From NCBI RefSeq assembly GCF_024346455.1, contig NZ_JAGQCY010000007.1:62001-126000 (forward strand): a stretch of 64,000 nucleotides of DNA, given 5' to 3'. Positions 1-64,000 of this stretch are shown in pieces. A model generated the notes under the pieces. It was not told the origin of the DNA. It was given only the letters and a program-made list of their open reading frames with translations, and did not search any database. Position numbers and translations under genes: made by a program. The first letter of the stretch is position 1. Each line of letters begins with the position of its first letter. Origin of the DNA: Cyanobium sp. Aljojuca 7A6. GTDB taxonomy: Bacteria > Cyanobacteriota > Cyanobacteriia > PCC-6307 > Cyanobiaceae.

Positions 1-2
1 AA

Positions 3-53
3 CTGGCCCGCCCTGGGTACGTTTGGATCGGCAAGATCAACGAGGTCCGCTGA
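3..53 (+). CDS. 3' end of an unidentified gene (partial)
   Basis: An open frame enters from the left edge and ends in TGA, encoding only 16 residues ending GKINEVR. The stop shares its last base with the ATG of the next gene (TGATG), the usual sign of translational coupling. Too little is present to name a family. The support is the coupling and the lack of another reason for a stop there. Confidence 0.4.
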   Translation: MARPGYVWIGKINEVR

Positions 54-406
54 TGTCCTATCTCCTGCAGTTCTGCGGGTTGTCGGATCCCTTGCAGTTG
101 TTTTACCTCGAACAGAAGTCCGTTTCCCCGGCCTCGGGCAACCCCACCCCGGGCCCGATCTACGGCGGCTTCCGCCCCTTCCAACTGGATGATCTGCTGG
201 GTTGGGCGCTCGACACCGCCCGGGGACGCAGCTGGGACGGTGAGGCCATCCAGCGGCTGGTGCTCGACGTCTGGATGGAGCGGGCTGACGTGATCCGCCA
301 GTGGCAGCTGCGGTTGCGGGAGGAGCCGGCCGAGCGGATGCTGGTGGCCGGGATCGGCACCCAGCGCGACTGGGAGTTCCGCTGCGAGCAGCTCCTGAGG
401 GCCTGA
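53..406 (+). CDS. conserved-looking hypothetical protein, 117 aa
   Basis: The gene begins at the ATG overlapping the preceding stop, with GAGGT a few bases upstream as a ribosome-binding site. A longer frame starts at 23 but would overlap the upstream gene further. The product is soluble, without signal peptide or membrane segment. The N-terminal half is rich in Pro and Gly and contains GPIYGGFRPF. The C-terminal half is a charged helix rich in Arg, Glu and Trp. I do not recognise a family. It converges on the MscS-type gene, and 38 bases separate the two stops. Confidence 0.6.
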   Translation: MSYLLQFCGLSDPLQLFYLEQKSVSPASGNPTPGPIYGGFRPFQLDDLLGWALDTARGRSWDGEAIQRLVLDVWMERADVIRQWQLRLREEPAERMLVAGIGTQRDWEFRCEQLLRA

Positions 407-444
407 TCACTCCTGCCCCTGGGCCTGCCCGGGTCAGTGCCTCC

Positions 445-1908
445 TCAAACGACCTCGATGCCGAACAGCTGGCGCATGCGCTCCAGGATGGAGGTCTGGC
501 GCCGTGCCGCATCCGGGGAGGAGAGCTTCTCCAGTTCCGAGCGCCGTTGGCCCACGATCGCCGCCAGGGCGTCCAGCACCCCGGCGTCGTCTTCCACCAG
601 GGGCATGATGTCCTCCCGCTCCACTTCCAGCAGCACACACTCCCCCCGGGAACGCACCGTGGCTGTGCGAGGTTCCCCCGTGCACACCGTCATCTCCCCG
701 AAGATCTGATCACGGCCCAGCACCGCCACCGACCGCCCCAGGGGGGAGCCATCGGCCTTGAACACCTCCACCTCGCCGTCCACCACCTGGAACAGGGCGC
801 CGCCCTCCTCCCCCTCGCCCACGATCGTTTCGCCGGAGCCGAAGCGCAGGCAGCGCACCTGGGGCGCCAAGCGGCTCACCTGCTCGGGGTCCAGCTGGGC
901 GAACAGCCAGCTGCGCCGCAGCAGTTCCGCCGTCAGGGAGGCATCCACACCTGTGGGGTGGGCCGGATCCCGCTGGGTCTGGCGGCGCTTGAGCTCCCGC
1001 ACCGGATAGGGCAGCTCCCAACCCTGCCGCTCCAGGGCATACCAGATCTGCTCCAGCAGTTCGCTGCGCAACCGGATCCGATCGCCTTCCGAGGGCCCCC
1101 ATTGGTAGCCCTGAAGCTCGTAGCGGATGAGGGAGTCCTCGTAGGCGCTGACCTGCACCTCCGGTGCGGGATCGATCAGCACCAGGGGGTTGTCGGCCAT
1201 CACCCGCACCAGCAGCTGGCGGGCCTGGGCCGGAGGAATTTCATAGCCCAGGGCGATCTCGAAGAGGTTCCCCACCGGTTCGTGCTGGCCGAATCGCCGC
1301 ATCGGGTTGTCCGCCACCGTGTTGTTGGGCAGGGTCACGGTGGAGCCATCCCTGCGGCGTAGACGGGTGTTCATCAGATGCAGCGACTCCACTACGCCGC
1401 TCTCTTCGCCGACGCTGATCCAATCCCCTTCCCGGAAGGGCGGATCCAGCTGCAGTTCGATGCCAGCGAACAGATCCTTGAGCGATTCCTGGGCCGCCAG
1501 GCCGATGACCGCGGTGAGCACGGCTGAGGTGGTCACCAGGCCCACCAGGTTGAGGTTGGCCAGGCGCTGCAGCACCAGCACGGTGGCCACAGCCGACAGA
1601 CCCAGGCTGAGCAGGTCCCGCAGGATCTTGGCGGTGGGCCGCCACCAGCCCAGGGCCTCCGGACACTCCAGGGCCAGCCAGGCCAGCAGGCCGATCAGGG
1701 CATAGGCGGTGGCCAGTTCGTCCAAGGCGCCGAGCCACTGCACCCCGGCCGGTCGGGCTGTCGTGCCGAGTGCCCACCACAGCAGCACCGCCAGCAGCGG
1801 CATGAGCAGCGGCGGGGCCGGGAGGCGAAAACGGCGGGTGGCGAGCCTTAACCCCAGCAAGGCCGCCACGAGGGCCAGGCCGATCAGGATCCGCTCGATC
1901 GGTCCCAT
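445..1908 (-). CDS. MscS-family mechanosensitive channel with C-terminal cyclic-nucleotide-binding domain
   Basis: Membrane channel, predicted to open under membrane tension or on ligand binding. About four hydrophobic segments fill residues 1-135. The MscS pore-lining helix and beta domain follow, with the VIGLAAQESLKDLFAG and LPNNTVADNPMRR motifs typical of the family. Residues from about 350 form a CNB/CAP-type domain with IFGEMTVCTGEPRTATV as the phosphate-binding cassette. The chosen ATG shares a base with the stop of the upstream gene (TGATG). An in-frame start six codons further up is possible. The fusion is known in cyanobacteria and proteobacteria. The cyclic nucleotide ligand is inferred, not shown. 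Confidence 0.88.
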   Translation of the reverse strand: MGPIERILIGLALVAALLGLRLATRRFRLPAPPLLMPLLAVLLWWALGTTARPAGVQWLGALDELATAYALIGLLAWLALECPEALGWWRPTAKILRDLLSLGLSAVATVLVLQRLANLNLVGLVTTSAVLTAVIGLAAQESLKDLFAGIELQLDPPFREGDWISVGEESGVVESLHLMNTRLRRRDGSTVTLPNNTVADNPMRRFGQHEPVGNLFEIALGYEIPPAQARQLLVRVMADNPLVLIDPAPEVQVSAYEDSLIRYELQGYQWGPSEGDRIRLRSELLEQIWYALERQGWELPYPVRELKRRQTQRDPAHPTGVDASLTAELLRRSWLFAQLDPEQVSRLAPQVRCLRFGSGETIVGEGEEGGALFQVVDGEVEVFKADGSPLGRSVAVLGRDQIFGEMTVCTGEPRTATVRSRGECVLLEVEREDIMPLVEDDAGVLDALAAIVGQRRSELEKLSSPDAARRQTSILERMRQLFGIEVV

Positions 1909-2585
1909 CAGCTCAGCACCCGCCACAGACCCGCCACCGCCATCGGCACGCTGAAGTTATCGAGGCCAAACAGGGCCCATTGCTCCAGCCCCGTGGCCAC
2001 CAGGGCGATCAGGACGATTCCTGCCGGTGCAGGCACATGGCCGCCGCCCAGCTGCCCCAGGGTCAGCAGAACGGTGAGGCTGGCGAGCCCCATGGTGGCC
2101 GTGCCCACCAGGGAGCGGCGCTCGCCGAGCACCGTCCAGGACGGGGAAGGAATCAACGGTCCCAGCAGACCGGCCAGGCCGTCACCGAAGGCCATCACCA
2201 GAACGCCGGCGGCCACTGTGGCGGGATAGGCGGGCCACCAGAGCCAGAGCAGCAGGGTGATCGAGGCGCCGTAGGCGATCGTGCCGTAACTGCGGCGTTC
2301 CACGTCCTCGATCGCCGGCAACACCCGCACCCGGTGGTTGAGGGCTGCCAGGAGGGTGATGGCGCCGGCGGCGGGCACGGCGATCAGCCGCTCCACCCCG
2401 AAGGCCCAGGCGATCAGCACCACCGGCCCGGCACCAATGTGGACCAGCTTGCGGCTCCATTCCCTTTGCTCGGGCCAGCGGCGGCGCAGCAGCAGGGCCG
2501 CACCGCTGAGCAGGGTCAGCCAACCAGCCACCGCGAGCACCCCGGTGAGCTGGGCAACCCCGCCTTGTTGGGGCGGAAGGACCAA
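1908..2585 (-). CDS. phytol/dolichol kinase-like integral membrane protein
   Basis: Membrane protein of about six to seven helices in the CTP-dependent phytol/dolichol kinase and CDP-diglyceride synthetase-like superfamily. Visible signatures are EWSRKLVHIGAGP near residue 42, FGDGLAGLLG near 132 and GERRSLVGTATM near 154, all typical of VTE5-like phytol kinases. The likely role is phosphorylating phytol from chlorophyll turnover for tocopherol or chlorophyll synthesis. Farnesol kinase cannot be excluded. The start is TTG, 20 bases after the sigma-factor stop, and the stop overlaps the MscS start. Sigma factor, kinase and channel may therefore share a transcript. Confidence 0.75.
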   Translation of the reverse strand: MVLPPQQGGVAQLTGVLAVAGWLTLLSGAALLLRRRWPEQREWSRKLVHIGAGPVVLIAWAFGVERLIAVPAAGAITLLAALNHRVRVLPAIEDVERRSYGTIAYGASITLLLWLWWPAYPATVAAGVLVMAFGDGLAGLLGPLIPSPSWTVLGERRSLVGTATMGLASLTVLLTLGQLGGGHVPAPAGIVLIALVATGLEQWALFGLDNFSVPMAVAGLWRVLS

Positions 2586-2605
2586 CGCCAGCAGGGAAAG
2601 TGGGG

Positions 2606-3616
2606 TCAGGCGGCCTGGTGGAGATTGCTCATCAACCGCAGCTTCATGATCGCCTTGGCCTCCAGCTGACGCACCCGTTCACGGGAGACGTTGATCTGAC
2701 GGCCGATTTCAGCGAGGGTGAGGGGCTCGGAGCCCTCCAGCCCGAAGCGAAGCCGGAGGATCTTCTGTTCCCGCTCGTTGAGCTGGGAGAGCCAGGCACC
2801 GAGATGCTCCTTCTGAAGATGGCGATCCATCGAATCGAAGTGCTCGTTGCTGGCCGGGTCAGCGATCAGCTCACCCAGGGTGCTCCGGTCTTCCTCACCC
2901 CGGGCATGGGCATCAAGGGAGGCGCAGGGGGCGCTCTGGGTCATCAGTTCCTCGAGCTCCTCGGGCCGCATGCCCATGGCGTGGGCCAGCTCAAGTCGGT
3001 TGGGCTGGCGTCCCAGCCGGTGGGAGAGTTCGCGGGTGATGCGCCGCATCTTCGAGAGCTTCTCACTGATGTGAATCGGCAGCCGAATCGTGCGGGCGCT
3101 GTTGTCGATGGCGCGGGTCATGCCCTGGCGGATCCACCAGTAGGCATAGGTGGAAAACTTGTAGCCCATGGCGGGGTCGAACTTGTCGACGGCCCGCTCG
3201 AGACCGATCGCCCCTTCCTGGACCAGATCGAGCAATTCCAGACCCTGATTCTGATACTTCTTGGCCACGCTCACCACCAGCCGCAGGTTGGCGGCCATCA
3301 TGCGGTCACGGGCCCGTTGGCCCATGCGCAGCTGTCGCTTCTGACGCGCCGTGAGCTCCCCATCGACGAGGGCCAGTAGCTTCTTGCCGGCCTGGACGTG
3401 GTGAGCCAGCTCAATTTCTTCGGCCGGTGTGAGAAGAGGCACACGGCCGATTGTGCTGAGATACCAACCAATGGAATCGGCGCTGAGGCGCCCTCCCTGG
3501 CGGGCTGCTGTCTTGGAACTGACTGAACCGCCGCTGGGTTTCGCCTTGCTAGGCGAAGCCACGTCTGCACTGCTTTTCAGCAGTGAGAGGGCGGAATGCA
3601 GAGGTGTCCCCATCAC
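2606..3616 (-). CDS. RNA polymerase sigma factor, RpoD-like group 2
   Basis: Sigma-70 family factor of 336 residues. Region 1.2 is at about 48-78 (DSIGWYLSTIGRVPLLT). Region 2 includes AANLRLVVSVAKKYQNQG, DLVQEGAIGLERAVDKFDP and YAYWWIRQGMTRAI. Region 3 follows, and the region 4 helix-turn-helix ends VSRERVRQLEAKAIMKLR. It lacks the long N-terminal region of the principal sigma factor, so it belongs to the non-essential group 2 (SigB/C/D/E type) of cyanobacteria. Which member cannot be told by eye. The N-terminal 45 residues are low-complexity Ser/Lys. A second ATG follows directly. Confidence 0.93.
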   Translation of the reverse strand: MMGTPLHSALSLLKSSADVASPSKAKPSGGSVSSKTAARQGGRLSADSIGWYLSTIGRVPLLTPAEEIELAHHVQAGKKLLALVDGELTARQKRQLRMGQRARDRMMAANLRLVVSVAKKYQNQGLELLDLVQEGAIGLERAVDKFDPAMGYKFSTYAYWWIRQGMTRAIDNSARTIRLPIHISEKLSKMRRITRELSHRLGRQPNRLELAHAMGMRPEELEELMTQSAPCASLDAHARGEEDRSTLGELIADPASNEHFDSMDRHLQKEHLGAWLSQLNEREQKILRLRFGLEGSEPLTLAEIGRQINVSRERVRQLEAKAIMKLRLMSNLHQAA

Positions 3617-3686
3617 CCCAGGCTCCCGAATGAATTTGGCCGGAATGTAGCACCGCAGGATGGTTGAAACCAGATTCCGTTGGAAG

Positions 3687-3692
3687 ATTGTA
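3687..3692 (-). promoter_or_regulatory. candidate -10 element for the sigma-factor gene
   Basis: The 114-bp gap between the sigma-factor start and the ppk stop is much richer in AT than its surroundings. On the minus strand it contains TACAAT (one mismatch to TATAAT), 18 bases downstream of a weak GCAACA -35. The leader would be about 65-70 bases. This is pattern matching only; no start site is known. Confidence 0.35.
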
Positions 3693-3730
3693 TGTAATTT
3701 GGCTGAAAAATGTTGCTTATGTCGTGATGG

Positions 3731-5872
3731 CTACGCTTTGGCTTCGGTCGTGAGGCCGCCGCGCCAGCGCTCCATGAGGAGGTTCTGCGTCAGTTTTGCC
3801 TCGCCGGAGTGCTGACGCTGTGCAAAGTGTCCATCACTGTGCATGTGCCAGGCGCCGGTATCGCTCAGGTAAAGGTCAAGCAAAGCCTCGATCTGTTTCT
3901 GAAGGCGTGGATCCTCGATCGGTGCCACCGCCTCAACGCGCCGGTCAAGGTTGCGGGGCATCCAGTCGGCGCTGCCGAAGAACATCTCCGGCTGGCCGCC
4001 GTTACCGAACCAGAAGAGTCGCGAATGCTCCAGGAAGCGACCGATCACGCTCACCACGCTGATGCCCTCGCTGACCCCTTCGAGCCCGGGGCGCAGGCAG
4101 CACATGCCGCGGATGATCAGCTCGATCCGCACGCCGGCCGCGGAGGCTTCATAGAGCAGGGCGATGATCGCCGGGTCGACCAGGGCATTCATCTTGGCCC
4201 GGATGTGTCCTCCACGACCCTCCTTGGCATGGTCGATCTCCCGGCGGATCAACCCTTCCATCCCCTTGCGCAGGGTGACGGGCGCCACCAGCAACTTGCG
4301 GAAACTCTGCTGCTTGGAGAAACCCGTGAGGTAGTTGAACAGCTCCACCAGGTCCTGGCCAAGATCCTCCCTTGCCGTGAGCAAGCCGACATCGGTGTAA
4401 AGCGAGGAGGTCTTGGAGTTGTAGTTGCCGGTGCCGATGTGCACGTAGCTGCGCAGGGATCCCTTTTCGCGCCGCACCACCAGCAGCACCTTGGTGTGGG
4501 TCTTGAGCCCCAGCACCCCGTACACCACGTGCACCCCGGAGCGTTCCAGCTGACGAGCCCACTGGATGTTGTTGTCCTCGTCGAAGCGGGCCTTGAGCTC
4601 CACCAGGGCCATCACCTGCTTGCCGTTCTCAGCGGCCCGGATCAGGGAGGCCACCACCGGCGAGTCCTTCGACGTGCGGTAGAGGGTCATCTTGATGGCC
4701 AGCACCGAGGCATCGGCGGCGGCTTGGTTGAGGAATTCCTCCACTGAGGTGGAGAAGAGATCGAAGGGATGGTGCAGCAGCACATCGCCGCGGCGCAGCA
4801 CCGAGAAAATGCTCTCAAATTCCTCCTGCTTGATCGACCCGTCTTCCAGCTGGCTGCGCTGGGCACGCACCAGGGAAGGCACGGTGCGGCCCTTGTGGGG
4901 GGCATCTTTCAGCTGGCTGAGGGGGATCGCCATCAGGCTCATCAGATCGTCGAGGCCGAGGGGACCGTTGGTGCGATAAATGTCCTTCGGCTCCACGTCG
5001 GTGCCCTCCATCAGCAGGTGCACCACCTCCTCGGGCATCTCGTCGGCCACCTCCACCCGCACCACCTCGCCGCCGACGCGCCGCTTGCGCAGGCCCTCCT
5101 GCAGGGCCTCCATCAGGTCGTCGGCCTCCAGGTCCCGCAGTTCCAGGTCGGCGTCTCGGGTGATGCGGAAGAAGTAGTGCCCCTCGATGGTCATGCCGGG
5201 GAACAGCCAGCGCAGGTTGAAGGCCACCAGCTGCTCCAGGGGAACCGCCGTGAAGCCAGGAGTGGGCACGATGCCGCTCAGCTCGGCGGGGATCGGCACG
5301 AAGCGGGGCAGGATCTTCTGGGGCACCTTCACCCGGGCGAACTGCTGGCGGCCGGTGTCGGGGTCGCGGATCAGGGCCGCCACGTTGAGGCTCAGGTTGC
5401 TCAGAAACGGGAACGGGTGGGCCGGGTCGACGGCCAGGGGCGTGAGCACCGGAAAGATCGCCTTGCGGAAATAGTCGTCGGCCCAGGTTTTCTGGGCCTC
5501 GTTGAGCCGCAGGTAATCGAGCAGCTGGACGCCGTACTCGGAAAGGTGGGTCTTGAGGGAGTGGCGGTAGTGCTGCTGTTGCATCTCCAGCAGGGGACGC
5601 AGCTTGGTGTGGATCGCTTCCAGCTGTTCCTGGGGCGTCAGGCCGTCGTCACTGCGGCTGGTGACGCCGGCCTCCACCTGGGACTTCAGCGAAGCCACCC
5701 GCACCATGAAGAATTCGTCGAGGTTGTTGCTGAAGATGGCGCTGAATTTGGCCTGCTCCAGCAGGGGCGTGTGCTCGTCGAGAGCCAGGGACAACACCCG
5801 ATGGTTGAAATCGATCCAACTCTGCTCGCGGTTGATGTAGAGATCGGGAGCGACGACCGGCTGCGACGACAT
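3731..5872 (-). CDS. ppk: polyphosphate kinase Ppk1
   Basis: Reversible transfer of the ATP gamma-phosphate to polyphosphate. The N domain opens with YINREQSWIDFNHRVLSLA. The H/middle domain contains FFMVRVASLKSQVEAG. The C domains carry KTHTKVLLVVRR and YVHIGTGNYNSKTSSLYTD, with the conserved His residues of the family, and MNALVDPAIIALLYEASAAGV. About 713 residues, normal for the family. The start chosen is the ATG at 5872, just before the conserved N-terminal block. An ATG at 5893 would add seven residues. It is transcribed in the same direction as the sigma factor and the MFS gene. Confidence 0.95.
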   Translation of the reverse strand: MSSQPVVAPDLYINREQSWIDFNHRVLSLALDEHTPLLEQAKFSAIFSNNLDEFFMVRVASLKSQVEAGVTSRSDDGLTPQEQLEAIHTKLRPLLEMQQQHYRHSLKTHLSEYGVQLLDYLRLNEAQKTWADDYFRKAIFPVLTPLAVDPAHPFPFLSNLSLNVAALIRDPDTGRQQFARVKVPQKILPRFVPIPAELSGIVPTPGFTAVPLEQLVAFNLRWLFPGMTIEGHYFFRITRDADLELRDLEADDLMEALQEGLRKRRVGGEVVRVEVADEMPEEVVHLLMEGTDVEPKDIYRTNGPLGLDDLMSLMAIPLSQLKDAPHKGRTVPSLVRAQRSQLEDGSIKQEEFESIFSVLRRGDVLLHHPFDLFSTSVEEFLNQAAADASVLAIKMTLYRTSKDSPVVASLIRAAENGKQVMALVELKARFDEDNNIQWARQLERSGVHVVYGVLGLKTHTKVLLVVRREKGSLRSYVHIGTGNYNSKTSSLYTDVGLLTAREDLGQDLVELFNYLTGFSKQQSFRKLLVAPVTLRKGMEGLIRREIDHAKEGRGGHIRAKMNALVDPAIIALLYEASAAGVRIELIIRGMCCLRPGLEGVSEGISVVSVIGRFLEHSRLFWFGNGGQPEMFFGSADWMPRNLDRRVEAVAPIEDPRLQKQIEALLDLYLSDTGAWHMHSDGHFAQRQHSGEAKLTQNLLMERWRGGLTTEAKA

Positions 5873-5928
5873 ACGGCGGAGCTCCGCGGGCATGGGGGAA
5901 TCGCAACGTAGCAATGGCGATCCCACCG

Positions 5929-7176
5929 TCAGGGTGTCGCCTCTGCTTGACGGTGGGATCCTGCCGCCACAAGCCACACCACAACAGCCATCAGCAGGAT
6001 TCCCAGCCAGAACGGGCTGCGGCGGCCGATGGTCTCGTAGGCCAGCCCCGCCAGGGGCGGTCCGAGGAAGCTGGCCAGGCTCTGCAACCCCTGCAGGCTG
6101 CCGAGGGCGGCGCCCTGGCCGCTATCGGCGAGGCGCCGTGACACCAGGCTGCGCAGGCTGGGGGTCACGAGCCCGGTGCCCAGGGCCAGCAGCGCCACCG
6201 CGGTGAACACCACGGGCACGGCGTTCTGGCGTTCCGCCAGGGGCACCAACAGGAAGCCCGCCATGACACAGCCCAGGCCGATCTGGGTGAGGCGCCACTC
6301 CCCCAGCCGCTGCACCAGGGGACCGATCAGTCCGCCCTGCACCACCGTGGCCACCACGCCCACCACCAGGAAGGCGCCAGCCGAGAGGCCCGGACCCCAG
6401 CCGAACACCTGCTTGAAATAGAGCACCAGCAGGGCGGTGAAGCCGCTGAACCCGAGAAAGAAGAGGAAGAAGGCGGCACAGAGCCGCCGTACCCGGGGAT
6501 TGGCGAAGACGCGCTGCAGCTGGCCGAAGGGCTGCAGCTCCCAGTGCCTGGGCAGGGGCAGCCGGGCCTGGGGCGGGTGGGTTTCCGGTAGCAGGGTCAC
6601 CACCACCACCAGGTTCAGGACCGCGAAGCCCACGGCGAGCAGCAATGGCAGGCTCACGCTGATGCGGCCCAGCAAGCCCCCGAGTGCCGGGCCGAGGATG
6701 AATCCCAGCCCGAAGGCCACGCCGATCAGGCCGAAGGCCCTGGCCCGCCGCTCCGGGGTCGAGATGTCTGCCAGCACGGCCGCGGCTGTGGCGGCGGTGC
6801 CGCCGCTCACCCCATCGATCAGGCGGGCGGCGAACAGCAGGGCCAGGGGCAGACCCTTGGCGGCGGCCTGCGGCCAGAGGCGGCCCCAGGGCAGGATCAC
6901 GGTGAGGGCGAACAGGCCCAGGCCCAGCACCGAACCGGCTACGCAGATCGTGATCACGGGTCTGCGGCCATAGCGATCACTGAGGGCGCCGATCAGGGGG
7001 GTGAAGGCGAACTGGGCGAGGGCATAGCTGCCGGCCAACAGGCCGAGGGTGCGGCCGTCTGCGGTGAAATCCGCCAGCAGGAACGGCAGCAGCGGGAACA
7101 CGATGCTCTCCCCCAGCCGGTCGTTGAGCAGCGTCAGGAAGGCGCAGAAGAGGGGGGAGGGGCGCGACAGGCGCAC
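5929..7176 (-). CDS. MFS transporter, TetA/DHA1-like exporter
   Basis: Twelve-helix major facilitator of about 415 residues. Motif A of the first half is readable as GALSDRYGRRPVI, followed by RLIDGVSGGTAATAAAVLAD, a motif-C-type stretch GVAFGLGFILGPALGG, and a second-half QGGLIGPLVQRLGE. It resembles cyanobacterial drug or metabolite exporters; the substrate is unknown. There is no good ATG. The GTG at 7176, shortly before the first helix, is the most plausible start, because longer versions run into the preceding glycosyltransferase gene. It is 50 bases downstream of that gene. Confidence 0.85.
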   Translation of the reverse strand: MRLSRPSPLFCAFLTLLNDRLGESIVFPLLPFLLADFTADGRTLGLLAGSYALAQFAFTPLIGALSDRYGRRPVITICVAGSVLGLGLFALTVILPWGRLWPQAAAKGLPLALLFAARLIDGVSGGTAATAAAVLADISTPERRARAFGLIGVAFGLGFILGPALGGLLGRISVSLPLLLAVGFAVLNLVVVVTLLPETHPPQARLPLPRHWELQPFGQLQRVFANPRVRRLCAAFFLFFLGFSGFTALLVLYFKQVFGWGPGLSAGAFLVVGVVATVVQGGLIGPLVQRLGEWRLTQIGLGCVMAGFLLVPLAERQNAVPVVFTAVALLALGTGLVTPSLRSLVSRRLADSGQGAALGSLQGLQSLASFLGPPLAGLAYETIGRRSPFWLGILLMAVVVWLVAAGSHRQAEATP

Positions 7177-7226
7177 GGCGACGAGCCGAGGATCCCTGGC
7201 ACCCTCCCATGCCAGGGGGTGGCGGA

Positions 7227-8516
7227 TCAGGCTGGCCGGCCCAGGGTTGCCTTGATCCGATGCTTGACCCTGGCGATGGTGGTGCGCAGGGTCTGTCGAA
7301 GCGTCGCGATCCGCGCCTTCGGTGGCTTGTATTCCTGATGGAAGGAAGGAGCGATCCGGCGCAGGCTGTCGATCCTGAGGCTGTCGATCGGATAGGGGTT
7401 GGACGGGGCGTCGCTGAACTGCCGACCCAGGCCTTCCAGCAGCTGGCGCCACTGCCGATAACTTTCGTCCGCGCTGTAATGGCCAGCAACGAGATCCCTG
7501 GCCGCGGTTGAGCAGCGCTGCCAGAGGCCGGGATCGTCGGCCAGCCGCAACAGGGCCAGGGCCGCCTCGGCCGGATCCTCCGACACCAGCAGGCCGGTGC
7601 GCTCGTGATCCACCAGTTCGGGAATGCCGCTGGGAATGGGGCGCACCACCGGCACCACCCCGGTCGCCATCGCCTCCAGCAGGGCGATGGGCAGCCCCTC
7701 AAAGTCGGACATCAGCAGGATGGCCTGGGCCTCGAGCAGCCTGGCCTGCACCTGGCTGGGCGGCAGGGGCCCGGTGAAGGTGATCGCCTCGGTGAGGCCA
7801 GCCTCCGCGACTTGCCGTTCACAGGCCTCCCGGGCATAGCCATCGCCGATCAGGGTGGCGCGGATGGTGTCCCTTGCCCCGCAAGCCCTGATCAGTGTCT
7901 GAATCACCAGCGAGGCACGTTTCTGGTGTTCCCAGATCCGACCGCTGAACACCACCTGGAAGGGATCGTTCCGGAACTCCGTGGGCGTCAATGGAACGGA
8001 GACGCCGTAGGGAATCACACTGGCTGGCCGTTCGATTCGCCTGCGGTTGAGTTCGTCGTGGATGTGGCGGGAGACGCAGACAAGGGAACTTCCATAGCTG
8101 GCCCCCCCAAAGGCTTCGACGGTGGCCCAGTAATCCGGATCATCCGAATGCAGGGTGAGGGCCCAGGGCAACCCCCGTAAGCCGGCCTGAGCCGCCGCCG
8201 CGTAATGGGCCGGTTTGCATTGGGGCAGGAACACCGTGGGTTGCCACTGATTCAGGAAGGCGAGAGTTTCCTGGACATCCTCTTTCAAGCAGCGTCGTCG
8301 CGGAGCTGAGAACACTTCAATGCCCTGCTGTCGTAGCTCCTTGAACAAGGGCGGTTCGCCGCACTGTTCAAGGCTCGGGCTACTGGGCGCGATCACGAAA
8401 TGAATGGCGACGCTGACACCATCGCTGGCCAGACGTCGGGCGAGTCCCAGCACCCAGATGGTGACACCGCTGATGTCATTCGCCTGGCAGTAATGGGCAA
8501 ACGCAACTCTCAACAC
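7227..8516 (-). CDS. GT-B glycosyltransferase (GT4-like)
   Basis: Predicted cytoplasmic glycosyltransferase of 429 residues. The N-terminal Rossmann domain starts LRVAFAHYCQANDISGVT. The C-terminal donor-binding domain has VVFSGRIWEHQKRASLVI, ATLIGDGYAR and the E-x7-E motif EGLPIALLEAMATGVVPVV. The GTG at 8516 is chosen because upstream frame content is not protein-like, and a TTG follows directly. It lies downstream of the GT2 gene in the same direction (70-base gap), suggesting an exopolysaccharide or surface-glycan pair. Sugar and acceptor are unknown. Confidence 0.85.
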   Translation of the reverse strand: MLRVAFAHYCQANDISGVTIWVLGLARRLASDGVSVAIHFVIAPSSPSLEQCGEPPLFKELRQQGIEVFSAPRRRCLKEDVQETLAFLNQWQPTVFLPQCKPAHYAAAAQAGLRGLPWALTLHSDDPDYWATVEAFGGASYGSSLVCVSRHIHDELNRRRIERPASVIPYGVSVPLTPTEFRNDPFQVVFSGRIWEHQKRASLVIQTLIRACGARDTIRATLIGDGYAREACERQVAEAGLTEAITFTGPLPPSQVQARLLEAQAILLMSDFEGLPIALLEAMATGVVPVVRPIPSGIPELVDHERTGLLVSEDPAEAALALLRLADDPGLWQRCSTAARDLVAGHYSADESYRQWRQLLEGLGRQFSDAPSNPYPIDSLRIDSLRRIAPSFHQEYKPPKARIATLRQTLRTTIARVKHRIKATLGRPA

Positions 8517-8586
8517 ATGTCCATGCTGTCTGGGCTCTAACGATACCCGCGGAATTGGGCCCAACCCCGGCGCCACCAGCCTTGGT

Positions 8587-9579
8587 TCAGCTGGTGGGCC
8601 AGCGCCAGTAGCGACGCCGCAGAATCTGGGACTGCAGCAGCCGCGTGTAGATCCCCGCGCGCAGGGGGCCACGGATGATCGGAATCCAGAGCTTTTCGGG
8701 CCAGGATGGCCTGTAACGCCAGAGGTATTCATACAGAATCCAGTCCCAGCCTCCGCTGCTGGCCACGGCATGCCAACGCCAGCGGGGCCATGGCTGGGTG
8801 ACCCGTAGTACCGAGGCGATGGCGGAGGAGTACTCGGCGAAGCGGAGTTTTTCGCGGTTCCGACTGACGATGCTGCGGGTGGTTTGATCGTGGGATCGGA
8901 AGCAGGACAGCGCTTCAGCATCGAAGCTCACCGATCCACCCATCCGCATCAGATAGTGAGTCCAGAAGATCCAGTCACCAGTGCAGCGCCGACCGGCTGT
9001 CAGCGGTCCCAGTGCTTGAATCATCGCCGCATCGGGTTTGCGAAACACCACGCCACTGGCATTGGCGATGACGTTGCCACGATCCATGAATTCACGACAG
9101 AAGGCCGCGGCATGGATTGTGAACGAACTCTTCCAGCGCTCGGGGTCGAAGGAGTCTGGCCAGAAGCTCTGGTCGGCGATCGGTTGGCTTTCGACGTCGA
9201 TGGAGGTGGTGCGGCAGTAGGCCAGGACGTTGTCCTGCTCCAGATGACCCACCATTCGCTCGAGAAATTCTGGTGAACAAGTGTCATCTGACTCCGCGAT
9301 CCAGATGTAGCGCCCTGAAGCCTTCTTGATTCCTTTCAGCCATTGCGAGCAGGGCTCGCCTGAATTGGTTGCGCTACAGATCAGCTGGTGGGGGTGGTCC
9401 TGCAGTTGCTCCCGGATCACCGCCAGTGAGTCGTCAGAAGAGGCGTCATCCAGAACGATCAGCTCAAAGTTCTGGAACGTCTGGCTGAGAATCGATCGCA
9501 GACGTTCGCCTAGGAAGGCGGCATGGTTGTAGTTGGGTACGATGATGCTGACCAGAGGCGACTGACTGGACGTCTTCAT
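8587..9579 (-). CDS. family 2 glycosyltransferase
   Basis: GT-A glycosyltransferase of 330 residues. VSIIVPNYNHAAFLGERLRS at the N terminus, VLDDASSDDS near 55 and ESDDTCSPEF near 115 (DXD-type metal site) define the GT2 fold. TGDWIFWTHYLMRMG further on is the acceptor-side signature of this subgroup. No membrane segment is evident. Local GC is visibly lower than in the neighbouring genes, common for surface-polysaccharide genes moved by transfer. The ATG (MKTSS) fits the family N terminus. The 84 bases to divergent sdhC hold no clear site. Confidence 0.9.
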   Translation of the reverse strand: MKTSSQSPLVSIIVPNYNHAAFLGERLRSILSQTFQNFELIVLDDASSDDSLAVIREQLQDHPHQLICSATNSGEPCSQWLKGIKKASGRYIWIAESDDTCSPEFLERMVGHLEQDNVLAYCRTTSIDVESQPIADQSFWPDSFDPERWKSSFTIHAAAFCREFMDRGNVIANASGVVFRKPDAAMIQALGPLTAGRRCTGDWIFWTHYLMRMGGSVSFDAEALSCFRSHDQTTRSIVSRNREKLRFAEYSSAIASVLRVTQPWPRWRWHAVASSGGWDWILYEYLWRYRPSWPEKLWIPIIRGPLRAGIYTRLLQSQILRRRYWRWPTS

Positions 9580-9663
9580 CGCTGCCGTCCGGCCTGTGAC
9601 CACCACCCGATCCTCCCGATGACTTCTGCCATCGTGCCTCCAGGGGAGTTCACCTTCAGCTGA

Positions 9664-10311
9664 ATGATCGTCGGATTCTGGATCGCCGCCACTGGCCTGG
9701 CCCTCGTGCTGTTCCTGACCATCCACCTGGGTGGCGTGGGGATGGCCCTGGTGAATCCGACGGGTTTCGAGCGCTACGCCACCTCCCTGCACCAGCAGGC
9801 CTGGCTCCCCTGGCTGGAGGTTGCTCTGCTGGCGGCCGGCCTGGGCCATCCCCTGCTGTCCCTGCACAGAGCCCGCGCCAACCGTCAGGCCCGGGGCCCG
9901 GCCGCCGGGCCGCTGCGCAGCCGCCGCCAGGGGCCGTCGGAGACGTTGGCGGCCCTGGCGGCCCAGCTGACCCCCTGGAGCGGATCGCTGCTGCTGCTTT
10001 TCCTGGCCCTGCACCTGGCCCAGTTGCGCTGGCAGCGGCCGGCGGACGGGGCTGAACTGGCTGGAGTGCTGGCCGTGTTGCAGGCGCCCTGGTGGCTGGC
10101 CCTCTACGCGGTTGCCGGGGCTGCGGCCGGCCTGCACCTGCTGCATGGCGCCGAGAGCGCAGTGCGCCGGCTGGGATGGCTGGAGCCCGCCAATGCGGCG
10201 GTCCTGCGCCTGGTTGGCCGGGGGCTGGCCCTGCTGCTGGGAGCGGGCTTCGCGCTGCTTCCCTTCGCCCTGGTGCTGCGGTCTGCAGGCCCGCTGCTGG
10301 CTGGCGGATGA
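9664..10311 (+). CDS. sdhC: succinate dehydrogenase cytochrome b subunit (SdhC-like membrane anchor)
   Basis: Five predicted membrane helices and His residues suited to haem ligation (H21, H62, H68, H117, H158, H161), as in the single-anchor dihaem b558 type of Bacillus. It would anchor SdhA and SdhB to the thylakoid or plasma membrane and pass electrons from succinate to quinone. The stop overlaps the sdhA start (ATGA), so the two are coupled. The sequence is divergent; assignment rests on topology plus position in front of sdhA. Confidence 0.8.
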
Positions 10312-12230
10312 GTCCCACCCCTCGCCTGGATCCGCGCCTGCCCGAAGGCCCCGTCGCCACCGCCTGGCAGCGTTGCCGCGAGAGCCTGCCGCTGATCAGC
10401 CCCAATCGCAAGCAGCGGCTGCGGATCCTGGTGGTGGGCAGCGGTCTGTCCGGAGCCGCCGCCGCCGCCAGCCTCGCCGAGCAGGGCTATCGGGTGCAGG
10501 TGCTCACCTACCACGACAGTCCGCGCCGGGCCCACTCGGTGGCGGCCCAGGGGGGCATCAACGCCGCCCGCAACTACGCCAACGATGGTGACAGCGTCGA
10601 GCGACTGTTCCGCGACACGGTGAAGGGCGGCGATTTCCGCGCCCGGGAAGCCGGCTGTCATCGGTTGGCCGAGATCAGCGGCGCGATCATCGACCAGTGC
10701 GTGGCCCAGGGGGTGCCGTTCGCGCGGGAGTACGGCGGCACCCTGGCCAACCGCAGCTTCGGCGGTGCCCTGGTGAGCCGCACCTTCTATGCCCGGGGCC
10801 AGACGGGGCAACAACTGCTCTATGGCGCTTACCAGGCGATGCTGCGCCAGGTGGCCGCCGGGCGGGTGGAGCTGCTCTGCCGCCGGGACATGCTCGACCT
10901 GATCGTCCATGACGGTGTGGCCCGGGGGGTGGTCTGCCGGCACCAGATCAGCGGCGCCCTGGAGGTGCTCAGTGCCGATGCGGTGCTGCTGGCCACCGGT
11001 GGCTATTCGAACGTCTTCTATCTCTCCACCAATGCCCTGAAGTCGAACGCCACCGCGATCTGGCAGGCCCATCGGCGTGGGGCCTGGTTCGCCAACCCCT
11101 GCTTCACCCAGATCCACCCCACCTGCATCCCCAGCGGTGAGGCCCACCAGAGCAAGCTCACCCTGATGAGCGAGAGCCTGCGTAACGACGGTCGGATCTG
11201 GCTGCCGCTGCGGCCGGGCGACGACCGGCCGCCGGCGACGATCCCGCAAGCGGAGCGGGATTACTTCCTCGAGCGCCAGTACCCCAGCTACGGCAATCTG
11301 GTGCCGCGGGATCTGGCCTCCCGGCGGGCCCGGGAGCTCTGTCTGGAGGGCCGGGGGGTTGGCCCCGGGGGCCGCTCCGTCTATCTCGACCTGGCCGAGG
11401 CCGTCGCCAGGGATGGCACAACGGCGATCGAGACGCGCTACGGAAACCTGCTGGAGATGTACGAGCGAATCACCGGCGAGGACCCCAGAACCACCCCCAT
11501 GCGGATCTATCCCGCCCCCCACTACACGATGGGCGGGCTGTGGGTCGACTACCACCTGATGAGCACGGTGCCGGGTCTGTTCGTGCTTGGGGAGGCCAAC
11601 TTCTCCGAGCACGGCGCCAACCGGCTGGGGGCCAGTGCCCTGATGCAGGCGCTGGCCGATGGCTACTTCATCGCCCCGGCGACGGTGACGGGCTGGCTGG
11701 CGGGACGTGCCGCGGGCACCCTGCCCGCCGACCACCCGGCCTGTTGCGAGGCGCTGGCGACGGTGGAGGCACGCATCGAAGCCCTGCGCCGCACGGGCGG
11801 CTCCCAGCCCGTGGATGTCTTCCACCGGAGGCTCGGCCACTTGATGATCGACGCCTGCGGCATCAGCCGCCAAGCCGATCGCCTGGCGGTGGCGCTTGGC
11901 GAGCTGGAGACGCTACGGCTCGGCTTCCTGGCGGAGGTCCGCATCCCAGGCGATGACAGCGTTCTTGACGCTGAACTGGCCAAGGCCCTGCGGCTGGAGG
12001 ATTTCTTCGGACTGGCGGATCTGATGCTGCGGGATGCCCTGGCGCGGCAGGAATCCTGCGGCGCCCATTTCCGCGAGGACCATCAGACTCCCTCCGGTGA
12101 AGCTCTGCGGGATGACGAACGCTTCGCCCACATCGCGGCCTGGGAGCACCGGCCTGGAGCCACGCCCGTGCGCCACAGCGAACCGCTGGTGTTCCAAACC
12201 GTTACGCCGGGACCGCGCAGCTACGGGTAA
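10308..12230 (+). CDS. sdhA: succinate dehydrogenase/fumarate reductase flavoprotein subunit
   Basis: Oxidises succinate to fumarate with covalent FAD. The dinucleotide fold [20 protein letters not shown] lies at 40-59, the FAD-attachment region [15 protein letters not shown] has H76, and [12 protein letters not shown] and [18 protein letters not shown] are further family motifs. The 640 residues match the B. subtilis/epsilon type that works with a single five-helix anchor. The start overlaps the sdhC stop. The 3' end overlaps the opposing GGDEF-EAL gene by 29 bases. The iron-sulfur partner SdhB is not directly downstream but beyond that gene. Confidence 0.95.
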
Positions 12231-13965
12231 GCGGCTCGGGACGGCCGAAGAGATAGCCCTGACCCTGGGCGCAGCCCATGGCGAGCAGGCCTGCATGCTG
12301 CTCGGTGGTCTCGATGCCTTCGGCGATCAGGCCCAGACCCAGGTCGCGGGAGAGGCGAATCATCGCCTCGAGCACCACGGCTTTACGGTGATCGTGGAGA
12401 AAATCAGAGATGAAACTTCGATCCACCTTGATCGTGTCAATCGGTAGTCGCGCCAGCCAGGACATGCTCGAGTAGCCCGTGCCGAAGTCATCGAGATGCA
12501 CCTTCACGCCGGCTTCCCTTAATCGACGCAGCTCAGAAGTGGCCAGGTCGGGATGTTCGATCAGGATGCTTTCAGTCACCTCGATCACCGTCCAGGAGGG
12601 ATCCACACCGGAGCGTTCCGCCTGGCTGAGGAAGAAGTCGCTGAGGCCGCTTTCCTTCAGCTGCAGGGGACTGACGTTGATCGCCATGGTGACGTCCGAA
12701 CCCTCGGCGCGAAGTTGGCAAAGCCGCTTCAGGGCCTGGCTGATCACCCAGCGGCCGATCGGCAGGATCAGGGCCGTGCGTTCGGCGAGCGGGATGAATT
12801 CAGACGGGGTGGCAATCGGCGCGGCCACGGCACCGAGGCGCAACAGGGCCTCCATCCCCACCACCATGCGGTTGCCCAGCTCCACGATCGGCTGATAGGC
12901 CAGGAACATGGCCTCGTGCAGGAGGGCCCCCTCCAGCTGATGACGCAGGTGGATGTTCTTTCTGACCTTTTTGTCGATGGAGGAATGGTAGAAAGAGATG
13001 TGCTGATCGCCGTTGGTCTTGGCTTCGTACATGGCAAGATCAGCCCGCCGGATCAATTCATTAACGGAGATCTCCGGATCGTCCGAGATGGTGATGCCGA
13101 TGCTCATCGATGGGCGGATCGTATGATCTTCCACCGACCAAGTCTGGCCGACAGCGTCATTGAGGCGCATCGCCAGTTGCAGGGCATCGCCCTCATCAAA
13201 AATGCCCATCGTGAGAACCACGAATTCGTCGCCACCGAGGCGCGAAAGGATGTCTCCAAAACGCAAGGATCGCTGCAGTCGGCGGCCGATCTCGATCAGC
13301 AGGTCGTCGCCGATCTGATGCCCATGCAGATCGTTGATCTCCTTGAAGGAGTTGAGATCGCAGAACAGGATGCTGATCCGGCCGCCGTTCTCCCGCTGGG
13401 TCTTCAGGGCCGCACGGATGCTGACGTGCAGGGCGCGGCGATTGGGCAGGCCGGTGACTGGGCACTCCATCACTTTGGTGGCCAGGGCGAGGCGTTCCTG
13501 CTCGAGCGCCCGGTTCAGATTCTCGGTCTGCTGGCGGCGCCGCTCGATCCGTTCGGCCTCGACCCGCAGCTGCTCATAGGAGAGCAGGGCGCTGACGTCG
13601 CGGAAGCAGAAGATCAGGGGGCGGAGCCGCTCACTGCGGATGGGCTTCCACTCGATTTCGAGGGCGCGCAGCTCCTTGCGATGCAGGACCTTGGTGAACT
13701 GCCCTCCCTGGTCGTTGCCGGCCAGCACCTGCTCCGGGTTCAGCAGGGAGGCACCGTCACAGTCGCGGGGAAGCTGGTCGTAGATCGATTCGCCCAGCAG
13801 AGACGGAGGGGTCCGCGCCACCAGCTCCCCATAACTGGCGTTGCACCAGAGCACCCGCCCCTCGCAGCAGGTGATCGCCAGGGCGTCGCTGATGGTGCCC
13901 AGAGCCGCCTCAAGCCGTCCCATCGACCGGCGCAGTTCCACCACCAGCTTGCGTTGGTCGTTCAC
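12202..13965 (-). CDS. PAS-GGDEF-EAL cyclic-di-GMP signalling protein
   Basis: Predicted soluble c-di-GMP enzyme of about 587 residues. A PAS-like sensor occupies about 20-125 and a short coiled coil about 130-165. The GGDEF domain has an intact GGDEF at 244-248 and an RFGD inhibitory site five residues before it. The EAL domain has MEALLRL at 371-377, [14 protein letters not shown] and EGIET, so both synthase and phosphodiesterase motifs look intact. The GTG start at 13965 precedes a helix opening the PAS region. An ATG at 14085 is possible but would run through the AT-rich palindrome at 14004-14029. It lies between sdhA and sdhB on the opposite strand. Confidence 0.9.
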
Positions 13966-14003
13966 GCGGCGGCAGGGACCCGGGCGGGCATGGGGTCGGA
14001 CAC

Positions 14004-14029
14004 CAATACTGAAAATTAACTGAGTATTG
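14004..14029. promoter_or_regulatory. AT-rich inverted repeat between the GGDEF-EAL gene and sdhB
   Basis: The 207-bp divergent spacer holds a perfect 7-bp inverted repeat, CAATACT and AGTATTG, separated by 12 AT-rich bases. It is the most AT-rich spot for several kilobases and could be a regulator operator or part of overlapping promoters for the two divergent genes. It sits 39 bases upstream of the GTG start of the GGDEF-EAL gene and 144 bases upstream of sdhB. Binding protein unknown. Confidence 0.4.
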
Positions 14030-14172
14030 CATCTTTCCCTCGCCGCCTGGCCCGGTACCGCGGCGATGACGTGGAACGACAACATCTCTGCCCCTGGAGC
14101 GGCAGAATCGGCCCGTGAGCTTGGCGCCTTCCAGGCCCCGCCAACGGCGACGCCCATGCCAAGGCTGTTCCG

Positions 14173-14916
14173 ATGACCACCGTTTCGCTCACCCTGAGAA
14201 TCTGGCGCCAGGCCGGTTCCGCCAAGCCCGGTGGTTTTGAAGTTCATCGGTTGGACGCGGTCTCCACCGACCTCTCCCTGTTGGAGGCGCTCGACCTGCT
14301 GAACGAACGGCTGATCGCTGCCGGGGAGCGCCCGGTGGGGTTCGAGCACGATTGCCGCGAGGGCATCTGCGGGTCCTGCGGCTTTCTCGTCAATGGCCAG
14401 GCCCAGGGCCCCCAGCGGGCCACCAGCGTCTGCCAGCTCTACCTGCGTCAGTTCCTCGATGGCGCGGTGCTGACGCTGGAACCCTTCCGCGCCCGGGCCT
14501 TTCCCGTGTTGCAGGATCTGGCCGTGGATCGCTCCGCCTTCGACCGGATCATCACCGCCGGCGGGTACTGCTCGATCAACACCGGCAGTGCGCCGGAAGC
14601 GAACACCCTGCTGGTCGGCCGCGAGCAGGCGGCCATGGCCTTCGACGCGGCCACCTGCATCGGCTGCGGCGCCTGTGTGGCCAGTTGCCGCAACGCCTCA
14701 GCCAGCCTCTTTGTGGCGGCCAAGCTGGCCCATCTGGGCCAGTTGCCCCAGGGCCAGCCGGAGCGGCAGCAGCGGGCCCGGGCGTTGCAGGCGCAGATGG
14801 TCAACGAAGGCTTCGGCAGCTGCAGCAGCCACCTGGAATGTGAGGCCGTCTGCCCCCAGCAGATCTCCGCCGACTGGATCAGCTGGATGCACCGCGAATC
14901 CTGGCGGCGACCCTGA
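14173..14916 (+). CDS. sdhB: succinate dehydrogenase/fumarate reductase iron-sulfur subunit
   Basis: Carries electrons from SdhA flavin to the membrane anchor. A [2Fe-2S] site is made by C61, C66, C69 and C87 (CREGICGSCG). The C-terminal ferredoxin domain has C162, C165, C168, C172 (CIGCGACVASC) and C217, C223, C227 for the other clusters. Length 247 residues, matching the B. subtilis-type SdhB. It is separated from sdhCA by an opposing gene, so it needs its own promoter. Its stop is four bases from the converging ackA stop. Confidence 0.95.
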   Translation: MTTVSLTLRIWRQAGSAKPGGFEVHRLDAVSTDLSLLEALDLLNERLIAAGERPVGFEHDCREGICGSCGFLVNGQAQGPQRATSVCQLYLRQFLDGAVLTLEPFRARAFPVLQDLAVDRSAFDRIITAGGYCSINTGSAPEANTLLVGREQAAMAFDAATCIGCGACVASCRNASASLFVAAKLAHLGQLPQGQPERQQRARALQAQMVNEGFGSCSSHLECEAVCPQQISADWISWMHRESWRRP

Positions 14917-14920
14917 GGCT

Positions 14921-16024
14921 TCAGGCGCTCGCAGCACCGCAGTGACGGGCGATCACCCCCTCCTCATCGGCGGGGACCTGCAGCAGTTCGAACGGCCCCA
15001 GCCAGGCGAGCTCCGCCTCCAACTCCTGCTTCAGCGTCCCATCGTGTTCGCCGATGCCCCCGGTGAGGGCCACCACGTCGACCCCCCCCAGGCTGGCGGC
15101 CATGGCCCCGATCCCCTGCAGCAGCTGGTGGCGGAACACCGCGATGGCGAGCTGGGCCCCGCCATGGCCGTCGGCGGCGGCCTGGCGGAGGTCCTTCATG
15201 CTCGGACTCAGCTCCGAGAGGCCGAGCAGCCCGCTCTCCTGCTGCAGGTCGTGGGCCAGCTCCTCCACCGTGGCCCCCCGGCGCAGCTGGTGCAGCAACA
15301 GACCCGGATCCACCGAACCGCTGCGGGTGGCCATCACCAGGCCCTCCAGGGGGGTGTAGCCCATCGTGGTGGCGATGCTGCGCCCCCCGCGGATGGCACA
15401 GAGGGAGCAGCCGGCTCCGAGGTGGCAGCTGATCAGCCTCAGGTCTTCGTCGCCTGGGCCATCGGCGCGGCGGCGGGCCACGCTTTCGGCCACGTGCTGA
15501 TGGTTGAGGCCGTGGAAGCCGAAACGGCGCAGGCCCTCGGCGCGCCAGCGGGCCGGGACCGCGTAGGTGCGGGCCTCCGGTGGCAGGGTGCCGTGGAAGG
15601 CCGTGTCGAAGCAGGCCCATTGCTCGATCGCGGGCTTCCAGCGGGTCAGCCAGCGCATCACCCGCAGGGCCGGACCGTTGTGCAACGGGGCAAGGGGCAC
15701 CAGCCCCTCCAGCACCTCCAGCACCTCCGCATCCAGCCGGACCGGGGCCGTGAAGCGCTCGCCACCATGGACCACCCGATGGCCGGCGCGGATCAGACCA
15801 TCCCCCCAGGCCGAAAGGGCCTCAGGCAGCCAGGCGTCCAGCACCGCCTCCAGGCGCGCCTCGGGGGCTGTCCCCTCTGCGGTGCCGATGCTCCAGTTGC
15901 GCTGGTCCCTCCAGAGGCAGTCCCCTGAGCGGGTGTGCACGGAGACCTTGAGGCTGGAACTGCCGGCATTCAGCACCAGTACTTCCCCGGCCTCCGGGGG
16001 CGTCGCTGTGGACGGTGATGTCAT
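14921..16024 (-). CDS. ackA: acetate kinase
   Basis: Converts acetyl phosphate and ADP to acetate and ATP. The N-terminal [15 protein letters not shown], a His-containing GHRVVHGG near residue 100, FDTAFH near 140, FHGLNHQHV near 170 and [12 protein letters not shown] near 200 are the family motifs. TGGIGEHD near 325 closes the active site. The 367 residues are slightly short of the usual 400. The ATG overlaps the phosphoketolase stop (ATGA), so the enzyme making acetyl phosphate and the one consuming it are translationally coupled. No phosphotransacetylase gene is present or needed for this step. Confidence 0.95.
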
Positions 16025-18453
16025 CCCTGCCCGGCGATCGGCAGTGTCCAGCGCCAGTCGGTCACTTCCGGGGCATCCTTGCCGTGGGTATGGGCATAGG
16101 CCCGGTGGGACAGGATCGCATCCTGCATCCGCTCCTTGACGTGGGCGGCGCGGGAGCGCAGGAAGGGCACCCGATTGACCACGTCAATCACGAGATTGAA
16201 GCGGTCGATCTGGTTGTTCATCGCCAGTTCGAGCGGCGTGTTGATGTTGCCCTTCTCTTTGTACCCACGCACGTGGATGTTGGCGTGGTTGGTGCGGCGG
16301 TAGGTGAGGCGGTGGATCAGCCAGGGATAGCCGTGGAAGTTGAAGATCACCGGCCGATCGGTGGTGAACAGGGTGTCGAAATCCCGGTCGCTCAGGCCGT
16401 GGGGATGTTCGTTCGGCTCGGTGAGGGCGAACAGCTTCACCACATTGATCACCCGGATCCGCAGACTCGGGATCTCCCGGTGCAGGATCTCCACCGCCGC
16501 CAGCGTCTCCTTGGTGGGGATGTCACCGGCGCAGGCCATCACCACATCCGGTTCATCCGGCTCGGTGCCGCAGTCGTCGTTGCTGGCCCAGCCGACGATG
16601 CTGATGCCCTTGGCCACGTGGCGCCTGGCCTGCTCCAGGGTGAAGTACTGGAGGTGCTTCTGTTTGTCGGAGACGATGATGTTGCAGACGTTGGTTTCCT
16701 GCAGGGCCTCCTCCGCCACCGCCAGCAGGCAGTTGGCATCGGCCGGCAGATACACCCGCACCACATCGCCGCTCTTGTTGCCGGCCAGGTCGATGAAGCC
16801 GGGATCCTGGTGGGTGAAGCCGTTGTGGTCCTGTCGCCACACCGTGGACGAGATCAGGCAGTTCCAGGCGCCGATCGGGGCCCGCCAGGGGGCGTGCAGG
16901 AGGCAGGATTCCAGCCACTTGGCGTGCTGGTTGAACATCGAGGCGATCACATGGGCGAAGGCCTCATAGGTGTGGAAAAAGCCGTAGCGGCCGGTGAGCA
17001 GGTAGCCCTCCATCATGCCCACCAGGGTGTGCTCGCTGAGCATCTCCACCACCCGGCCGCTGCGGGCCAGCTCGCTGCCGTTGAGGTCCTCCGGCAGGAA
17101 CTCCTCCATCCATACCTTCTTGCTCACTTCATAGATCGCCTGCAGGCGGTTGGAGGCGGTTTCATCGGGGCCGAACACCCGCATCGAGTAGGGATTCGCC
17201 TGGATGATGTCGCGGAGCAGTTCGCCCAGGGGGTAGGTGTTCTCCTCCTCGGAGGCACCCGGTGCCACCACCTCCACCGCGTAGTCCTCCAGGGGTGGGA
17301 ACTGCAGCTTGCGGCGCAGCAGGCCGCCGTTGGCGTGGGGGTTGGAGCCCATCCGCCGGTTCCCCTGAGGCGACAGCGCCTGCAGTTCGGGCAGCAGGCT
17401 GCCGTTCTCGTCGAACAGCTCTTCGGGCCGGTAGCTCCTGAGCCACTGCTCCAGCAGCTGCAGCTGTTCGGGATCGGTGTTCGGGGCGGCCAGGGGCACC
17501 TGGTGGGCCCGCCAGAAGCCCTCCAGCTTCTTGCCGTGCAGGGAGGCCGGTCCGGTCCAGCCCTTGGGCGAGCGCAGCACGATCATCGGCCAGGCGGGGC
17601 GGACGGCCTCGCCGCTGGCGCGGGCCTCGGCGCGGATCTCCAGGATCCGCCCGATGGCCTGGTCCATGGCGGCGGCCATGGCCTGGTGCATCGCCATCGG
17701 CTCATGGCCTTCGACGAAGATCGGCTCCCAGCCGTTGCCGCGCATCAGGCTGGCCAGCTCGTCGCGGGGGATGCGGGCCAGCAGGGTGGGGTTGGCGATC
17801 TTGTAGCCGTTGAGGTGCAGCACGGGCAGCACCGCCCCGTCCCCGATCGGGTTGAGGAACTTGTTGATGTGCCAGGAGGTGGCCAGGGGGCCGGTCTCGG
17901 CTTCTCCATCCCCCACGCAGGCCAGGGCGATCAGGTTGGGGTTGTCGAACACCGCTCCGCAGGCGTGCGAGAGCACGTAGCCCAGCTCGCCCCCCTCGTG
18001 GATCGACCCGGGGGTTTCCGGGGTGCAGTGACTGCCGATGTGGCCGGGGAAGGAGAACTGCTTGAAGAAGCGCCGCATCCCTTCGGCGTCCTGGCTCTTG
18101 TCGGGGTAGACCTCGCTGTAGCTGCCGTCGAGGTAGGTGGGGCCGAGCACTCCGGGGGCGCCGTGACCGGGCCCGGAGAGGTAGATCATGTCGAGGTCAT
18201 GGCGCCGGATCACCCGGTTGGCATGGGCCCAGATGAAGGCCTGGCCGGGAGAGGAGCCCCAGTGGCCCAGCAGCCGCGCCTTGACGTGATCATGCTGCAG
18301 GGGTTCGGCCAGCAGCGGGTTGGCGCGCAGGTAGATCATCCCGACGGCCAGGTAGTTGGCGGCGCGCCACCAGGCATCGATCAGGGACAGTTCCTGGGAG
18401 GGATCCGGTGTCGAGGCGTGGGTCTCGAAGGGGGCCATCATCGAAGCGGACAT
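16021..18453 (-). CDS. xfp: xylulose-5-phosphate/fructose-6-phosphate phosphoketolase
   Basis: TPP enzyme splitting xylulose 5-phosphate or fructose 6-phosphate into acetyl phosphate plus a triose or erythrose phosphate. Motifs include [40 protein letters not shown], the TPP segment [17 protein letters not shown], and [17 protein letters not shown]. About 810 residues, normal for the family. The ATG at 18453 has AGGTGA ten bases upstream; an in-frame TTG at 18468 is less likely. Coupled to ackA. In cyanobacteria phosphoketolase gives acetate and ATP in the dark or a carbon-saving route in the light. Confidence 0.97.
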
Positions 18454-18599
18454 CACCGTCACCTGCAAAGGCTTGTAAGAAAGACTCTCGCCCGGCGGAG
18501 TTAAAGGGGCGGTAAGTTTTCAACTCTCCAGTGCCGATGTCAGGGATTCGACATGCGCGGTGGAGGGGGCCTTGGGCGTCGTGCACACCTGCGCCGTCC

Positions 18600-18782
18600 T
18601 CAGGCGGCCAGCGGTGGCCTGGCGGAGCGCGCCTGGGCTGCCAGCAGGGTTGCCTCCTGACGTGCATCCAGCAGCGCGTGAACCTTGCGTTGATGGCGAT
18701 CCCTGTAGAGGAAGGTGTTGACGCCTTCGGGAAGGACGCTGAAGCGGCGAATCGAACCGTCACGCAGAAGAAACAGTGGCAT
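18600..18782 (-). CDS. small hypothetical protein, 60 aa
   Basis: A short frame in the 530-bp space between xfp and the amylase. The product is a basic, soluble peptide with MPLFLLRDGSIRRFSVLP at the start and alternating charged and hydrophobic residues that look like a beta-strand followed by helices. There is no clear Shine-Dalgarno sequence. No family recognised. Reality is uncertain; composition is more protein-like than in the other frames of this gap. The rest of the gap (18454-18599 and 18783-18985) shows no other gene. Confidence 0.4.
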   Translation of the reverse strand: MPLFLLRDGSIRRFSVLPEGVNTFLYRDRHQRKVHALLDARQEATLLAAQARSARPPLAA

Positions 18783-18985
18783 GGATCATCTGGGGAGCCA
18801 GCCCCATGACGCCATGCTGCTCGGGTCATGTCGAGGGCTGTGGGCGGGAGCATCAGCCCTGGTGATGGTTGGTGCCAGATGCCGGGATCCGCCCCCCGCA
18901 TCGGAGTGGTGCCCTGCCGCTCTTAACCCCCTGATCTCCCGCGGGCAGCAAGCTGGGGCCCTTACGCCGAGAGCGCGGTCCCGTC

Positions 18986-20821
18986 ATGGTTGTCAGCACC
19001 CCGGATGGGTACGCTCCCGTCTCCGCCCATCAGTTGTTCGAGCAGGAGGCGGAATTCCGCAAGGAGACGATCTACTTCATCGTCATTGATCGCTTTTTCA
19101 ATGGCGACAGTGCCAACGACGGCGTCAGCAAGAAGGGGCTTTATGACCCGAGCAGAAGCCAATGGGGGCACTATTGGGGTGGCGATCTCGAAGGGATCAT
19201 CGAGAAGGCAGACTATCTCAAACAGCTTGGTATCACAGCAGTCTGGCTTTCCCCGCTGTTCGAGCAGGTGGATGCCATCGAGCATGGCCATGGCCCCATG
19301 CACGGCTATTGGACAAAGGACTTCAAGCGAGTCAATCCCCATTTCGTGAAGCTGGGTGACGCGACATCGGTGAAATCATGCGACACCCTGCGAAGGATGG
19401 TCGATGCCCTGCATGCACGAGGCATCAAGATTGTTCTGGATATTGTTTGCAATCATAGTTCTCCCGAGTTGAATGGCAGTAAGGGAGTTGTAACGGATGA
19501 CGGCGAGCCTCTGGCGGATTTCCACCAGGATATCAATGGCTTTTATTACCATTATCCGGACATCAATGACTGGGATGATGAGTTTCAGCTGATTCATCAT
19601 GAAATGCTCGGCCTGGCCACTTTTAATGAGAGTAACATTAACTTCAGAAACTACATCAAAAGTGCCATCAAGGCTTGGCTTGATCTCGGCTTTGACGCCT
19701 TGCGCATCGACACCCTGAAGCACATGCCGGTGTGGTTCTGGCAGGAGTTTGTCGCGGATATTCAGGCCCACAAACCTGACACGTTTCTCTTTGGGGAGTA
19801 TGGCTTTGGTTCGCCCTGGGATGGGCGCTATCTGAACTATGCCAACCATACGGGAGTCTCGGTGCTTGACTTCGCGCTGGCGGGAGCCATCCGCTCCGCC
19901 TTCAGCGGCCATGAGCCTGGCGGCTTCCACCTGATCGAGAGGGTGCTGGCGATGGATCCGGTGTACCGGCGTTCCACCGCGTTGGTGACGTTCATCGAAA
20001 ATCACGATATGCCCCGATTCCTCTCCATCTGCCCCAGCCATGGGGATCTGGAGCTGGCCACGGTGCTGCTGCTGACGCTTCGCGGCATTCCCTGTCTGTT
20101 CTATGGGACCGAGCAGTACCTGGTGAACGATTCCGACGGCGGCCATGACCCCTACAACCGGCCCATGATGGAGGCATGGGAGACGGGAACAAGACTCTCT
20201 GGGATCATCCGCACCATGGCGTCCCTGCGCAAGCGCAACCGGGCGCTCTCCTACGGCAGGCACGGCCAGAAGTACATCTCCGACGGCCTCTATGCCTTCA
20301 CCCGGCGTTATCGCGACAATCGTGTCTTCGTCATCGTCAACAAGGGTGATTCCGCATCCCTCGACATCGAGCATTCCGACCTCCCTGACGGGCCCCACAC
20401 CTGCCTGCTCACCGGTCAGAACGTTGTTGTGGAGCAGGGGGCGATCCGGCAGCTCTCCATCCAGGGCAAGGGCGCCTGCGTCCTGGCGGTCCAGGGAGAG
20501 CCACTGACGGCCACCACGGTGGTCAAGTTTCAGATCAACGACTACATCACCCATCCCGGTGAGGTCATGGCCGTCTGCGGCGATGCCCCGGAGCTGGGTG
20601 CCTGGGATGTCGATGTCTGCCCCCAGCTGGAGTACATCAATGGGGACGTCTGGTTTGCCGAGGTGGGGTTCCATGAATCGGCGGGTCGGCCGATTCGCTT
20701 CAAATTCGTGGTGCTGCGCCCCTCGGGCCAGCAACCCGTCTTCGAGAATCTGGTCTGTCGCACCTTCCTGCTCCCCAGGGATGGCTCGGTGAAGCTGGAT
20801 CTGGACTGGGACCGCCAGTAG
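18986..20821 (+). CDS. GH13 alpha-amylase-family enzyme with C-terminal CBM20-like starch-binding domain
   Basis: Hydrolyses or rearranges alpha-1,4-glucans. The barrel opens with IYFIVIDRFFNGD near 30. Catalytic residues are nucleophile D242 (FDALRIDTLKH), acid/base E271 (FLFGEYGFG) and D341 (FIENHDMPR). Conserved region I is DIVCNHSSP near 155. Residues about 505-611 resemble CBM20 (QINDYITHPGEVMAVCGD, APELGAWDV). There is no signal peptide, so it probably acts on internal glycogen. CGTase or maltogenic activity is possible. Codons in 19400-19800 are visibly more AT-rich than the neighbours. It is flanked by phosphoketolase and transketolase/Pgi genes on the opposite strand. Confidence 0.92.
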   Translation: MVVSTPDGYAPVSAHQLFEQEAEFRKETIYFIVIDRFFNGDSANDGVSKKGLYDPSRSQWGHYWGGDLEGIIEKADYLKQLGITAVWLSPLFEQVDAIEHGHGPMHGYWTKDFKRVNPHFVKLGDATSVKSCDTLRRMVDALHARGIKIVLDIVCNHSSPELNGSKGVVTDDGEPLADFHQDINGFYYHYPDINDWDDEFQLIHHEMLGLATFNESNINFRNYIKSAIKAWLDLGFDALRIDTLKHMPVWFWQEFVADIQAHKPDTFLFGEYGFGSPWDGRYLNYANHTGVSVLDFALAGAIRSAFSGHEPGGFHLIERVLAMDPVYRRSTALVTFIENHDMPRFLSICPSHGDLELATVLLLTLRGIPCLFYGTEQYLVNDSDGGHDPYNRPMMEAWETGTRLSGIIRTMASLRKRNRALSYGRHGQKYISDGLYAFTRRYRDNRVFVIVNKGDSASLDIEHSDLPDGPHTCLLTGQNVVVEQGAIRQLSIQGKGACVLAVQGEPLTATTVVKFQINDYITHPGEVMAVCGDAPELGAWDVDVCPQLEYINGDVWFAEVGFHESAGRPIRFKFVVLRPSGQQPVFENLVCRTFLLPRDGSVKLDLDWDRQ

Positions 20822-20852
20822 GACGTGGCCCGAGAGCCGACGGCAGGTCCCC

Positions 20853-22781
20853 TCAGCCCAGCAGATTGCGCACGTGGGCCAGGATGCCCTCGCTGTCGAT
20901 GCCTTGGTGGGGAGCCTGCTCCCAGAGGCCGCCGCAGCCCTCACGCCAGGTGCCCAGGTGCGCGTACTTCGGGTGGTAGCCCCGCTCCAGCAACCAGGTG
21001 CCGAAGCGGCTGCCGAGGCCGGTGCGGCGGTTGAAGGCTTCCACCACCAGCACGAAGGGGGATGTGCCGATCGTCTCCATCATCGTTTCATCGACGACGT
21101 TGAGGCTGGCCTTGTTGATCAGCCGCACGGCGGTGCCCTCCTGACGCAGGCGCTCCACCGCATCGAGGGCCCGGTAGAGACAGTCACCGAAGCTGATGAT
21201 CGTGCCGGCATCACCCTCGCGCACCACCTCATCGCGGCAGGGCTCGAAGATATAGCCGTCCCCATGCAGGTCGTGGCCCTGTTCATCCAGCAGGTTGGGC
21301 ACCTTGGAGCGGGTCGAGAAGATGAAGCGCAGGCCGGGATCATGGAACACAGCCTCCACACAGGCCTTCATCTGCCCTGCATCGGCGGGGAAGTAGAGCC
21401 GGGTGGGGTGGTGGTCATCGTCGAGGCCGTTGTCGGCGAAGCAGTTGTTGAGGCCGAAATGGCAGGTGTTGTCGGCCATGTCATCCACGCCGGCATGGGA
21501 GAAATGGCAGAGCACGTTGGCACCGTTGAGCCGGGCCATGGTGATTTCGGAGATGCACATCTCCAGGAAGGCGCTGAAGGTGGCGAAGAGGCCCTGGCGG
21601 CCCTTCTGCATCCCGAATCCGGCAGCGGCGGAGAAATTGGCCCGCTCCATGATCCCACCGCTGATGAAGATCTCCGGATAGGCCTTGCGGATCTGGCTGA
21701 GTCCGCAGGAGCCTTCCAGGTCGGAGTCGACGCAGAGCACCGTGTCCTTGCGCTCGCTGGGCTCCAGCCGGGAGAGTACCTCCACCACCGTGTCACCGAA
21801 GACGTTGCGGTTGGCCGCGGTGGTGCGGCTGGAGCCCAGGTAGATGGTGGGATTGACCGGTTTCTCAATTGCCTTCAGGCAGGCGGCGGCGGCGTCCTGG
21901 CCACGCTGCTCCAGGTAGGTGATCGCCAGGGCAACGGGAATCACGTCGTGGCCGTGGGTGGAACCCTCCAGCCCCTCAATGCCCACGGCCATCGGCCGCT
22001 TGTTGACGACAGCAACCGGTCCGTCGGTGGCCACGGCGGCACAGAGTCTGCCGTAGAGGTCGTCGAGATCCTCGCCATCGCCGCTGAGGGTGGCCAGGCC
22101 CTGGCCGGCCAGGGTGCGGGCCACGTCAAAGCCCTTCTGGTATTGGGAAGGATGGCCGGCGATGGTGACGTCGTTGTCGTCGATCACCAGCTTCACGTCG
22201 AGGCCGTGGGCCACCGCGAAGCGGGCCGCTTCGGCGTCATCCCCCTCCTGCTGGGCACCATCGGAACCCAGGCAGAAGAGGATGCGGCCCGGATGGGCCA
22301 GGGCCACCCCGTTCACGAAGGGCCACAGATGTCCCAGCCGGCCGGAGCTGAACTCCACTCCGGGGGTCAGGCCCAGCTCGGGGTGGCCGGGAAGTCGCGA
22401 ATGGGCGGCGCGGTAGTTCATCAGATCGTTGGCCTGCAAATGGCCGCGCAGCACCGCCATCAGGTACTGGGTGGCGACGCGGTGGCCGGCCTCGTCGAAG
22501 AACACCGGCACGAACCGATCCGGCGCGCCGCGGAAGAAGCCATCGAGGATCATCACCTCCGGCACGGTGTCGTAGGGGCCGCCGGTGTGGCCGCCCACAC
22601 CCCGGGCGGCGCCAGTCGCGGTGAAGAAGACGATGGCGTCCCGGCAGAGCTGGATGTTGGAGCGCAGGGCGTCCCTCTGCAACGGGCTCAGCCTGGGCTG
22701 GGAGGGATCGAGGCTCAGGGGCTGGTAGGCCGCCAGATCGATCGGGAAGGCGTTGGTCACACCGGGCTGGGAGAGAGTCAT
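20853..22781 (-). CDS. transketolase-family protein, divergent type
   Basis: Two-domain TPP enzyme of 642 residues. The pyrimidine/pyrophosphate half has [18 protein letters not shown] near 60 and the TPP-Mg motif [17 protein letters not shown] with DDND about 30 residues on. The second half has [17 protein letters not shown], whose Glu corresponds to the catalytic Glu of transketolase. Many usual transketolase stretches are altered, so this is probably not the housekeeping Calvin-cycle enzyme but a paralog with its own substrate preference or regulation. Its ATG overlaps the pgi stop (ATGA), tying it to hexose-phosphate conversion. Confidence 0.85.
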
Positions 22782-24376
22782 GACTGGAGAACGAGCTGCC
22801 GGAGGGACGCGGTAAGGGTGTTGGGCTGGGCCGCATCGCCGTCGAGGACAATGCCGCGGGGATTGGCGGCCAGGTGACGCACGATCTGGTAGACGGTTTC
22901 CACCGCTTCGCCCGCGTCGGCCTGGCGGGCCAGGTCCTCCAAGGGGAGGGGGTGGTCGGCGGCCTGCAGCACCCGGACCACCCGGCGTTGCAGATCCAGG
23001 ATGGCAGCGGCGGCCTTTTTGCCGGCTTCCACGCCTGGCTGGTGGTAGGCGTTGATGTTCACCAGCGAGGCATACAGTCCCACGGCCCGTTCGTAGAGCG
23101 CGATGAGAGCCCCGACGCTGCGGGGCTCCACGCGGCGGATCGTGATGGTGATCGAATCGCGCTGGTTGTCGTACAGCGCCTGGCGGGTCCCCATGAGGAA
23201 GCCGGAGAGGAAGTCGCCTGAGGTGACTCCCTCCTCCACCTCGATCGAAGCGCCGCAGCGATCTTCGAGGACTTCGATGAAGGTGGCGAAGAAATTGGGG
23301 ATGCCCTCGCGCAGTTGTTGAACGTAGGCATGCTGGTCGGTGGAGCCCTTGTTGCCGTACACCGCGATCCCCTGGTGCACGACGTTGCCGTCGAGGTCCC
23401 TCTCCTTGCCGAGGGATTCCATCACCAGCTGCTGCAGGTAGCGGCTGAACAGCAGCAGGCTGTCCTTGTAGGGCAGCACCACCATGTCCTTGCTGCCGCG
23501 GCCTTCTCCGGCGTGGAACCAGCTGAGGGCCAGCAGGGCGGCTGGGTTGGTACGCACCCGGGGCACACGGGTGGCCTCGTCCATCACCCGGGCTCCCTCC
23601 AGCAGGGCCCGGATGTCGATGCCCTGAAGGGCCGCAGGCAGGAGGCCCACCGCCGACAGCACGGAGGTGCGGCCACCCACCCAGTCGTGCATGGGAAACT
23701 CGGCCAGCCAGTGCTGTTCGTGGGCCAGGAGGTCCATCCGGCTGCCCGGCATGGTGATCGCCACGGCATGGCTGGGGAAGTCCAGGCCCTGGGCGGCGAA
23801 GGCCTGTTGCACCTCCAGCAGGCCGTTGCGGGGTTCGGGGGTACCTCCGGACTTGCTGGTGTCGATCACCAGGGTGCTGCCCAGCCGGTCCCGCAGCCCC
23901 GCCAGCACCCGATCGATCCCGGCGGGGTCGGTGTTGTCGATGAAGTGGATGGCCAGGGGGGCCTGGTCGGGGGCCAGGGCGGCGGCCACGAACTGGGGTC
24001 CCAGGGCCGAGCCGCCGATGCCGATCGCCAGTAGATCGGTGAAGCGGGGGGCCGTCGGCGGATGGATCGTGCCCGCGTGTACCGCCCTGGCGAAGCCCTC
24101 GATCCGCTCGATCACCGCGATGATTTCGGTTCGGATCTCCTCGCTGGGGGCCAGGTCGGGCTGGCGAAGCCAGTAGTGACCCACCATCCTCTCCTCGTCC
24201 GGATTGGCGATGCCGCCCGCCTCAAGGTCCTCCATGGCCGCGAAGGCCGCGGTGAAGGCGGAATCCAGCCGTTCCGGCAGCTCTGCCTCGATGCGCATCC
24301 TGCTGACATCCAGGTGGAGCTGCAGGCCTGGGTGGACGTACAGCCATTCCTGGAAGCGATTCCAGAGGGATCCCAT
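22778..24376 (-). CDS. pgi: glucose-6-phosphate isomerase
   Basis: Interconverts glucose 6-phosphate and fructose 6-phosphate. Family motifs: [16 protein letters not shown] near 115, [16 protein letters not shown] near 172, [20 protein letters not shown] near 233, and the C-terminal active-site Lys in [20 protein letters not shown] near 450. Length 532. First gene of a coupled pair with the transketolase-like gene. Its product, fructose 6-phosphate, is a substrate of both transketolase and the nearby phosphoketolase. Confidence 0.96.
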
Positions 24377-24441
24377 GGTTTCGCCTGCCGATGTCCTGAA
24401 ACGTTCCTACCCGGCGCAGGTAAAGGAACGCGGCGAATCCA

Positions 24442-25089
24442 TCAGATGCCCGGAGCCAGGGGGGCGTTCCAGCACTTCACCGCCGGCAGGCCGCGGTAGT
24501 CGGACAGGACCGTGAGCGTGGCGGTGTCGAGCAGGAAATGGGCGCCGTGGCTGGGCGGCAGCCCGATCCAGCGCGCCACGAACACCCGCAGCAGATGCCC
24601 GTGGGCAAACAGGGCCACCCGGCCGCCCTCCTGCCGCAGCCGACCGATCACCCGGTCGACCCGTTCCCCCACCTGGGCCGGACTCTCCCCATCGGGACAG
24701 CCGTCGCGGAACACCAGCCAGCCCGGGTGCCGCCCCTGGATCTCCGTGCTCGTCAGACTTTCGTAGGCCCCGTAGTTCCACTCGACCAGATCGGGCTCGA
24801 GGCAGGCCTGGGCGGCCAGACCCGCCAGTTCGCAGGTGCGCCGCGCCCGCTGCAGCGGGCTGGACAGCACCAGGGAGAACGGGCTCGTCGCCAGGAGTGG
24901 GGCCAGCCCGCGGGCGGCCGCCTCCCCCCGCTCGGTGAGGGGGATGTCGGTGCTGCCGGTGTGCTGGCCCGAGAGGCTCCAGGCCGTTTCGCCGTGGCGG
25001 ATGAGGACCACTTCGAGGGCGGCGGGGGCAGGAGCGTTCTGAATCGTTGTCACGGCAGGGCTCTCACGGAAAATCGTCGTGCTGCTCAC
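24442..25089 (-). CDS. histidine phosphatase family protein (phosphoglycerate-mutase-like)
   Basis: Soluble phosphatase/mutase of the branch 1 His-phosphatase superfamily. The catalytic LIRHGETAWSLSGQHTG is near residue 28. LSSPLQRARRTCELAG follows, EWNYGAYESL is the acid-donor region, and the second His is in LFAHGHLLRVF. Insertions typical of true phosphoglycerate mutase are absent, so a sugar-phosphate phosphatase is more likely; substrate unknown. The start is GTG at 25089, with another GTG 12 codons in. It lies 65 bases upstream of pgi in the same direction and so may be the first gene of that operon. Confidence 0.85.
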   Translation of the reverse strand: MSSTTIFRESPAVTTIQNAPAPAALEVVLIRHGETAWSLSGQHTGSTDIPLTERGEAAARGLAPLLATSPFSLVLSSPLQRARRTCELAGLAAQACLEPDLVEWNYGAYESLTSTEIQGRHPGWLVFRDGCPDGESPAQVGERVDRVIGRLRQEGGRVALFAHGHLLRVFVARWIGLPPSHGAHFLLDTATLTVLSDYRGLPAVKCWNAPLAPGI

Positions 25090-25210
25090 TTAAGCTCGGT
25101 TCCCAGGCCAGGGTGGTGATGGCGGTGGCCGGCATCCACGGCTGAAGCCTTCCACCTGACGCCCGAACGTCCGCCGGGAGGCCGCCTGCCTCTGTCGTCC
25201 GCCCGCGATC

Positions 25211-27364
25211 TTGAGCCACCCCTCTACGCCTCTTTCCCACGTCGACGGCCCGGCCCGGGCCCAGTGCCCCTACTGCGGTGTGGGCTGCGGGCTGGAGATG
25301 AAGCCCCCCACGGAGGCGGCCGGCTGCGAGGCGCCCTGGACGGCCCGCGGCGACCGCCACCACCCCTCCTCCCTGGGACAGGTCTGCGTCAAGGGGGCCA
25401 CCGTGGGCGAGACCCTGCACCGCAATCGCCTCACCACACCTCTCTACCGGCCGCGCACCGACCAACCCTTCGTCCCGATCAGCTGGGATCGGGCCTTCGA
25501 TCTGCTGGAGGCCCAGGTGCGCCGCACCCTGGCCGAGAAGGGCCCATCAGGGATCGCCATGTATGGCTCCGGGCAGTTCCAGACCGAGGACTATTACGTC
25601 GCCAACAAACTGATCAAGGGGGCGCTGGGCAGCAACAACTTCGACGCTAACTCGCGCCTGTGCATGAGCTCGGCCGTGTCGGGGTACGTCCGCAGTTTCG
25701 GTTCCGACGGCCCCCCCTGCTGCTACGACGACCTGGATCAGGCCGACACGGTGCTGCTGATCGGCACCAACACGGCCGAGTGCCATCCGGTGCTCTTCCA
25801 GCGGCTGCTGAAGCGCAAGCGCAAGCACAAGCACGCCCTGCAGCTCGTGGTGGTGGATCCCCGGGCCACGGTCACCAGCGACGCGGCCGACCTGCACCTG
25901 GCGATCCGGCCCGGCACCGACCTGGCGCTGCTGCACGGCCTCGGCCACCTGCTGCTGGAGCGGGGCGGGGTGGACCGGGCCTATGTGGAGGCCTCCACCG
26001 AGGGCTTCGACGCTCTGGCCGAGCTGTGGGCGGCCTGGACGCCTGAAGCGGTGAGCCGGTTCTGCGGCATTGGAGAGCGGCATCTGCACCAGCTCGCGGA
26101 CCGCTGGGTGGCAAGCCCGGCGGTGCTGAGCCTCTGGTCGATGGGGGTGAACCAGAGCGTCGAGGGCACCGCCACCGTGGCCGGGATCATCAACCTGCAT
26201 CTGGTCAGTGGCCAGATCGGCCGGCCCGGGGCGGGGCCCTTCTCCCTCACTGGCCAGCCCAATGCGATGGGGGGCCGGGAGGCCGGCGGCCTGGCCAGGC
26301 TGCTGCCGGGCTACCGCTCCGTCACCGAGGCCGGGCACCGGGCCGAGCTGGAGCGCCACTGGGGCCTGCCCCCAGGGGCCATCGCACCGGAACCGGGGCT
26401 GACGGTGTGGGAGCAGATCGAGGCGATGGAGCGGGGGGAGCTTGGGCTCTGGTGGGTGGCGGCCACCAATCCGTTGGTGAGCCTCCCCTGGCTCGATCGG
26501 GTGCGGGCCGCCGTGGCCCGTTGCCCGATGGTGGTGCTCAATGAGGCCTACGCCGGCACCGAAACCGCCGCCGTCGCCCACCTGGTGCTGCCGGCGGCCC
26601 AGTGGAGCGAAAAGGCCGGGGTGATGACCAATTCCGAGCGCCGCGTCACCCACTGTCCGGCCTTCCGTGCGCCCCCGGGCGAGGCCCGGGCCGACTGGGC
26701 GATCTTCGCCGAACTGGGGCGACGCCTCGGCTTCGAGGAGCAGTTCCGCTATGGCTCCTCTGCCGAGGTGTTCGAGGAGTTCGTGGCGATCACGGCAGGC
26801 CGGGTGTGCGACCTCAGCGGCCTCAGCCATGGGTTGCTGCACGAGCACGGCCCCCAGCAATGGCCGTTCCCCACCGGCACGTCGCCGGGCGGCGGCGCCC
26901 CGCGTCTGCACACCTCGGGCCGTTTCCCCACAGCCTCGGGCCGCGCCCGATTGATCAGCGAGCCGCCCATGGGGCTGGGCGAACCCCCCGATGGCGACTA
27001 CCCCATGGTGCTCACCGTTGGCCGCTACCTGGAGCAGTGGCACACCATGACCCGCACGGGCCAGGTCGAGCGGCTGCTGCGGCCCCACGGCGAGCCGCTG
27101 CTGGAGGTGCATCCCGCCGATGCCCTGGCACACGGACTGGTCGATGGCGGCCGAGCTGAGGTGATCTCCCGCAGGGGCGCCGTGACGGCCAGCGTGCAGA
27201 TCACTGAGCGCATTCGCCAGGGCACGGTGTTTCTGCCCATGCACTGGGGGGCGGCCCAGGAGCAGGCCTGCGAGGCCAACCGGCTGATGCATGCCCTGGG
27301 CTGCCCGATCTCCCAGCAGCCGGAACTCAAGGCCGCCGCGGTGCGCGTGCAGCCCAGCGCCTAG
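25211..27364 (+). CDS. narB: ferredoxin-dependent assimilatory nitrate reductase
   Basis: Reduces nitrate to nitrite using ferredoxin, with a [4Fe-4S] cluster and bis-MGD molybdenum. The cluster ligands are C19, C22, C26 and C59 (CPYCGVGC and QVCVKG). The probable Mo ligand is C151 in NSRLCMSSAVSGY. MGVNQSVEGTA, TGQPNAMGGREAGG and the C-terminal VLTVGRYLEQWHTMTRTG are family signatures. 717 residues, typical of NarB. The only convenient start is a TTG with no clear ribosome site. It is convergent with nrtD (five-base gap), so it is not in the nrt transcript. Confidence 0.95.
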   Translation: MSHPSTPLSHVDGPARAQCPYCGVGCGLEMKPPTEAAGCEAPWTARGDRHHPSSLGQVCVKGATVGETLHRNRLTTPLYRPRTDQPFVPISWDRAFDLLEAQVRRTLAEKGPSGIAMYGSGQFQTEDYYVANKLIKGALGSNNFDANSRLCMSSAVSGYVRSFGSDGPPCCYDDLDQADTVLLIGTNTAECHPVLFQRLLKRKRKHKHALQLVVVDPRATVTSDAADLHLAIRPGTDLALLHGLGHLLLERGGVDRAYVEASTEGFDALAELWAAWTPEAVSRFCGIGERHLHQLADRWVASPAVLSLWSMGVNQSVEGTATVAGIINLHLVSGQIGRPGAGPFSLTGQPNAMGGREAGGLARLLPGYRSVTEAGHRAELERHWGLPPGAIAPEPGLTVWEQIEAMERGELGLWWVAATNPLVSLPWLDRVRAAVARCPMVVLNEAYAGTETAAVAHLVLPAAQWSEKAGVMTNSERRVTHCPAFRAPPGEARADWAIFAELGRRLGFEEQFRYGSSAEVFEEFVAITAGRVCDLSGLSHGLLHEHGPQQWPFPTGTSPGGGAPRLHTSGRFPTASGRARLISEPPMGLGEPPDGDYPMVLTVGRYLEQWHTMTRTGQVERLLRPHGEPLLEVHPADALAHGLVDGGRAEVISRRGAVTASVQITERIRQGTVFLPMHWGAAQEQACEANRLMHALGCPISQQPELKAAAVRVQPSA

Positions 27365-27369
27365 CTACG

Positions 27370-28203
27370 TCACTGGTCGTCGTGGGCGAACCGCCGGTAG
27401 AGGAAGTCGAGGGCGTGGTTGCGGACGTCGAAGTACTCCGGCATTTCCATCAGCTGGGCCCGCTGGCGGGGCCGCGGGAAGGGCAGATCCAGGATTTCGC
27501 CGATCGTTGCGGCAGGTCCGTTGGTCATCATCACGACCCGGTCGGCCAGGAACAGGGCCTCATCGATCGAGTGGGTGATCATCAGCACGGTCACCTTGTG
27601 CTCCTGCCAGATCTTGAGCAGCTCCTCCTGCAGCTCTTCCTTGGTGATCGGATCGAGGGCTCCAAACGGCTCATCCAGGATCAGCACCTTCGGCTGCAGG
27701 GCCAGGGCCCGGGCGATCGACACCCGTTGCTTCATCCCCCCCGACAGGCTGGCGGGCTTCTTGTCGGCCGCCTCACTCAGCCCCACCATTGCCAGGTGGC
27801 TGTCCACGATCCGGCTGGCGTCGCCGTTGCGTCTGAGGTGGGGGAACACGGTGTTCACCGCCAGGGCCACGTTCTCGGCGGCCGACATCCAGGGCAGCAG
27901 CGAATAGTTCTGAAACACCACCATCCGGTCCGGGCCGGGTTCGCGGATCGGCACCGACTCCAGCCGCACCTCGCCGCTGGTGGGTTGGCCGAAGCCGGAC
28001 ACCAGATCGAGCAGGGTGGATTTGCCGCAACCGGAATGGCCGATGACGCAGATGAATTCCCCCTCCGCCACCTCCAGGCTGATGTTGTCGAGCACGGTGT
28101 AGGGCCCCTTCGCGGTGGGGTACACCTTGCTGACGCCATCAATCACCAGGAACGGCTCACTGGAAACGGCTTGGCTGGACTGGGCCGACGTCAGGGTCTG
28201 CAT
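27370..28203 (-). CDS. nrtD: nitrate ABC transporter ATPase NrtD
   Basis: Energises nitrate/nitrite import. Walker A GHSGCGKSTLLDLV near 57, signature LSGGMKQRVSIARALA near 157 and Walker B VLILDEPFGALD near 177. 277 residues. Last gene of the nrtABCD block, 33 bases after nrtC. It is very similar to the ATPase half of NrtC, as in other cyanobacteria where NrtC and NrtD form the heteromeric ATPase. Confidence 0.95.
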   Translation of the reverse strand: MQTLTSAQSSQAVSSEPFLVIDGVSKVYPTAKGPYTVLDNISLEVAEGEFICVIGHSGCGKSTLLDLVSGFGQPTSGEVRLESVPIREPGPDRMVVFQNYSLLPWMSAAENVALAVNTVFPHLRRNGDASRIVDSHLAMVGLSEAADKKPASLSGGMKQRVSIARALALQPKVLILDEPFGALDPITKEELQEELLKIWQEHKVTVLMITHSIDEALFLADRVVMMTNGPAATIGEILDLPFPRPRQRAQLMEMPEYFDVRNHALDFLYRRFAHDDQ

Positions 28204-28236
28204 GCAGGCGGAGAGGGAAGGGGATGCAAAGGGTCG

Positions 28237-30234
28237 TCAGCGGCTGGCCGGGGCGGGCAGCGGTGCCTGGGCCACCGTCACCTGGCCCTTGACGGCCAGA
28301 AGGTCGAGGTAGCCCAGGGGATCGAACGGATCGAGTCGATCGCCGTCGAAGGCCACCACCGCTGAGGGGGGGCGTTCGCTGGCCGGCAGCCCCAGGGCGG
28401 CGGCGGCGCTGCGGAACAGGGCGCGATCCTGGACCCGATCGGCCACCTCCTGCCAGTTGCTGGGAAAGCTGGTCAGGCCCCAGCGCCCCAGCTGGCTGAG
28501 GATCCAGACCGCATCACTTGCCTGGGGTTCATTCACCTCAGGGCCGAAGAAGCGGTTGAACGACGGCATCGATGTGGGCGAGCCAGTGCCGCGGTCATAG
28601 GGATCGACGAATCCCGGCCGGATCATCGCCACATCGGTACCCACGTACTGGCTCTGGGACAGCAGATCGGCCAGGTCGTGGCGGTGGCCAGGGTCGTCGC
28701 AATAGCGGCACGCTTCCAGCAGGGCCTGCACCAGGGCCTGGTGGGTGCGGGGGTAGGCGGCGGCCCAGGCCTCCCTCACCCCCAGCACCTTTTCGCAGTG
28801 GCCATTCCAGAGCTCCACATCGGTGGCGATCACCGTGCCGAGGCCTTCCAGGACGGCACGGGAGTTCCAGGGTTCGCCGACGCAGTAGCCATCGATGGTG
28901 CCCGCCTTCAGGGCGGCCACCATCTGGGGCGGCGGGATGACCAGCAACTCCACGTCGCGCTCGGGGTGGATCCCTGCCGAGGCCAGCCAGGCCCGCAGGA
29001 TCAGGTTGTGCATCGAGGCCGGATGCACCACAGCGAGCACCGGCTTGGTGCCTGGGTGGGCGGCGATCCAGTCTTTGAAATCGGTCAGGGTGTTCACCCC
29101 GGCGTCGTGGAAGCGGCGGTGCAGGGTGATGGCATTGCCGTTGCAGCTCAAGGTGAGGGCGCTCACCATCGCCAGGGGGGGCTGGCCGCCACAGCCGAGG
29201 GTCATGGCGATGGGCATGCCCGCCACCATCAGGGCGCCATCGAGCACGTTCTGGCGGACGTGGGTTTCCAGGGTTTTCCAGTTGCTTTCGCGCCGCAGCC
29301 GCACCTGGCTCAGGCCGTGCTTGGCGAAGAACCCCTTCTCCTGGGCCACCACCAAGGGCAGGCAGTCGGTGAGGGGAATGAAGCCCAACTCCAGGTTCAC
29401 CTTCTCCAGGCCGTTGCTGGTGACGGGATCGGCGGGCTTGAGCCGTTGCTGCCTGGCCCGGCGCTGCTCCGAAAGGAAGCCCACGATCTCGCCGCGCAGC
29501 CCGTAATAGCGGGGGTGCTCCACCGCCCCCAGCTGGGTGCGGGGCCGGGGCAGGGGCACCTCGAGAATCTGATCGATATGGGCCTCCGGCCCGTTGGTCA
29601 TCAGCACCACCCTGTCGGAGAGCAGCAGGGCCTCGTCCACATCGTGGGTGACCATCAGGGCGGTGACCTTGGCTTCCTGGCAGATCTGCATCAGCTGCTC
29701 CTGCAGGTTGCCCCGGGTGAGCGCGTCAAGGGCGCCGAAGGGCTCATCGAGCAACAGGAGCTTCGGCCGCAGGGCCAGGGCCCGGGCGATCGCGACCCGT
29801 TGTTTCATTCCCCCGGAGATTTCACTGGGGAATTTATCGGCGGCGGCCTTCAGGCCCACCAACTGGATGTGGTGCTCAATGATCGCGTCCCGTTCCTGGC
29901 GATCTTTGGCGGCGATCACATTGTCGACACCCAGGGCGATGTTCTGGCGCACCGTGAGCCAGGGCAGCAGCGAATAGTTCTGGAAGACCACCATCCGATC
30001 GGGCCCGGGATCGGTGACCTGCCGCCCGTTCATCAAAATGCCGCCCTGGGTGGCACTGGTGAGGCCGGCCAGCAGATTGAGCAGGGTGGACTTGCCGCAG
30101 CCGGAGTGGCCGACGAGGGAAATGAATTCACCTTCGGCGATATCAAGGAAGATATCCCTGAGGGCTATGTACTCCCCCCCTCCAGGCAGGGGGAAGACCT
30201 GGGTGACATGGTCAACTGTGAACAGCGCGGCCAT
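28237..30234 (-). CDS. nrtC: nitrate ABC transporter ATPase/regulatory subunit NrtC
   Basis: Fusion protein: residues 1-260 are an ABC ATPase (Walker A GHSGCGKSTLLNLL, signature ISGGMKQRVAIARALA, Walker B LLLDEPFGALD). Residues from about 280 are an NrtA-like solute-binding domain starting ELGFIPLTDCLPLVVAQEKG. In Synechococcus elongatus the C-terminal domain is needed for ammonium-triggered inhibition of uptake, and its presence predicts the same control here. 665 residues. Two bases separate it from nrtB. Confidence 0.96.
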   Translation of the reverse strand: MAALFTVDHVTQVFPLPGGGEYIALRDIFLDIAEGEFISLVGHSGCGKSTLLNLLAGLTSATQGGILMNGRQVTDPGPDRMVVFQNYSLLPWLTVRQNIALGVDNVIAAKDRQERDAIIEHHIQLVGLKAAADKFPSEISGGMKQRVAIARALALRPKLLLLDEPFGALDALTRGNLQEQLMQICQEAKVTALMVTHDVDEALLLSDRVVLMTNGPEAHIDQILEVPLPRPRTQLGAVEHPRYYGLRGEIVGFLSEQRRARQQRLKPADPVTSNGLEKVNLELGFIPLTDCLPLVVAQEKGFFAKHGLSQVRLRRESNWKTLETHVRQNVLDGALMVAGMPIAMTLGCGGQPPLAMVSALTLSCNGNAITLHRRFHDAGVNTLTDFKDWIAAHPGTKPVLAVVHPASMHNLILRAWLASAGIHPERDVELLVIPPPQMVAALKAGTIDGYCVGEPWNSRAVLEGLGTVIATDVELWNGHCEKVLGVREAWAAAYPRTHQALVQALLEACRYCDDPGHRHDLADLLSQSQYVGTDVAMIRPGFVDPYDRGTGSPTSMPSFNRFFGPEVNEPQASDAVWILSQLGRWGLTSFPSNWQEVADRVQDRALFRSAAAALGLPASERPPSAVVAFDGDRLDPFDPLGYLDLLAVKGQVTVAQAPLPAPASR

Positions 30235-30236
30235 GG

Positions 30237-31070
30237 TCAGGCCGCTCCTTTGCTGAGCTTGCGCCCGGTGAAGGCCACCAAGCGGTCCAGCAGCAGCCCC
30301 ACGATGCCCACATAGATGATGGCCAGAATGATCTGACTGGAACTACCATCACCGCCCGCGTTGTAGGCATCCCAGATGAAGTAGCCGATGCCTCCGTCGG
30401 CTTTCAACATCTCGGCGGCAACGATGGCCAGCCAGGCCAAACCAACGGCGATGCGAAGACCGGCGAAAACGAAGGGAATGGTTGAAGGAACGACAATATC
30501 CTTGATGTAGGAACTCTTTGGAAGTTTCAGGACCCTGGCCACGTTGATGTAATCCTCGGGAATCTCGCGAATACCGATCGCAGTATTAATAATGATTGGC
30601 CAGATCGCCGTGATAAAAATAACAAAAATGGCCGAAGTCGTGGAATCCTGAAACACCATGAGGGTGATAGGGAACCAGGCCAGGGGAGGGACGGTCCGCA
30701 ACACCTGAATCACAGGGTCGAAGCCCTTGCCGAGGAAGCGATTCATCCCCAGAAGGCCGCCGATGGTGATTCCCACCACAGCGGCCAGGCCGTATCCCAG
30801 GGCCACCCGCTGCAGCGAGATCAGAATCTGCCAGACCAGGCCTTTGCTGGTGCCCCCATCATCGAAAAAGGGATGAATGATGTAGGGGTCCCAGGTGTCG
30901 ACGACAACATTGATGGGCCCCGGCAGCCGGCTGACACCCAGGATCAGGGACAGCAGCTGCCAGACCACCAGAAAGGCGCCGATGCAGATCAGATAGGGGG
31001 ACACCCGGGAGACCCAGATCGGCGTGATCCTTCTGGAAGTTTTATGCGGTGCTGCGGCGCTGAGGGCCAT
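30237..31070 (-). CDS. nrtB: nitrate ABC transporter permease NrtB
   Basis: Inner-membrane permease with about six helices and the binding-protein-dependent transport signature in INVARVLKLPKSSYIKDIVV, which contacts NrtC/NrtD. The N terminus is cytoplasmic and basic. 277 residues, normal for the family. It sits between nrtA (53-base gap) and nrtC (two-base gap) in one operon. Base composition is a little more AT-rich than the flanking genes. Confidence 0.95.
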   Translation of the reverse strand: MALSAAAPHKTSRRITPIWVSRVSPYLICIGAFLVVWQLLSLILGVSRLPGPINVVVDTWDPYIIHPFFDDGGTSKGLVWQILISLQRVALGYGLAAVVGITIGGLLGMNRFLGKGFDPVIQVLRTVPPLAWFPITLMVFQDSTTSAIFVIFITAIWPIIINTAIGIREIPEDYINVARVLKLPKSSYIKDIVVPSTIPFVFAGLRIAVGLAWLAIVAAEMLKADGGIGYFIWDAYNAGGDGSSSQIILAIIYVGIVGLLLDRLVAFTGRKLSKGAA

Positions 31071-31123
31071 GGGGGAAAGGCGAGAAAGGGGCGTTGTGAA
31101 GAGCGGGCAGGGCGTCTTCCGCC

Positions 31124-32437
31124 TCAGGACATGGCTTTGATCTTCAGGGCGTCGAGGTACGCCTTCGGATTTTCCGGGTCGAAGACGACACCATCAAAGA
31201 AGGTTTCCTTGCCGCGTGAATCACTGGCGGGAATGGCCTTGTCCTGCCCGATCGCCTTGGCCGCCTCCTTCCAGAGATCGGCCCGGTTGACCTGGTTGAC
31301 CAGGGCGTCAACGTCAGTGCTGGCGGGGAGATAGCCCCAGCGCATGTCCTCGACGACGAACCACTGGTCGTGGCTTTTGAACGGGAAGGAGGCGTTCTCA
31401 CTCCAGAACCGCATCCGGTAGGGGCTGTCGGTCACGACGCGGCCATCGCCGTAGTCGAAGTTGCCGGCCAGGCGGGGTTTGATGTCCTCCACGCTGGCCT
31501 TGAAGTACTTGTCCTTCGAGGTGATCTCGCAGAGTTCGTCGAGGTTGGCGGGGTCTTCGCACCACATCTGTGCTTCCAGGACCGCCTTGAGCAGGGCCTG
31601 GGTGGCTTTGGGGTGCTTTTCCACCCAGTCGGCACGCATCGAGAAGGATTTCTCGGGGTGGAACTTCCAGAGTTCACCCGTGACAGCGGCGGTGTAGCCG
31701 AGCTTCTTGTTGACGAGGCGCTGGTTCCAGGGCTCGCCCACACAGAAGGTATCCATGGTGCCGGTCTGCATGTTGGCCACCATCTGGGGAGGGGGAACCA
31801 CCACCAGGTCAGCGTCCTTGTTGGGGTCGATGCCGTTGGCGGCCAGCCAGTAGCGCATCCAGAGGTCGTGGGTGCCGCCGGGGAAGGTGACAGCCGCCTT
31901 GAACTTCCTGCCGGTCTTGGCCGTGGCGGCCACGGCGTCGGCGAGCCCCGCCTTGTTGTCGATAGTGAGCTTGTTGGCCAGAAAGTCCTTCGAGACCGAG
32001 ATCCCCTGGCCCTGCGTATTCAGCCGGGCCAGGGTGGCCATCGGCAGCGGCTTCTGGCTCTTGGTGATCTTGCCCGCGGCCAGCAGCAGGGGCATCGGCG
32101 TGAGGATGTGGGCGCCCTCAATGCCGCCTCCGGCACCACCCAATTCCAGGTTGTCGCGGGTGACGGCCCAGGAGGTCTGCTTCATCACCTTCACCTCCGG
32201 CATGCCGTGTTTGGCGAAGAAGCCTTTCTCCTTGGCGATGATCAGCGGGGCGGCGTCGGTGAGGGCGATGAAGCCGAGGGTCACACCGGGGACTTCAGGG
32301 GCATCGGCGGCACCGCCTGCCGGTGTGGGGGTGGGGGCGGCCGCTTCCTTGGTGCCACCACAGGCACTCAGCCAGATGGCACCGGCGGTGGTGCCGGCGG
32401 CGGTGATCAGGAATTGGCGACGGGAAAGATTCGACAT
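31124..32437 (-). CDS. nrtA: nitrate/nitrite-binding lipoprotein NrtA
   Basis: High-affinity substrate-binding component. The N terminus carries a twin-arginine-like SRRQFL and a lipobox LSAC with C26 as the predicted lipidated residue, followed by a short Pro/Ala/Thr linker. The mature domain begins GVTLGFIALTDAAPLIIAKE. FPGGTHDLWMRYWLAANGI and TFCVGEPWNQRLV are family motifs. 437 residues from the ATG at 32437; a longer frame to 32575 adds no sensible sequence. First gene of nrtABCD. Confidence 0.95.
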   Translation of the reverse strand: MSNLSRRQFLITAAGTTAGAIWLSACGGTKEAAAPTPTPAGGAADAPEVPGVTLGFIALTDAAPLIIAKEKGFFAKHGMPEVKVMKQTSWAVTRDNLELGGAGGGIEGAHILTPMPLLLAAGKITKSQKPLPMATLARLNTQGQGISVSKDFLANKLTIDNKAGLADAVAATAKTGRKFKAAVTFPGGTHDLWMRYWLAANGIDPNKDADLVVVPPPQMVANMQTGTMDTFCVGEPWNQRLVNKKLGYTAAVTGELWKFHPEKSFSMRADWVEKHPKATQALLKAVLEAQMWCEDPANLDELCEITSKDKYFKASVEDIKPRLAGNFDYGDGRVVTDSPYRMRFWSENASFPFKSHDQWFVVEDMRWGYLPASTDVDALVNQVNRADLWKEAAKAIGQDKAIPASDSRGKETFFDGVVFDPENPKAYLDALKIKAMS

Positions 32438-32602
32438 GGAGCCGGAGGGGGAGCCAGGGAGGACCGGAGGAAGGCACCTTCGGGTGCAGGTGTTCTCAGG
32501 ACGGGCCTCACAACAAAGGGCACCGTGCCGGCGAAGATTGAGGGCTGGCGCACAGGCTGACCAGTCACGAATCAAGAGACCACGCCAACAGCCCCCTCAA
32601 GA

Positions 32603-32616
32603 GTCGCGTTGGTTAC
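32603..32616. promoter_or_regulatory. possible NtcA-type site upstream of nrtA (GTN10AC)
   Basis: The palindromic minimum NtcA pattern GT-N10-AC occurs here (one half GTC, the other TAC; the full consensus is GTA-N8-TAC). A TTGATT that could act as -10 lies about 30 bases nearer nrtA, a spacing like that of NtcA-activated promoters. The site overlaps the stop codon of the upstream TrpD2-like gene and is about 170 bases from the nrtA ATG. GTN10AC is short, so chance occurrence is a real possibility. Confidence 0.3.
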
Positions 32617-33722
32617 CGATTCAGAAGTTGCCGGCGCAGGCGTTCGCCGCTGCGGGCCAGCAGCAGGCCCGTGGCCCGTTCGAGGGCCTCCTCGAGACGC
32701 TCGAAGCGCCCGGCGAACCACAGGTAGGCCGCCACGTTCCAGCGCAGCGCCGGCATCAGGGCGCCTTCGCCGCAGAGGGCCGCCAGAGCCTGCGATTGCC
32801 ACAGCTCCAGACCCTGCCAGGGCACCTCGGCGCTGGTGATGCCGTGGTCGCGGGGGTGGAGCAGGATCCGCTCGGTGACGCCCTGGCGCACCCGGGCGGT
32901 GATGCCGGCGCGGGAGGTGGGCAGGTCGGTGGAGCCCTCCAGCCCCTTCACGGTCAGCAGGTCGGTCTCGCCGCAGTCCTGCAGGGCCTGCCAGGCGCGG
33001 GTCTCGGTGGGGGGATGGACGAAGCCGCTCACCAGCAGGTGCTTCCCACGGTGCGGCGTCCACAGCAGCTCCAGGCTCGCCACCGGCGGCCGTTTGCCGA
33101 TGGCATCGCGAACCGGCACCAGCCTCTCGGCCAGGGGGAAATGGTCAGGCTGGTGGGTGAGGGCCAGCCCATGGCAGTCGAGGCGCCGCTGGACATCGCT
33201 CAGAGGCAGGCCGCTCGAGGGGATGCCGATCGCCTCGAACAGCTCGGCCAGGGTGACGCCGAACTTCACCGGCATCGGTTCGCCGCCATGCAGCACCACC
33301 GGCAGGTCGTCGCTGGCCAGCACCAGGGCCACCAGGGGCAGCAGGGGGGCGGTGCGGCTGCGGCCGTCGTAGGGCACCCCGAAGCAGAGCGGCCGCCGTC
33401 CGGGTGTCTCCAGCACCGGACCCCAGCGGCGGTAACTGTCGAGCATGCCGGCGAGCTCGGTGGGGTGGGGGCGACGGATGCGGTGGGCGATCAGGAAGGC
33501 CCCCATCTGGGCGTCATCGACCAGCCCCCGCAGCATCAGGTCCATGGCCTCAGCGGCCTCCTGCCGATCCAGGCCGGTGCTGGTGTGCTCACCACTGCCG
33601 ACCTTGCCGATCAGCTCACGGAAGCGGGCCCGCTCCGGGCCGAGCGCCCGCAGGCGGAGCTGGCGCCGATCCACCGCGGCGTCGGCCCCCAGGCGGGTCG
33701 GTTCTGGTAACAGTGACGACAT
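32613..33722 (-). CDS. TrpD2/YbiB-like protein, anthranilate phosphoribosyltransferase fold (copy 1)
   Basis: Glycosyltransferase family 3 fold of 369 residues. An N-terminal helical domain has MLRGLVDDAQMGAFLIAHRI. The barrel then has FGVPYDGRSRTAPLLPLVAL and VVLHGGEPMPVKFGV, where true TrpD enzymes have GTGGDG and KHGNR. The PRPP-binding glycine motif is therefore replaced, as in TrpD2/YbiB, for which nucleic-acid binding has been reported. A role in tryptophan synthesis is unlikely. It lies between nrtA and divergent nirA; a clear paralog is at 42319-43473. Function in nitrogen assimilation is unknown. Confidence 0.8.
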   Translation of the reverse strand: MSSLLPEPTRLGADAAVDRRQLRLRALGPERARFRELIGKVGSGEHTSTGLDRQEAAEAMDLMLRGLVDDAQMGAFLIAHRIRRPHPTELAGMLDSYRRWGPVLETPGRRPLCFGVPYDGRSRTAPLLPLVALVLASDDLPVVLHGGEPMPVKFGVTLAELFEAIGIPSSGLPLSDVQRRLDCHGLALTHQPDHFPLAERLVPVRDAIGKRPPVASLELLWTPHRGKHLLVSGFVHPPTETRAWQALQDCGETDLLTVKGLEGSTDLPTSRAGITARVRQGVTERILLHPRDHGITSAEVPWQGLELWQSQALAALCGEGALMPALRWNVAAYLWFAGRFERLEEALERATGLLLARSGERLRRQLLNR

Positions 33723-33846
33723 GGGAGGACGGTTCCATGCCGGAAACTAATCCTTGTTGATCGGTGGGTCTGCGCAGCTTTCTCTGGCGCTCCCCGACAA
33801 ACGATCCTTCCCGACGACGCAGCTCTCATCGGCGTCCCGGCCTCCG

Positions 33847-33864
33847 ACAACCCCCCGGGGTTGT
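33847..33864. promoter_or_regulatory. GC-rich inverted repeat in the nirA upstream region
   Basis: A perfect 8-bp inverted repeat (ACAACCCC, two bases, GGGGTTGT) followed by TTTG lies 62 bases before the nirA ATG. It could be an operator or a hairpin in the leader. In the 204-bp divergent spacer I found no GTN10AC NtcA pattern, so control of nirA may work through another site or an upstream promoter. Confidence 0.25.
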
Positions 33865-33926
33865 TTGCGTCCTCCTGCCAGGCAGGGATCCTCCGCGTGG
33901 CCGGCCATGCGGACCGCCGTTTTCCC

Positions 33927-35516
33927 ATGACCAGCACCGACACCAGCACCGAGACCAGCTCCGGGCTCACCACGCCGCCAGCGCCCAGCCTCAGCAAGGT
34001 CGAACAGGCCAAGGCGGAGCTCTGCGGCCTGGATCTGGCCCCGCGGCTGGCGGAATTGGCCGCCGGGGGCTGGGAGTCCCTGGATGAGGCCACCCTGACG
34101 ATTCGCCTCAAGTGGCTGGGGATCTTCTTCCGTCCCGTCACCCCCGGTCGCTTCATGGTTCGGCTGCGGCTGCCCAACGGCGTGATCCGGGCCGAACAGC
34201 TGGAAGCGCTGGGTGACGCGGTCGACCGCTGCGGCGAGCACGGCAGCGCCGACATCACCACCCGCCAGAACCTGCAGCTGCGGGGGCTGCTGCTGGAGGA
34301 CATGGCGCCCCTGCTGGCGGAGCTGGAGCGGGTGGGCCTCACCAGCCGCCAGTCGGGCCACGACAACCCGCGCAACATCACCGGCAATCCCCTGGCCGGA
34401 CTCGATCCTGAGGAACTGGTCGACACCCGCCCGCTGGTGGACGCCATCCAGGCCCGGCTGCTGGCCGATGGCGGTCCCCGCAACCTGCCGCGCAAGTTCA
34501 ACGTGGCGGTGGGCGGCGCCCCCGACAGCTTCCTGCTCCACAACGACCTCGCCTTCCTGCCGGCGCCCCATCCGCAGGATCCGGCCGCGCCGCTCGGTTT
34601 CACGGTGATGGTGGGCGGCTTCTTCTCGGCCCAGCGCAACGAACTGGCCATTCCCCTCGGCCTCTGGCTGCGGCCCGACCAGCTGCCGGACTTCACCCTG
34701 GCCCTGCTGCGGCACTACGACACCCACGGCAACCGGGTGCAGCGCAACAAAAGCCGGCTGATGTATCTGATCGATGGCCTGGGGCTGGAGGCCTACCGCG
34801 CCGCCGTGCTGGAGGCCCACCGGGAGCTGGCCGGGGCTTCGGCGGCGCTGCCCCTGCCCCATGACGGTCGCCATCTGGTGGTGCGCTCCCCCCGCGACGG
34901 GCTGGGAGTCCAGGCCCAGAAGCAGGCGGGCCTGCACTGGGCGGGGTTGCACGTGCCGATGGGGCGCCTCGACGCCGCCTCCATGCTCGAGCTGGCCCGC
35001 CTGGCCCGCACCTACGGCAGCGGTGAGCTGCGCTTCACCGAGGCCCAGAACGTGCTGATCGTGAATGTGCCGGCCGATCGCCTCGGGGCCCTGGAGGCCG
35101 AACCGCTGCTGGAACGGTTCCGCCTGGAGCCTGGCGCCCTGCAGGCCGAAGCGGTGAGCTGCACGGGCAGCCGCTACTGCAGCTTTGCCCTGATCCCCAC
35201 CAAGCGCACCGCCCAGGCGGTGATCGACGAACTGGAGCGGCGCCTGGAGCTGCCCGAGGCCGTGCGCAGCCACTGGACCGGCTGCCCCAACGCCTGCGGC
35301 CAGCCCTACATGGGCCAGATCGGCCTGATGGGGGCCAAGGCCCGCCAGGACGGCCAGATGGTGGAGGCAGCCAAGATCTTCCTGGGGGGCCGCCTGGATC
35401 AGGACCCGCAGCTGGCCGAATTGCACGGCAAGGCGGTGCCCCTGACCGAGCTCGCTGACGCGCTGGAAGGGTTGCTGGTGGAACGGTTCGGCGCCCGGCG
35501 GCGGGCCGCGCCGTGA
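33927..35516 (+). CDS. nirA: ferredoxin-nitrite reductase
   Basis: Six-electron reduction of nitrite to ammonium with sirohaem and [4Fe-4S]. Cluster/sirohaem cysteines are C412 and C418 (SCTGSRYCSF) and C453 and C457 (TGCPNACGQP). TTRQNLQLRG near 110 and HDNPRNITGNPLAG near 150 are sirohaem-binding motifs. 529 residues from ATG 33927; the N-terminal 25 residues are a Ser/Thr-rich tail. Its stop overlaps the next gene. Electrons come from ferredoxin, and sirohaem would be supplied by cobA and the chelatase-like gene 8 kb away. Confidence 0.96.
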   Translation: MTSTDTSTETSSGLTTPPAPSLSKVEQAKAELCGLDLAPRLAELAAGGWESLDEATLTIRLKWLGIFFRPVTPGRFMVRLRLPNGVIRAEQLEALGDAVDRCGEHGSADITTRQNLQLRGLLLEDMAPLLAELERVGLTSRQSGHDNPRNITGNPLAGLDPEELVDTRPLVDAIQARLLADGGPRNLPRKFNVAVGGAPDSFLLHNDLAFLPAPHPQDPAAPLGFTVMVGGFFSAQRNELAIPLGLWLRPDQLPDFTLALLRHYDTHGNRVQRNKSRLMYLIDGLGLEAYRAAVLEAHRELAGASAALPLPHDGRHLVVRSPRDGLGVQAQKQAGLHWAGLHVPMGRLDAASMLELARLARTYGSGELRFTEAQNVLIVNVPADRLGALEAEPLLERFRLEPGALQAEAVSCTGSRYCSFALIPTKRTAQAVIDELERRLELPEAVRSHWTGCPNACGQPYMGQIGLMGAKARQDGQMVEAAKIFLGGRLDQDPQLAELHGKAVPLTELADALEGLLVERFGARRRAAP

Positions 35517-36211
35517 CCGTCCCCGTGACCGCCGCCCTCGCCGCCTGGGATCCCCTGCAGCTGCCCGCCAGCGGCAGTCCCGACCGCTGGCCCTGGCTGC
35601 AGGGGCTGCGGCGGTCGCGCGACCTCGATCTGGAGCCCTGGTTGCGGGCCGTCGAGTCAGGCCAGCTGCTGCCGGCCCCGGATCTCCTGGGCGCCCTGGC
35701 GGATCGGCTCGACGGCCCGGCGGCGGCCCGACTGCTGGCCTGGTGGCTGGCCGAGCCCGCGGCGGACCCTGCCCTGCTGGCCGTGATCGGCCGCCATCGC
35801 CATCCCCGCTGCCGGGTTCTGCTGCGGCAGGCCCTGGAGGCAGCCAGCACCGGCGCCGGGCGAAACGCGCTGCTGCTGCCCCTGCTGGGCCACCAGCGCG
35901 ATCCCGCGGACTTCACGCTGCTGCGGCAGCGGGCCCTGGCCCCCCTGCCACTGCAGCAGCGCCGTGCGGCCCTCGAGGGCCTGGCGGTGGGGTTGGCGGC
36001 GTGGCCGCTGGCGCCCCTCCGGCAGACCCTGCGCCACCTCATCGGGGATCTGGATCCCGCCCTGGCCGCCACCGCCGTGGACCTGGTGGCCCGTCTGCCG
36101 GGGGGATCGGCGGACCTGGCCGACCTCGATCGGGGCCGGCTGGCTCCGGAGCTGGCCCGACGGGTGGAACGGCGCCTCGCCGGGGCGGGTCCGGTCACGG
36201 CGGCCGGGTGA
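35513..36211 (+). CDS. HEAT-repeat-like protein coupled to nirA (possible NirB-type maturation factor)
   Basis: All-helical, Leu/Ala/Arg-rich protein of 232 residues with repeating helical pairs resembling HEAT or PBS-lyase repeats (for example RHRHPRCRVLLRQALEAA and PLAPLRQTLRHLIGDLDPAL). No catalytic motif. The ATG overlaps the nirA stop (ATGA), so the two are made together. In Anabaena and S. elongatus a NirB protein encoded near nirA is needed for full nitrite reductase activity, and this gene is a candidate for that role by position and fold. The identity is inferred. Confidence 0.6.
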   Translation: MTVPVTAALAAWDPLQLPASGSPDRWPWLQGLRRSRDLDLEPWLRAVESGQLLPAPDLLGALADRLDGPAAARLLAWWLAEPAADPALLAVIGRHRHPRCRVLLRQALEAASTGAGRNALLLPLLGHQRDPADFTLLRQRALAPLPLQQRRAALEGLAVGLAAWPLAPLRQTLRHLIGDLDPALAATAVDLVARLPGGSADLADLDRGRLAPELARRVERRLAGAGPVTAAG

Positions 36212-36248
36212 TCATGGAGTTCACCCCAGCGCCCATGCGGCGAGGCCG

Positions 36249-36758
36249 ATGTTCCGTCACCTGCTGGTGCCCACCGACGGCTCCGATCTCTCGGACGGCG
36301 CCATCCGCCGGGCGGTGAGCTTCGCCCGCGAAACCGGGGCCACCATCACCTTCCTGCACGTGCTCGCCAACCTGTCGATGCCGCCCCAGGGCTCCCTCTA
36401 CGGCGATCCGGTGCTGCTCGATCCGGCCGTGGTGGCGCAGTTCAGCCGGGCGGAGCGGGCCTACGCCGCCGGGCTGCTGGAGCGGGCCAGGGCCCTGGCC
36501 GAGGAGGCGGGTGTCCGCTGCGACACGGCCGTGGGCGAACACCCCGTCGTCCACGAGGCGATCATCGAGGCCGCCAGCCGCCATGGCTGCGACCTGATCT
36601 TCATGGCCTCCCATGGCCGCCGCGGTCTTGCCGGGCTGCTGCTGGGCAGCGAGACCCAGCGGGTGCTGACCCACACCGACCTGCCCGTGCTGGTGTTTCG
36701 GCGCCCGGAGCCCCCCGCCGGCAACGATCAGGAGGCCCCCTCGGCGCCGGCCTGCTGA
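36249..36758 (+). CDS. universal stress protein (UspA family), ATP-binding type
   Basis: Small Rossmann-like protein of 169 residues. MFRHLLVPTDGSDLSDGAIR at the start, and the nucleotide-binding G-x2-G-x9-GS pattern in MASHGRRGLAGLLLGSETQ near 120, mark the ATP-binding class. It is 37 bases after the HEAT-repeat gene and probably in the nirA transcript. The 3' end overlaps the opposing ABC gene by 31 bases. The specific role is unknown. Confidence 0.88.
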   Translation: MFRHLLVPTDGSDLSDGAIRRAVSFARETGATITFLHVLANLSMPPQGSLYGDPVLLDPAVVAQFSRAERAYAAGLLERARALAEEAGVRCDTAVGEHPVVHEAIIEAASRHGCDLIFMASHGRRGLAGLLLGSETQRVLTHTDLPVLVFRRPEPPAGNDQEAPSAPAC

Positions 36759-38323
36759 AGCCGCCAGCGGCGCACCACCTCCTCCACACCCAGGCCGTCG
36801 AGATCGACCTGGGCATTGAGGCGCTGCATCGTGGCGGCGGGGATCTGGCCGGCCAGGGCTTCGATCACGGGCACCAGCTCCGGGCGCCGCCGCAGGCTGG
36901 CGGCGTTGAACACGGGTACGGCTTCGTAGGGGGGGAAGTAGTGGCGGTCGTCCCTCAGCTGTTGCAGGTCGAGGGCGGGGATCAGGCCATTGGTGGTGTC
37001 GCCGGCGATCAGGTCAACCCGCCCCTCGGCCAGGGCCCGGTAGGTGAGACCCAGGTCCATGGCCTCGGGGGGCTGGGCGAAGCGCAGCCCGTAGCGCTGG
37101 GCCAGGCCGACGAAGCCATCGGGCCGATTGAGGAATTCGTAGCCGAAGCCCGCCCGCCAGGTGGGGGTGTGGGGGGCCGCCTCACTGATCGTGGCGATCC
37201 CCAGCCGCCGGGCTGCATCGCGCCGCACCAGGATCGCAAAGCTGTTTTCGAACCCCAGCGAGGGGAACACGCTGAGTCCGAAGCGCTCGCCATACAGCCG
37301 GCGCGTTTCCTCGAACACCTGCCGCGCCGGATCGGGCGTGTCCGGCGGCGGTGGGGGCTGGTCAAGCAGCGTGGTCCAGGCGGTGCCGGTGTATTCCACA
37401 TAGCCGTCGATGCGGCCGCTGCGCACGGCGGCGTGGATCAGGCCGGTGCCCCCCAGGCCGAAGTCCCGCCGCACCTTCAACGGGGTGGCGGCCTCGATCT
37501 GCTGGGCCAGCAGTTCCCCCAGGATCAGTTGTTCGGTGAAGCTCTTGCTGCCGATCCGCACCGTGCCGGTGTTGGCGGTAGGCAGCAGTTGCAGGGCCAG
37601 CACGGTGCCCAGGGCAAGGCCCGCCAGGAGCCACGCGAGCCGCAGAGGCCGTCGTCGGCCGGCGGCGGTTCCCTTGGCACGGGGCTGGGCCAGCCGTCGC
37701 TCCAGCAGCCCCAGGCCGCCATCGGCGACCAGGGCGATGGCGGCGGCCGGCAGGGCCCCGGCCAGGATCAGGCCGTTGTTCACCGTGGCGATGCCCCGGA
37801 AGATGAACACCCCCAGGCCGCCGGCGCCGATGGCGGCGGCGATCGTGGCCACCCCAACGCTGATCACCGTGGCCACCCGGAGGCCGGCCATCAGGGTGGG
37901 CAGGGCCAGAGGCAGCTCCACCCGCAGCAGCACCTGGCGGCCGCTGAGTCCGAGGGCTTGGCCGGCCTGCTTCAACCCTGGGGGCACCTGGGCCAGGCCG
38001 GTGACCAGACCCCGCAGCAGGGGCAGCAGGGCGTAGAGGGTGAGGGCCACGATCGCCGGTGTGGTGCCGATGCCCCCCAGCAGCGGCACGGTGAGCAGCA
38101 GCCCGAAGATCGCCAGGCTGGGGACCGTCTGCACCGTGCTGGCCACCGCCAGCACCGGCCCGGCCCAGCGGGGCCGGCGGCTGATCCACAGGCCCAGCGG
38201 CAGGCTGATCGCCAGGGCCAGGCCGATGGCGGTGCCCACCAGCAGCAGGTGCTCGCCGCTGCGCTGCAGGATCTCCCCCGCCAGGGCGCCATCCCACCAG
38301 GCCGGCGGCCACGGGCCGGTCAA
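36728..38323 (-). CDS. ABC transporter permease/substrate-binding fusion, osmoprotectant (OpuB/ProX) type
   Basis: Residues 1-215 are a permease with about six helices and the EAA-like contact loop QAGQALGLSGRQVLLRVELP. After a linking helix, residues about 250-531 are a periplasmic binding domain starting VRIGSKSFTEQLILGELLAQ with YVEYTGTAWTTLL, typical of glycine-betaine/choline (OpuBC) proteins. The TTG start overlaps the stop of the APC permease gene (TTGA). No ABC ATPase for it is found nearby. The substrate, probably a quaternary amine, is inferred. Confidence 0.85.
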   Translation of the reverse strand: MTGPWPPAWWDGALAGEILQRSGEHLLLVGTAIGLALAISLPLGLWISRRPRWAGPVLAVASTVQTVPSLAIFGLLLTVPLLGGIGTTPAIVALTLYALLPLLRGLVTGLAQVPPGLKQAGQALGLSGRQVLLRVELPLALPTLMAGLRVATVISVGVATIAAAIGAGGLGVFIFRGIATVNNGLILAGALPAAAIALVADGGLGLLERRLAQPRAKGTAAGRRRPLRLAWLLAGLALGTVLALQLLPTANTGTVRIGSKSFTEQLILGELLAQQIEAATPLKVRRDFGLGGTGLIHAAVRSGRIDGYVEYTGTAWTTLLDQPPPPPDTPDPARQVFEETRRLYGERFGLSVFPSLGFENSFAILVRRDAARRLGIATISEAAPHTPTWRAGFGYEFLNRPDGFVGLAQRYGLRFAQPPEAMDLGLTYRALAEGRVDLIAGDTTNGLIPALDLQQLRDDRHYFPPYEAVPVFNAASLRRRPELVPVIEALAGQIPAATMQRLNAQVDLDGLGVEEVVRRWRLQQAGAEGAS

Positions 38324-39672
38324 GGCGCTTCGGCCGGCATCAGGGCCCGGGTGGCCCAGAACAGGGGCACACTCACGCCGATCAGCAGCAGGGCCCAGCC
38401 GCTGTTGGCGGTGTCGTTGAGCAGGGCGCCCACCAGGAAGGCGATCGATCCCACCAGCACGATGGCGGTGCTCCATGGGTGGCCCCAGGCCTGGAACGGC
38501 CGTGGCCGCTCCGGCTCCCGCAGGCGCAGCACAAACAGGCAGACGATCCCCACCAGGTAAAGGCTGACGTAGAGGAACGCCGCCAGCCCGAGCAGGATCG
38601 TGAAATCGCCGGCAAGCACCAGCAGGGCCGAGGCCAGGCTGGTGAGCACCAGGGCCACGGTGGGGGTGCCGCCCTTGTTCACCCGGTCGACCAGGGGGCT
38701 GAAAAGTTTGTCCCGGCTGAGGCCATAAAGGATGCGGGGGGCGCCCATGATCGAGGCGTTGATCAGGCCCGCCAGGGACACCAGCGCCAGCACGGTGATC
38801 GCCTGGCCGCCGAAGGCGCCGAACAGCAGGGCGGCCGCATCCGCCACCGGCAGGCTGGAGACGGCGATCACCTTCAGGGGCAGCACCCGCAGCAGGGCCA
38901 GGTTGAACAGGGTGTAAATGGCGATCACGGCCAGAACCCCGCCGATCAGGGAGCGGGGCAGGTCCTCCTGGGGTTCGCTGAACTCCTCGGAGAAGTAGAT
39001 GGGGCTGTGCCAGCCGTCGTACGTGGTGACGATCGCCTGCAGGGAGAACACCAGCGCCACCGCCAGGCCGGTCCAGCCCGCCGGGGTGGCGAGGGCCGCG
39101 GCCGGGGTGGGGATCGCCGCACTGGCGGCGGCGCGGCTGTCGGGGCCACCCAGCAGGAAGCAGGCCGCCACCACCGCCAGGAAGGCGATCGCCTTGGCCA
39201 GGCTGAGCAGCTTCTGGCTGCCGCTGCCGGCCTCCACCCCCAGCAGCTGGATGCAGGTGAACAGGGCCACCACCGCCAGCCCCACCAGCTTTCCGGGCAG
39301 CTCCAGGCCCGGCAGCAGGAACAGCGTGTACTCGCCGATGGTGATCGCCACCCAGGCGATGCCGGTGCAGTGGCCGATCCAGTCCATCCAGCCCACGCTG
39401 AAGCCGGCGGCATCGCCGAAGCAGCGTCGGGCGTAGACGTACCAGCCGCCGGCCAGGGGCAGGCTGGCCCCCAGCTCCGCCACGGCGATGGCGCCGAGCA
39501 GGGCATAGAGGCCGCCGGCCAGCCAGGCCGCCACCACCCAGGGGCCGCTGCCCATCTGGGCCGCCACCAGACCGGGGGTGCGCAGGATGCCGGCGCCGAT
39601 GGTGCCACCCACCGCTCCGGCGACGCCGAAGGTCACCCCCAGCACGTTGAGCAGGCGGCCCGGCGACTCCAA
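38320..39672 (-). CDS. APC-family amino acid/amine permease
   Basis: Twelve-helix secondary transporter of 450 residues. The N-terminal VGGTIGAGILRTPGLVA is the conserved APC unwound-helix motif, and GWYVYARRCFGDAAGFSVGW and ILYGLSRDKLFSP are family signatures. The start is TTG in front of the first helix, since no ATG is available. It is coupled by TTGA overlap to the permease/binding fusion downstream, suggesting linked uptake of related substrates. Substrate unknown. Confidence 0.9.
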   Translation of the reverse strand: MESPGRLLNVLGVTFGVAGAVGGTIGAGILRTPGLVAAQMGSGPWVVAAWLAGGLYALLGAIAVAELGASLPLAGGWYVYARRCFGDAAGFSVGWMDWIGHCTGIAWVAITIGEYTLFLLPGLELPGKLVGLAVVALFTCIQLLGVEAGSGSQKLLSLAKAIAFLAVVAACFLLGGPDSRAAASAAIPTPAAALATPAGWTGLAVALVFSLQAIVTTYDGWHSPIYFSEEFSEPQEDLPRSLIGGVLAVIAIYTLFNLALLRVLPLKVIAVSSLPVADAAALLFGAFGGQAITVLALVSLAGLINASIMGAPRILYGLSRDKLFSPLVDRVNKGGTPTVALVLTSLASALLVLAGDFTILLGLAAFLYVSLYLVGIVCLFVLRLREPERPRPFQAWGHPWSTAIVLVGSIAFLVGALLNDTANSGWALLLIGVSVPLFWATRALMPAEAP

Positions 39673-39707
39673 GTCCGGGGGCGCCGGATCGGGGGGAGCG
39701 GAGGGCG

Positions 39708-40772
39708 TCAGGAGGCGATCACCCGTTCCAGCAGGGCGTGGAGCTCGTCCAGTTCGTGGCGACTCAGCAGCCAGTCGCCCTGCTGATCCTTGGTGACGCG
39801 GGCCTCGATGATCCAGCCGTCTTCCGTGCGCGCGATGGCGAAATGGGGGGACTGGAAAGGGGCGACCATGGGCTGGCGGGAAAGAGGCGGTACCTCCTGC
39901 TTAGCCAGATCCGCCAGCAGCGGTGGTGGGCCCAGCTGCTCGAGCCGGAACGTGTCGCCGTAGCTGGGGGTGGGCTGCTGGGAATAGAAACGGGCGGCGG
40001 CGGGCCGGCCCAGGCGGCGGCGGGTGCTGGCCACCAGGGCGGCGGCCCGGCTGCGCCCTCGCAGGGCCTGCAGCACCAGCGTCTGCAGCCAGTCGGGCGG
40101 GGTGCTCCAACCCAGGGCGGCGCAGGTCTGGCGATCCAGCAGGCCCAGCAGTCCCTGCCTCAGGGCGGGGCGCAGGGGCGCGGGCCAGTCGGCCAGGAGC
40201 ATGGCCAGGGTGGCCTCGGCGATGCGGCGGTTGGTGGCGGCCGGGGCGAAGACGTCCCGCTCCACCCGCTCGTTCAGGGCCAGCAGCGCCTCGAGGCTGT
40301 CCGGCAGGTCTGTGATCCCCATCCGTTCGCCCACCCCGCCCCAGAAGCGGAACAGGTGCTCCTGCTCCAGGGGCGTCAGCGGCCGCCAGCCATAACGGGC
40401 CAGCCAGCGGATCGGCTCCGCCACGAAGGTGGAGAGCACATACAGGAAATCGTCGTTGCCGATCGCGTAGTGGCCGTGGATGCGGTTCATGCGCGCGATC
40501 ACGGCGGCTCCGGCCGGGCTGCCTGGCCCATGGCGCAGCAGTTCGGCCACCATCAGACCCGTGTCGTCGTAGCGCTTACGGGGCCGGTGCTCGAACTCCC
40601 CGGTGCGGGCCAGCAGGCCGGAGATGGAGGGGACGCAGAAGGTCTTGAGCAGGGCCAGCTCCAGGGCCCGGGTGAGGTCCCAGGAAAACAGTTCCCCCGC
40701 CAGCTGATGGGCGGTGGCTTCGGCGGCCCGCAGGGTCGTGGCGGCGTCTGGCGGTTCGGTGGGGGGATGCAT
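39708..40772 (-). CDS. oxygenase-MpaB/rubber-oxygenase family protein (DUF2236)
   Basis: Predicted haem protein of 354 residues. The DUF2236 core is visible as KRYDDTGLMVAELL near 68, RMNRIHGHYAIGNDDFLYVL near 93 and EQEHLFRFWG near 135, with His and Arg residues positioned as in latex-clearing and MpaB proteins. The C-terminal 50 residues form a short extra domain (HFAIARTEDGWIIEARVT). No signal peptide. Substrate unknown; the family includes oxidative C-C bond cleavage enzymes. It is upstream of the APC gene (35-base gap) and just after the DUF924 gene. Confidence 0.8.
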   Translation of the reverse strand: MHPPTEPPDAATTLRAAEATAHQLAGELFSWDLTRALELALLKTFCVPSISGLLARTGEFEHRPRKRYDDTGLMVAELLRHGPGSPAGAAVIARMNRIHGHYAIGNDDFLYVLSTFVAEPIRWLARYGWRPLTPLEQEHLFRFWGGVGERMGITDLPDSLEALLALNERVERDVFAPAATNRRIAEATLAMLLADWPAPLRPALRQGLLGLLDRQTCAALGWSTPPDWLQTLVLQALRGRSRAAALVASTRRRLGRPAAARFYSQQPTPSYGDTFRLEQLGPPPLLADLAKQEVPPLSRQPMVAPFQSPHFAIARTEDGWIIEARVTKDQQGDWLLSRHELDELHALLERVIAS

Positions 40773-40782
40773 CGGGCGCGGG

Positions 40783-41328
40783 TCAGAAGCGGGAGCCGGG
40801 CTGCAGGAGGAAGGCCACTTCCTCGTTGGTGCTGGGCCGGCCCAGGGCCGCGTTGCGATGGGGAAAGCGACCGAAGCGGACGATCACCTCCAGGTGGCGG
40901 CGGGCGAACTCGGCGGTGCGCGCGTCGGTGTGGCGCTCGAACAGGGGCAGGCCCAGCTCCTGGAGGGCCAGATCCTCACTGTGCATCAGGGGCATCAGCC
41001 AGAACGGCCGCCGTTCTGGTGCCGGCTCCGCGTCGACCCAGCCGGCCTCCAGGGCCCGAAGCGTCAGGGCCTGGGCCTGGCCATCCCCGGCGAAGGCGCG
41101 GGCCTGGTCGCGCCAGATCTGACGGGGGAACTGGTCGAGCAGCAGCAGCAGGGCGAGGGCGTACGGGGCGGTCTCGCCCCAGGGGGCCAGGCCGCCGGCC
41201 AGGGCCTGTTCGGTGAGCTCCGCGAACCGTTTCCGCACGGCCTGGTCGCCCTCGGCACCAGGCCTGAACCAGGCGGAGGGGGGAAGCTCATCGAACCAGA
41301 AATGCAGTACCTCCTCTGGGGTCGGCAT
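40783..41328 (-). CDS. DUF924 family protein
   Basis: Helical protein of 181 residues. It opens EVLHFWFDELPPSAWF and has LLLLLDQFPRQIWRDQARAFA near 78, LMPLMHSEDLALQE near 110 and RFGRFPHRNAALGR near 150, the characteristic DUF924 blocks. The fold is TPR-like and its biochemical role is unknown. Gaps are 10 bases to the MpaB gene and 3 bases to the small membrane protein gene, indicating one operon. Confidence 0.9.
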   Translation of the reverse strand: MPTPEEVLHFWFDELPPSAWFRPGAEGDQAVRKRFAELTEQALAGGLAPWGETAPYALALLLLLDQFPRQIWRDQARAFAGDGQAQALTLRALEAGWVDAEPAPERRPFWLMPLMHSEDLALQELGLPLFERHTDARTAEFARRHLEVIVRFGRFPHRNAALGRPSTNEEVAFLLQPGSRF

Positions 41329-41331
41329 GGC

Positions 41332-41553
41332 TCAGATGAGGAATCGGGACAGAAGAAAGGGAAGCACCATCAGCACCAGAGCCACGGCCACCAGGGCGGC
41401 CAGGTTGCTGAAGCCGAAGGGGATCACCACCAGCAGCACCCCACAGCCCAGGGCCACTGCGTGGCCCTGCTTCTTGCCGTACAGCATGTAGCCCAGTCCG
41501 ACCGACCCGAACAACAGCGCCAGCAGCAGGCGGAGGCTGGGATCGCTGCGCAT
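41332..41553 (-). CDS. small membrane protein, 73 aa
   Basis: Starts at MRSDPSLRLLLALLFGSVGL. Contains about three hydrophobic segments, with a GYMLYGKKQGH loop between the first two, suggesting an amino-acid-transport-type small membrane protein of the kind seen next to soluble enzymes. The N-terminal extension of the longer frame to 41613 is not protein-like. Three bases separate its stop from the DUF924 start. Function unknown. Confidence 0.7.
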   Translation of the reverse strand: MRSDPSLRLLLALLFGSVGLGYMLYGKKQGHAVALGCGVLLVVIPFGFSNLAALVAVALVLMVLPFLLSRFLI

Positions 41554-41615
41554 GGATCCTGGCCCGGAGCGGCGGACGCCCCCATGCTGGGGCTCCCATG
41601 TGCTCCTGCCCACCC

Positions 41616-42374
41616 ATGACCCACCTGGTGGTGCTCCAGCACCTGGAGCGGGAAGGCCCGGGCCGCTTTGCCGAGGAGGCCAGACGTCGGGGGTGGATGG
41701 TGACGGTGTGTCGGCCCGACCGGGGGGAGGCTCTCCCCCGCCTCGGCCCCGATCAGGCTCTGCTGGTGCTGGGGGGACCGATGGGGGTGGCGGACATCGG
41801 TTCGCCGTCGTTTCCCTGGTTGGCGGGGGAGGTGGCGTTGCTGCGGGAGTGCCTGACCTGCGAGCGCCCGGTGATCGGCCTGTGTCTGGGGGCCCAGCTG
41901 CTGGCCGTCGCCGCCGGCGGCCAGGTGGTGCCGTTGATGGCGGGGGAGCCCCCCGTGCGGGCCTATGAGGTGGGCTGGGGGCCGGTGGCGTGGACCCTGC
42001 CGCAGAAGGAGGAGCCGGTGCTCGCCGGGCTCGGGGACACCATGCCGGTGCTGCACTGGCATGGGGACCGGATCCAGCTGCCGGCCGCGGCCACCCTGCT
42101 GGGGTCCACGCCCCTGTGTGCCGAGCAGATGTTCCGGATCGACCACCACGCCCACGGACTCCAGTTCCACGTGGAGGTGACGCAGGCCGCGCTGCAGGCC
42201 TGGCTCGACGAGGACGGCGACTATGTGCGGCAGGCGCTCGGGCCGGACGGGGTCGAGCAGGTGCGGGCCGGCCAGGCGCGCTGGGGGGAGGAGGGGGAGC
42301 GCCAGGGGCGCCTGCTGATCAACAACCTGCTGGATCGGGCCTGGGCCCTGCTGGGGGGGTATCCCCTGCTGTGA
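41616..42374 (+). CDS. class I glutamine amidotransferase (GATase1) protein
   Basis: Stand-alone GATase of 252 residues. LVLGGPMGVADIGSPSFPW near 50 is typical of the YfeJ/GuaA-like single-domain group. The triad is nucleophile C90 (VIGLCLGAQLLA), H185 and E187 (LQFHVEVT). There is no synthetase partner in the frame, so it may act on a small glutamine-like or gamma-glutamyl substrate. The 3' end overlaps the opposing TrpD2-like gene by 56 bases. Confidence 0.9.
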   Translation: MTHLVVLQHLEREGPGRFAEEARRRGWMVTVCRPDRGEALPRLGPDQALLVLGGPMGVADIGSPSFPWLAGEVALLRECLTCERPVIGLCLGAQLLAVAAGGQVVPLMAGEPPVRAYEVGWGPVAWTLPQKEEPVLAGLGDTMPVLHWHGDRIQLPAAATLLGSTPLCAEQMFRIDHHAHGLQFHVEVTQAALQAWLDEDGDYVRQALGPDGVEQVRAGQARWGEEGERQGRLLINNLLDRAWALLGGYPLL

Positions 42375-43473
42375 GCGCCAGCCCGTCGGCCAGCTGACGG
42401 CGCCGCTGCTCCACGGCCCCATCCTCCAGCAGCCGTTCCGCCAGGGTCAGCCCGGCCTGGAGGCTCTCGCTGATGCCGGCGCGCCAGAGCAGGAATCCAG
42501 CGTTCCAGATCAGCCCCGCCGCCAGGGGCCCTGATCCGGCCAGGGCCTCCCGGGCCTGGCCCCGCCACTGCGCCACGCTCTCCAGCGGCACTTCGGGCGC
42601 CCCCAGGCCGTGGTCCCGGGCTCGCAGGATCAGCCGTTCCGAGTCCCCACCCCGCCGCTGGGAGGCGATCGCCACCCGGTTGGTGGGCAGCTCCACGCCC
42701 CCCTCCATCCCCTTGATCAGCAGCAGCTCGTCCTGGCCGGTGGCGGCGAGCGCTTTGCGGGCCAGTCGCTCGGTGGGGGCATGGACGAAGCCGCTGACCT
42801 GAAGGTGGGGCCCGTCGTGGCAGCTCCACAGCAGTTCGAGGGTGGCGATCGGCGGACGCTTGCCGATCTGCTCCCGCACCGGCACCAGCTGCTCGGCGGC
42901 CGGGAAGTGCGCCGGCTGGTGCACCAGGGCCAGCCCTTCCTGGGCGAAGCGGCGGTTCACGGCGCCCCAGGGGAGATCGCGCCGATCGAGGTCGAGGGCG
43001 GCCAGGGCCTCAGCCGTGGTGAAGCCGTACTTCACGGGCATCGGGCCGCCGCCATGCAGCACCACCCCGGCGCCGGCCGTCACCAGCAGCAGGGCCACCA
43101 GGGGCAGCAGCGGGGCGGAACGGCTGCGGCCATCGAAGGGCACACCGAAACTGAGCACCCGGCGCGGCGTCGTCGCCAGCCGGGGCCCCCGCCGCCGGTA
43201 GCTGTCCAGCAGGCCGGCCAGCTCCTGGGGCTCCGGGCGCCGCAGGCGATGGGCGATCAGGAAGGCGCCGGCCTGGGCGTCGGTGCAGCGACCGTCGAGC
43301 AGCAGATCGAGGGCTTCGCCGGCCTCGGCCCGGCTCAGGGCACGTCCGCTGCGTTCGCCGCTGCCCAGGGCGGCGATCAGCTCGCGGCAGCGGCCGTGGT
43401 CGGCCCCCAGGGCCTCCCCCTGCTGCTGACGCCGCTGCGCTGTCCATTCCCCCCACGGGCTCGGCGTCGACAT
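42319..43473 (-). CDS. TrpD2/YbiB-like protein, anthranilate phosphoribosyltransferase fold (copy 2)
   Basis: Paralog of the protein at 32613-33722. The same blocks are present: GAFLIAHRLRRPEPQEL, FGVPFDGRSRSAPLLPLVAL, VVLHGGGPMPVKYGFTTAEA and VSGFVHAPTERLA. As in copy 1 the PRPP and anthranilate motifs of true TrpD are replaced. 384 residues from ATG 43473. The C terminus is extended and overlaps the amidotransferase gene. It is divergent from the chelatase-like/cobA/moaC/moeA genes across a 40-bp gap, so the two units must share promoter space. Confidence 0.8.
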   Translation of the reverse strand: MSTPSPWGEWTAQRRQQQGEALGADHGRCRELIAALGSGERSGRALSRAEAGEALDLLLDGRCTDAQAGAFLIAHRLRRPEPQELAGLLDSYRRRGPRLATTPRRVLSFGVPFDGRSRSAPLLPLVALLLVTAGAGVVLHGGGPMPVKYGFTTAEALAALDLDRRDLPWGAVNRRFAQEGLALVHQPAHFPAAEQLVPVREQIGKRPPIATLELLWSCHDGPHLQVSGFVHAPTERLARKALAATGQDELLLIKGMEGGVELPTNRVAIASQRRGGDSERLILRARDHGLGAPEVPLESVAQWRGQAREALAGSGPLAAGLIWNAGFLLWRAGISESLQAGLTLAERLLEDGAVEQRRRQLADGLALTAGDTPPAGPRPDPAGC

Positions 43474-43513
43474 GCGCGGCGGCCTCCATAGGGTGATCCC
43501 TAGGCTGAGGGGT

Positions 43514-44161
43514 ATGCGCCGGATCATCGCAAGCCCCCTTCTGCTGGTGGTGCATGGCCGTGCCGGTGGGGTGATCCCCGTCGAGCTGCTGGAGCTGGCC
43601 CGTCAGCTGGAAGAGGGCCGTGGGGCGCCCGTGGGGCTGGAGGCGCTCACCGCGGGCGAACCCCCGGCCCTGCCGTCCGGCAGCGCCGCACCCCCCCTGC
43701 TGCTGGTCCCCCTGTTCCTCCTGCCCGGCAGCCATGTGCGCCGGGACGTGCCACGGATCGCCGAGCGTTGCCGACGGCGTGGGCCGCTGCGGCGCCTGCC
43801 GTTCCTGGGCTCCTGGCCCGCCTGGCAGGGGGCCCTGGCCGCCGAACTGGCGGCCCTCAAGGCGCAGACCGTGGCGCCGGCGGGGGCTGGGCCCTGGCTG
43901 CTGCACCACCCCCTGGACGGGCCCCTGGGGGCGGCGTTCCTGGCCCACCTGGAGGTGGTCACCGGTGGCCGCTGCCGGCCCACTCCATACACTGCCCCCA
44001 ATCTCGAGGACGCTCCGCTGCCCCTGCCTGGCCCCGCCCTGCCCCTGGCCCTGGCGGCCAACCGGCTCACCGACGCCCTGCCGTCGCCGCTGGGCGTGCC
44101 GTTGCTGCAGCGGCCCCGGTTCCGGGCCGTGCTGCTGGAGGCGCTGATGGCGCTGCCATGA
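43514..44161 (+). CDS. CbiX/SirB-like sirohydrochlorin chelatase homolog
   Basis: Class II chelatase-like protein of 215 residues. LLLVVHGRAGG near 10 holds the first metal-binding His and VPLFLLPGSHVRRDVPRI near 65 the second, both diagnostic of CbiX/SirB. The stop overlaps cobA (ATGA). CobA makes precorrin-2, and this protein is the natural candidate to insert iron into sirohydrochlorin for NirA and sulfite reductase. Longer than minimal SirB (about 130 residues). Cobalt insertion for B12 is the alternative. Confidence 0.72.
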   Translation: MRRIIASPLLLVVHGRAGGVIPVELLELARQLEEGRGAPVGLEALTAGEPPALPSGSAAPPLLLVPLFLLPGSHVRRDVPRIAERCRRRGPLRRLPFLGSWPAWQGALAAELAALKAQTVAPAGAGPWLLHHPLDGPLGAAFLAHLEVVTGGRCRPTPYTAPNLEDAPLPLPGPALPLALAANRLTDALPSPLGVPLLQRPRFRAVLLEALMALP

Positions 44162-44967
44162 CGGACGCGACCCTGGCCCCGGCGGCGAACGACAGTCCCG
44201 GCACGGTGTACCTGGTGGGGGCCGGCCCCGGCGATCCGGACCTGCTCACCCTGCGGGCCCACCGGCTGCTGCAGCAGTGCGACGCCCTCGTCTACGACTC
44301 CCTGGTGCCCACGGCCCTGCTGGATCTGGTGCCGGCGGACTGTGAGCGGCACTTCGTCGGCAAGCGCCGCGGCCACCATTCGGTGCCCCAGCCCAGCACC
44401 AACGCCGTGCTGCGCGAACTGGCCGGCCGCCGGCGGCTGATCGTGCGCCTCAAGGGGGGCGATCCGTTCCTGTTCGGCCGCGGTGGCGAGGAGGCGGCCC
44501 ACCTGGCCGCCCACGGCATCCCGGTGCAGGTGGTGCCCGGGGTCACCGCCGGCATCGCCGCCCCCGCCTACGCCGGCATTCCGGTCACCCACCGGCGGGC
44601 GGGATCGAGCGTCACCTTCGTGACCGGCCACGAGGAGATCGACAAGCGCCGCCCCGGCGTCGACTGGCGCGGCCTGGCCCGCAGCAGCGACGGCCTGGTG
44701 ATCTACATGGGCCTGCACAACCTGCGCCACATCGTCGCGGAGCTGATCGCGGGGGGCCTGGACCCCACCACCCCCGCCGCCGTGATCCAGCAGGGCACCG
44801 TGCGGGGCCAGCGGCAGCTGGTGGCCACCCTGGCCGTGCTGGCCGACCGGGTGGAGGCCGAGGCCTTCGCCTCCCCCTCGATCGTGGTGGTGGGCGCGGT
44901 GGTGGAGGAGCGGGTGGCCTCCTGTGCGCCTCCGCCCGCCGATGTGGCGATGCCGATCCCCTTCTGA
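44158..44967 (+). CDS. cobA: uroporphyrinogen-III C-methyltransferase
   Basis: Methylates uroporphyrinogen III to precorrin-2, the branch point to sirohaem and cobalamin. Signature stretches are [40 protein letters not shown] and [20 protein letters not shown]. 269 residues, a single-domain enzyme without the CysG dehydrogenase part. Its start overlaps the chelatase-like gene. Placed with nitrate genes, it probably serves NirA sirohaem supply. Confidence 0.95.
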
Positions 44968-45026
44968 GCCCCGCCCGCCGGCAGGGGCGCCATGCTGGGC
45001 CCCAGCCCGATCCCGTCAGCTCCGGC

Positions 45027-45542
45027 ATGAGCCAGCCCGGCCTCTCCCACCTCAACGCCGCCGGCCAGGTGCACATGGTGGAGGTGGGCGACCGGCCCGC
45101 CAGCGACCGCCGCGCCGTGGCCGAGGGCCACATCACCATGGCGCCCGAGGTGCTGGCCCTGGTGCTGGAGGGCCGGGCGGCCAAGGGCGACGTGCTGGCG
45201 GTGGCACGGGTGGCGGCGATCCAGGGCGCCAAGCGCACCTGGGAGCTCATTCCCCTGTGTCACCCGATCGCCCTCACCGGCCTGGAGGTGCGGATCGAGC
45301 CGATGGCCGACGGCAGCGGGCTGCGGCTGGAGGCCAGCGCCCGCACCAACGGCGCCACCGGCGTGGAGATGGAGGCCCTGACAGCGGTGCAGGTGGGCCT
45401 GCTCACCCTCTACGACATGGTCAAGTCGGCCGATCCGGCCATGACCATCGGCCCGGTGCGGCTGCTGCGCAAGGAAGGGGGACGCCGGGGCCCCTGGGAG
45501 CACCCCGACGTCCGGGGCCTGGCCGGGGCGAGCGATGGCTGA
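45027..45542 (+). CDS. moaC: cyclic pyranopterin monophosphate synthase MoaC
   Basis: Second enzyme of molybdopterin synthesis. [32 protein letters not shown] and [20 protein letters not shown] with LYDMVKSAD are the MoaC motifs. 171 residues. It overlaps moeA by eight bases. The MoaA partner is not in this window. Confidence 0.96.
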
Positions 45543-46788
45543 GCCGTTCCCCCGCGAGGGCCTGCCCCTGGAGGAGGCACGCCGCCGGGTGCTGGCGGCG
45601 ATCACCCCGCTTACGGCCCGTGACCGGCTGCCGCTGGCCCAGTGCCTGGGCCGGGTGAGCGCTGAGCCGGTGCGGGCCGCCGAGGCCGTGCCCGGGTTCC
45701 GGGCCTCGATCATGGATGGCTACGCCATCGCCGAAGCCGATGCGCCCAGCCCGGGCCGCCGCTGGTGCCTGGTGGGCCGCTCCGCCCCCGGGGCCCCCTA
45801 CGGATCGGTGCTGGCGGAAGGGGAAGCGGTCCGGATCCTCACCGGCGCGCCCCTGCCCGAGGGGGCCCAGCGGGTGCTGCCCCAGGAGCTGGTGGCGGTG
45901 GCGTCCGGCGGCAGCGCCGGCGCCGAGAGCCTCCTGCTCACCGGGGAGGCGGGCCCCAACCCCTGGATCCGCGCCCCCGAGGAGGAGGCCGCCGCCGGCG
46001 ACGAACTGCTGCCGGCCGGGGTGCGCCTGGGGGCCGCCGCCCTGGGGCGGCTGGCCAGCTGCGGTGTGGCGGCGCTGGCGGTGAGCGTCCAGCCGCGGGT
46101 GGGGCTGCTGATCAGCGGCGATGAGCTGGTGGCGGCCGGCGCTGCAAGGGGGCCGGGGCAGATCTGGGAGAGCAACGGCACCCTGCTGCGGGCCCTGCTG
46201 GAGCGGCTGGGCTACCCCGTCAGCGAGCAGCGGGTGGTGGCCGACGATCCGGCCGCCCTGCGCCAGGCGCTGCGGGAGCTGGCCAGCGGCTGCGATGTGG
46301 TGGTGAGCACCGGCGGGGTGTCGGCCGGCGACAGCGACTGGATCCGGCCCCTGCTCAGCGAGCTGGGGGAGGTGGGCTTCTGGAAGCTGTTCCTCAAGCC
46401 CGGCCGTCCCTTCGCCTTCGGCCGGCTGGGGCCTTGCCCCTTCTTCGGTCTGCCCGGCAACCCGGTGGCCGCGGCGATCACGGCCCTGCAGCTGCTGTGG
46501 CCGGCCCTGCAGCGGCTAGAGGGGGGCGAGGTGGTGCTGCTGCCGCGGCTGAAGGTGCGCCTGGCCTCGGCCCTGAAGCGGGGCGCCGGCCGGCCCGAGC
46601 TGGCCCGGGCCCGGTTGACAGTGGATGGGGACGGTGCCCTGCTGGCGCTGGTGGAGGGCAGCCAGGCCTCCTCCCGCATCGGCTCGCTGCAGGGGGCCGA
46701 CCTGCTGCTGGAGATCCCCGCCGAGACGGGCGCCCTGGCGGCCGGCGAGGAGCTGTGGGCCCAGCTGCTGCGGCTGCCGCTGCTCTGA
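45535..46788 (+). CDS. moeA: molybdopterin molybdenumtransferase MoeA
   Basis: Inserts molybdenum into adenylated molybdopterin. Visible blocks: [35 protein letters not shown] with [40 protein letters not shown] and [20 protein letters not shown]. 417 residues, standard domain order I to IV. Last gene of the chelatase-like/cobA/moaC/moeA run, converging with the PNPOx-type gene. Confidence 0.95.
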
Positions 46789-46806
46789 GGCCGCCAGCGA
46801 GCAGCG

Positions 46807-47376
46807 TCAGTCGCTGGTCGTGTCCACGGGCCCGGGGGCCGGGATCGGGGCGGGGAGACCGTCGATGCTGCGGCGGTTCTTGCGCTGCCAGTAGCGTTCT
46901 AGACCGTCGTGCCCTTTGCGGCGGGCCCAGCTGTCGAGCTCGGTGCGGTCCCCCCCGTAGCTGTAGCGGGGCACCGCCATGCCGCAGGAGGTCTGGACCC
47001 GTTCGATGGCCAGATCGAAGATCTGTCGGGCGCCGGCCAGGGGCTCGAAGTGGCCGACCAGGGCGTCCCAGCCGGCCTCACCCCGTTGGATGGTGTGGGC
47101 GGTGCCGTAGAGCCGCAGGATCTTGGGTTTGCCCTCGAAGGCGCAGAACATCAGCGTCATGCGTGGGCAGGCCTGCACGTGGGCGGCGGTCTCGTTGCCG
47201 CTGCCGGTGAGGTTGAGCCAGATCACGCGGCGCTCGTCGAGCACCCGCAGGGCATCGCGCCCCTTGGGGGACACGTTCACCGTGCTGTCCGCGGTGGCGG
47301 TGCCGACGAAGAAGATCTTCTGGGCGGCGATGAAGGTGATCTGGTCGGCCGTGAGGGTGCCGCTGGACTGGCCCAT
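46807..47376 (-). CDS. pyridoxamine 5'-phosphate oxidase-family (split-barrel flavin) protein
   Basis: 189-residue split barrel with FVGTATADSTVNVSPKGRDA near 24, VIWLNLTGSGNETAAHV near 50 and MTLMFCAFEGKPKILRLYG near 73. These are the FMN- or F420-site blocks of the PNPOx-like superfamily. A C-terminal helical extension contains WARRKGHDGLERYWQRKNRR. It is the last gene of the sulP-moaD-moaE run (18-base gap). Substrate unknown. Confidence 0.85.
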   Translation of the reverse strand: MGQSSGTLTADQITFIAAQKIFFVGTATADSTVNVSPKGRDALRVLDERRVIWLNLTGSGNETAAHVQACPRMTLMFCAFEGKPKILRLYGTAHTIQRGEAGWDALVGHFEPLAGARQIFDLAIERVQTSCGMAVPRYSYGGDRTELDSWARRKGHDGLERYWQRKNRRSIDGLPAPIPAPGPVDTTSD

Positions 47377-47394
47377 GGGAGGGGGGCGATGGAT

Positions 47395-47862
47395 TCAGAG
47401 GGGGGTGTTGCCGGCCACCCAGGTGCCGCGGCCGCCGCTCCACTCCCGTTTCCAGAAGGGGGCGTGGTGCTTGAGATCCTCCAACAGCTCCTGGACGCAG
47501 CGCAGGGCGGGACCGCGGCGGTCGGCCTGGACGGCCACCAGCACAATCGCCTCCCCCGGCCGCACCCGGCCCACCCGGTGCGCCACCAGCACCGCGCCCA
47601 CCCCGTGGCGCGCCGCGCAGGCCTCGGCGAGGGCCCTTAGCTGGGCCTCGGTCATGCCGGGGTAGTGCTCCAGTTCCAGGGCCTCGAGGGGCTCGCCGGC
47701 GGCGGTGGTGGGGCGGACGCGGCCGATGAAGTGGCTTTCGGCGGCCGGGGAGGCGGCGGTCGGCCCATGGCTTCGCTGCCAGGCGGCCAGCCCCTCCAGG
47801 GGCTCGAAGGGTGCCTCCAGGAGTTGCACCGCGATCAGCCGTTCTGGGTTGGGGGTCGGCAT
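47395..47862 (-). CDS. moaE: molybdopterin synthase catalytic subunit MoaE
   Basis: Transfers sulfur from MoaD thiocarboxylate to precursor Z. SHFIGRVRPTTAAGEPLEAL, LELEHYPGMTEAQLRAL, VAHRVGRVRPGEAIVLVAVQ and the active-site Lys region DLKHHAPFWKREW are clear. 155 residues. Its start is three bases after the moaD stop, so the two subunits are made together. Confidence 0.95.
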   Translation of the reverse strand: MPTPNPERLIAVQLLEAPFEPLEGLAAWQRSHGPTAASPAAESHFIGRVRPTTAAGEPLEALELEHYPGMTEAQLRALAEACAARHGVGAVLVAHRVGRVRPGEAIVLVAVQADRRGPALRCVQELLEDLKHHAPFWKREWSGGRGTWVAGNTPL

Positions 47863-47865
47863 CGC

Positions 47866-48144
47866 TCATCCTCCGGTGATCGGGGGCAGGAAGGCCACCT
47901 CGTCGCCTGGGGACAGGGGGGTGTCGGCGGTGGCGAAGGCCTGGTTGATGGCCACGCGGATGCTGGGCGGGAGGCCAGCAGCGCCGGCGGCGGAGCCATC
48001 ATCGAGGGCCAACCGCTGCCAGAGATCGGCGGGGCTGGTGGGGCTGGCCGTCAGGGGCACCAGCCGCTCACCCCAGCCGGCCTGCTCGCGCAGGGCGGCG
48101 AACAGCCGCACCCGTACCGCGTTGGTAGCGGTGGACGCGTTCAT
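47866..48144 (-). CDS. moaD: molybdopterin synthase sulfur carrier subunit MoaD
   Basis: Ubiquitin-fold sulfur carrier of 92 residues ending in the required Gly-Gly (FLPPITGG). VRLFAALREQAG near 11 and VAINQAFATADTPLSPGDEV near 64 fit MoaD. The ATG overlaps the sulP stop (ATGA) and the gene is followed directly by moaE. Confidence 0.93.
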   Translation of the reverse strand: MNASTATNAVRVRLFAALREQAGWGERLVPLTASPTSPADLWQRLALDDGSAAGAAGLPPSIRVAINQAFATADTPLSPGDEVAFLPPITGG

Positions 48145-49772
48145 GGCGAATCGGAAGGTAGGACGTGTGAAACGGATGGAAGGCCAGAAGGGGAGGGTGC
48201 TGGCAGCGCGCAGCCGGCTCCGACGACGAAGTCGGGGGTGTCACTGATACGGCTAAAGAGATCAAGGCTTTCCTTGTTGAGATGGATCAGCTCAACGCTG
48301 GATCCAGCCTGCTGGCGCTTGCGGATCACCTGGTCCAGGGCCCGCATGCCCGTCTGGTCCCAGACATGGGCGGCCTGCATATCGATCGTGACCCGCGCCG
48401 GATGGGCGTGCTGCTTGAAACCGGCCAGGAAGTACACCGTGCTGACAAAGAACAGCTGGCCGCGCACCGTGTAATACAAATGATCCTCGGAGAGCCAGGT
48501 GCCGGTCACCACAATCACCTTGGCCACCTTGCGGCTGAACAGGATGCCGGCCAGGGCCACACCCACCAGCACAGCGATGGCGAGGTTGCTGGTGACAAGG
48601 GCCAGGACCAGGGTGAGCAGCATCACGGCGGTGTCACTCTTGGGCACCATCCTGATGTTGAGGAAGGAGTCCCAGTTCACGGTGCTGATCGACACCATGA
48701 TCATCACGGCCACCAGCGCCGCCATTGGAATCCGTGCCAGCCAGGTGTTGAGCGAGATCACCAGGATCAACAGGCCCACGCCGGCGGTGAGGGTGGAGAG
48801 GCGATAACGGCCCCCCGATTCGAGATTGATCACCGATTGGCCGATCATGCCGGCTCCGGCCATACCGCCGAACAGCCCAGCCGTGATGTTGGCGAGTCCC
48901 TGTGCCCTGGCCTCGGCCTCGTAGTCGGCCTCCTCATCCAGGCTGTCTTCCACCACGTTGGCGGTGAGAAACGACTGCAACAGACCGACGAAGGAAATCG
49001 CCAGGGCGGTGGGCAGGATGAGGCCCCAGGTGCCCCATGCTCCGAACACGGCGGGAATCTGGAAGACCGGCAGGCTGCTGGGCAACTGGCCGAGGTCACC
49101 CACCCGCGGCACAGGCAACTGCCACCACTCCGCCAGGCCGCTGATCACCAGGATCGCCACCAGGGTGGAGGGCACGAGGCGGGTGAGGCGCGGCAGCAGA
49201 TAGATGATCAGCAGGCCGAGGGCCACCAGGCCCCACACCCAGGGCCAATGGATGCTCTGAGCGCTGCCCGCCAGGCTTGGGATCGTTTCAGCCCCATCGC
49301 GGCCAAAGCCGAGTTGGGGTAACTGGGCCAGAAAGATCAGCACGCCAATCGCATTGACGAAACCCAGCGTCACGCCCCGGGGTACAAAGCGCATCTGTTG
49401 GGCCAGGCGCAGGTAGCCCCAGAGGATCTGGAACACCCCCGCCAGGATGGACGCGGCCAACAGGTAGGAGAGGCCGTGCGATTGCATCAGTCCGCCCATC
49501 AGCAGCGCCACCCCGGCCGTGCAGGCCGACACCATGCCGGGCCGGCCACCGAGCAGGGCCACCACGATCAGGATGCAGATGGAACCGAACAGGCCGACCT
49601 GGGGGTCGACGCCGGCCACGATCGAGAAGGCGATCGCTTCGGGAATGATGCCGAGGGCCACCACCAGGCCGGCCAGCAGCTCCTTGGGTATGGCGTGGGG
49701 GGAAGGGACGAGGGTCCAGCGTTGCGGCACTTGGGTGAAGTTCAGCAATGGGTCGAGAGGTGGCCGCCGCAT
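48141..49772 (-). CDS. SulP-family anion permease with C-terminal STAS domain, coupled to moaD-moaE
   Basis: Membrane protein of 543 residues with 10-12 helices. The SulP core shows LLAGLVVALGIIPEAIAFSI, GGRPGMVSACTAGVALLMGG and GGMAGAGMIGQSVINLESGG. A STAS domain occupies about 410-510 (RVTIDMQAAHVWDQTGMRAL). It resembles the YbaR/YvdB type more than the bicarbonate transporter BicA. Substrates of the family include sulfate, bicarbonate, nitrate and molybdate. ATGA overlap with moaD makes molybdate or nitrate worth considering, but nothing in the sequence proves the substrate. Confidence 0.9.
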   Translation of the reverse strand: MRRPPLDPLLNFTQVPQRWTLVPSPHAIPKELLAGLVVALGIIPEAIAFSIVAGVDPQVGLFGSICILIVVALLGGRPGMVSACTAGVALLMGGLMQSHGLSYLLAASILAGVFQILWGYLRLAQQMRFVPRGVTLGFVNAIGVLIFLAQLPQLGFGRDGAETIPSLAGSAQSIHWPWVWGLVALGLLIIYLLPRLTRLVPSTLVAILVISGLAEWWQLPVPRVGDLGQLPSSLPVFQIPAVFGAWGTWGLILPTALAISFVGLLQSFLTANVVEDSLDEEADYEAEARAQGLANITAGLFGGMAGAGMIGQSVINLESGGRYRLSTLTAGVGLLILVISLNTWLARIPMAALVAVMIMVSISTVNWDSFLNIRMVPKSDTAVMLLTLVLALVTSNLAIAVLVGVALAGILFSRKVAKVIVVTGTWLSEDHLYYTVRGQLFFVSTVYFLAGFKQHAHPARVTIDMQAAHVWDQTGMRALDQVIRKRQQAGSSVELIHLNKESLDLFSRISDTPDFVVGAGCALPAPSPSGLPSVSHVLPSDSP

Positions 49773-49925
49773 CCCCCCTGGGGCCGGCAGGCGGCGGCAT
49801 GGCTCGGCCAGCCGCCAAAGCCTTGTTGCCGCTGTTTGCGGAACGATCTGGGGCTTCCCTCACCGGGCCATGTCTTGCGCGTTCGCGCCCGGCCTGTTCG
49901 CGCTAGGGAAGACTGACCATCATTT

Positions 49926-49931
49926 TGTCAA
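49926..49931 (-). promoter_or_regulatory. consensus -35 element upstream of the SulP gene
   Basis: On the minus strand TTGACA occurs 154 bases before the SulP ATG within a short AT-rich patch. A matching -10 at 17-18 bases is poor (CCCTAG), so activator help would be expected if this is a promoter. The remainder of the 174-bp gap shows nothing else. Confidence 0.3.
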
Positions 49932-49946
49932 GTTAGCAGCGGCGGC

Positions 49947-50774
49947 TCAGGCCATCAGCCGCACCGGATCCCCCACGGCCACCGGGCCGGGGGTCACCAC
50001 GCTCAGGCGGATGCCGGCCACCACGCCGTTGTGGCGGGCGGTGGCGCGCAGGATCTCCAGGTCTTCGCCCAAGGCGCCCTGGGCCAGGGTGGTGACCACG
50101 CAGCGGGGGCAGCCGCCGTCGACTCTCAGCACCAGCTGCTCGCCGATCTGCAGACAGGAGCCGCTCCAGGCCTCTTCCACGAAACCTTCCGCCCCTTCCG
50201 GCGTGCGGATCAGCAGGTTGGGGCGGAACCGTTCGACGGCGAAATCGAGCTGGGGTTCGAGCTGCCGCAGCCGCTCCAGGGTGGCGGTGCTGATGGCGTG
50301 GATGGGACAGGCGTCGAAGAAGGTGCCCGCAGGCAACTCCAGGGCGTTGGTGGCGTCCTGGAAGACGCGACCTTCCACCGGGGGCCAGTACTGGTCGAGA
50401 CTGGCGCCGTCCGGGGGGGTGTCGAGCAGGCTCACCTGGCGCCCGAACAGGTCACTGAAGAAGGCGCTGACAGCGCCGTCGCTGCTGCAGAGCTCGGCGG
50501 TGCCGTCGTCCTCCCGCGGGCCGATCAGCACCGGTGGCAGGGGCGCGGACGGCGCCGGCTCCTCGCGAAAGCGGGCGCGGTAGTCGAGCAGTTCCCTCCA
50601 GAGGCGCGGGTTCTTGGCGCTGGCCACCCGGCCGCTGGCGTGGTCCCACAAGGCGTAGGCCCGATCGCCCCGGATGCCGCGGGCCTCCACCACCAGCCGC
50701 TGGGGGGAGTCCCCGAGCATCGATTTGACCGGATAGCGCCAGAGCGTCTGCACCGTCCCCACCAGCTCCTGCAC
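49947..50774 (-). CDS. MOSC-domain protein (molybdenum cofactor sulfurase C-terminal type)
   Basis: About 275 residues. The MOSC N-terminal beta-barrel opens VGTVQTLWRYPVKSMLG, and the MOSC core near the end has FRPNLLIRT, CLQIGEQLVLRVDGGCPRCV and the conserved Cys of the cofactor site. The family includes YcbX-like proteins and the amidoxime-reducing component, which bind molybdenum cofactor. GTG at 50774 is chosen; GTGs at 50801 and 50762 are alternatives. It lies upstream of sulP-moaDE in the same direction. Confidence 0.88.
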   Translation of the reverse strand: MQELVGTVQTLWRYPVKSMLGDSPQRLVVEARGIRGDRAYALWDHASGRVASAKNPRLWRELLDYRARFREEPAPSAPLPPVLIGPREDDGTAELCSSDGAVSAFFSDLFGRQVSLLDTPPDGASLDQYWPPVEGRVFQDATNALELPAGTFFDACPIHAISTATLERLRQLEPQLDFAVERFRPNLLIRTPEGAEGFVEEAWSGSCLQIGEQLVLRVDGGCPRCVVTTLAQGALGEDLEILRATARHNGVVAGIRLSVVTPGPVAVGDPVRLMA

Positions 50775-50881
50775 GCCCTTGATCCGTTGTGGCCACCACA
50801 CTCTGCGGGCTGAGGCGGGACAGCTCCGGTAGCAGGACTTACCGTCCGCCCAGGGGCAACCCGGATGTCCTTGTTGGGGCC

Positions 50882-51295
50882 ATGAAGGAATTCATCCACC
50901 TGAGGTCAGCCAAATTCCCGCTGCTGCCCGGTGAGGCCGAGGAGATGGTGAACGAGGGCCTTGTGGGCAAAGCCCTGGCTCTCTACCTGCAGGAGAAGCT
51001 GCAGCGCCTGGGCCGGGATGTGCCCTTCGTCTGCTGCGAAGACTGGGGCTGGTGGGTGGAGCTGGCCGGAACCCCCTTCCGCTTCGGGGTCTGCGTCTAC
51101 AGCCTCCCCAGCGACGGGGAAGGGGGCGAGTTCTGCTGCAGCGACGGGGCCAGCGCCGCGCGGATCTGGAACTGGCGGCGGTTCGGCTTCATCGACACGG
51201 CCCCCTGGGCCGAGGCCCTGCACGGCGAGCTGCTGACCATCTTCCGGGAGGATCCGGAGGTGGAGCTGCTGGGCAGCGGCCCCACGTTTCCCTAG
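50882..51295 (+). CDS. hypothetical protein, 137 aa, Trp- and Cys-rich core
   Basis: Starts MKEFIHLRSAKFPLLPGE. The middle holds FVCCEDWGWWVELAG and FRFGVCVYSL, then GGEFCCSDG and RIWNWRRFGFIDT. The strand pattern suggests a small alpha/beta protein of a conserved type, but I cannot name it. Three Cys pairs or singles could bind metal. Its stop overlaps the stop of the opposing Mrr-like gene in the palindrome CTAG. It is not the NarM maturation protein as I remember that family. Confidence 0.7.
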   Translation: MKEFIHLRSAKFPLLPGEAEEMVNEGLVGKALALYLQEKLQRLGRDVPFVCCEDWGWWVELAGTPFRFGVCVYSLPSDGEGGEFCCSDGASAARIWNWRRFGFIDTAPWAEALHGELLTIFREDPEVELLGSGPTFP

Positions 51296-52311
51296 TTCCT
51301 CACCAGGGCCTGTTCGAGCGAAAGCCGATCCCGGAGCTCACCCGGGAGGTGGGTCCAGTGGCGGGCGATCAGGTCGGCCAGCTGGTGGCCGTTGATGAGG
51401 CTGATCCTGGCGAAGCCCTCCTCCCCAGCCGCCGCCGCTGCTGCCGGCTGGAAATCGGCGGTGGTGATGTAGAGGCCATGGCCGCCGAAGGGAATGAACT
51501 GACGCAGCTCCCGCACCGCGTCGGCGCCGACGCGCGCCCCGAGGTTGCCGCGGTGAAAACGGGCATGGAGGCGGATGCGGGCTGGGAACGACAGGGTGAT
51601 GTCGCCGTAGGCATCGAAGACGTCACGCAGCATTCCGTGGTGTTCGGTCCGCTCCCAGTCCTCGAAACCCAGGGCATCGAGCAACTGAACCACAAGCCGC
51701 TCGAACTCGGGTGGCGTCAGCTGCATCAACTGTTCGAGCACGATGCGGTGCGACTCCATCCGGGCGGTCGGCTGGGCAGAGGCCGCCATCTCGGGCCGGC
51801 CGATGGCCCGGATGAATTCCGCCTTGTGCTCCACCATGAACACTGTCAGCAGCGACCGCATCCGGGTGTGGGCCGGAACGTCGAGGAGGGTGCGGATGGA
51901 ATCCCGGAACGGTGTGGTGAAATCGTCCAGGCGGATCGGCTCTGCCGCCCAGGTGACGGGACGGCGGTGCCGCAAGGGACAGCCGTCTTCACCGCTGGGG
52001 TCGTAGTAGGGCGTGCCGGCATCGACGACGCCGTAGCTGAGCAGGTCGGCCTCCGTCGAAGGGATGATCACATGGTCATTGGGCTGGATTTCAAACAGAA
52101 AGCGATGGATCTCGTTGACGTAATTGGAGAGCAGGATCGCGCTTTGAATGTCCGGGAAGTAACGCCGCACCACCGAATAGAGCTGCTCCCGGGTCTTGAT
52201 GGGGCCGAGATCCTCGCTGATCTCCCGCCAGCCGATGCCCACGAAGCCGCCCTTGAGGAAGTTGTCTGCGTACATTCCTCCGCCAGCGCGTACGCACCAG
52301 ACGTTGCTCAT
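51292..52311 (-). CDS. Mrr-like restriction endonuclease-fold protein, catalytic residues altered
   Basis: 339 residues. An N-terminal domain (about 1-150, WCVRAGGGMYADNFLKGG, FVGIGWREIS) of the EVE/PUA-like type often fused to Mrr nucleases. The C-terminal Mrr_cat-like domain has LTPPEFERLVVQLLDALGFE, VRELRQFIPFGGHGLYITTA and ISLINGHQLADLIARHW. In active members the middle carries GDGGID and QxK; here the aligned stretches read DAYGDIT and IRLHARFHRG, so the Gln and Lys are gone. It may be catalytically dead or act by binding alone. The stop codon overlaps that of the opposing gene. Confidence 0.75.
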   Translation of the reverse strand: MSNVWCVRAGGGMYADNFLKGGFVGIGWREISEDLGPIKTREQLYSVVRRYFPDIQSAILLSNYVNEIHRFLFEIQPNDHVIIPSTEADLLSYGVVDAGTPYYDPSGEDGCPLRHRRPVTWAAEPIRLDDFTTPFRDSIRTLLDVPAHTRMRSLLTVFMVEHKAEFIRAIGRPEMAASAQPTARMESHRIVLEQLMQLTPPEFERLVVQLLDALGFEDWERTEHHGMLRDVFDAYGDITLSFPARIRLHARFHRGNLGARVGADAVRELRQFIPFGGHGLYITTADFQPAAAAAAGEEGFARISLINGHQLADLIARHWTHLPGELRDRLSLEQALVRN

Positions 52312-52478
52312 CGCTTCACCCCAGGGTGCCCCTTCAAGGCGCGGCTCATGTCAGGGAATCGGATGGGGACGGCAGACCTTTGGACGCCATGGTTGGAGTG
52401 ACTCTCGTCACAACCTGTCTGCGGAAACCCGGCGTCATTGTCGCCAATCTTGCCGAGAAGCGCATCCTCATCAACCAT
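52308..52478 (-). CDS. possible small upstream ORF, 56 codons, overlapping the Mrr-like start
   Basis: An ATG-led frame ends in a TGA that overlaps the ATG of the Mrr-like gene (ATGA). The peptide starts MVDEDALLGKIGDND and shows no recognisable motif or convincing ribosome-binding site. Support is only the coupling geometry, so treat it as tentative. The rest of the 222-bp spacer up to the Nudix stop is AT-richer and shows no other gene. Confidence 0.2.
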   Translation of the reverse strand: MVDEDALLGKIGDNDAGFPQTGCDESHSNHGVQRSAVPIRFPDMSRALKGHPGVKR

Positions 52479-52533
52479 GAGACGCAGGAGAATGGTCTAT
52501 TACCTCAGATCTTAAGGCATCACTCACCCTTTT

Positions 52534-52953
52534 TTAGTTCTTTGGCCCGAGTCGCTGCACGACCCGCTCCAGGGAGGGGGCCAGGCCGCGCCGCTCCCGC
52601 CGCCTTGGGCTCCAGATCTGGCCGCTGCGCAACTCATCGAGGCTGGCCATCACCATGTCCTGCCCCTCGTTCAGCTGCAGCGCCGAAAGGGGCACCGTGA
52701 GGGGGCCGCGGAAGTAGTAGGCACTGAGCTGGGCATCGTGGTGCTCGAACCAGAGCGGTAGCGCCGGCGCTACCCAGCCGATCTCCTCCTCCAGCTCGCG
52801 CAGGATCGCCTGCTCCGGCCGTTCCCCCGGATCGAGGTGGCCGCCGAACAGGCCCCAGCAGCCCGGATGGACGATGCCCTCGATGTCGTCACGGAGCTGA
52901 AGCAGCCAGCGGCCCTCCCGCTCCAGCATCCCCAGGGCCACCGCGAAGGTCAT
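52534..52953 (-). CDS. Nudix hydrolase
   Basis: 139 residues from the ATG at 52953. The Nudix box is complete: GGHLDPGERPEQAILRELEE followed by EIGW, giving the G-x5-E-x7-REUxEExGU pattern. The protein would hydrolyse a nucleoside diphosphate-linked compound; substrate is not predictable. The longer frame to 53052 adds a low-complexity leader that overlaps nothing useful. It is divergent from the diguanylate cyclase gene. Confidence 0.92.
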   Translation of the reverse strand: MTFAVALGMLEREGRWLLQLRDDIEGIVHPGCWGLFGGHLDPGERPEQAILRELEEEIGWVAPALPLWFEHHDAQLSAYYFRGPLTVPLSALQLNEGQDMVMASLDELRSGQIWSPRRRERRGLAPSLERVVQRLGPKN

Positions 52954-53124
52954 GGGCGGAGGGGTGCCATGGAGCGAAGGACCTGGGTGGGGGGAGTCTG
53001 GCTGGGGATGGGCGCCTTGGGAGGGCCGGAGGGCCCCCGCCCATGGCTCCATCTCGCTGCCTCCCTAGTGTTGTGTGAAGCACCCACCGAGCACCGGCTG
53101 AGGGGTGACCGAGATCCTGACCCT

Positions 53125-53949
53125 GTGACCACCGCCGATCTCGCTTTCCTGTTGCTGCGTGGCGCGACGGCGATCCTCTGCGCCCTGGCCGCGCGGGGCG
53201 CGCTGCGTCGGGCCCGATTGCCTGGTCAGGCGCGGCAGCGGCGCTGGAGGTCGCGGCTGGCGGCGGTGGTGATGCTGGCCCTCGGGGTGTTTGCCCTTGA
53301 AGACGGGCTGCACGTGGCGCTCGGTCAGCCGGGAGACCCGATCGGCTGGCGCAGCTGGGTATGGGTGCTGCTCGACATCTCCATCCCCGCCCAGGTGCTC
53401 GCCGCGCTGGCCACCTTGCGCCAGCGCGACGTGCTGGAGGTCGAGCTGGCCGCCGCGGCGCGGCGCGACCCGCTGACCGGCCTGCCCAACCGCGAGGGCT
53501 TCGCCGAGGCGGCCACCGCCGCCCTTGCCACCGCCGCCCGCGACGGCCGGCCGGTGGCCGGGGCCATGCTCGACATCGACCATTTCAAGGCCATCAACGA
53601 CGGCTGGGGCCACGCGGCCGGCGATGCGGTGCTGCGCGAGGCGGCCACGGCCATGCGGGGTGTGCTGCGCCCGGGCGACGTGCTGGCGCGAGTGGGCGGC
53701 GAAGAGTTCGCGCTGGTGCTGCCCGGGGTGGACGCCGAGGGCGCCCGGCCCCTGGTTGAGCGGCTGCGGGCGGCGGCGGCGATGGTGCCCCATCCAGGGG
53801 CGCCCGAACGACGGGTCACCCTTTCTGCCGGTCTGGCGCCGCTGCAGGGGCTGGGCCTGGCCGCGCTGGAGAGCGGGCTGCGCGCTGCCGACGGCGCGCT
53901 CTACGCCGCCAAGGCCGCGGGGCGTGATCGGGTGACGGTGGCGGGCTGA
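53125..53949 (+). CDS. membrane-bound diguanylate cyclase
   Basis: Makes c-di-GMP. The GTG at 53125 gives two to three N-terminal membrane segments in residues 1-100, then a GGDEF domain starting RRDPLTGLPNREGFAEAA. The active site is GGEEF at 191-195, preceded by an RPGD inhibitory site at exactly five residues, so product feedback is expected. No separate sensor domain. A longer upstream frame runs antisense to the Nudix gene and is not convincing. It converges on the GS-like gene, 10 bases apart. Confidence 0.87.
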   Translation: MTTADLAFLLLRGATAILCALAARGALRRARLPGQARQRRWRSRLAAVVMLALGVFALEDGLHVALGQPGDPIGWRSWVWVLLDISIPAQVLAALATLRQRDVLEVELAAAARRDPLTGLPNREGFAEAATAALATAARDGRPVAGAMLDIDHFKAINDGWGHAAGDAVLREAATAMRGVLRPGDVLARVGGEEFALVLPGVDAEGARPLVERLRAAAAMVPHPGAPERRVTLSAGLAPLQGLGLAALESGLRAADGALYAAKAAGRDRVTVAG

Positions 53950-53959
53950 GGGGTGGCGC

Positions 53960-55291
53960 TCAGCCAATCCCCCCCACCACCGGCCACCAGGCGTCCGCCG
54001 CCACCAGCTCCGCCTCGCTGAGGTCCGCCGCCCGCCGCGCCTCTGCCGCCTGGCTGTCGAGCAGGGAGCCGTGCAGCGCTTCCCCCAGGGCCTGGCGCAG
54101 CAGGCCACTGGCGGCGAAGGAGGCCGAGGCCTCCGCCAGGCTGGTGGGCAGGCGCGGCACCGCACCGGCGGGCAACTTGGCCGGATCACCAACCACCGGT
54201 GGCGGCAGGGTCCGGGGGCGCGCCAGGCCGTCGGCCACCACGGCCGCCGCGGCCCCCAGCAGCAGGTAGGGATTGGCGGCCAGGTCCGCCACCTTCAGCT
54301 CCAGGTGGGCCGGGACGCCATCGGCCGCGGCGGGGACCAGCCGCAGGGCCGCCTCGCGGTTCTCCACGCCCCACACCTGGAAGGGGGCCGACCAGGAGCT
54401 CGGGCCCAGCCGCCGGTAGGACACCGCCAGGGGGCAGGCCAGGGCCATCAGGGCCGGCAGTTCCGCCAGCAGGGCCGCCAGCACCCCGGAGCCCGGCGCT
54501 TGGAGGCCGGCCTCCCCGTCACCGCCCTCCAGCAGCGGCACCCCATGGCGTTGCAGGCTCAGGTGCAGGTGGCCGCCGTTGCCCGCCCGCTCCAGGCTGG
54601 GTTTGGGGCTGAAGCTGCAGCGCCAGCCGAAGCGGCGCGTCACCCGCTGGATCAGCAACCTGGCGTGCACCAGCCGGTCGGCGGCCTGCAGGGGTGTGCC
54701 CGGCGCCAGCGACAGCTCGAACTGGCTGGCGCCGTATTCCGGGTGGAACTGCAGCCAGGGCAGGCCGGCCGTCTCCAGGGCCTCGAGCAGGGTCGTGGCG
54801 TAGTCGAGGCCCTCCATCAGCCGATCGGCCCCATAGGGCCCACCGGGGACCGCCGGCACCGGCGAGCCGTCGGCAGCGGGGCTGGCCACCAGCCACTCCA
54901 GCTCGAAGCCGGCCCACAGTTCCACCCCGGCCTGCTGCAGCAGCTCCTGGTGGCGGCGGCACAGGTGGCGCTGGTCGCCCGCGTAGGCCACGCCGCTGCG
55001 CTCGAAGCGCTCCCCCGGCGCCCAGGCCCAGCCGCTGCCCGGCTCCAGCGGCGCCAGGGCACCGGCATCGGCCCGCAGGCGCAGGTCGCCATCCGGCCGG
55101 GCCAGGCGATGGGCGGCAGCGATGGTGCCGTCGGCGCCGAAGGCATCGGCCACCGGTGAGAAGCCCACCCCCACCGCCACCGCCGCCTCAAACGCGGCCA
55201 GCGGCACCACCTTCACCAGCGGCGCCCCCGCGTGGTTCACCCAGGTGATCGCCACCCAGCGGATCCCCTGCTCTGCCAGCACTGCGGCCAT
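53960..55291 (-). CDS. glutamine synthetase-like ligase (GS family, not housekeeping GlnA)
   Basis: 443 residues with the GS beta-grasp and catalytic domains. FELEWLV near 140, NGGHLHLSL near 250, VWGVENREAALRLV near 330 and LELKVADLAANPYLLLGAAA near 355 match metal, ATP and glutamate-site blocks. The N-terminal part is shortened, and the adenylylation loop of GlnA is absent. It resembles gamma-glutamyl-amine synthetases or FluG-like proteins; the acceptor amine is unknown. ATG 55291 chosen. It is divergent (44-bp gap) from an isochorismatase-like amidohydrolase gene. Confidence 0.82.
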   Translation of the reverse strand: MAAVLAEQGIRWVAITWVNHAGAPLVKVVPLAAFEAAVAVGVGFSPVADAFGADGTIAAAHRLARPDGDLRLRADAGALAPLEPGSGWAWAPGERFERSGVAYAGDQRHLCRRHQELLQQAGVELWAGFELEWLVASPAADGSPVPAVPGGPYGADRLMEGLDYATTLLEALETAGLPWLQFHPEYGASQFELSLAPGTPLQAADRLVHARLLIQRVTRRFGWRCSFSPKPSLERAGNGGHLHLSLQRHGVPLLEGGDGEAGLQAPGSGVLAALLAELPALMALACPLAVSYRRLGPSSWSAPFQVWGVENREAALRLVPAAADGVPAHLELKVADLAANPYLLLGAAAAVVADGLARPRTLPPPVVGDPAKLPAGAVPRLPTSLAEASASFAASGLLRQALGEALHGSLLDSQAAEARRAADLSEAELVAADAWWPVVGGIG

Positions 55292-55335
55292 CGGCAAGGA
55301 GGGAGTGGACACAGGTCCAGCAAGCGTCTGCCCCC

Positions 55336-56004
55336 ATGATTGGACGGATCGCCGCCGCCTGCATGCCGTCGAGCTCACCCGCGGAGTGGCTCCACCCGGG
55401 CGGCACCGCCCTGCTGCTGGTGGACCTGCAGCAGGGCACCTGCGGCGACGCCCAGCCCCGGCCGGATCCGGACTTCGATCGCCGTTTCCGCGCCACCACC
55501 CTGCCGAACGCCCAGCTAGCGCTGGCGGCAGCGCGGCAGGGTGGCCTGGAGGTGATCCACACCCTGATCGCCAACCTCACCGCCGACGGGCGCGACCGCA
55601 GTTTTGACTACAAGCGCTGCGGCATGGGCTTCCCGCCCGGCAGCCGCGCCGCCGAGGTGATCGCCGAGCTGGTACCCCTGGCCGATGAGCTGGTGCTCCC
55701 CAAGAGCTCCTCCTCGCCCTTCAGCTCCACCAGCCTCGACTACCTGCTGCGCAACCTGGGCATTCGCACCCTTGTGGTGATTGGCCTGCTCACCGACCAG
55801 TGCATCGACCACACCGTGAAGGATGCCGCCGACCGCGGCTACTGCGTCGTGTGCGTCCACGACGCCTGCCAGGCTGCGACGCCGGAGCGCCATGCCGCGG
55901 CCCTGGAGTGCTTTGCCGGCTATGGCGAGCAGATCAGCAGTGGGGACTTCGTGGCGGCACTGAAAGCACAGCCTTGCCCTCAGGCGATCGGCTCCGGGTC
56001 GTAG
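55336..56004 (+). CDS. isochorismatase-like cysteine hydrolase
   Basis: 222 residues. The catalytic triad is readable: D30 (LLLVDLQQG), K123 (VLPKSSSSPF) and C156 (LLTDQCIDHTV) after a cis-peptide region. The family includes nicotinamidase, ureidoacrylate and N-carbamoyl amidohydrolases and true isochorismatase; no siderophore genes are nearby, so an amidase is more likely. It may work with the divergent GS-like gene in amide/amine metabolism (inference). Its 3' end overlaps a small opposing gene. Confidence 0.88.
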   Translation: MIGRIAAACMPSSSPAEWLHPGGTALLLVDLQQGTCGDAQPRPDPDFDRRFRATTLPNAQLALAAARQGGLEVIHTLIANLTADGRDRSFDYKRCGMGFPPGSRAAEVIAELVPLADELVLPKSSSSPFSSTSLDYLLRNLGIRTLVVIGLLTDQCIDHTVKDAADRGYCVVCVHDACQAATPERHAAALECFAGYGEQISSGDFVAALKAQPCPQAIGSGS

Positions 56005-56327
56005 TACACGCCGGAGACGTTGAACGGGGGCACGCTGGTGACGTACTCCGTCGTCAGGCTGGCGGGGTCGAAGGCGATGATCGTCCGGGTCCGGTCGAGC
56101 CACTGCACCCGGTCGGCGCCGGTGACCGTCAGGGTGGCCACCCAGGGACCAACGACGCTGTCGTTGAGATCGAAGTCGCCGCCCTCGGGGTGGCGCTCGT
56201 AGAGCTTGACGACGCCATGGGCCAGGACCCGGTCCGGGTCGCAGAGCCAGAAGCCGGTGCGGCCGGCCAGGATGATTTCTGAGACGCGGGAGTGCCCGGC
56301 CGCGGCGAAACTGAGGTGGACGGCCAT
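55980..56327 (-). CDS. hypothetical protein, 115 aa
   Basis: Beta-rich, soluble protein starting MAVHLSFAAAGHSRVSEIIL. Hydrophobic and polar residues alternate, with WLDRTRTIIAFDPASLTTEY in the second half. No family recognised. The gene overlaps the end of the isochorismatase-like gene by 25 bases. The 168 bases between it and the LuxR gene show nothing. Confidence 0.55.
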   Translation of the reverse strand: MAVHLSFAAAGHSRVSEIILAGRTGFWLCDPDRVLAHGVVKLYERHPEGGDFDLNDSVVGPWVATLTVTGADRVQWLDRTRTIIAFDPASLTTEYVTSVPPFNVSGVYYDPEPIA

Positions 56328-56495
56328 CGTGCGCTGAATTGCTGCTGAGGTCTTGGGGGAGCCGGGGGGGAACGGCTGGCGATGTCCCGGCTTGGCATCG
56401 GGAGGCCGCTCGGTTCATCCCCGTCCTGACCACCATCCCCTGGAGCAGCCTCCGCCCGCATCCCCAGAACGGGGGATTGGCCCAGAGCAGGGGGT

Positions 56496-57206
56496 TCAGC
56501 CGGTGACCGGGGTGCGGCCCTCCAGGGCCGATTCCAGGTTGATCAGCCCGGCGGCGATCGACTTGACGACGGCCTTGGTGCGGTTGTCGACCTGGAGCTT
56601 CTGGAAGATGTGCTTCACATGGGTCCTGACGGTCTCGGTGCTGACCACCAGTTCCTGGCTGATCCGCTGGTCGGTCAGGCCCAACATCAGATGGTTCAGG
56701 ACCACCCGCTCGCGCTCGGTCAGCGGTTCGATCGGGGCCGCGGGCGGCTGCTGCCGCAGCACCGCCGCCACCGGCTGGGGGTAGTAGATGCCGCCGCCGG
56801 CCACCACCCGCAGCGCCGGCATGAACAGGCCCGACTCGAAGCAGATGCCGTTGCAGCCCCGGGCCAGGGCCTCCCGCACCAGGGCCTCGTTGGCATCGTC
56901 GGCGATCAGCAGGGTCCGGATGGCGGGATCCAGCGCCTCCGTGCGCTCCACCAGCGAGAGCCCGGTGCCCTCCTGCAGTCTCTGGCTGACCACCAGCAGG
57001 GACGGCCGCTGCCGCTTCACCAGCCGAAAGCCTTCCTCCTCCGTCGTGGCGGCCCCCACCAGGCTCTTCTGAACCGGGGTGATGCACATGAAGGCCCCCA
57101 GCCATTTCATGTGCTCCAGGCAGGCGACCGTGGTGAGCCCGGCCAGGATGTCCTCGAGGTCCTCCAGGAGGGCGGGGATCCCCGGGATGAGCTCCGTCAG
57201 GTCCAC
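56496..57206 (-). CDS. LuxR/NarL-family transcription regulator with degenerate receiver-like domain
   Basis: 236 residues. The C-terminal LuxR helix-turn-helix (about 165-225) is complete: LTERERVVLNHLMLGLTDQR, then VSTETVRTHVKHIFQKLQVD. The N-terminal part (about 55-150) has receiver-like spacing (SLLVVSQRLQEGTGLSLV, TLLIADDANEALVREALARG), but the phosphorylatable Asp position is not obvious. It may therefore sense something other than phosphorylation. Targets unknown. Followed by a 103-bp gap to vapC with no clear site. Confidence 0.85.
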   Translation of the reverse strand: MDLTELIPGIPALLEDLEDILAGLTTVACLEHMKWLGAFMCITPVQKSLVGAATTEEEGFRLVKRQRPSLLVVSQRLQEGTGLSLVERTEALDPAIRTLLIADDANEALVREALARGCNGICFESGLFMPALRVVAGGGIYYPQPVAAVLRQQPPAAPIEPLTERERVVLNHLMLGLTDQRISQELVVSTETVRTHVKHIFQKLQVDNRTKAVVKSIAAGLINLESALEGRTPVTG

Positions 57207-57309
57207 GGCTGGCGGAACATGCGGGTCCCATGTTGGCGCGGGTTGGATCGATCTGGGTCACAGGGGCTCGGCTGAATCCCGCACCACTGAGCTTGCCGCC
57301 AGAGACGCT

Positions 57310-57738
57310 TCAATCAGCCCCGATCAGCCGGGCCTCGAGCCCCAGCTGCCGGGCGGCCCTCACGAACGGCGCATCCAGGCTGCAGAGGGTGGCGCCCCGT
57401 CCGGCGGCGATCGCCAGGTGCAGCGCATCGGCCGCCCGCAGGGCCGTGGTCCAGCCGCGCAGACAGGCGTTGGCATTGCGGAAGTCCTGGGGTTCCACCT
57501 CCAGCATCAGAAAAGCCGGCGCCAGGCTGCGATCAAAGCCCTGCAGCACTGCCTCAGCCTGCGAGGGGCTCAGGGCCCCGGTGCGCAGCTTGAGCCCGAG
57601 AGCGGAATGGAGCTCGGTGGCACTCCAGGGGCTGATCGCCAGTGGCGCTGGGGCCTGCTCGAGGAAGGCCGCGGCGGCGCCGGAGTGGGCCTCCGGTGTG
57701 AGGGCCGCCAGCAGCACGCAGGTGTCCACGTACAGCAT
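57310..57738 (-). CDS. PIN-domain toxin (VapC family)
   Basis: 142-residue ribonuclease-fold toxin. The acidic site is formed by D5 in MLYVDTCVLLAAL, Glu in WSATELHSAL near 42, Asp in LRAADALHLAIA near 103, and the later LCSLDAPF. VapC proteins typically cut tRNA or other RNA to stop growth. Its ATG overlaps the antitoxin stop (TGATG), so the antitoxin is made first. Confidence 0.93.
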   Translation of the reverse strand: MLYVDTCVLLAALTPEAHSGAAAAFLEQAPAPLAISPWSATELHSALGLKLRTGALSPSQAEAVLQGFDRSLAPAFLMLEVEPQDFRNANACLRGWTTALRAADALHLAIAAGRGATLCSLDAPFVRAARQLGLEARLIGAD

Positions 57739-57974
57739 CAGGAGCCGCCGTCGTCCCGCAGGGCTCGCATCGTCTCGACGCCGCCGGTGGCCTGATGGGG
57801 CAGGGAGTCCCGCAGAGCCTGGAGCTGGGGCAGGAGATCGCGCACGGCCTGCCGGGGAACCAGCTCAGCGATGGCTTTGCCGCGTCTGGTGATCACCACC
57901 GGTTGGCCTTGCTCTACCGCATCGAGCAGGCTCGACAGCTGGGCTTTGGCCTCCGCCACCGTGACCTGTCGCAT
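57738..57974 (-). CDS. antitoxin of the Phd/YefM family
   Basis: 78 residues from MRQVTVAEAKAQLSSLLDAV; an ATG at 57986 would add four residues. The N terminus is the Phd/YefM DNA-binding motif with VVITRRGKAIAELVPR. The C-terminal tail is the expected disordered toxin-binding arm. Phd-type antitoxins commonly pair with PIN toxins. A perfect operator palindrome lies directly upstream of and overlapping the start region, fitting autoregulation by the complex. Confidence 0.9.
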   Translation of the reverse strand: MRQVTVAEAKAQLSSLLDAVEQGQPVVITRRGKAIAELVPRQAVRDLLPQLQALRDSLPHQATGGVETMRALRDDGGS

Positions 57975-57976
57975 GG

Positions 57977-58000
57977 AGTTGGTCATCGAGATGACCAACT
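57977..58000. promoter_or_regulatory. operator-like perfect palindrome at the toxin-antitoxin start
   Basis: AGTTGGTCAT and its exact complement ATGACCAACT flank four bases (CGAG), a perfect 10-bp inverted repeat. It lies just before the antitoxin ATG at 57974. On the minus strand the bases upstream read TCTAAAGT, a possible -10. Such a site would let the antitoxin-toxin complex repress its own operon. The region 58001-58304 upstream shows no gene. Confidence 0.7.
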
Positions 58001-58304
58001 TTAGACGGGATCCTTTGGTGGGACCCAGGCAGGAGTGGCCAGCGCGCGCCGTCTGTTCATCCCCCCTGCAGCCACCAGCCCCGCTGGTTGCGTGCGATCG
58101 CTGCGATGACGAGGCCAAGGAAGTGGCAGGGCCCACCTCAGTGGCGGGCCAGGTGCCGCCCGGCTCTGGCGAGGGCGATCACTGTTGTGATGGCGGCTGC
58201 CATCCAGACGGGCCTGCACGGAAGCGTTGGCGCTGCGGCAACGCCCCATTCCTGCGGCACGGCATCAAAAAAGGTTCTTTTCCCATGTGAAGAGTTCATT
58301 GGTG

Positions 58305-59232
58305 ATGGGCGACAAGAGAATGACATCGGACAAAGTCAGCAAGCAGCCACCAGCCGAGAGCTCTTCGCTCGATGACCTTCTGAGTCGGAACAAGGACATC
58401 AAAAGAAATGTCGATGAGTCTGGTGCTGAGCTCGGCGATGTCAATGCTGTATTCGACCAAGAGCGGGGCGTATCTCAGGAGATTGTTGACGCCTATGCTC
58501 AGAATAAAGCAACGGAACGATCTATCGTCGTCTCAGGCTTGGCCCTTGGCGATGTGAATAGAAGTCTTGCCAATGAAATAGAGGCCTAGCAGATGTCAGG
58601 GGTGAACTTGCTGACGCGAAGTTCCAGCTGGATGAAGCCCGCGTTGATTTGCTGGATTCTCGTTACCAAGCGGACGAAGCAAGGAGGCAGTTCACCCTTG
58701 AGGACCCACTGACTCATCTGCCCAATCGATTGGGCTTTGAAAAGCGTCTGGAGCTTGCCCTGGCCCAGGCCAAGCGTCATGGTTGGGGGCTCGCGGTTTT
58801 CTCCATTGATGTGGATGAATTCAAAACCAGCAACGATGCCCATGGTCATGATGCGGGTGATGAGGTCTTGCAGATGGTGGCTGCGCGCTTGGCGTTAGTG
58901 GTGCGAGAGGAAGACATGGTCAGTCGCTGGGGGGAGGGGATGAATTCGTCTGCCTTTTGGTGGAAGTTGGAAGTCCTGAAGATGTTACGCATGTAGCCAA
59001 GAAGATGGTGGCGAGTGTTGCCGAGCCCTTTGTTCTCCGTAAGGAGGTTCTCAGGGTGCAGGTCAGCCTTGGAATCGCCATCTTCCCCGCCCATGGACAT
59101 GCTGCCGAGATCCTTCTCAGAAATGCCGATCTGGCGATGTATTCGGCGAAAGGAGAGAAGGACCGGATCGTCCTCTTCCAAGGCCCTGAGCCGGCGAAGG
59201 CGGCCTTGCCCATCGGCCCTGCAACGTTCTGA
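58305..59232 (+). pseudogene. broken diguanylate cyclase (GGDEF), two frameshifts
   Basis: Three frames join into one protein. An N-terminal coiled-coil-like region (MGDKRMTSDKVSKQPP, ELGDVNAVFDQERG) is read in one frame to a stop at 58587. Another frame gives GLADVRGELADAKFQLDEAR and the GGDEF domain start (EDPLTHLPNRLGFEKRL, FSIDVDEFKTSNDAHGHDAG). A third carries GGDEFVCLLVEVG and VQVSLGIAIFPAHGHAAEIL. The shifts lie at about 58577-58587 and in the G-run at 58929-58934 just before GGDEF. Either two single-base losses (or two-base gains) or sequencing error. Local GC is lower than the surroundings. An ORF caller would split it into fragments. Confidence 0.8.
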
Positions 59233-59248
59233 AACTGCCCGTCCTGGC

Positions 59249-59401
59249 TCAGGATGATCCGCCCAAGGGCTTGGCCAATGAGGCGTCTTGCGTCACCAGC
59301 TCGATCCCCTCCTCGCCGGTGTGTGAATTCGGGGGCTGGTTCACGAGGGAGCGGGCCATCGCGACGCGTTGCTGCGCCCCACCTGCGCGGTCTGGGCGGG
59401 A
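59249..59401 (-). pseudogene. remnant of an ABC transporter ATPase (MacB/LolD-like)
   Basis: The minus-strand frame reads GGAQQRVAMARSLVNQP and then TGEEGIELVTQDASLAKP. These echo the ABC signature (SGGQQQRVAIARALVN) and the D-loop/H-loop zone (TGEE..LVTHDP.LA) of MacB/LolD-type ATPases, with the Walker B region deleted between them. No start or Walker A. It is a decayed fragment between the broken GGDEF gene and tRNA-Val. Confidence 0.5.
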
Positions 59402-59434
59402 AGAGCCGCCTGGCCTGGCACGGCGATGCCCTGA

Positions 59435-59506
<72 letters not shown>

Positions 59507-59581
59507 GATGGCGCCATTCTGGCGGAAGGGGCGCCGCGGACCGTTGGCCGGTACGTTGCCGGCAGCGTCCGAACTCCGGCG

Positions 59582-60118
59582 ATGGCCAGCGGCCGCAGCC
59601 ACGATCGCGCCACCCGACGGCTGGCCCTGCCGTTCGGGCTGCTCTGGTGGCCGGCCCTGGGGCCCGTGGGCGCGGCCGTCGCCGCCGGCGCCTTCCTGGT
59701 CGGCGGCCTCTGGCTCTCCCCCGATCTCGACACCCACTCCAACGCCAGCCGCCGCTGGGGGCCGCTGCGGCTGCTGTGGTGGCCCTACCGCCGGTTGCTC
59801 AGCCACCGCTCCCTGTTCTCCCACAGCCCCCTGCTCGGCACGAGCCTGCGGCTTGGGTGGCTGGCGTTAATGGTGCTGGCGGCCTGTGCCGCCCTTGGGC
59901 CCCTGGGGGCCCCGCCGCCTGGCGACGTTCTGCAGCGGGGCCAGGAGCTCTGGCGCGCCCAGCGGCCCCTGCTGCTGACGGCCTTCGTGGGCCTGGAGGC
60001 CAGCAGCTGGCTGCACCTGCTCCAGGACGGCGATCCAATCCCCCGGTTGCCGCGCTTGTTGCGTCGCTTCAGCGGCAAGAGCCGTCGGCGCCGGAGGCCC
60101 GCTGGTCCTCGCCCTTGA
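59582..60118 (+). CDS. DUF2227 putative metal-binding membrane protein
   Basis: 178 residues. It opens GRSHDRATRRLALPFGLLWW, followed by SPDLDTHSNASRRWGPLRLL and RRLLSHRSLFSHSP. The conserved His/Asp pattern of DUF2227 proteins may bind metal. Three to four hydrophobic segments follow or surround it, and a basic tail (KSRRRRRP) ends it. Widespread in cyanobacteria, function unknown. It begins 75 bases from the tRNA 5' end, on the opposite strand. Confidence 0.85.
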   Translation: MASGRSHDRATRRLALPFGLLWWPALGPVGAAVAAGAFLVGGLWLSPDLDTHSNASRRWGPLRLLWWPYRRLLSHRSLFSHSPLLGTSLRLGWLALMVLAACAALGPLGAPPPGDVLQRGQELWRAQRPLLLTAFVGLEASSWLHLLQDGDPIPRLPRLLRRFSGKSRRRRRPAGPRP

Positions 60119-60335
60119 GCCGCTCAAGGCTTGCTGGACGACTGGCGCGAATAGCGCCTCCGATGAACAGTGGGTCCGATTTAGCGGAGATAAGCTCCCA
60201 CGACCAGAGATGGGGGTTGTTTGCCGATGACACAGCCGCACCTATCCAGTTCTTCTGCTGCCTGAGCCCACCCCCATGAACCAGGCCCTCACCACAGCCC
60301 GAAAACCACGGTTCACCTCGGCCTTTCAGTGATTG

Positions 60336-60869
60336 ATGTCGGTGCATTGGTGGATGGCAGGCTTCTATCTGCTGTTGTTCATCGGCGGCGCCTTCATGGC
60401 CCAGCTGAGTCGGGAGGTGTCCTTTCGCGGCTCCCTTTACGACGTTCACAAGTCGATCGGCCTGCTCACCATCGCCCTGCTGCTTTGGCGGATCGTGGTA
60501 CTGCTTCAGGTGTGGTGGAAGAAGTACACCCGGCACCTTCCTCGGCTCAGTCCGAAGTGGTGGCGCAACATGCTGCTGCATGCCTTGCTTTATGGCTTCA
60601 TGGTGGTGGTTCCACTGGCCGGATTGCTGCTGTCCAATTCCTTCAAGGCAGGAAATGTTGCTTTCTTCGGCCTTGTGATTACCGATCTGTTTCCAGAGAA
60701 CAAGGCGATGGTGGATGTGGGCCGCAGCCTGCACTTCTGGCTTTCTTATACCTTTCTCGCCTTCATCGTTCTGCACACCATCGCCCAGTGGCGAGTGGCG
60801 CAGGCCAACCTGCGCCGGCTGGGCGACACCATCAAGCGCCTGCGCCCCTCCGATGTCGCTCCCAGCTGA
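60336..60869 (+). CDS. cytochrome b561-type membrane protein (CybB-like)
   Basis: 177 residues, four predicted helices. Haem-ligand His candidates lie in SVHWWMAGFYLLLF at the start, LYDVHKSIGLLTIALL, MLLHALLYGFMVVVPLAG and LHFWLSYTFLAFIVLHTIAQ. It probably moves electrons between quinol and a periplasmic acceptor. ATG 60336 chosen after a TTG. The 217 bases before it hold nothing recognisable. Confidence 0.88.
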   Translation: MSVHWWMAGFYLLLFIGGAFMAQLSREVSFRGSLYDVHKSIGLLTIALLLWRIVVLLQVWWKKYTRHLPRLSPKWWRNMLLHALLYGFMVVVPLAGLLLSNSFKAGNVAFFGLVITDLFPENKAMVDVGRSLHFWLSYTFLAFIVLHTIAQWRVAQANLRRLGDTIKRLRPSDVAPS

Positions 60870-60892
60870 GGCGCCCTGGGCGGGGCCCCGCT

Positions 60893-61993
60893 TCAGCAGC
60901 AGGAGCCGCTCGTTGCAGACGTCTTTGCGGGAGTGGCTGCCGCGGCTGGGTCAGCCGTCGTCGCCTCGGGCCCGCCGAACGGCAGGGCCGTGCCGCAGCC
61001 CTCAAACAATCCGTAGTGGCGGCTGAAATCGCCGATGAAGTCGAAGTGGGGCGCCAACCGGCTTTCGGCCAGCATGCGGAAGGTGTTGCCGCAGACCGGA
61101 AACACCCGGCCCGTCTCGATGCGGTGGTGCTTGTCGAAGGGCAGGGCGTCGGGGTGGCCGGCGATGCTGCCGCGGTAGATCACCGCCTGGCCGTGGTCCT
61201 CGCAGGCGTCCTCCAGCGCCTCGATATGGAACAGGCGGTAGGTGGCGGAGAAGAAGCGGATCGCCCCGGTGCGCCCGGCCAGCTCCGGGTCGGTGATCTC
61301 CAGGGGGCGGTCGTCCACCAGGCGGGCATCGGCGAAGCCGGAGCACCGCGCCAGCCGCAGGAAGTCATTCCAGTAGAGGGCGCCGCTGAGGCACTCGCCG
61401 TGCAGCACCGGGTCGTGACGCAGGGCTTCGGGCACGCGCCGATCGGCGTAGACGTCGGCGAAGAAGAACTCGCCACCGGGCTTCAGCAGCCGCCGCACCC
61501 CGTTCAGCACCGCCAGCTTGTCGGGCGAAAGGTTGACCACGCAGTTGGAGATCACCAGATCGAAGCTGCCGGGCTCCAGGGGCAGGGCCTCCAGCTGCTC
61601 GATGCGGCCCTCCAGGAAGCGCACATTGGCGTAGCCGAACGCCTCGGCGTGGTGCTGGCTGTGGCGCCGGGCCACCTCCAGCTGCTCCGGCGTCATGTCG
61701 ACGCCCACCACCTCACCGCCGGCCCCCACCAGCTGGGCCAGCAGATACACATCGCGGCCGCTGCCGCAACCCAGGTCGAGCACCCGCAGGCCCTCCAGCA
61801 ACGGCGGCACCACCAGGCCGCAGCCGTAGTAGCGGCTGAGCACCTCGGGGTGCAGGCGGGCCAGCAGGGGGCGCAGGGGTGCGGGCACGCTGCTGGCATC
61901 ACAGCAGGCGTTGGTGCGCAGGTCGGCGCTGCTGCTCAGGGTGGAGCCGTAGTACTCCTGAACGCTGCGGTGGAGGTCGGTGGCGCTGGTCAT
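60893..61993 (-). CDS. arsM: arsenite S-adenosylmethionine methyltransferase ArsM
   Basis: Methylates As(III) with SAM. The SAM fold has VLDLGCGSGRDVYLLAQLVG near 71 and VGVDMTPEQL near 97. Arsenic-binding cysteines are C151 (VISNCVVNLSPDKL) and C201 (HGECLSGALYWNDF). A vicinal pair C30-C31 and a terminal Cys pair (SGSCC) are also present. 366 residues. Starts 47 bases after the reductase gene stop in the same direction. Confidence 0.93.
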   Translation of the reverse strand: MTSATDLHRSVQEYYGSTLSSSADLRTNACCDASSVPAPLRPLLARLHPEVLSRYYGCGLVVPPLLEGLRVLDLGCGSGRDVYLLAQLVGAGGEVVGVDMTPEQLEVARRHSQHHAEAFGYANVRFLEGRIEQLEALPLEPGSFDLVISNCVVNLSPDKLAVLNGVRRLLKPGGEFFFADVYADRRVPEALRHDPVLHGECLSGALYWNDFLRLARCSGFADARLVDDRPLEITDPELAGRTGAIRFFSATYRLFHIEALEDACEDHGQAVIYRGSIAGHPDALPFDKHHRIETGRVFPVCGNTFRMLAESRLAPHFDFIGDFSRHYGLFEGCGTALPFGGPEATTADPAAAATPAKTSATSGSCC

Positions 61994-62040
61994 GGTGGGG
62001 GTTAAGGGGCGGGTGTGTCCTTGGTGCGGTGGGGTGGAGC

Positions 62041-64000
62041 TCAGCCCTGACGCCGCCAGGCGTGGTAGCGGCGCAGCCAGGGCAGCAGGTGCTGGGGCAC
62101 CCGCTGCTTCTTCCAGACGCCGGCGGCGTACTTGTTGGCCTCGGCCAGGGTGGGGTAAGCGTGGATCGTCCCGAAGATCTTGCCCAATCCCAGGCCCCAC
62201 TTCATGGCCAGCACGATCTCAGCCAGCAGTTCGCCGGCGTGCTCTCCCACGATCGTGGCGCCGAGGATTTGGTCGCTGCCGGGTGAGGTGAGCACTTTCA
62301 CGAACCCCTGCTCGACACTGTCCACGATGGCGCGATCGAGTTCGTGCAGGGGGAAGCGCGTCACCTCCACCGCCACCCCCTGGGCGGCCGCCTCGGCTTC
62401 GGTGAGCCCCACCGTGGCCACCTCCGGTTCGGTGAAGGTGGTGCGCGGGATGACGCGGTCGTCCACCTTGAAGGAGCGAAACTGGCCGAACAGGGCATTC
62501 ACCGCGGCGTACCAGGCCTGGTGGGCCGCGGTGTGGGTGAACTGGAACGGCCCGGCCACATCACCGGCGGCGTAGATGTTCGGGTAGATCGTCTGCAGCA
62601 AGGCGTTGGTGGTGATCGTGGCGCCGGTTGGAATGCCCAGTTCCTCAAGGCCGTAGCCCTGCAGCCGGGCGCGGCGGCCCAGGGCGCAGAGCACGGCATC
62701 ACAGGCGATCCGCTCCTGCCGCTCCCCCTGCCGCACCAGCACCGTCACCCCCCCGCCGGGGGAGAGATCCGGCTCGAAGCCAAGCACCTGGGTGCCGAGG
62801 AGCAGTCGGACGCCGTCGGCCTCCAGGCCCTGCTGCACCTCGGCGGCCACATCGGCGTCCTCCTTGCGCAGCAGGCGGTCGGTGCGCTGGATCTGGGTGA
62901 TCGGCAGGCCCAGCTGGGCCAGGGCCTGGGCCAGTTCGCAGGCGATCGGCCCGCCCCCCAGCACCGCCAGCCGCGGCCGCTCCAGCGGGCAGTGGGCCAG
63001 CCAGCCCCAGACGGTTTCACTGGTCAGCAGGGGCACCGCCTCGCTCCCGGGCCAGTCGGGCCGCACCGGCTCGGCGCCAGTGGCCAGCACGATCGCCCTG
63101 GCCGTGAGCCGCTGTTCGGTGCCCGCGCCGGTGCGGATCGCCACGGTCCAGGGATCCAGCAGGCGGGCCTGGCCGCGCAGCACCTCCACCCCCAGGCCCT
63201 CGTAACGCGCGACGCTGTCATGGGGGGCCACGGCCTCCACCTTGGCGGCCACCCGCGCCAGCACCTGACGCACGCTCAGCCGCGGTTCCATCGGCTCGAG
63301 TCCGTAGCGGTCGGCCCGTCGCAGGCGTGCCGCCAGCCGGGCCGAGCTGATCAGCGCCTTGCTGGGCACACAGCCGGTGTTGAGGCAGTCGCCGCCCATG
63401 GCGCTGCGTTCCACCAGCGTCACCCGCGCCTTCACCGTGGCGGCGATGTAGGAGGTCACCAATCCCGCCGCGCCGGCGCCGATCACGATCAGGTTGCGAT
63501 CGAAGCGGCGTGGCCGTTGCCAGGGGCGGTAGAGCCGCCAGGTCTGCCAGCGGCCGATGGCCGCCTTGGCCAGCCAGGGGAACAGGGCCAGCAGCAGCAG
63601 GGACCCCAGCAGCGGCGGGCTGAGGATGCCGCCGAGCCCACGCAGCTGGCCCAGCTGGGTGCCGGCGTTCACGTACACGAACGTGCCGGGCAGCATGCCG
63701 ATCTGGCTGGTGAGGTAGTAGCTGGCCGCCCGGATCGGCGTCAGCGCCATCAGCAGGTTCACCAGGAAGAAGGGGAACACCGGCGCCAGCCGAAGGCTGA
63801 GCAGGTAGAACACCCCATCGCGCGCCACGCCCGCCTCGATCGGCGCCAGCTGGCGGCCGAAGCGCCGCCGCACCAGATCGCGCAGCAGGGTGCGGGCCAC
63901 CAGGAAGGCCAGCAGGGCGCCGATGCTGGAGGCGAACGACACCAGCAGGGTGCCCACCCCCGCCCCGAAGATCGCCCCGCCGGCCAGGGTGAGCACCGCG
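62041..64000 (-). CDS. TVP38/TMEM64 membrane domain fused to a mercuric-reductase-like FAD/disulfide oxidoreductase (5' end off window)
   Basis: The visible N-terminal 150 residues are a TVP38/DedA-like membrane domain (RLAPVFPFFLVNLLMALTPI). The rest is a pyridine nucleotide-disulfide oxidoreductase: FAD motif LIVIGAGAAGLVTSYIAA, redox pair GGDCLNTGCVPSKALI, NAD motif AVLGGGPIACELAQALAQLG, YAAGDVAGPFQFTHTAAHQ, and C-terminal dimer region IHAYPTLAEANKYAAG. True MerA ends in a vicinal Cys pair; here the end is RYHAWRRQG, so Hg(II) reduction is doubtful. The frame is open to the right edge, so the start is missing. Confidence 0.87.
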   Translation of the reverse strand, partial: AVLTLAGGAIFGAGVGTLLVSFASSIGALLAFLVARTLLRDLVRRRFGRQLAPIEAGVARDGVFYLLSLRLAPVFPFFLVNLLMALTPIRAASYYLTSQIGMLPGTFVYVNAGTQLGQLRGLGGILSPPLLGSLLLLALFPWLAKAAIGRWQTWRLYRPWQRPRRFDRNLIVIGAGAAGLVTSYIAATVKARVTLVERSAMGGDCLNTGCVPSKALISSARLAARLRRADRYGLEPMEPRLSVRQVLARVAAKVEAVAPHDSVARYEGLGVEVLRGQARLLDPWTVAIRTGAGTEQRLTARAIVLATGAEPVRPDWPGSEAVPLLTSETVWGWLAHCPLERPRLAVLGGGPIACELAQALAQLGLPITQIQRTDRLLRKEDADVAAEVQQGLEADGVRLLLGTQVLGFEPDLSPGGGVTVLVRQGERQERIACDAVLCALGRRARLQGYGLEELGIPTGATITTNALLQTIYPNIYAAGDVAGPFQFTHTAAHQAWYAAVNALFGQFRSFKVDDRVIPRTTFTEPEVATVGLTEAEAAAQGVAVEVTRFPLHELDRAIVDSVEQGFVKVLTSPGSDQILGATIVGEHAGELLAEIVLAMKWGLGLGKIFGTIHAYPTLAEANKYAAGVWKKQRVPQHLLPWLRRYHAWRRQG

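Follow-up and report, generated by a model that had tools for sequence, protein, structure and literature searches.

The window analyzed is a stretch of 64,000 nucleotides from Cyanobium sp. Aljojuca 7A6 (contig NZ_JAGQCY010000007.1), in which six genes were found where the initial annotation had placed them, all matching the named families in profile searches. On the minus strand lie ackA (14921..16024), encoding an acetate kinase of 367 amino acids (PF00871, 3e-85; TIGR00016, 279.1 of 293.4 bits, slightly under the cut-off), and xfp (16021..18468), encoding a xylulose-5-phosphate/fructose-6-phosphate phosphoketolase (XFP) of 815 amino acids counted from a TTG (NF003617, 1412.6 bits; cut-off, 1143). 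They are followed by amy (18986..20821, plus strand), encoding a GH13 alpha-amylase-type enzyme with a C-terminal CBM20, and, again on the minus strand, by a gene for a divergent transketolase-family enzyme of 642 amino acids, here called TK-like (20853..22781; PF00456, 2.2e-14; PF02780, 6.4e-11), by pgi2 (22778..24376) for a second, block-specific glucose-6-phosphate isomerase (NF010696, 860.3 bits; cut-off, 671), and by hisP (24442..25089) for a histidine phosphatase (PF00300, 1.3e-47), a predicted metal-free fructose/sedoheptulose bisphosphatase. The ATGA couplings claimed for two gene pairs are present as 4-base overlaps, with the ackA start within the final four bases of xfp and the TK-like start within the final four bases of pgi2, and hisP leads the pgi unit as proposed, on the same strand with a gap of 65 bases. 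Since amy lies on the opposite strand, convergent with TK-like and divergent from xfp, the block comprises at least three transcription units. The region between xfp and amy also holds, 5' of xfp, a 15-base element, GTCAGGGATTCGACA (18539..18553, no strand assigned), recognized by its placement before xfp across the genus.

Among 42 genomes of the genus, xfp is present in 40, and ackA directly follows it in 39 of these; the exception is a genome whose contig stops within xfp. The probable start of xfp in the window is an ATG at 18453, the TTG at 18468 being the choice of the open reading frame tool. The XFP carries the phosphoketolase domains PF03894, PF09363, and PF09364, and its nearest solved relative is 8io8. 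From residue 715 it contains the complete motif PWX2HX3YRX7HXRX31R, described in the available part of the source as the ATP-sensing motif of phosphoketolase (PMC10365998). The motif, found at 35 of 39 genus loci, would fit use of XFP at low ATP. Phosphotransacetylases of the PTA (PF01515) and PduL (PF06130) families were detected in none of the 42 genus genomes (control genomes positive, 10 of 14 and 2 of 14, respectively), which makes XFP the likely source of acetyl phosphate and agrees with the earlier suggestion of a module that needs no phosphotransacetylase.

The element before xfp is kept at a constant distance, with at least 13 of its 15 positions matching (one position being free), in 20 of the 40 xfp-bearing genomes including the window, whichever gene stands upstream. 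This count is a recount in which second contigs were also scanned, an earlier scan having given the window and 18 other genomes. In the remaining 20 genomes, no match within 330 bases exceeded 12 of 15 positions, and in one of them (G303) the sequence breaks off at the xfp start. The window contains a single exact copy; with two mismatches allowed, one further match appears at 81-95. Because two matches were reached in 7 of 100 shuffles, the support for the element lies in its conserved place and not in its count. No regulatory element common to the whole block was found, and no second copy stands near the block within the 64-kb window; that the element stays before xfp whatever the upstream gene lends no support to co-regulation of the block.

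Gene content around xfp and ackA varies within the genus. The full order hisP-pgi-TK-amy-xfp-ackA occurs in four genomes, one of them decayed, and in one more that is split by contig ends. Shorter versions are hisP-xfp-ackA (seven genomes, one with the glycogen phosphorylase gene glgP upstream), hisP-TK-xfp-ackA (four genomes), and glgP-hisP-amy-xfp-ackA (two genomes), and two genomes (G307 and G308) carry glgP-hisP-TK-amy with xfp-ackA elsewhere. Overall, 17 of 40 genomes have a co-oriented hisP 5' of xfp, either adjacent to it or separated from it by no genes other than pgi, TK, or amy, and glgP is directly 5' of hisP in 7 of 42. These linkage counts left out matches shorter than 60 residues or below 45 to 60% identity, depending on the gene, and remoter hisP homologs (11 genomes, 50 to 57%) stand outside them. 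TK-like and amy are optional extras, each missing from 28 of the 42 genomes, whereas xfp is in 40. Where present, amy adjoins hisP, TK, or xfp in 13 of 14 carriers, and TK-like adjoins hisP, pgi, amy, or xfp in 12 of 15 copies, the three lone copies being those of G298 and G328 and the second copy of G304. The second isomerase gene is present in 5 of 42 genomes, always between hisP and TK. One genome (G292) combines disrupted copies of pgi, TK, and amy with intact hisP, xfp, and ackA. The proposal of a compact block is therefore borne out in part: the parts are not scattered at random, with xfp and ackA adjacent and the other genes recurring together, but the full set is restricted to a few genomes. 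A broader candidate, conservation of the block across cyanobacteria at large, was rejected, as among 23 fetched TK-like loci the block occurred only in one of the same genus (L032).

That relatives rebuild the locus from common parts suggests a real working unit, and we read the block, with a probability of roughly 60%, as one variant of a modular locus for glycogen-to-acetate phosphoketolase metabolism in freshwater picocyanobacteria. An unlikely alternative is that xfp-ackA, with hisP, is the sole working unit, corresponding to the ATP-sensitive valve of XPK and acetate kinase already known, and that pgi2, TK-like, and amy are passengers that accumulated where insertions are frequent, between narB and sdhB. 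The nearly constant adjacency of xfp and ackA, the seven genomes with hisP directly before xfp and none of the other genes, the optional nature of TK, amy, and pgi2, and the element before xfp in half of the genomes all suit such a valve. However, the added genes encode sugar or glycogen enzymes, glgP-hisP-TK-amy stay together in the two genomes with xfp-ackA elsewhere, the three putative passengers are jointly broken in G292, and three sub-branches of the TK tree, all well supported, show the linkage.

A modular glycogen-to-acetate locus also agrees with the predicted roles of hisP, pgi2, and amy. The nearest solved chains of the hisP product are 2a6p (GPM2/Rv3214; 3.4e-37) and YKR043C (SHB17; 1.4e-24). 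Fructose/sedoheptulose bisphosphatase activity is reported for both in the available part of the source, where GPM2 is also a broad sugar phosphatase (PMC4535450), and on this ground hisP, to which the initial annotation assigned no function in the route, is predicted to have the same activity and is likely the bisphosphatase of a cycle. The pgi of the window is a second copy, 58% identical to the other one on contig C12 of the genome. Both the catalytic (PF00128, 1.1e-46) and the starch-binding (PF00686, 1.7e-10) domains of amy exceed their cut-offs, and its best solved relatives are 6wni and 1qho. No signal peptide was seen, the best 15-residue Kyte-Doolittle mean in the first 60 residues being 0.69, so that the description of a signal-less amylase with a starch-binding domain between the two gene pairs holds. 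The glucan-to-acetate route itself stood only in part, since glgP joins hisP, amy, or xfp in relatives but an amylase alone gives no glucose 6-phosphate, which would need phosphorolysis plus phosphoglucomutase, or glucokinase. The glycogen phosphorylase gene of the present genome lies elsewhere, outside the block.

The "transketolase paralog" of the initial annotation is not an ordinary copy, as TK-like scores 50.8 bits against PF00456 and the ordinary transketolase on contig C33 scores 523.4 bits. Although PF00456 and PF02780 exceed the Pfam cut-offs, no NCBIfam transketolase model does so (best, NF004556, 220.3 bits; cut-off, 575), hence the name transketolase-like. Residues H100, H133, D174, E179, E379, H429, and D437 align with human transketolase H77, H110, D155, E160, E366, H416, and D424, which we take to be the ThDP/metal site and the catalytic His and Glu. 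These seven, together with H65 and N203, whose pairing with the human enzyme was placed by eye, are invariant in 27 aligned sequences. At the donor phosphate-binding positions, R491 aligns with human R474 and H429 with H416; R325 and S358 are likewise invariant in the 27 sequences, in a part where the pairwise alignment to human transketolase is poor. By sequence, TK-like thus belongs to a divergent cyanobacterial family that is strongly conserved and retains the catalytic positions of transketolase.

Human transketolase ranks first for TK-like by phmmer and Foldseek E-values. The AF2 model matches both transketolase and DXS structures, superposing on DXS chains with an rmsd of 3.5 to 4.4 and on full transketolase chains with an rmsd of about 19, and DXS also gives the better Foldseek TM-scores (0.6 to 0.7, against 0.35 to 0.45 for transketolase); the first-ranked VIA match is a split transketolase, through its C-terminal chain. 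The transketolase active site lies between two chains, and the single-chain packing of the model may therefore be a modeling artifact. A ThDP enzyme with another reaction (e.g., DXS-like or on another ketose), in a locus for mixotrophic use of some sugar or derivative, would accord with the divergence of TK-like from canonical transketolase, the superposition and TM-scores, and a DeoR-type regulator opposite TK-like in 11 of 105 loci, but it is distinctly improbable given the E-value rankings, the split-transketolase top row, the conserved catalytic positions, and the possible artifact in the packing.

Outside the genus, TK-like mostly stands apart from the block. The named set consists of the 80 best among 510 confirmed stretches; all 80 carry cyanobacterial titles, and in 46 of these 80 loci TK-like is alone among 12 query genes. 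No block partners were found near 22 TK-like loci outside the genus, save a GH13 gene at 27 to 28% in 3. In favor of the glycogen-to-acetate reading, a survey of 105 TK-like loci placed glgX no more than 6 kb away in 7 and glgP in 4. A search for a phage link gave no PHROG match, and four plasmid records matched, a Nostoc plasmid at 71.6% and three others at 26 to 28%. A DeoR regulator stands beside the match on the Nostoc plasmid. Identity with sll0529, proposed as a second phosphoketolase in Synechocystis and treated as a phosphoketolase isozyme in the available part of the source (PMC7744508), was considered and dropped, as a phosphoketolase model matched TK-like only at an E value of 0.00046, a judgment based on the description of sll0529.

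The sequences directly show which genes are present, how they overlap and recur together, the lack of PTA and PduL, the ATP motif, and conserved active-site positions; from these we infer the substrates of hisP and TK-like, the direction of flux, the closure of a cycle, and expression in the dark. The cytosolic amylase and glycogen phosphorylase, the latter encoded inside the locus in some relatives, would open the glucan, and the dedicated second isomerase would convert glucose 6-phosphate to fructose 6-phosphate. XFP would cleave fructose 6-phosphate and/or xylulose 5-phosphate to yield acetyl phosphate, from which acetate kinase would form acetate and ATP with ADP. TK-like and transaldolase, the latter encoded in all 42 genus genomes, would rearrange the remaining tetrose, triose, and pentose phosphates, and the hisP product, as a metal-free bisphosphatase, would return carbon to the ketose phosphate pool. 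Through the ATP control of XFP, flux may rise as ATP drops, for example, in the dark or without oxygen.

An ATP-sensitive XPK-acetate kinase pathway of Synechococcus elongatus was reportedly the subject of Chuang and Liao in 2021. In the available part of a paper on that pathway, it resembles the present one in an XFP with the complete ATP-regulatory motif, an acetate kinase partner, and a proposed ATP supply in darkness without oxygen (PMC10365998), but in Cyanobium xfp and ackA overlap as one operon within a locus of sugar enzymes (hisP, pgi2, TK-like, and amylase, with glgP in relatives). The same part presents XPK chiefly as restraining carbon fixation and states that its deletion left dark carbon release unchanged (PMC10365998), which counts against a dark-energy reading. 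Cyanobacterial co-occurrence module 272 shares the xfp and ackA pair but, as far as the available text goes, consists of these two genes only, which are not close together in 32 of 53 strains (PMC5862535). For the narB-nrt neighborhood of freshwater picocyanobacteria, a figure legend names xfp, ackA, and sdhA/B/C, and the available text names no hisP, pgi, transketolase, or amylase and proposes no pathway (PMC10161378). No description of the locus as a pathway was found among the open-access papers searched.

The modular locus is possibly a natural form of synthetic non-oxidative glycolysis. The gene set of that route comprises XFP, transketolase, transaldolase, bisphosphatase, aldolase, and isomerases; searches for the first four found XFP, canonical and TK-like transketolases, transaldolase, and a bisphosphatase candidate. 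Synthetic non-oxidative glycolysis and the SBPase phosphoketolase cycle, in the available part of their description, are alike in their kinds of enzymes (phosphoketolase, carbon rearrangement or bisphosphatase) and in their acetyl phosphate product, and that work included yeast Shb17, a relative of hisP; they were engineered in Escherichia coli, whereas the Cyanobium genes are a natural set for a putative cycle ending in acetate kinase (PMC10468489). The hallmark of non-oxidative glycolysis is three acetyl units per hexose with no CO2 or redox change. We only tentatively entertain, as less probable than not, the full form of this idea, in which glycogen would yield three acetates and three ATP per glucosyl unit at low ATP, with no net redox and no CO2, XFP being freed from ATP inhibition and the metal-free histidine-phosphatase bisphosphatase, dedicated isomerase, and transketolase bypassing light-dependent, AMP-sensitive Calvin cycle enzymes.

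What phosphoketolase does in cyanobacteria remains a matter of debate. The locus suggests a concrete pathway by which cells might survive darkness or anoxia, and it may be the natural equivalent of a carbon-conserving route that has been engineered; in addition, hisP points to a probable light-independent fructose/sedoheptulose bisphosphatase, and TK-like appears to represent an uncharacterized, strongly conserved family of ThDP enzymes.

The six genes read by the initial annotation as a glycogen-to-acetate block were all confirmed at the positions assigned to them, and profile matches agree with the named families: acetate kinase (ackA, 14921-16024, minus strand), phosphoketolase (xfp, 16021-18468, minus), a GH13 amylase (amy, 18986-20821, plus), a divergent transketolase-family enzyme (TK-like, 20853-22781, minus), a glucose-6-phosphate isomerase (pgi, 22778-24376, minus), and a histidine phosphatase (hisP, 24442-25089, minus). 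The couplings proposed for xfp with ackA and for pgi with TK-like are also borne out by a 4-base overlap in each pair. hisP lies 65 bases upstream of pgi, and amy, on the opposite strand, is convergent with TK-like and divergent from xfp. Judging from the translations, the block is flanked on the left by sdhB, a GGDEF/EAL-type gene, and sdhA, and on the right by narB and nrt genes. The long GGDEF/EAL-type gene (12202-14349) separates sdhA from sdhB and is encoded on the other strand, and this arrangement recurs in five of the compared TK-like loci (L055 and L057-L060).

Parts of this system have been described previously. Excerpts of two studies of S. elongatus report that phosphoketolase and acetate kinase act in survival under dark anaerobic conditions (PMC10365998, PMC11257934); those of the first also describe phosphoketolase as a brake on carbon fixation and dark carbon release as unchanged by its loss. 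The xfp-ackA pair is presented as a co-occurrence module in a passage of PMC5862535, a figure legend on the narB-nrt neighborhood names xfp, ackA, and sdh genes (PMC10161378), and an excerpt of PMC12965863 mentions nonoxidative glycolysis as a route that research aimed to establish. Both the TK-like family and a modular locus joining glycogen breakdown, hisP, a second pgi, TK-like, xfp, and ackA appear to be undescribed in the open-access literature searched.

Among 42 genomes of the genus, xfp is present in 40, including all 33 good ones, and ackA follows it directly in 39, the 40th having a contig end inside xfp. hisP was detected in 38 genomes at an E value of 1e-15 (27 with at least 62% identity), pgi in 41, and TK-like and amy in 14 each. 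The genome studied here carries two pgi copies, on contigs C32 (the block) and C12, which are 58% identical, so the block copy is a second gene (pgi2). Block-type pgi occurs in five genomes, always between hisP and TK-like. In 17 of the 40 xfp genomes, hisP is located upstream of xfp, either directly (7 genomes) or separated from it only by TK-like (4), amy (2), or pgi-TK-amy (4). An additional genome (G303) has the same parts divided by contig ends. amy adjoins hisP, TK-like, or xfp in 13 of its 14 carriers, the exception being a 59% homologue in G329. In a single genome, G292, pgi (two frames and a 49-residue gap), TK-like (two stops and one frame change), and amy (two frame changes and one stop) have decayed together, with no stop seen in hisP, xfp, or ackA, which suggests that pgi-TK-amy is one accessory set.

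The protein of locus L072, read as glycogen phosphorylase (GlgP), matched all 42 genomes, with 2 to 5 sites per genome, of which some are fragments. glgP immediately precedes hisP in seven genomes and precedes xfp in G329. L072 itself, a named Cyanobium record, has the order glgP-hisP-pgi-TK, membrane-protein genes, and then xfp; its TK-like identity, 76%, is found in none of the 42 genomes. In the genome studied here, glgP pieces lie at contig borders (the ends of C7, C31, and C33, and on C4), so similar glgP copies may have broken the assembly.

TK-like scores 50.8 bits against PF00456, compared with 523.4 for the canonical transketolase on C33, and falls under the NCBIfam transketolase cutoffs. 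It occurs at an identity of at least 63% in 24 of 292 cyanobacterial genomes, this one counted. Identities are 63 to 73% in 22 genomes outside the genus and reach 80% and more in named freshwater picocyanobacteria among the best 80 of 510 confirmed stretches. An alignment of 27 sequences has a mean column identity of 82%. Conservation extends to the residues that align with H77, H110, D155, E160, E366, H416, D424, and R474 of human transketolase, which we take to be functional residues. Human transketolase ranked first by Foldseek E value for the AF2 model (mean pLDDT, 78.5), and whole-chain superposition was better with DXS than with transketolase. The domain packing of this single-chain model is DXS-like, unlike that of transketolase, and may be a modeling artefact.

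In an 87-row tree, the 27 picocyanobacterial TK-like rows form one clade (SH-aLRT, 99), within which 14 rows, including that of the window, group with a support of only 87. In each of the 14, at least one of hisP, pgi, amy, glgP, and xfp lies no more than 4 kb away; the other 13 stand alone or, in four rows, are divergent from glgX. G304 has two TK-like genes, one per subclade; one of them belongs to the locus, and the other stands by itself. Among 105 TK-like loci, which do not represent independent species since the named and unnamed sets overlap, glgX lies within 6 kb in 7 and a DeoR regulator in 11. The GlgX-type gene, for a debranching enzyme, is divergent at 124 to 186 bases in the four Synechococcus loci; in the remaining three the separation is 2.0 to 3.4 kb. 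In 12 compared loci, one on a Nostoc plasmid (L189), TK-like lies opposite a highly conserved regulator of the DeoR/GlpR type, likely a sugar-phosphate sensor. Three further loci share a conserved cluster of TK-like, GH13, and HAD-type sucrose-phosphatase-like genes, read from translations.

The nearest solved relatives of HisP are Mycobacterium tuberculosis GPM2 (Rv3214, chain 2a6p) and yeast YKR043C/SHB17. Excerpts of PMC4535450 describe GPM2 as a fructose-bisphosphatase (FBPase) and broad sugar phosphatase, state FBPase and SBPase activity for SHB17, and indicate that neither apparently needs metal. On the basis of these relatives, HisP is a candidate for the bisphosphatase step that a phosphoketolase cycle needs. 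The Calvin cycle F/SBPase is inhibited by AMP according to a passage of PMC10365998, and a histidine phosphatase would presumably escape this inhibition. Transaldolase is present in all 42 genomes, so the proposed cycle would not rely on HisP through absence of that enzyme.

The eight-residue ATP-regulatory motif given in an excerpt of PMC10365998 is present in the window's XFP and matches 35 of the 39 loci from the genus; of the four without a match, one is a truncated gene. Searches of the 42 genomes found neither PTA (10 of 14 control genomes positive) nor PduL (2 of 14). A partially dyad-symmetric 15-base element (18539-18553) precedes xfp at a fixed distance in the window and 19 further genomes (20 of 40), whether hisP, TK-like, amy, or glgP lies upstream; the best match in the remaining 20 is at most 12 of 15 bases. 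This conservation argues that xfp-ackA has its own putative promoter in the element-bearing genomes, leaving joint regulation of the whole block as a possibility.

In the proposed pathway, GlgP and the amylase would convert glycogen to glucose 1-phosphate and oligosaccharides, respectively, and pgi2 would convert glucose 6-phosphate to fructose 6-phosphate. XFP would then form acetyl phosphate, from which AckA would produce acetate and ATP, and TK-like, transaldolase, and HisP could regenerate fructose 6-phosphate. Synthetic pathways yield 3 acetyl phosphates per glucose at a cost of 1 ATP and with no net redox, as stated in an excerpt of PMC10468489. Since phosphorolysis would spare that ATP, by analogy a start from glycogen may provide about 3 ATP per glucosyl unit.
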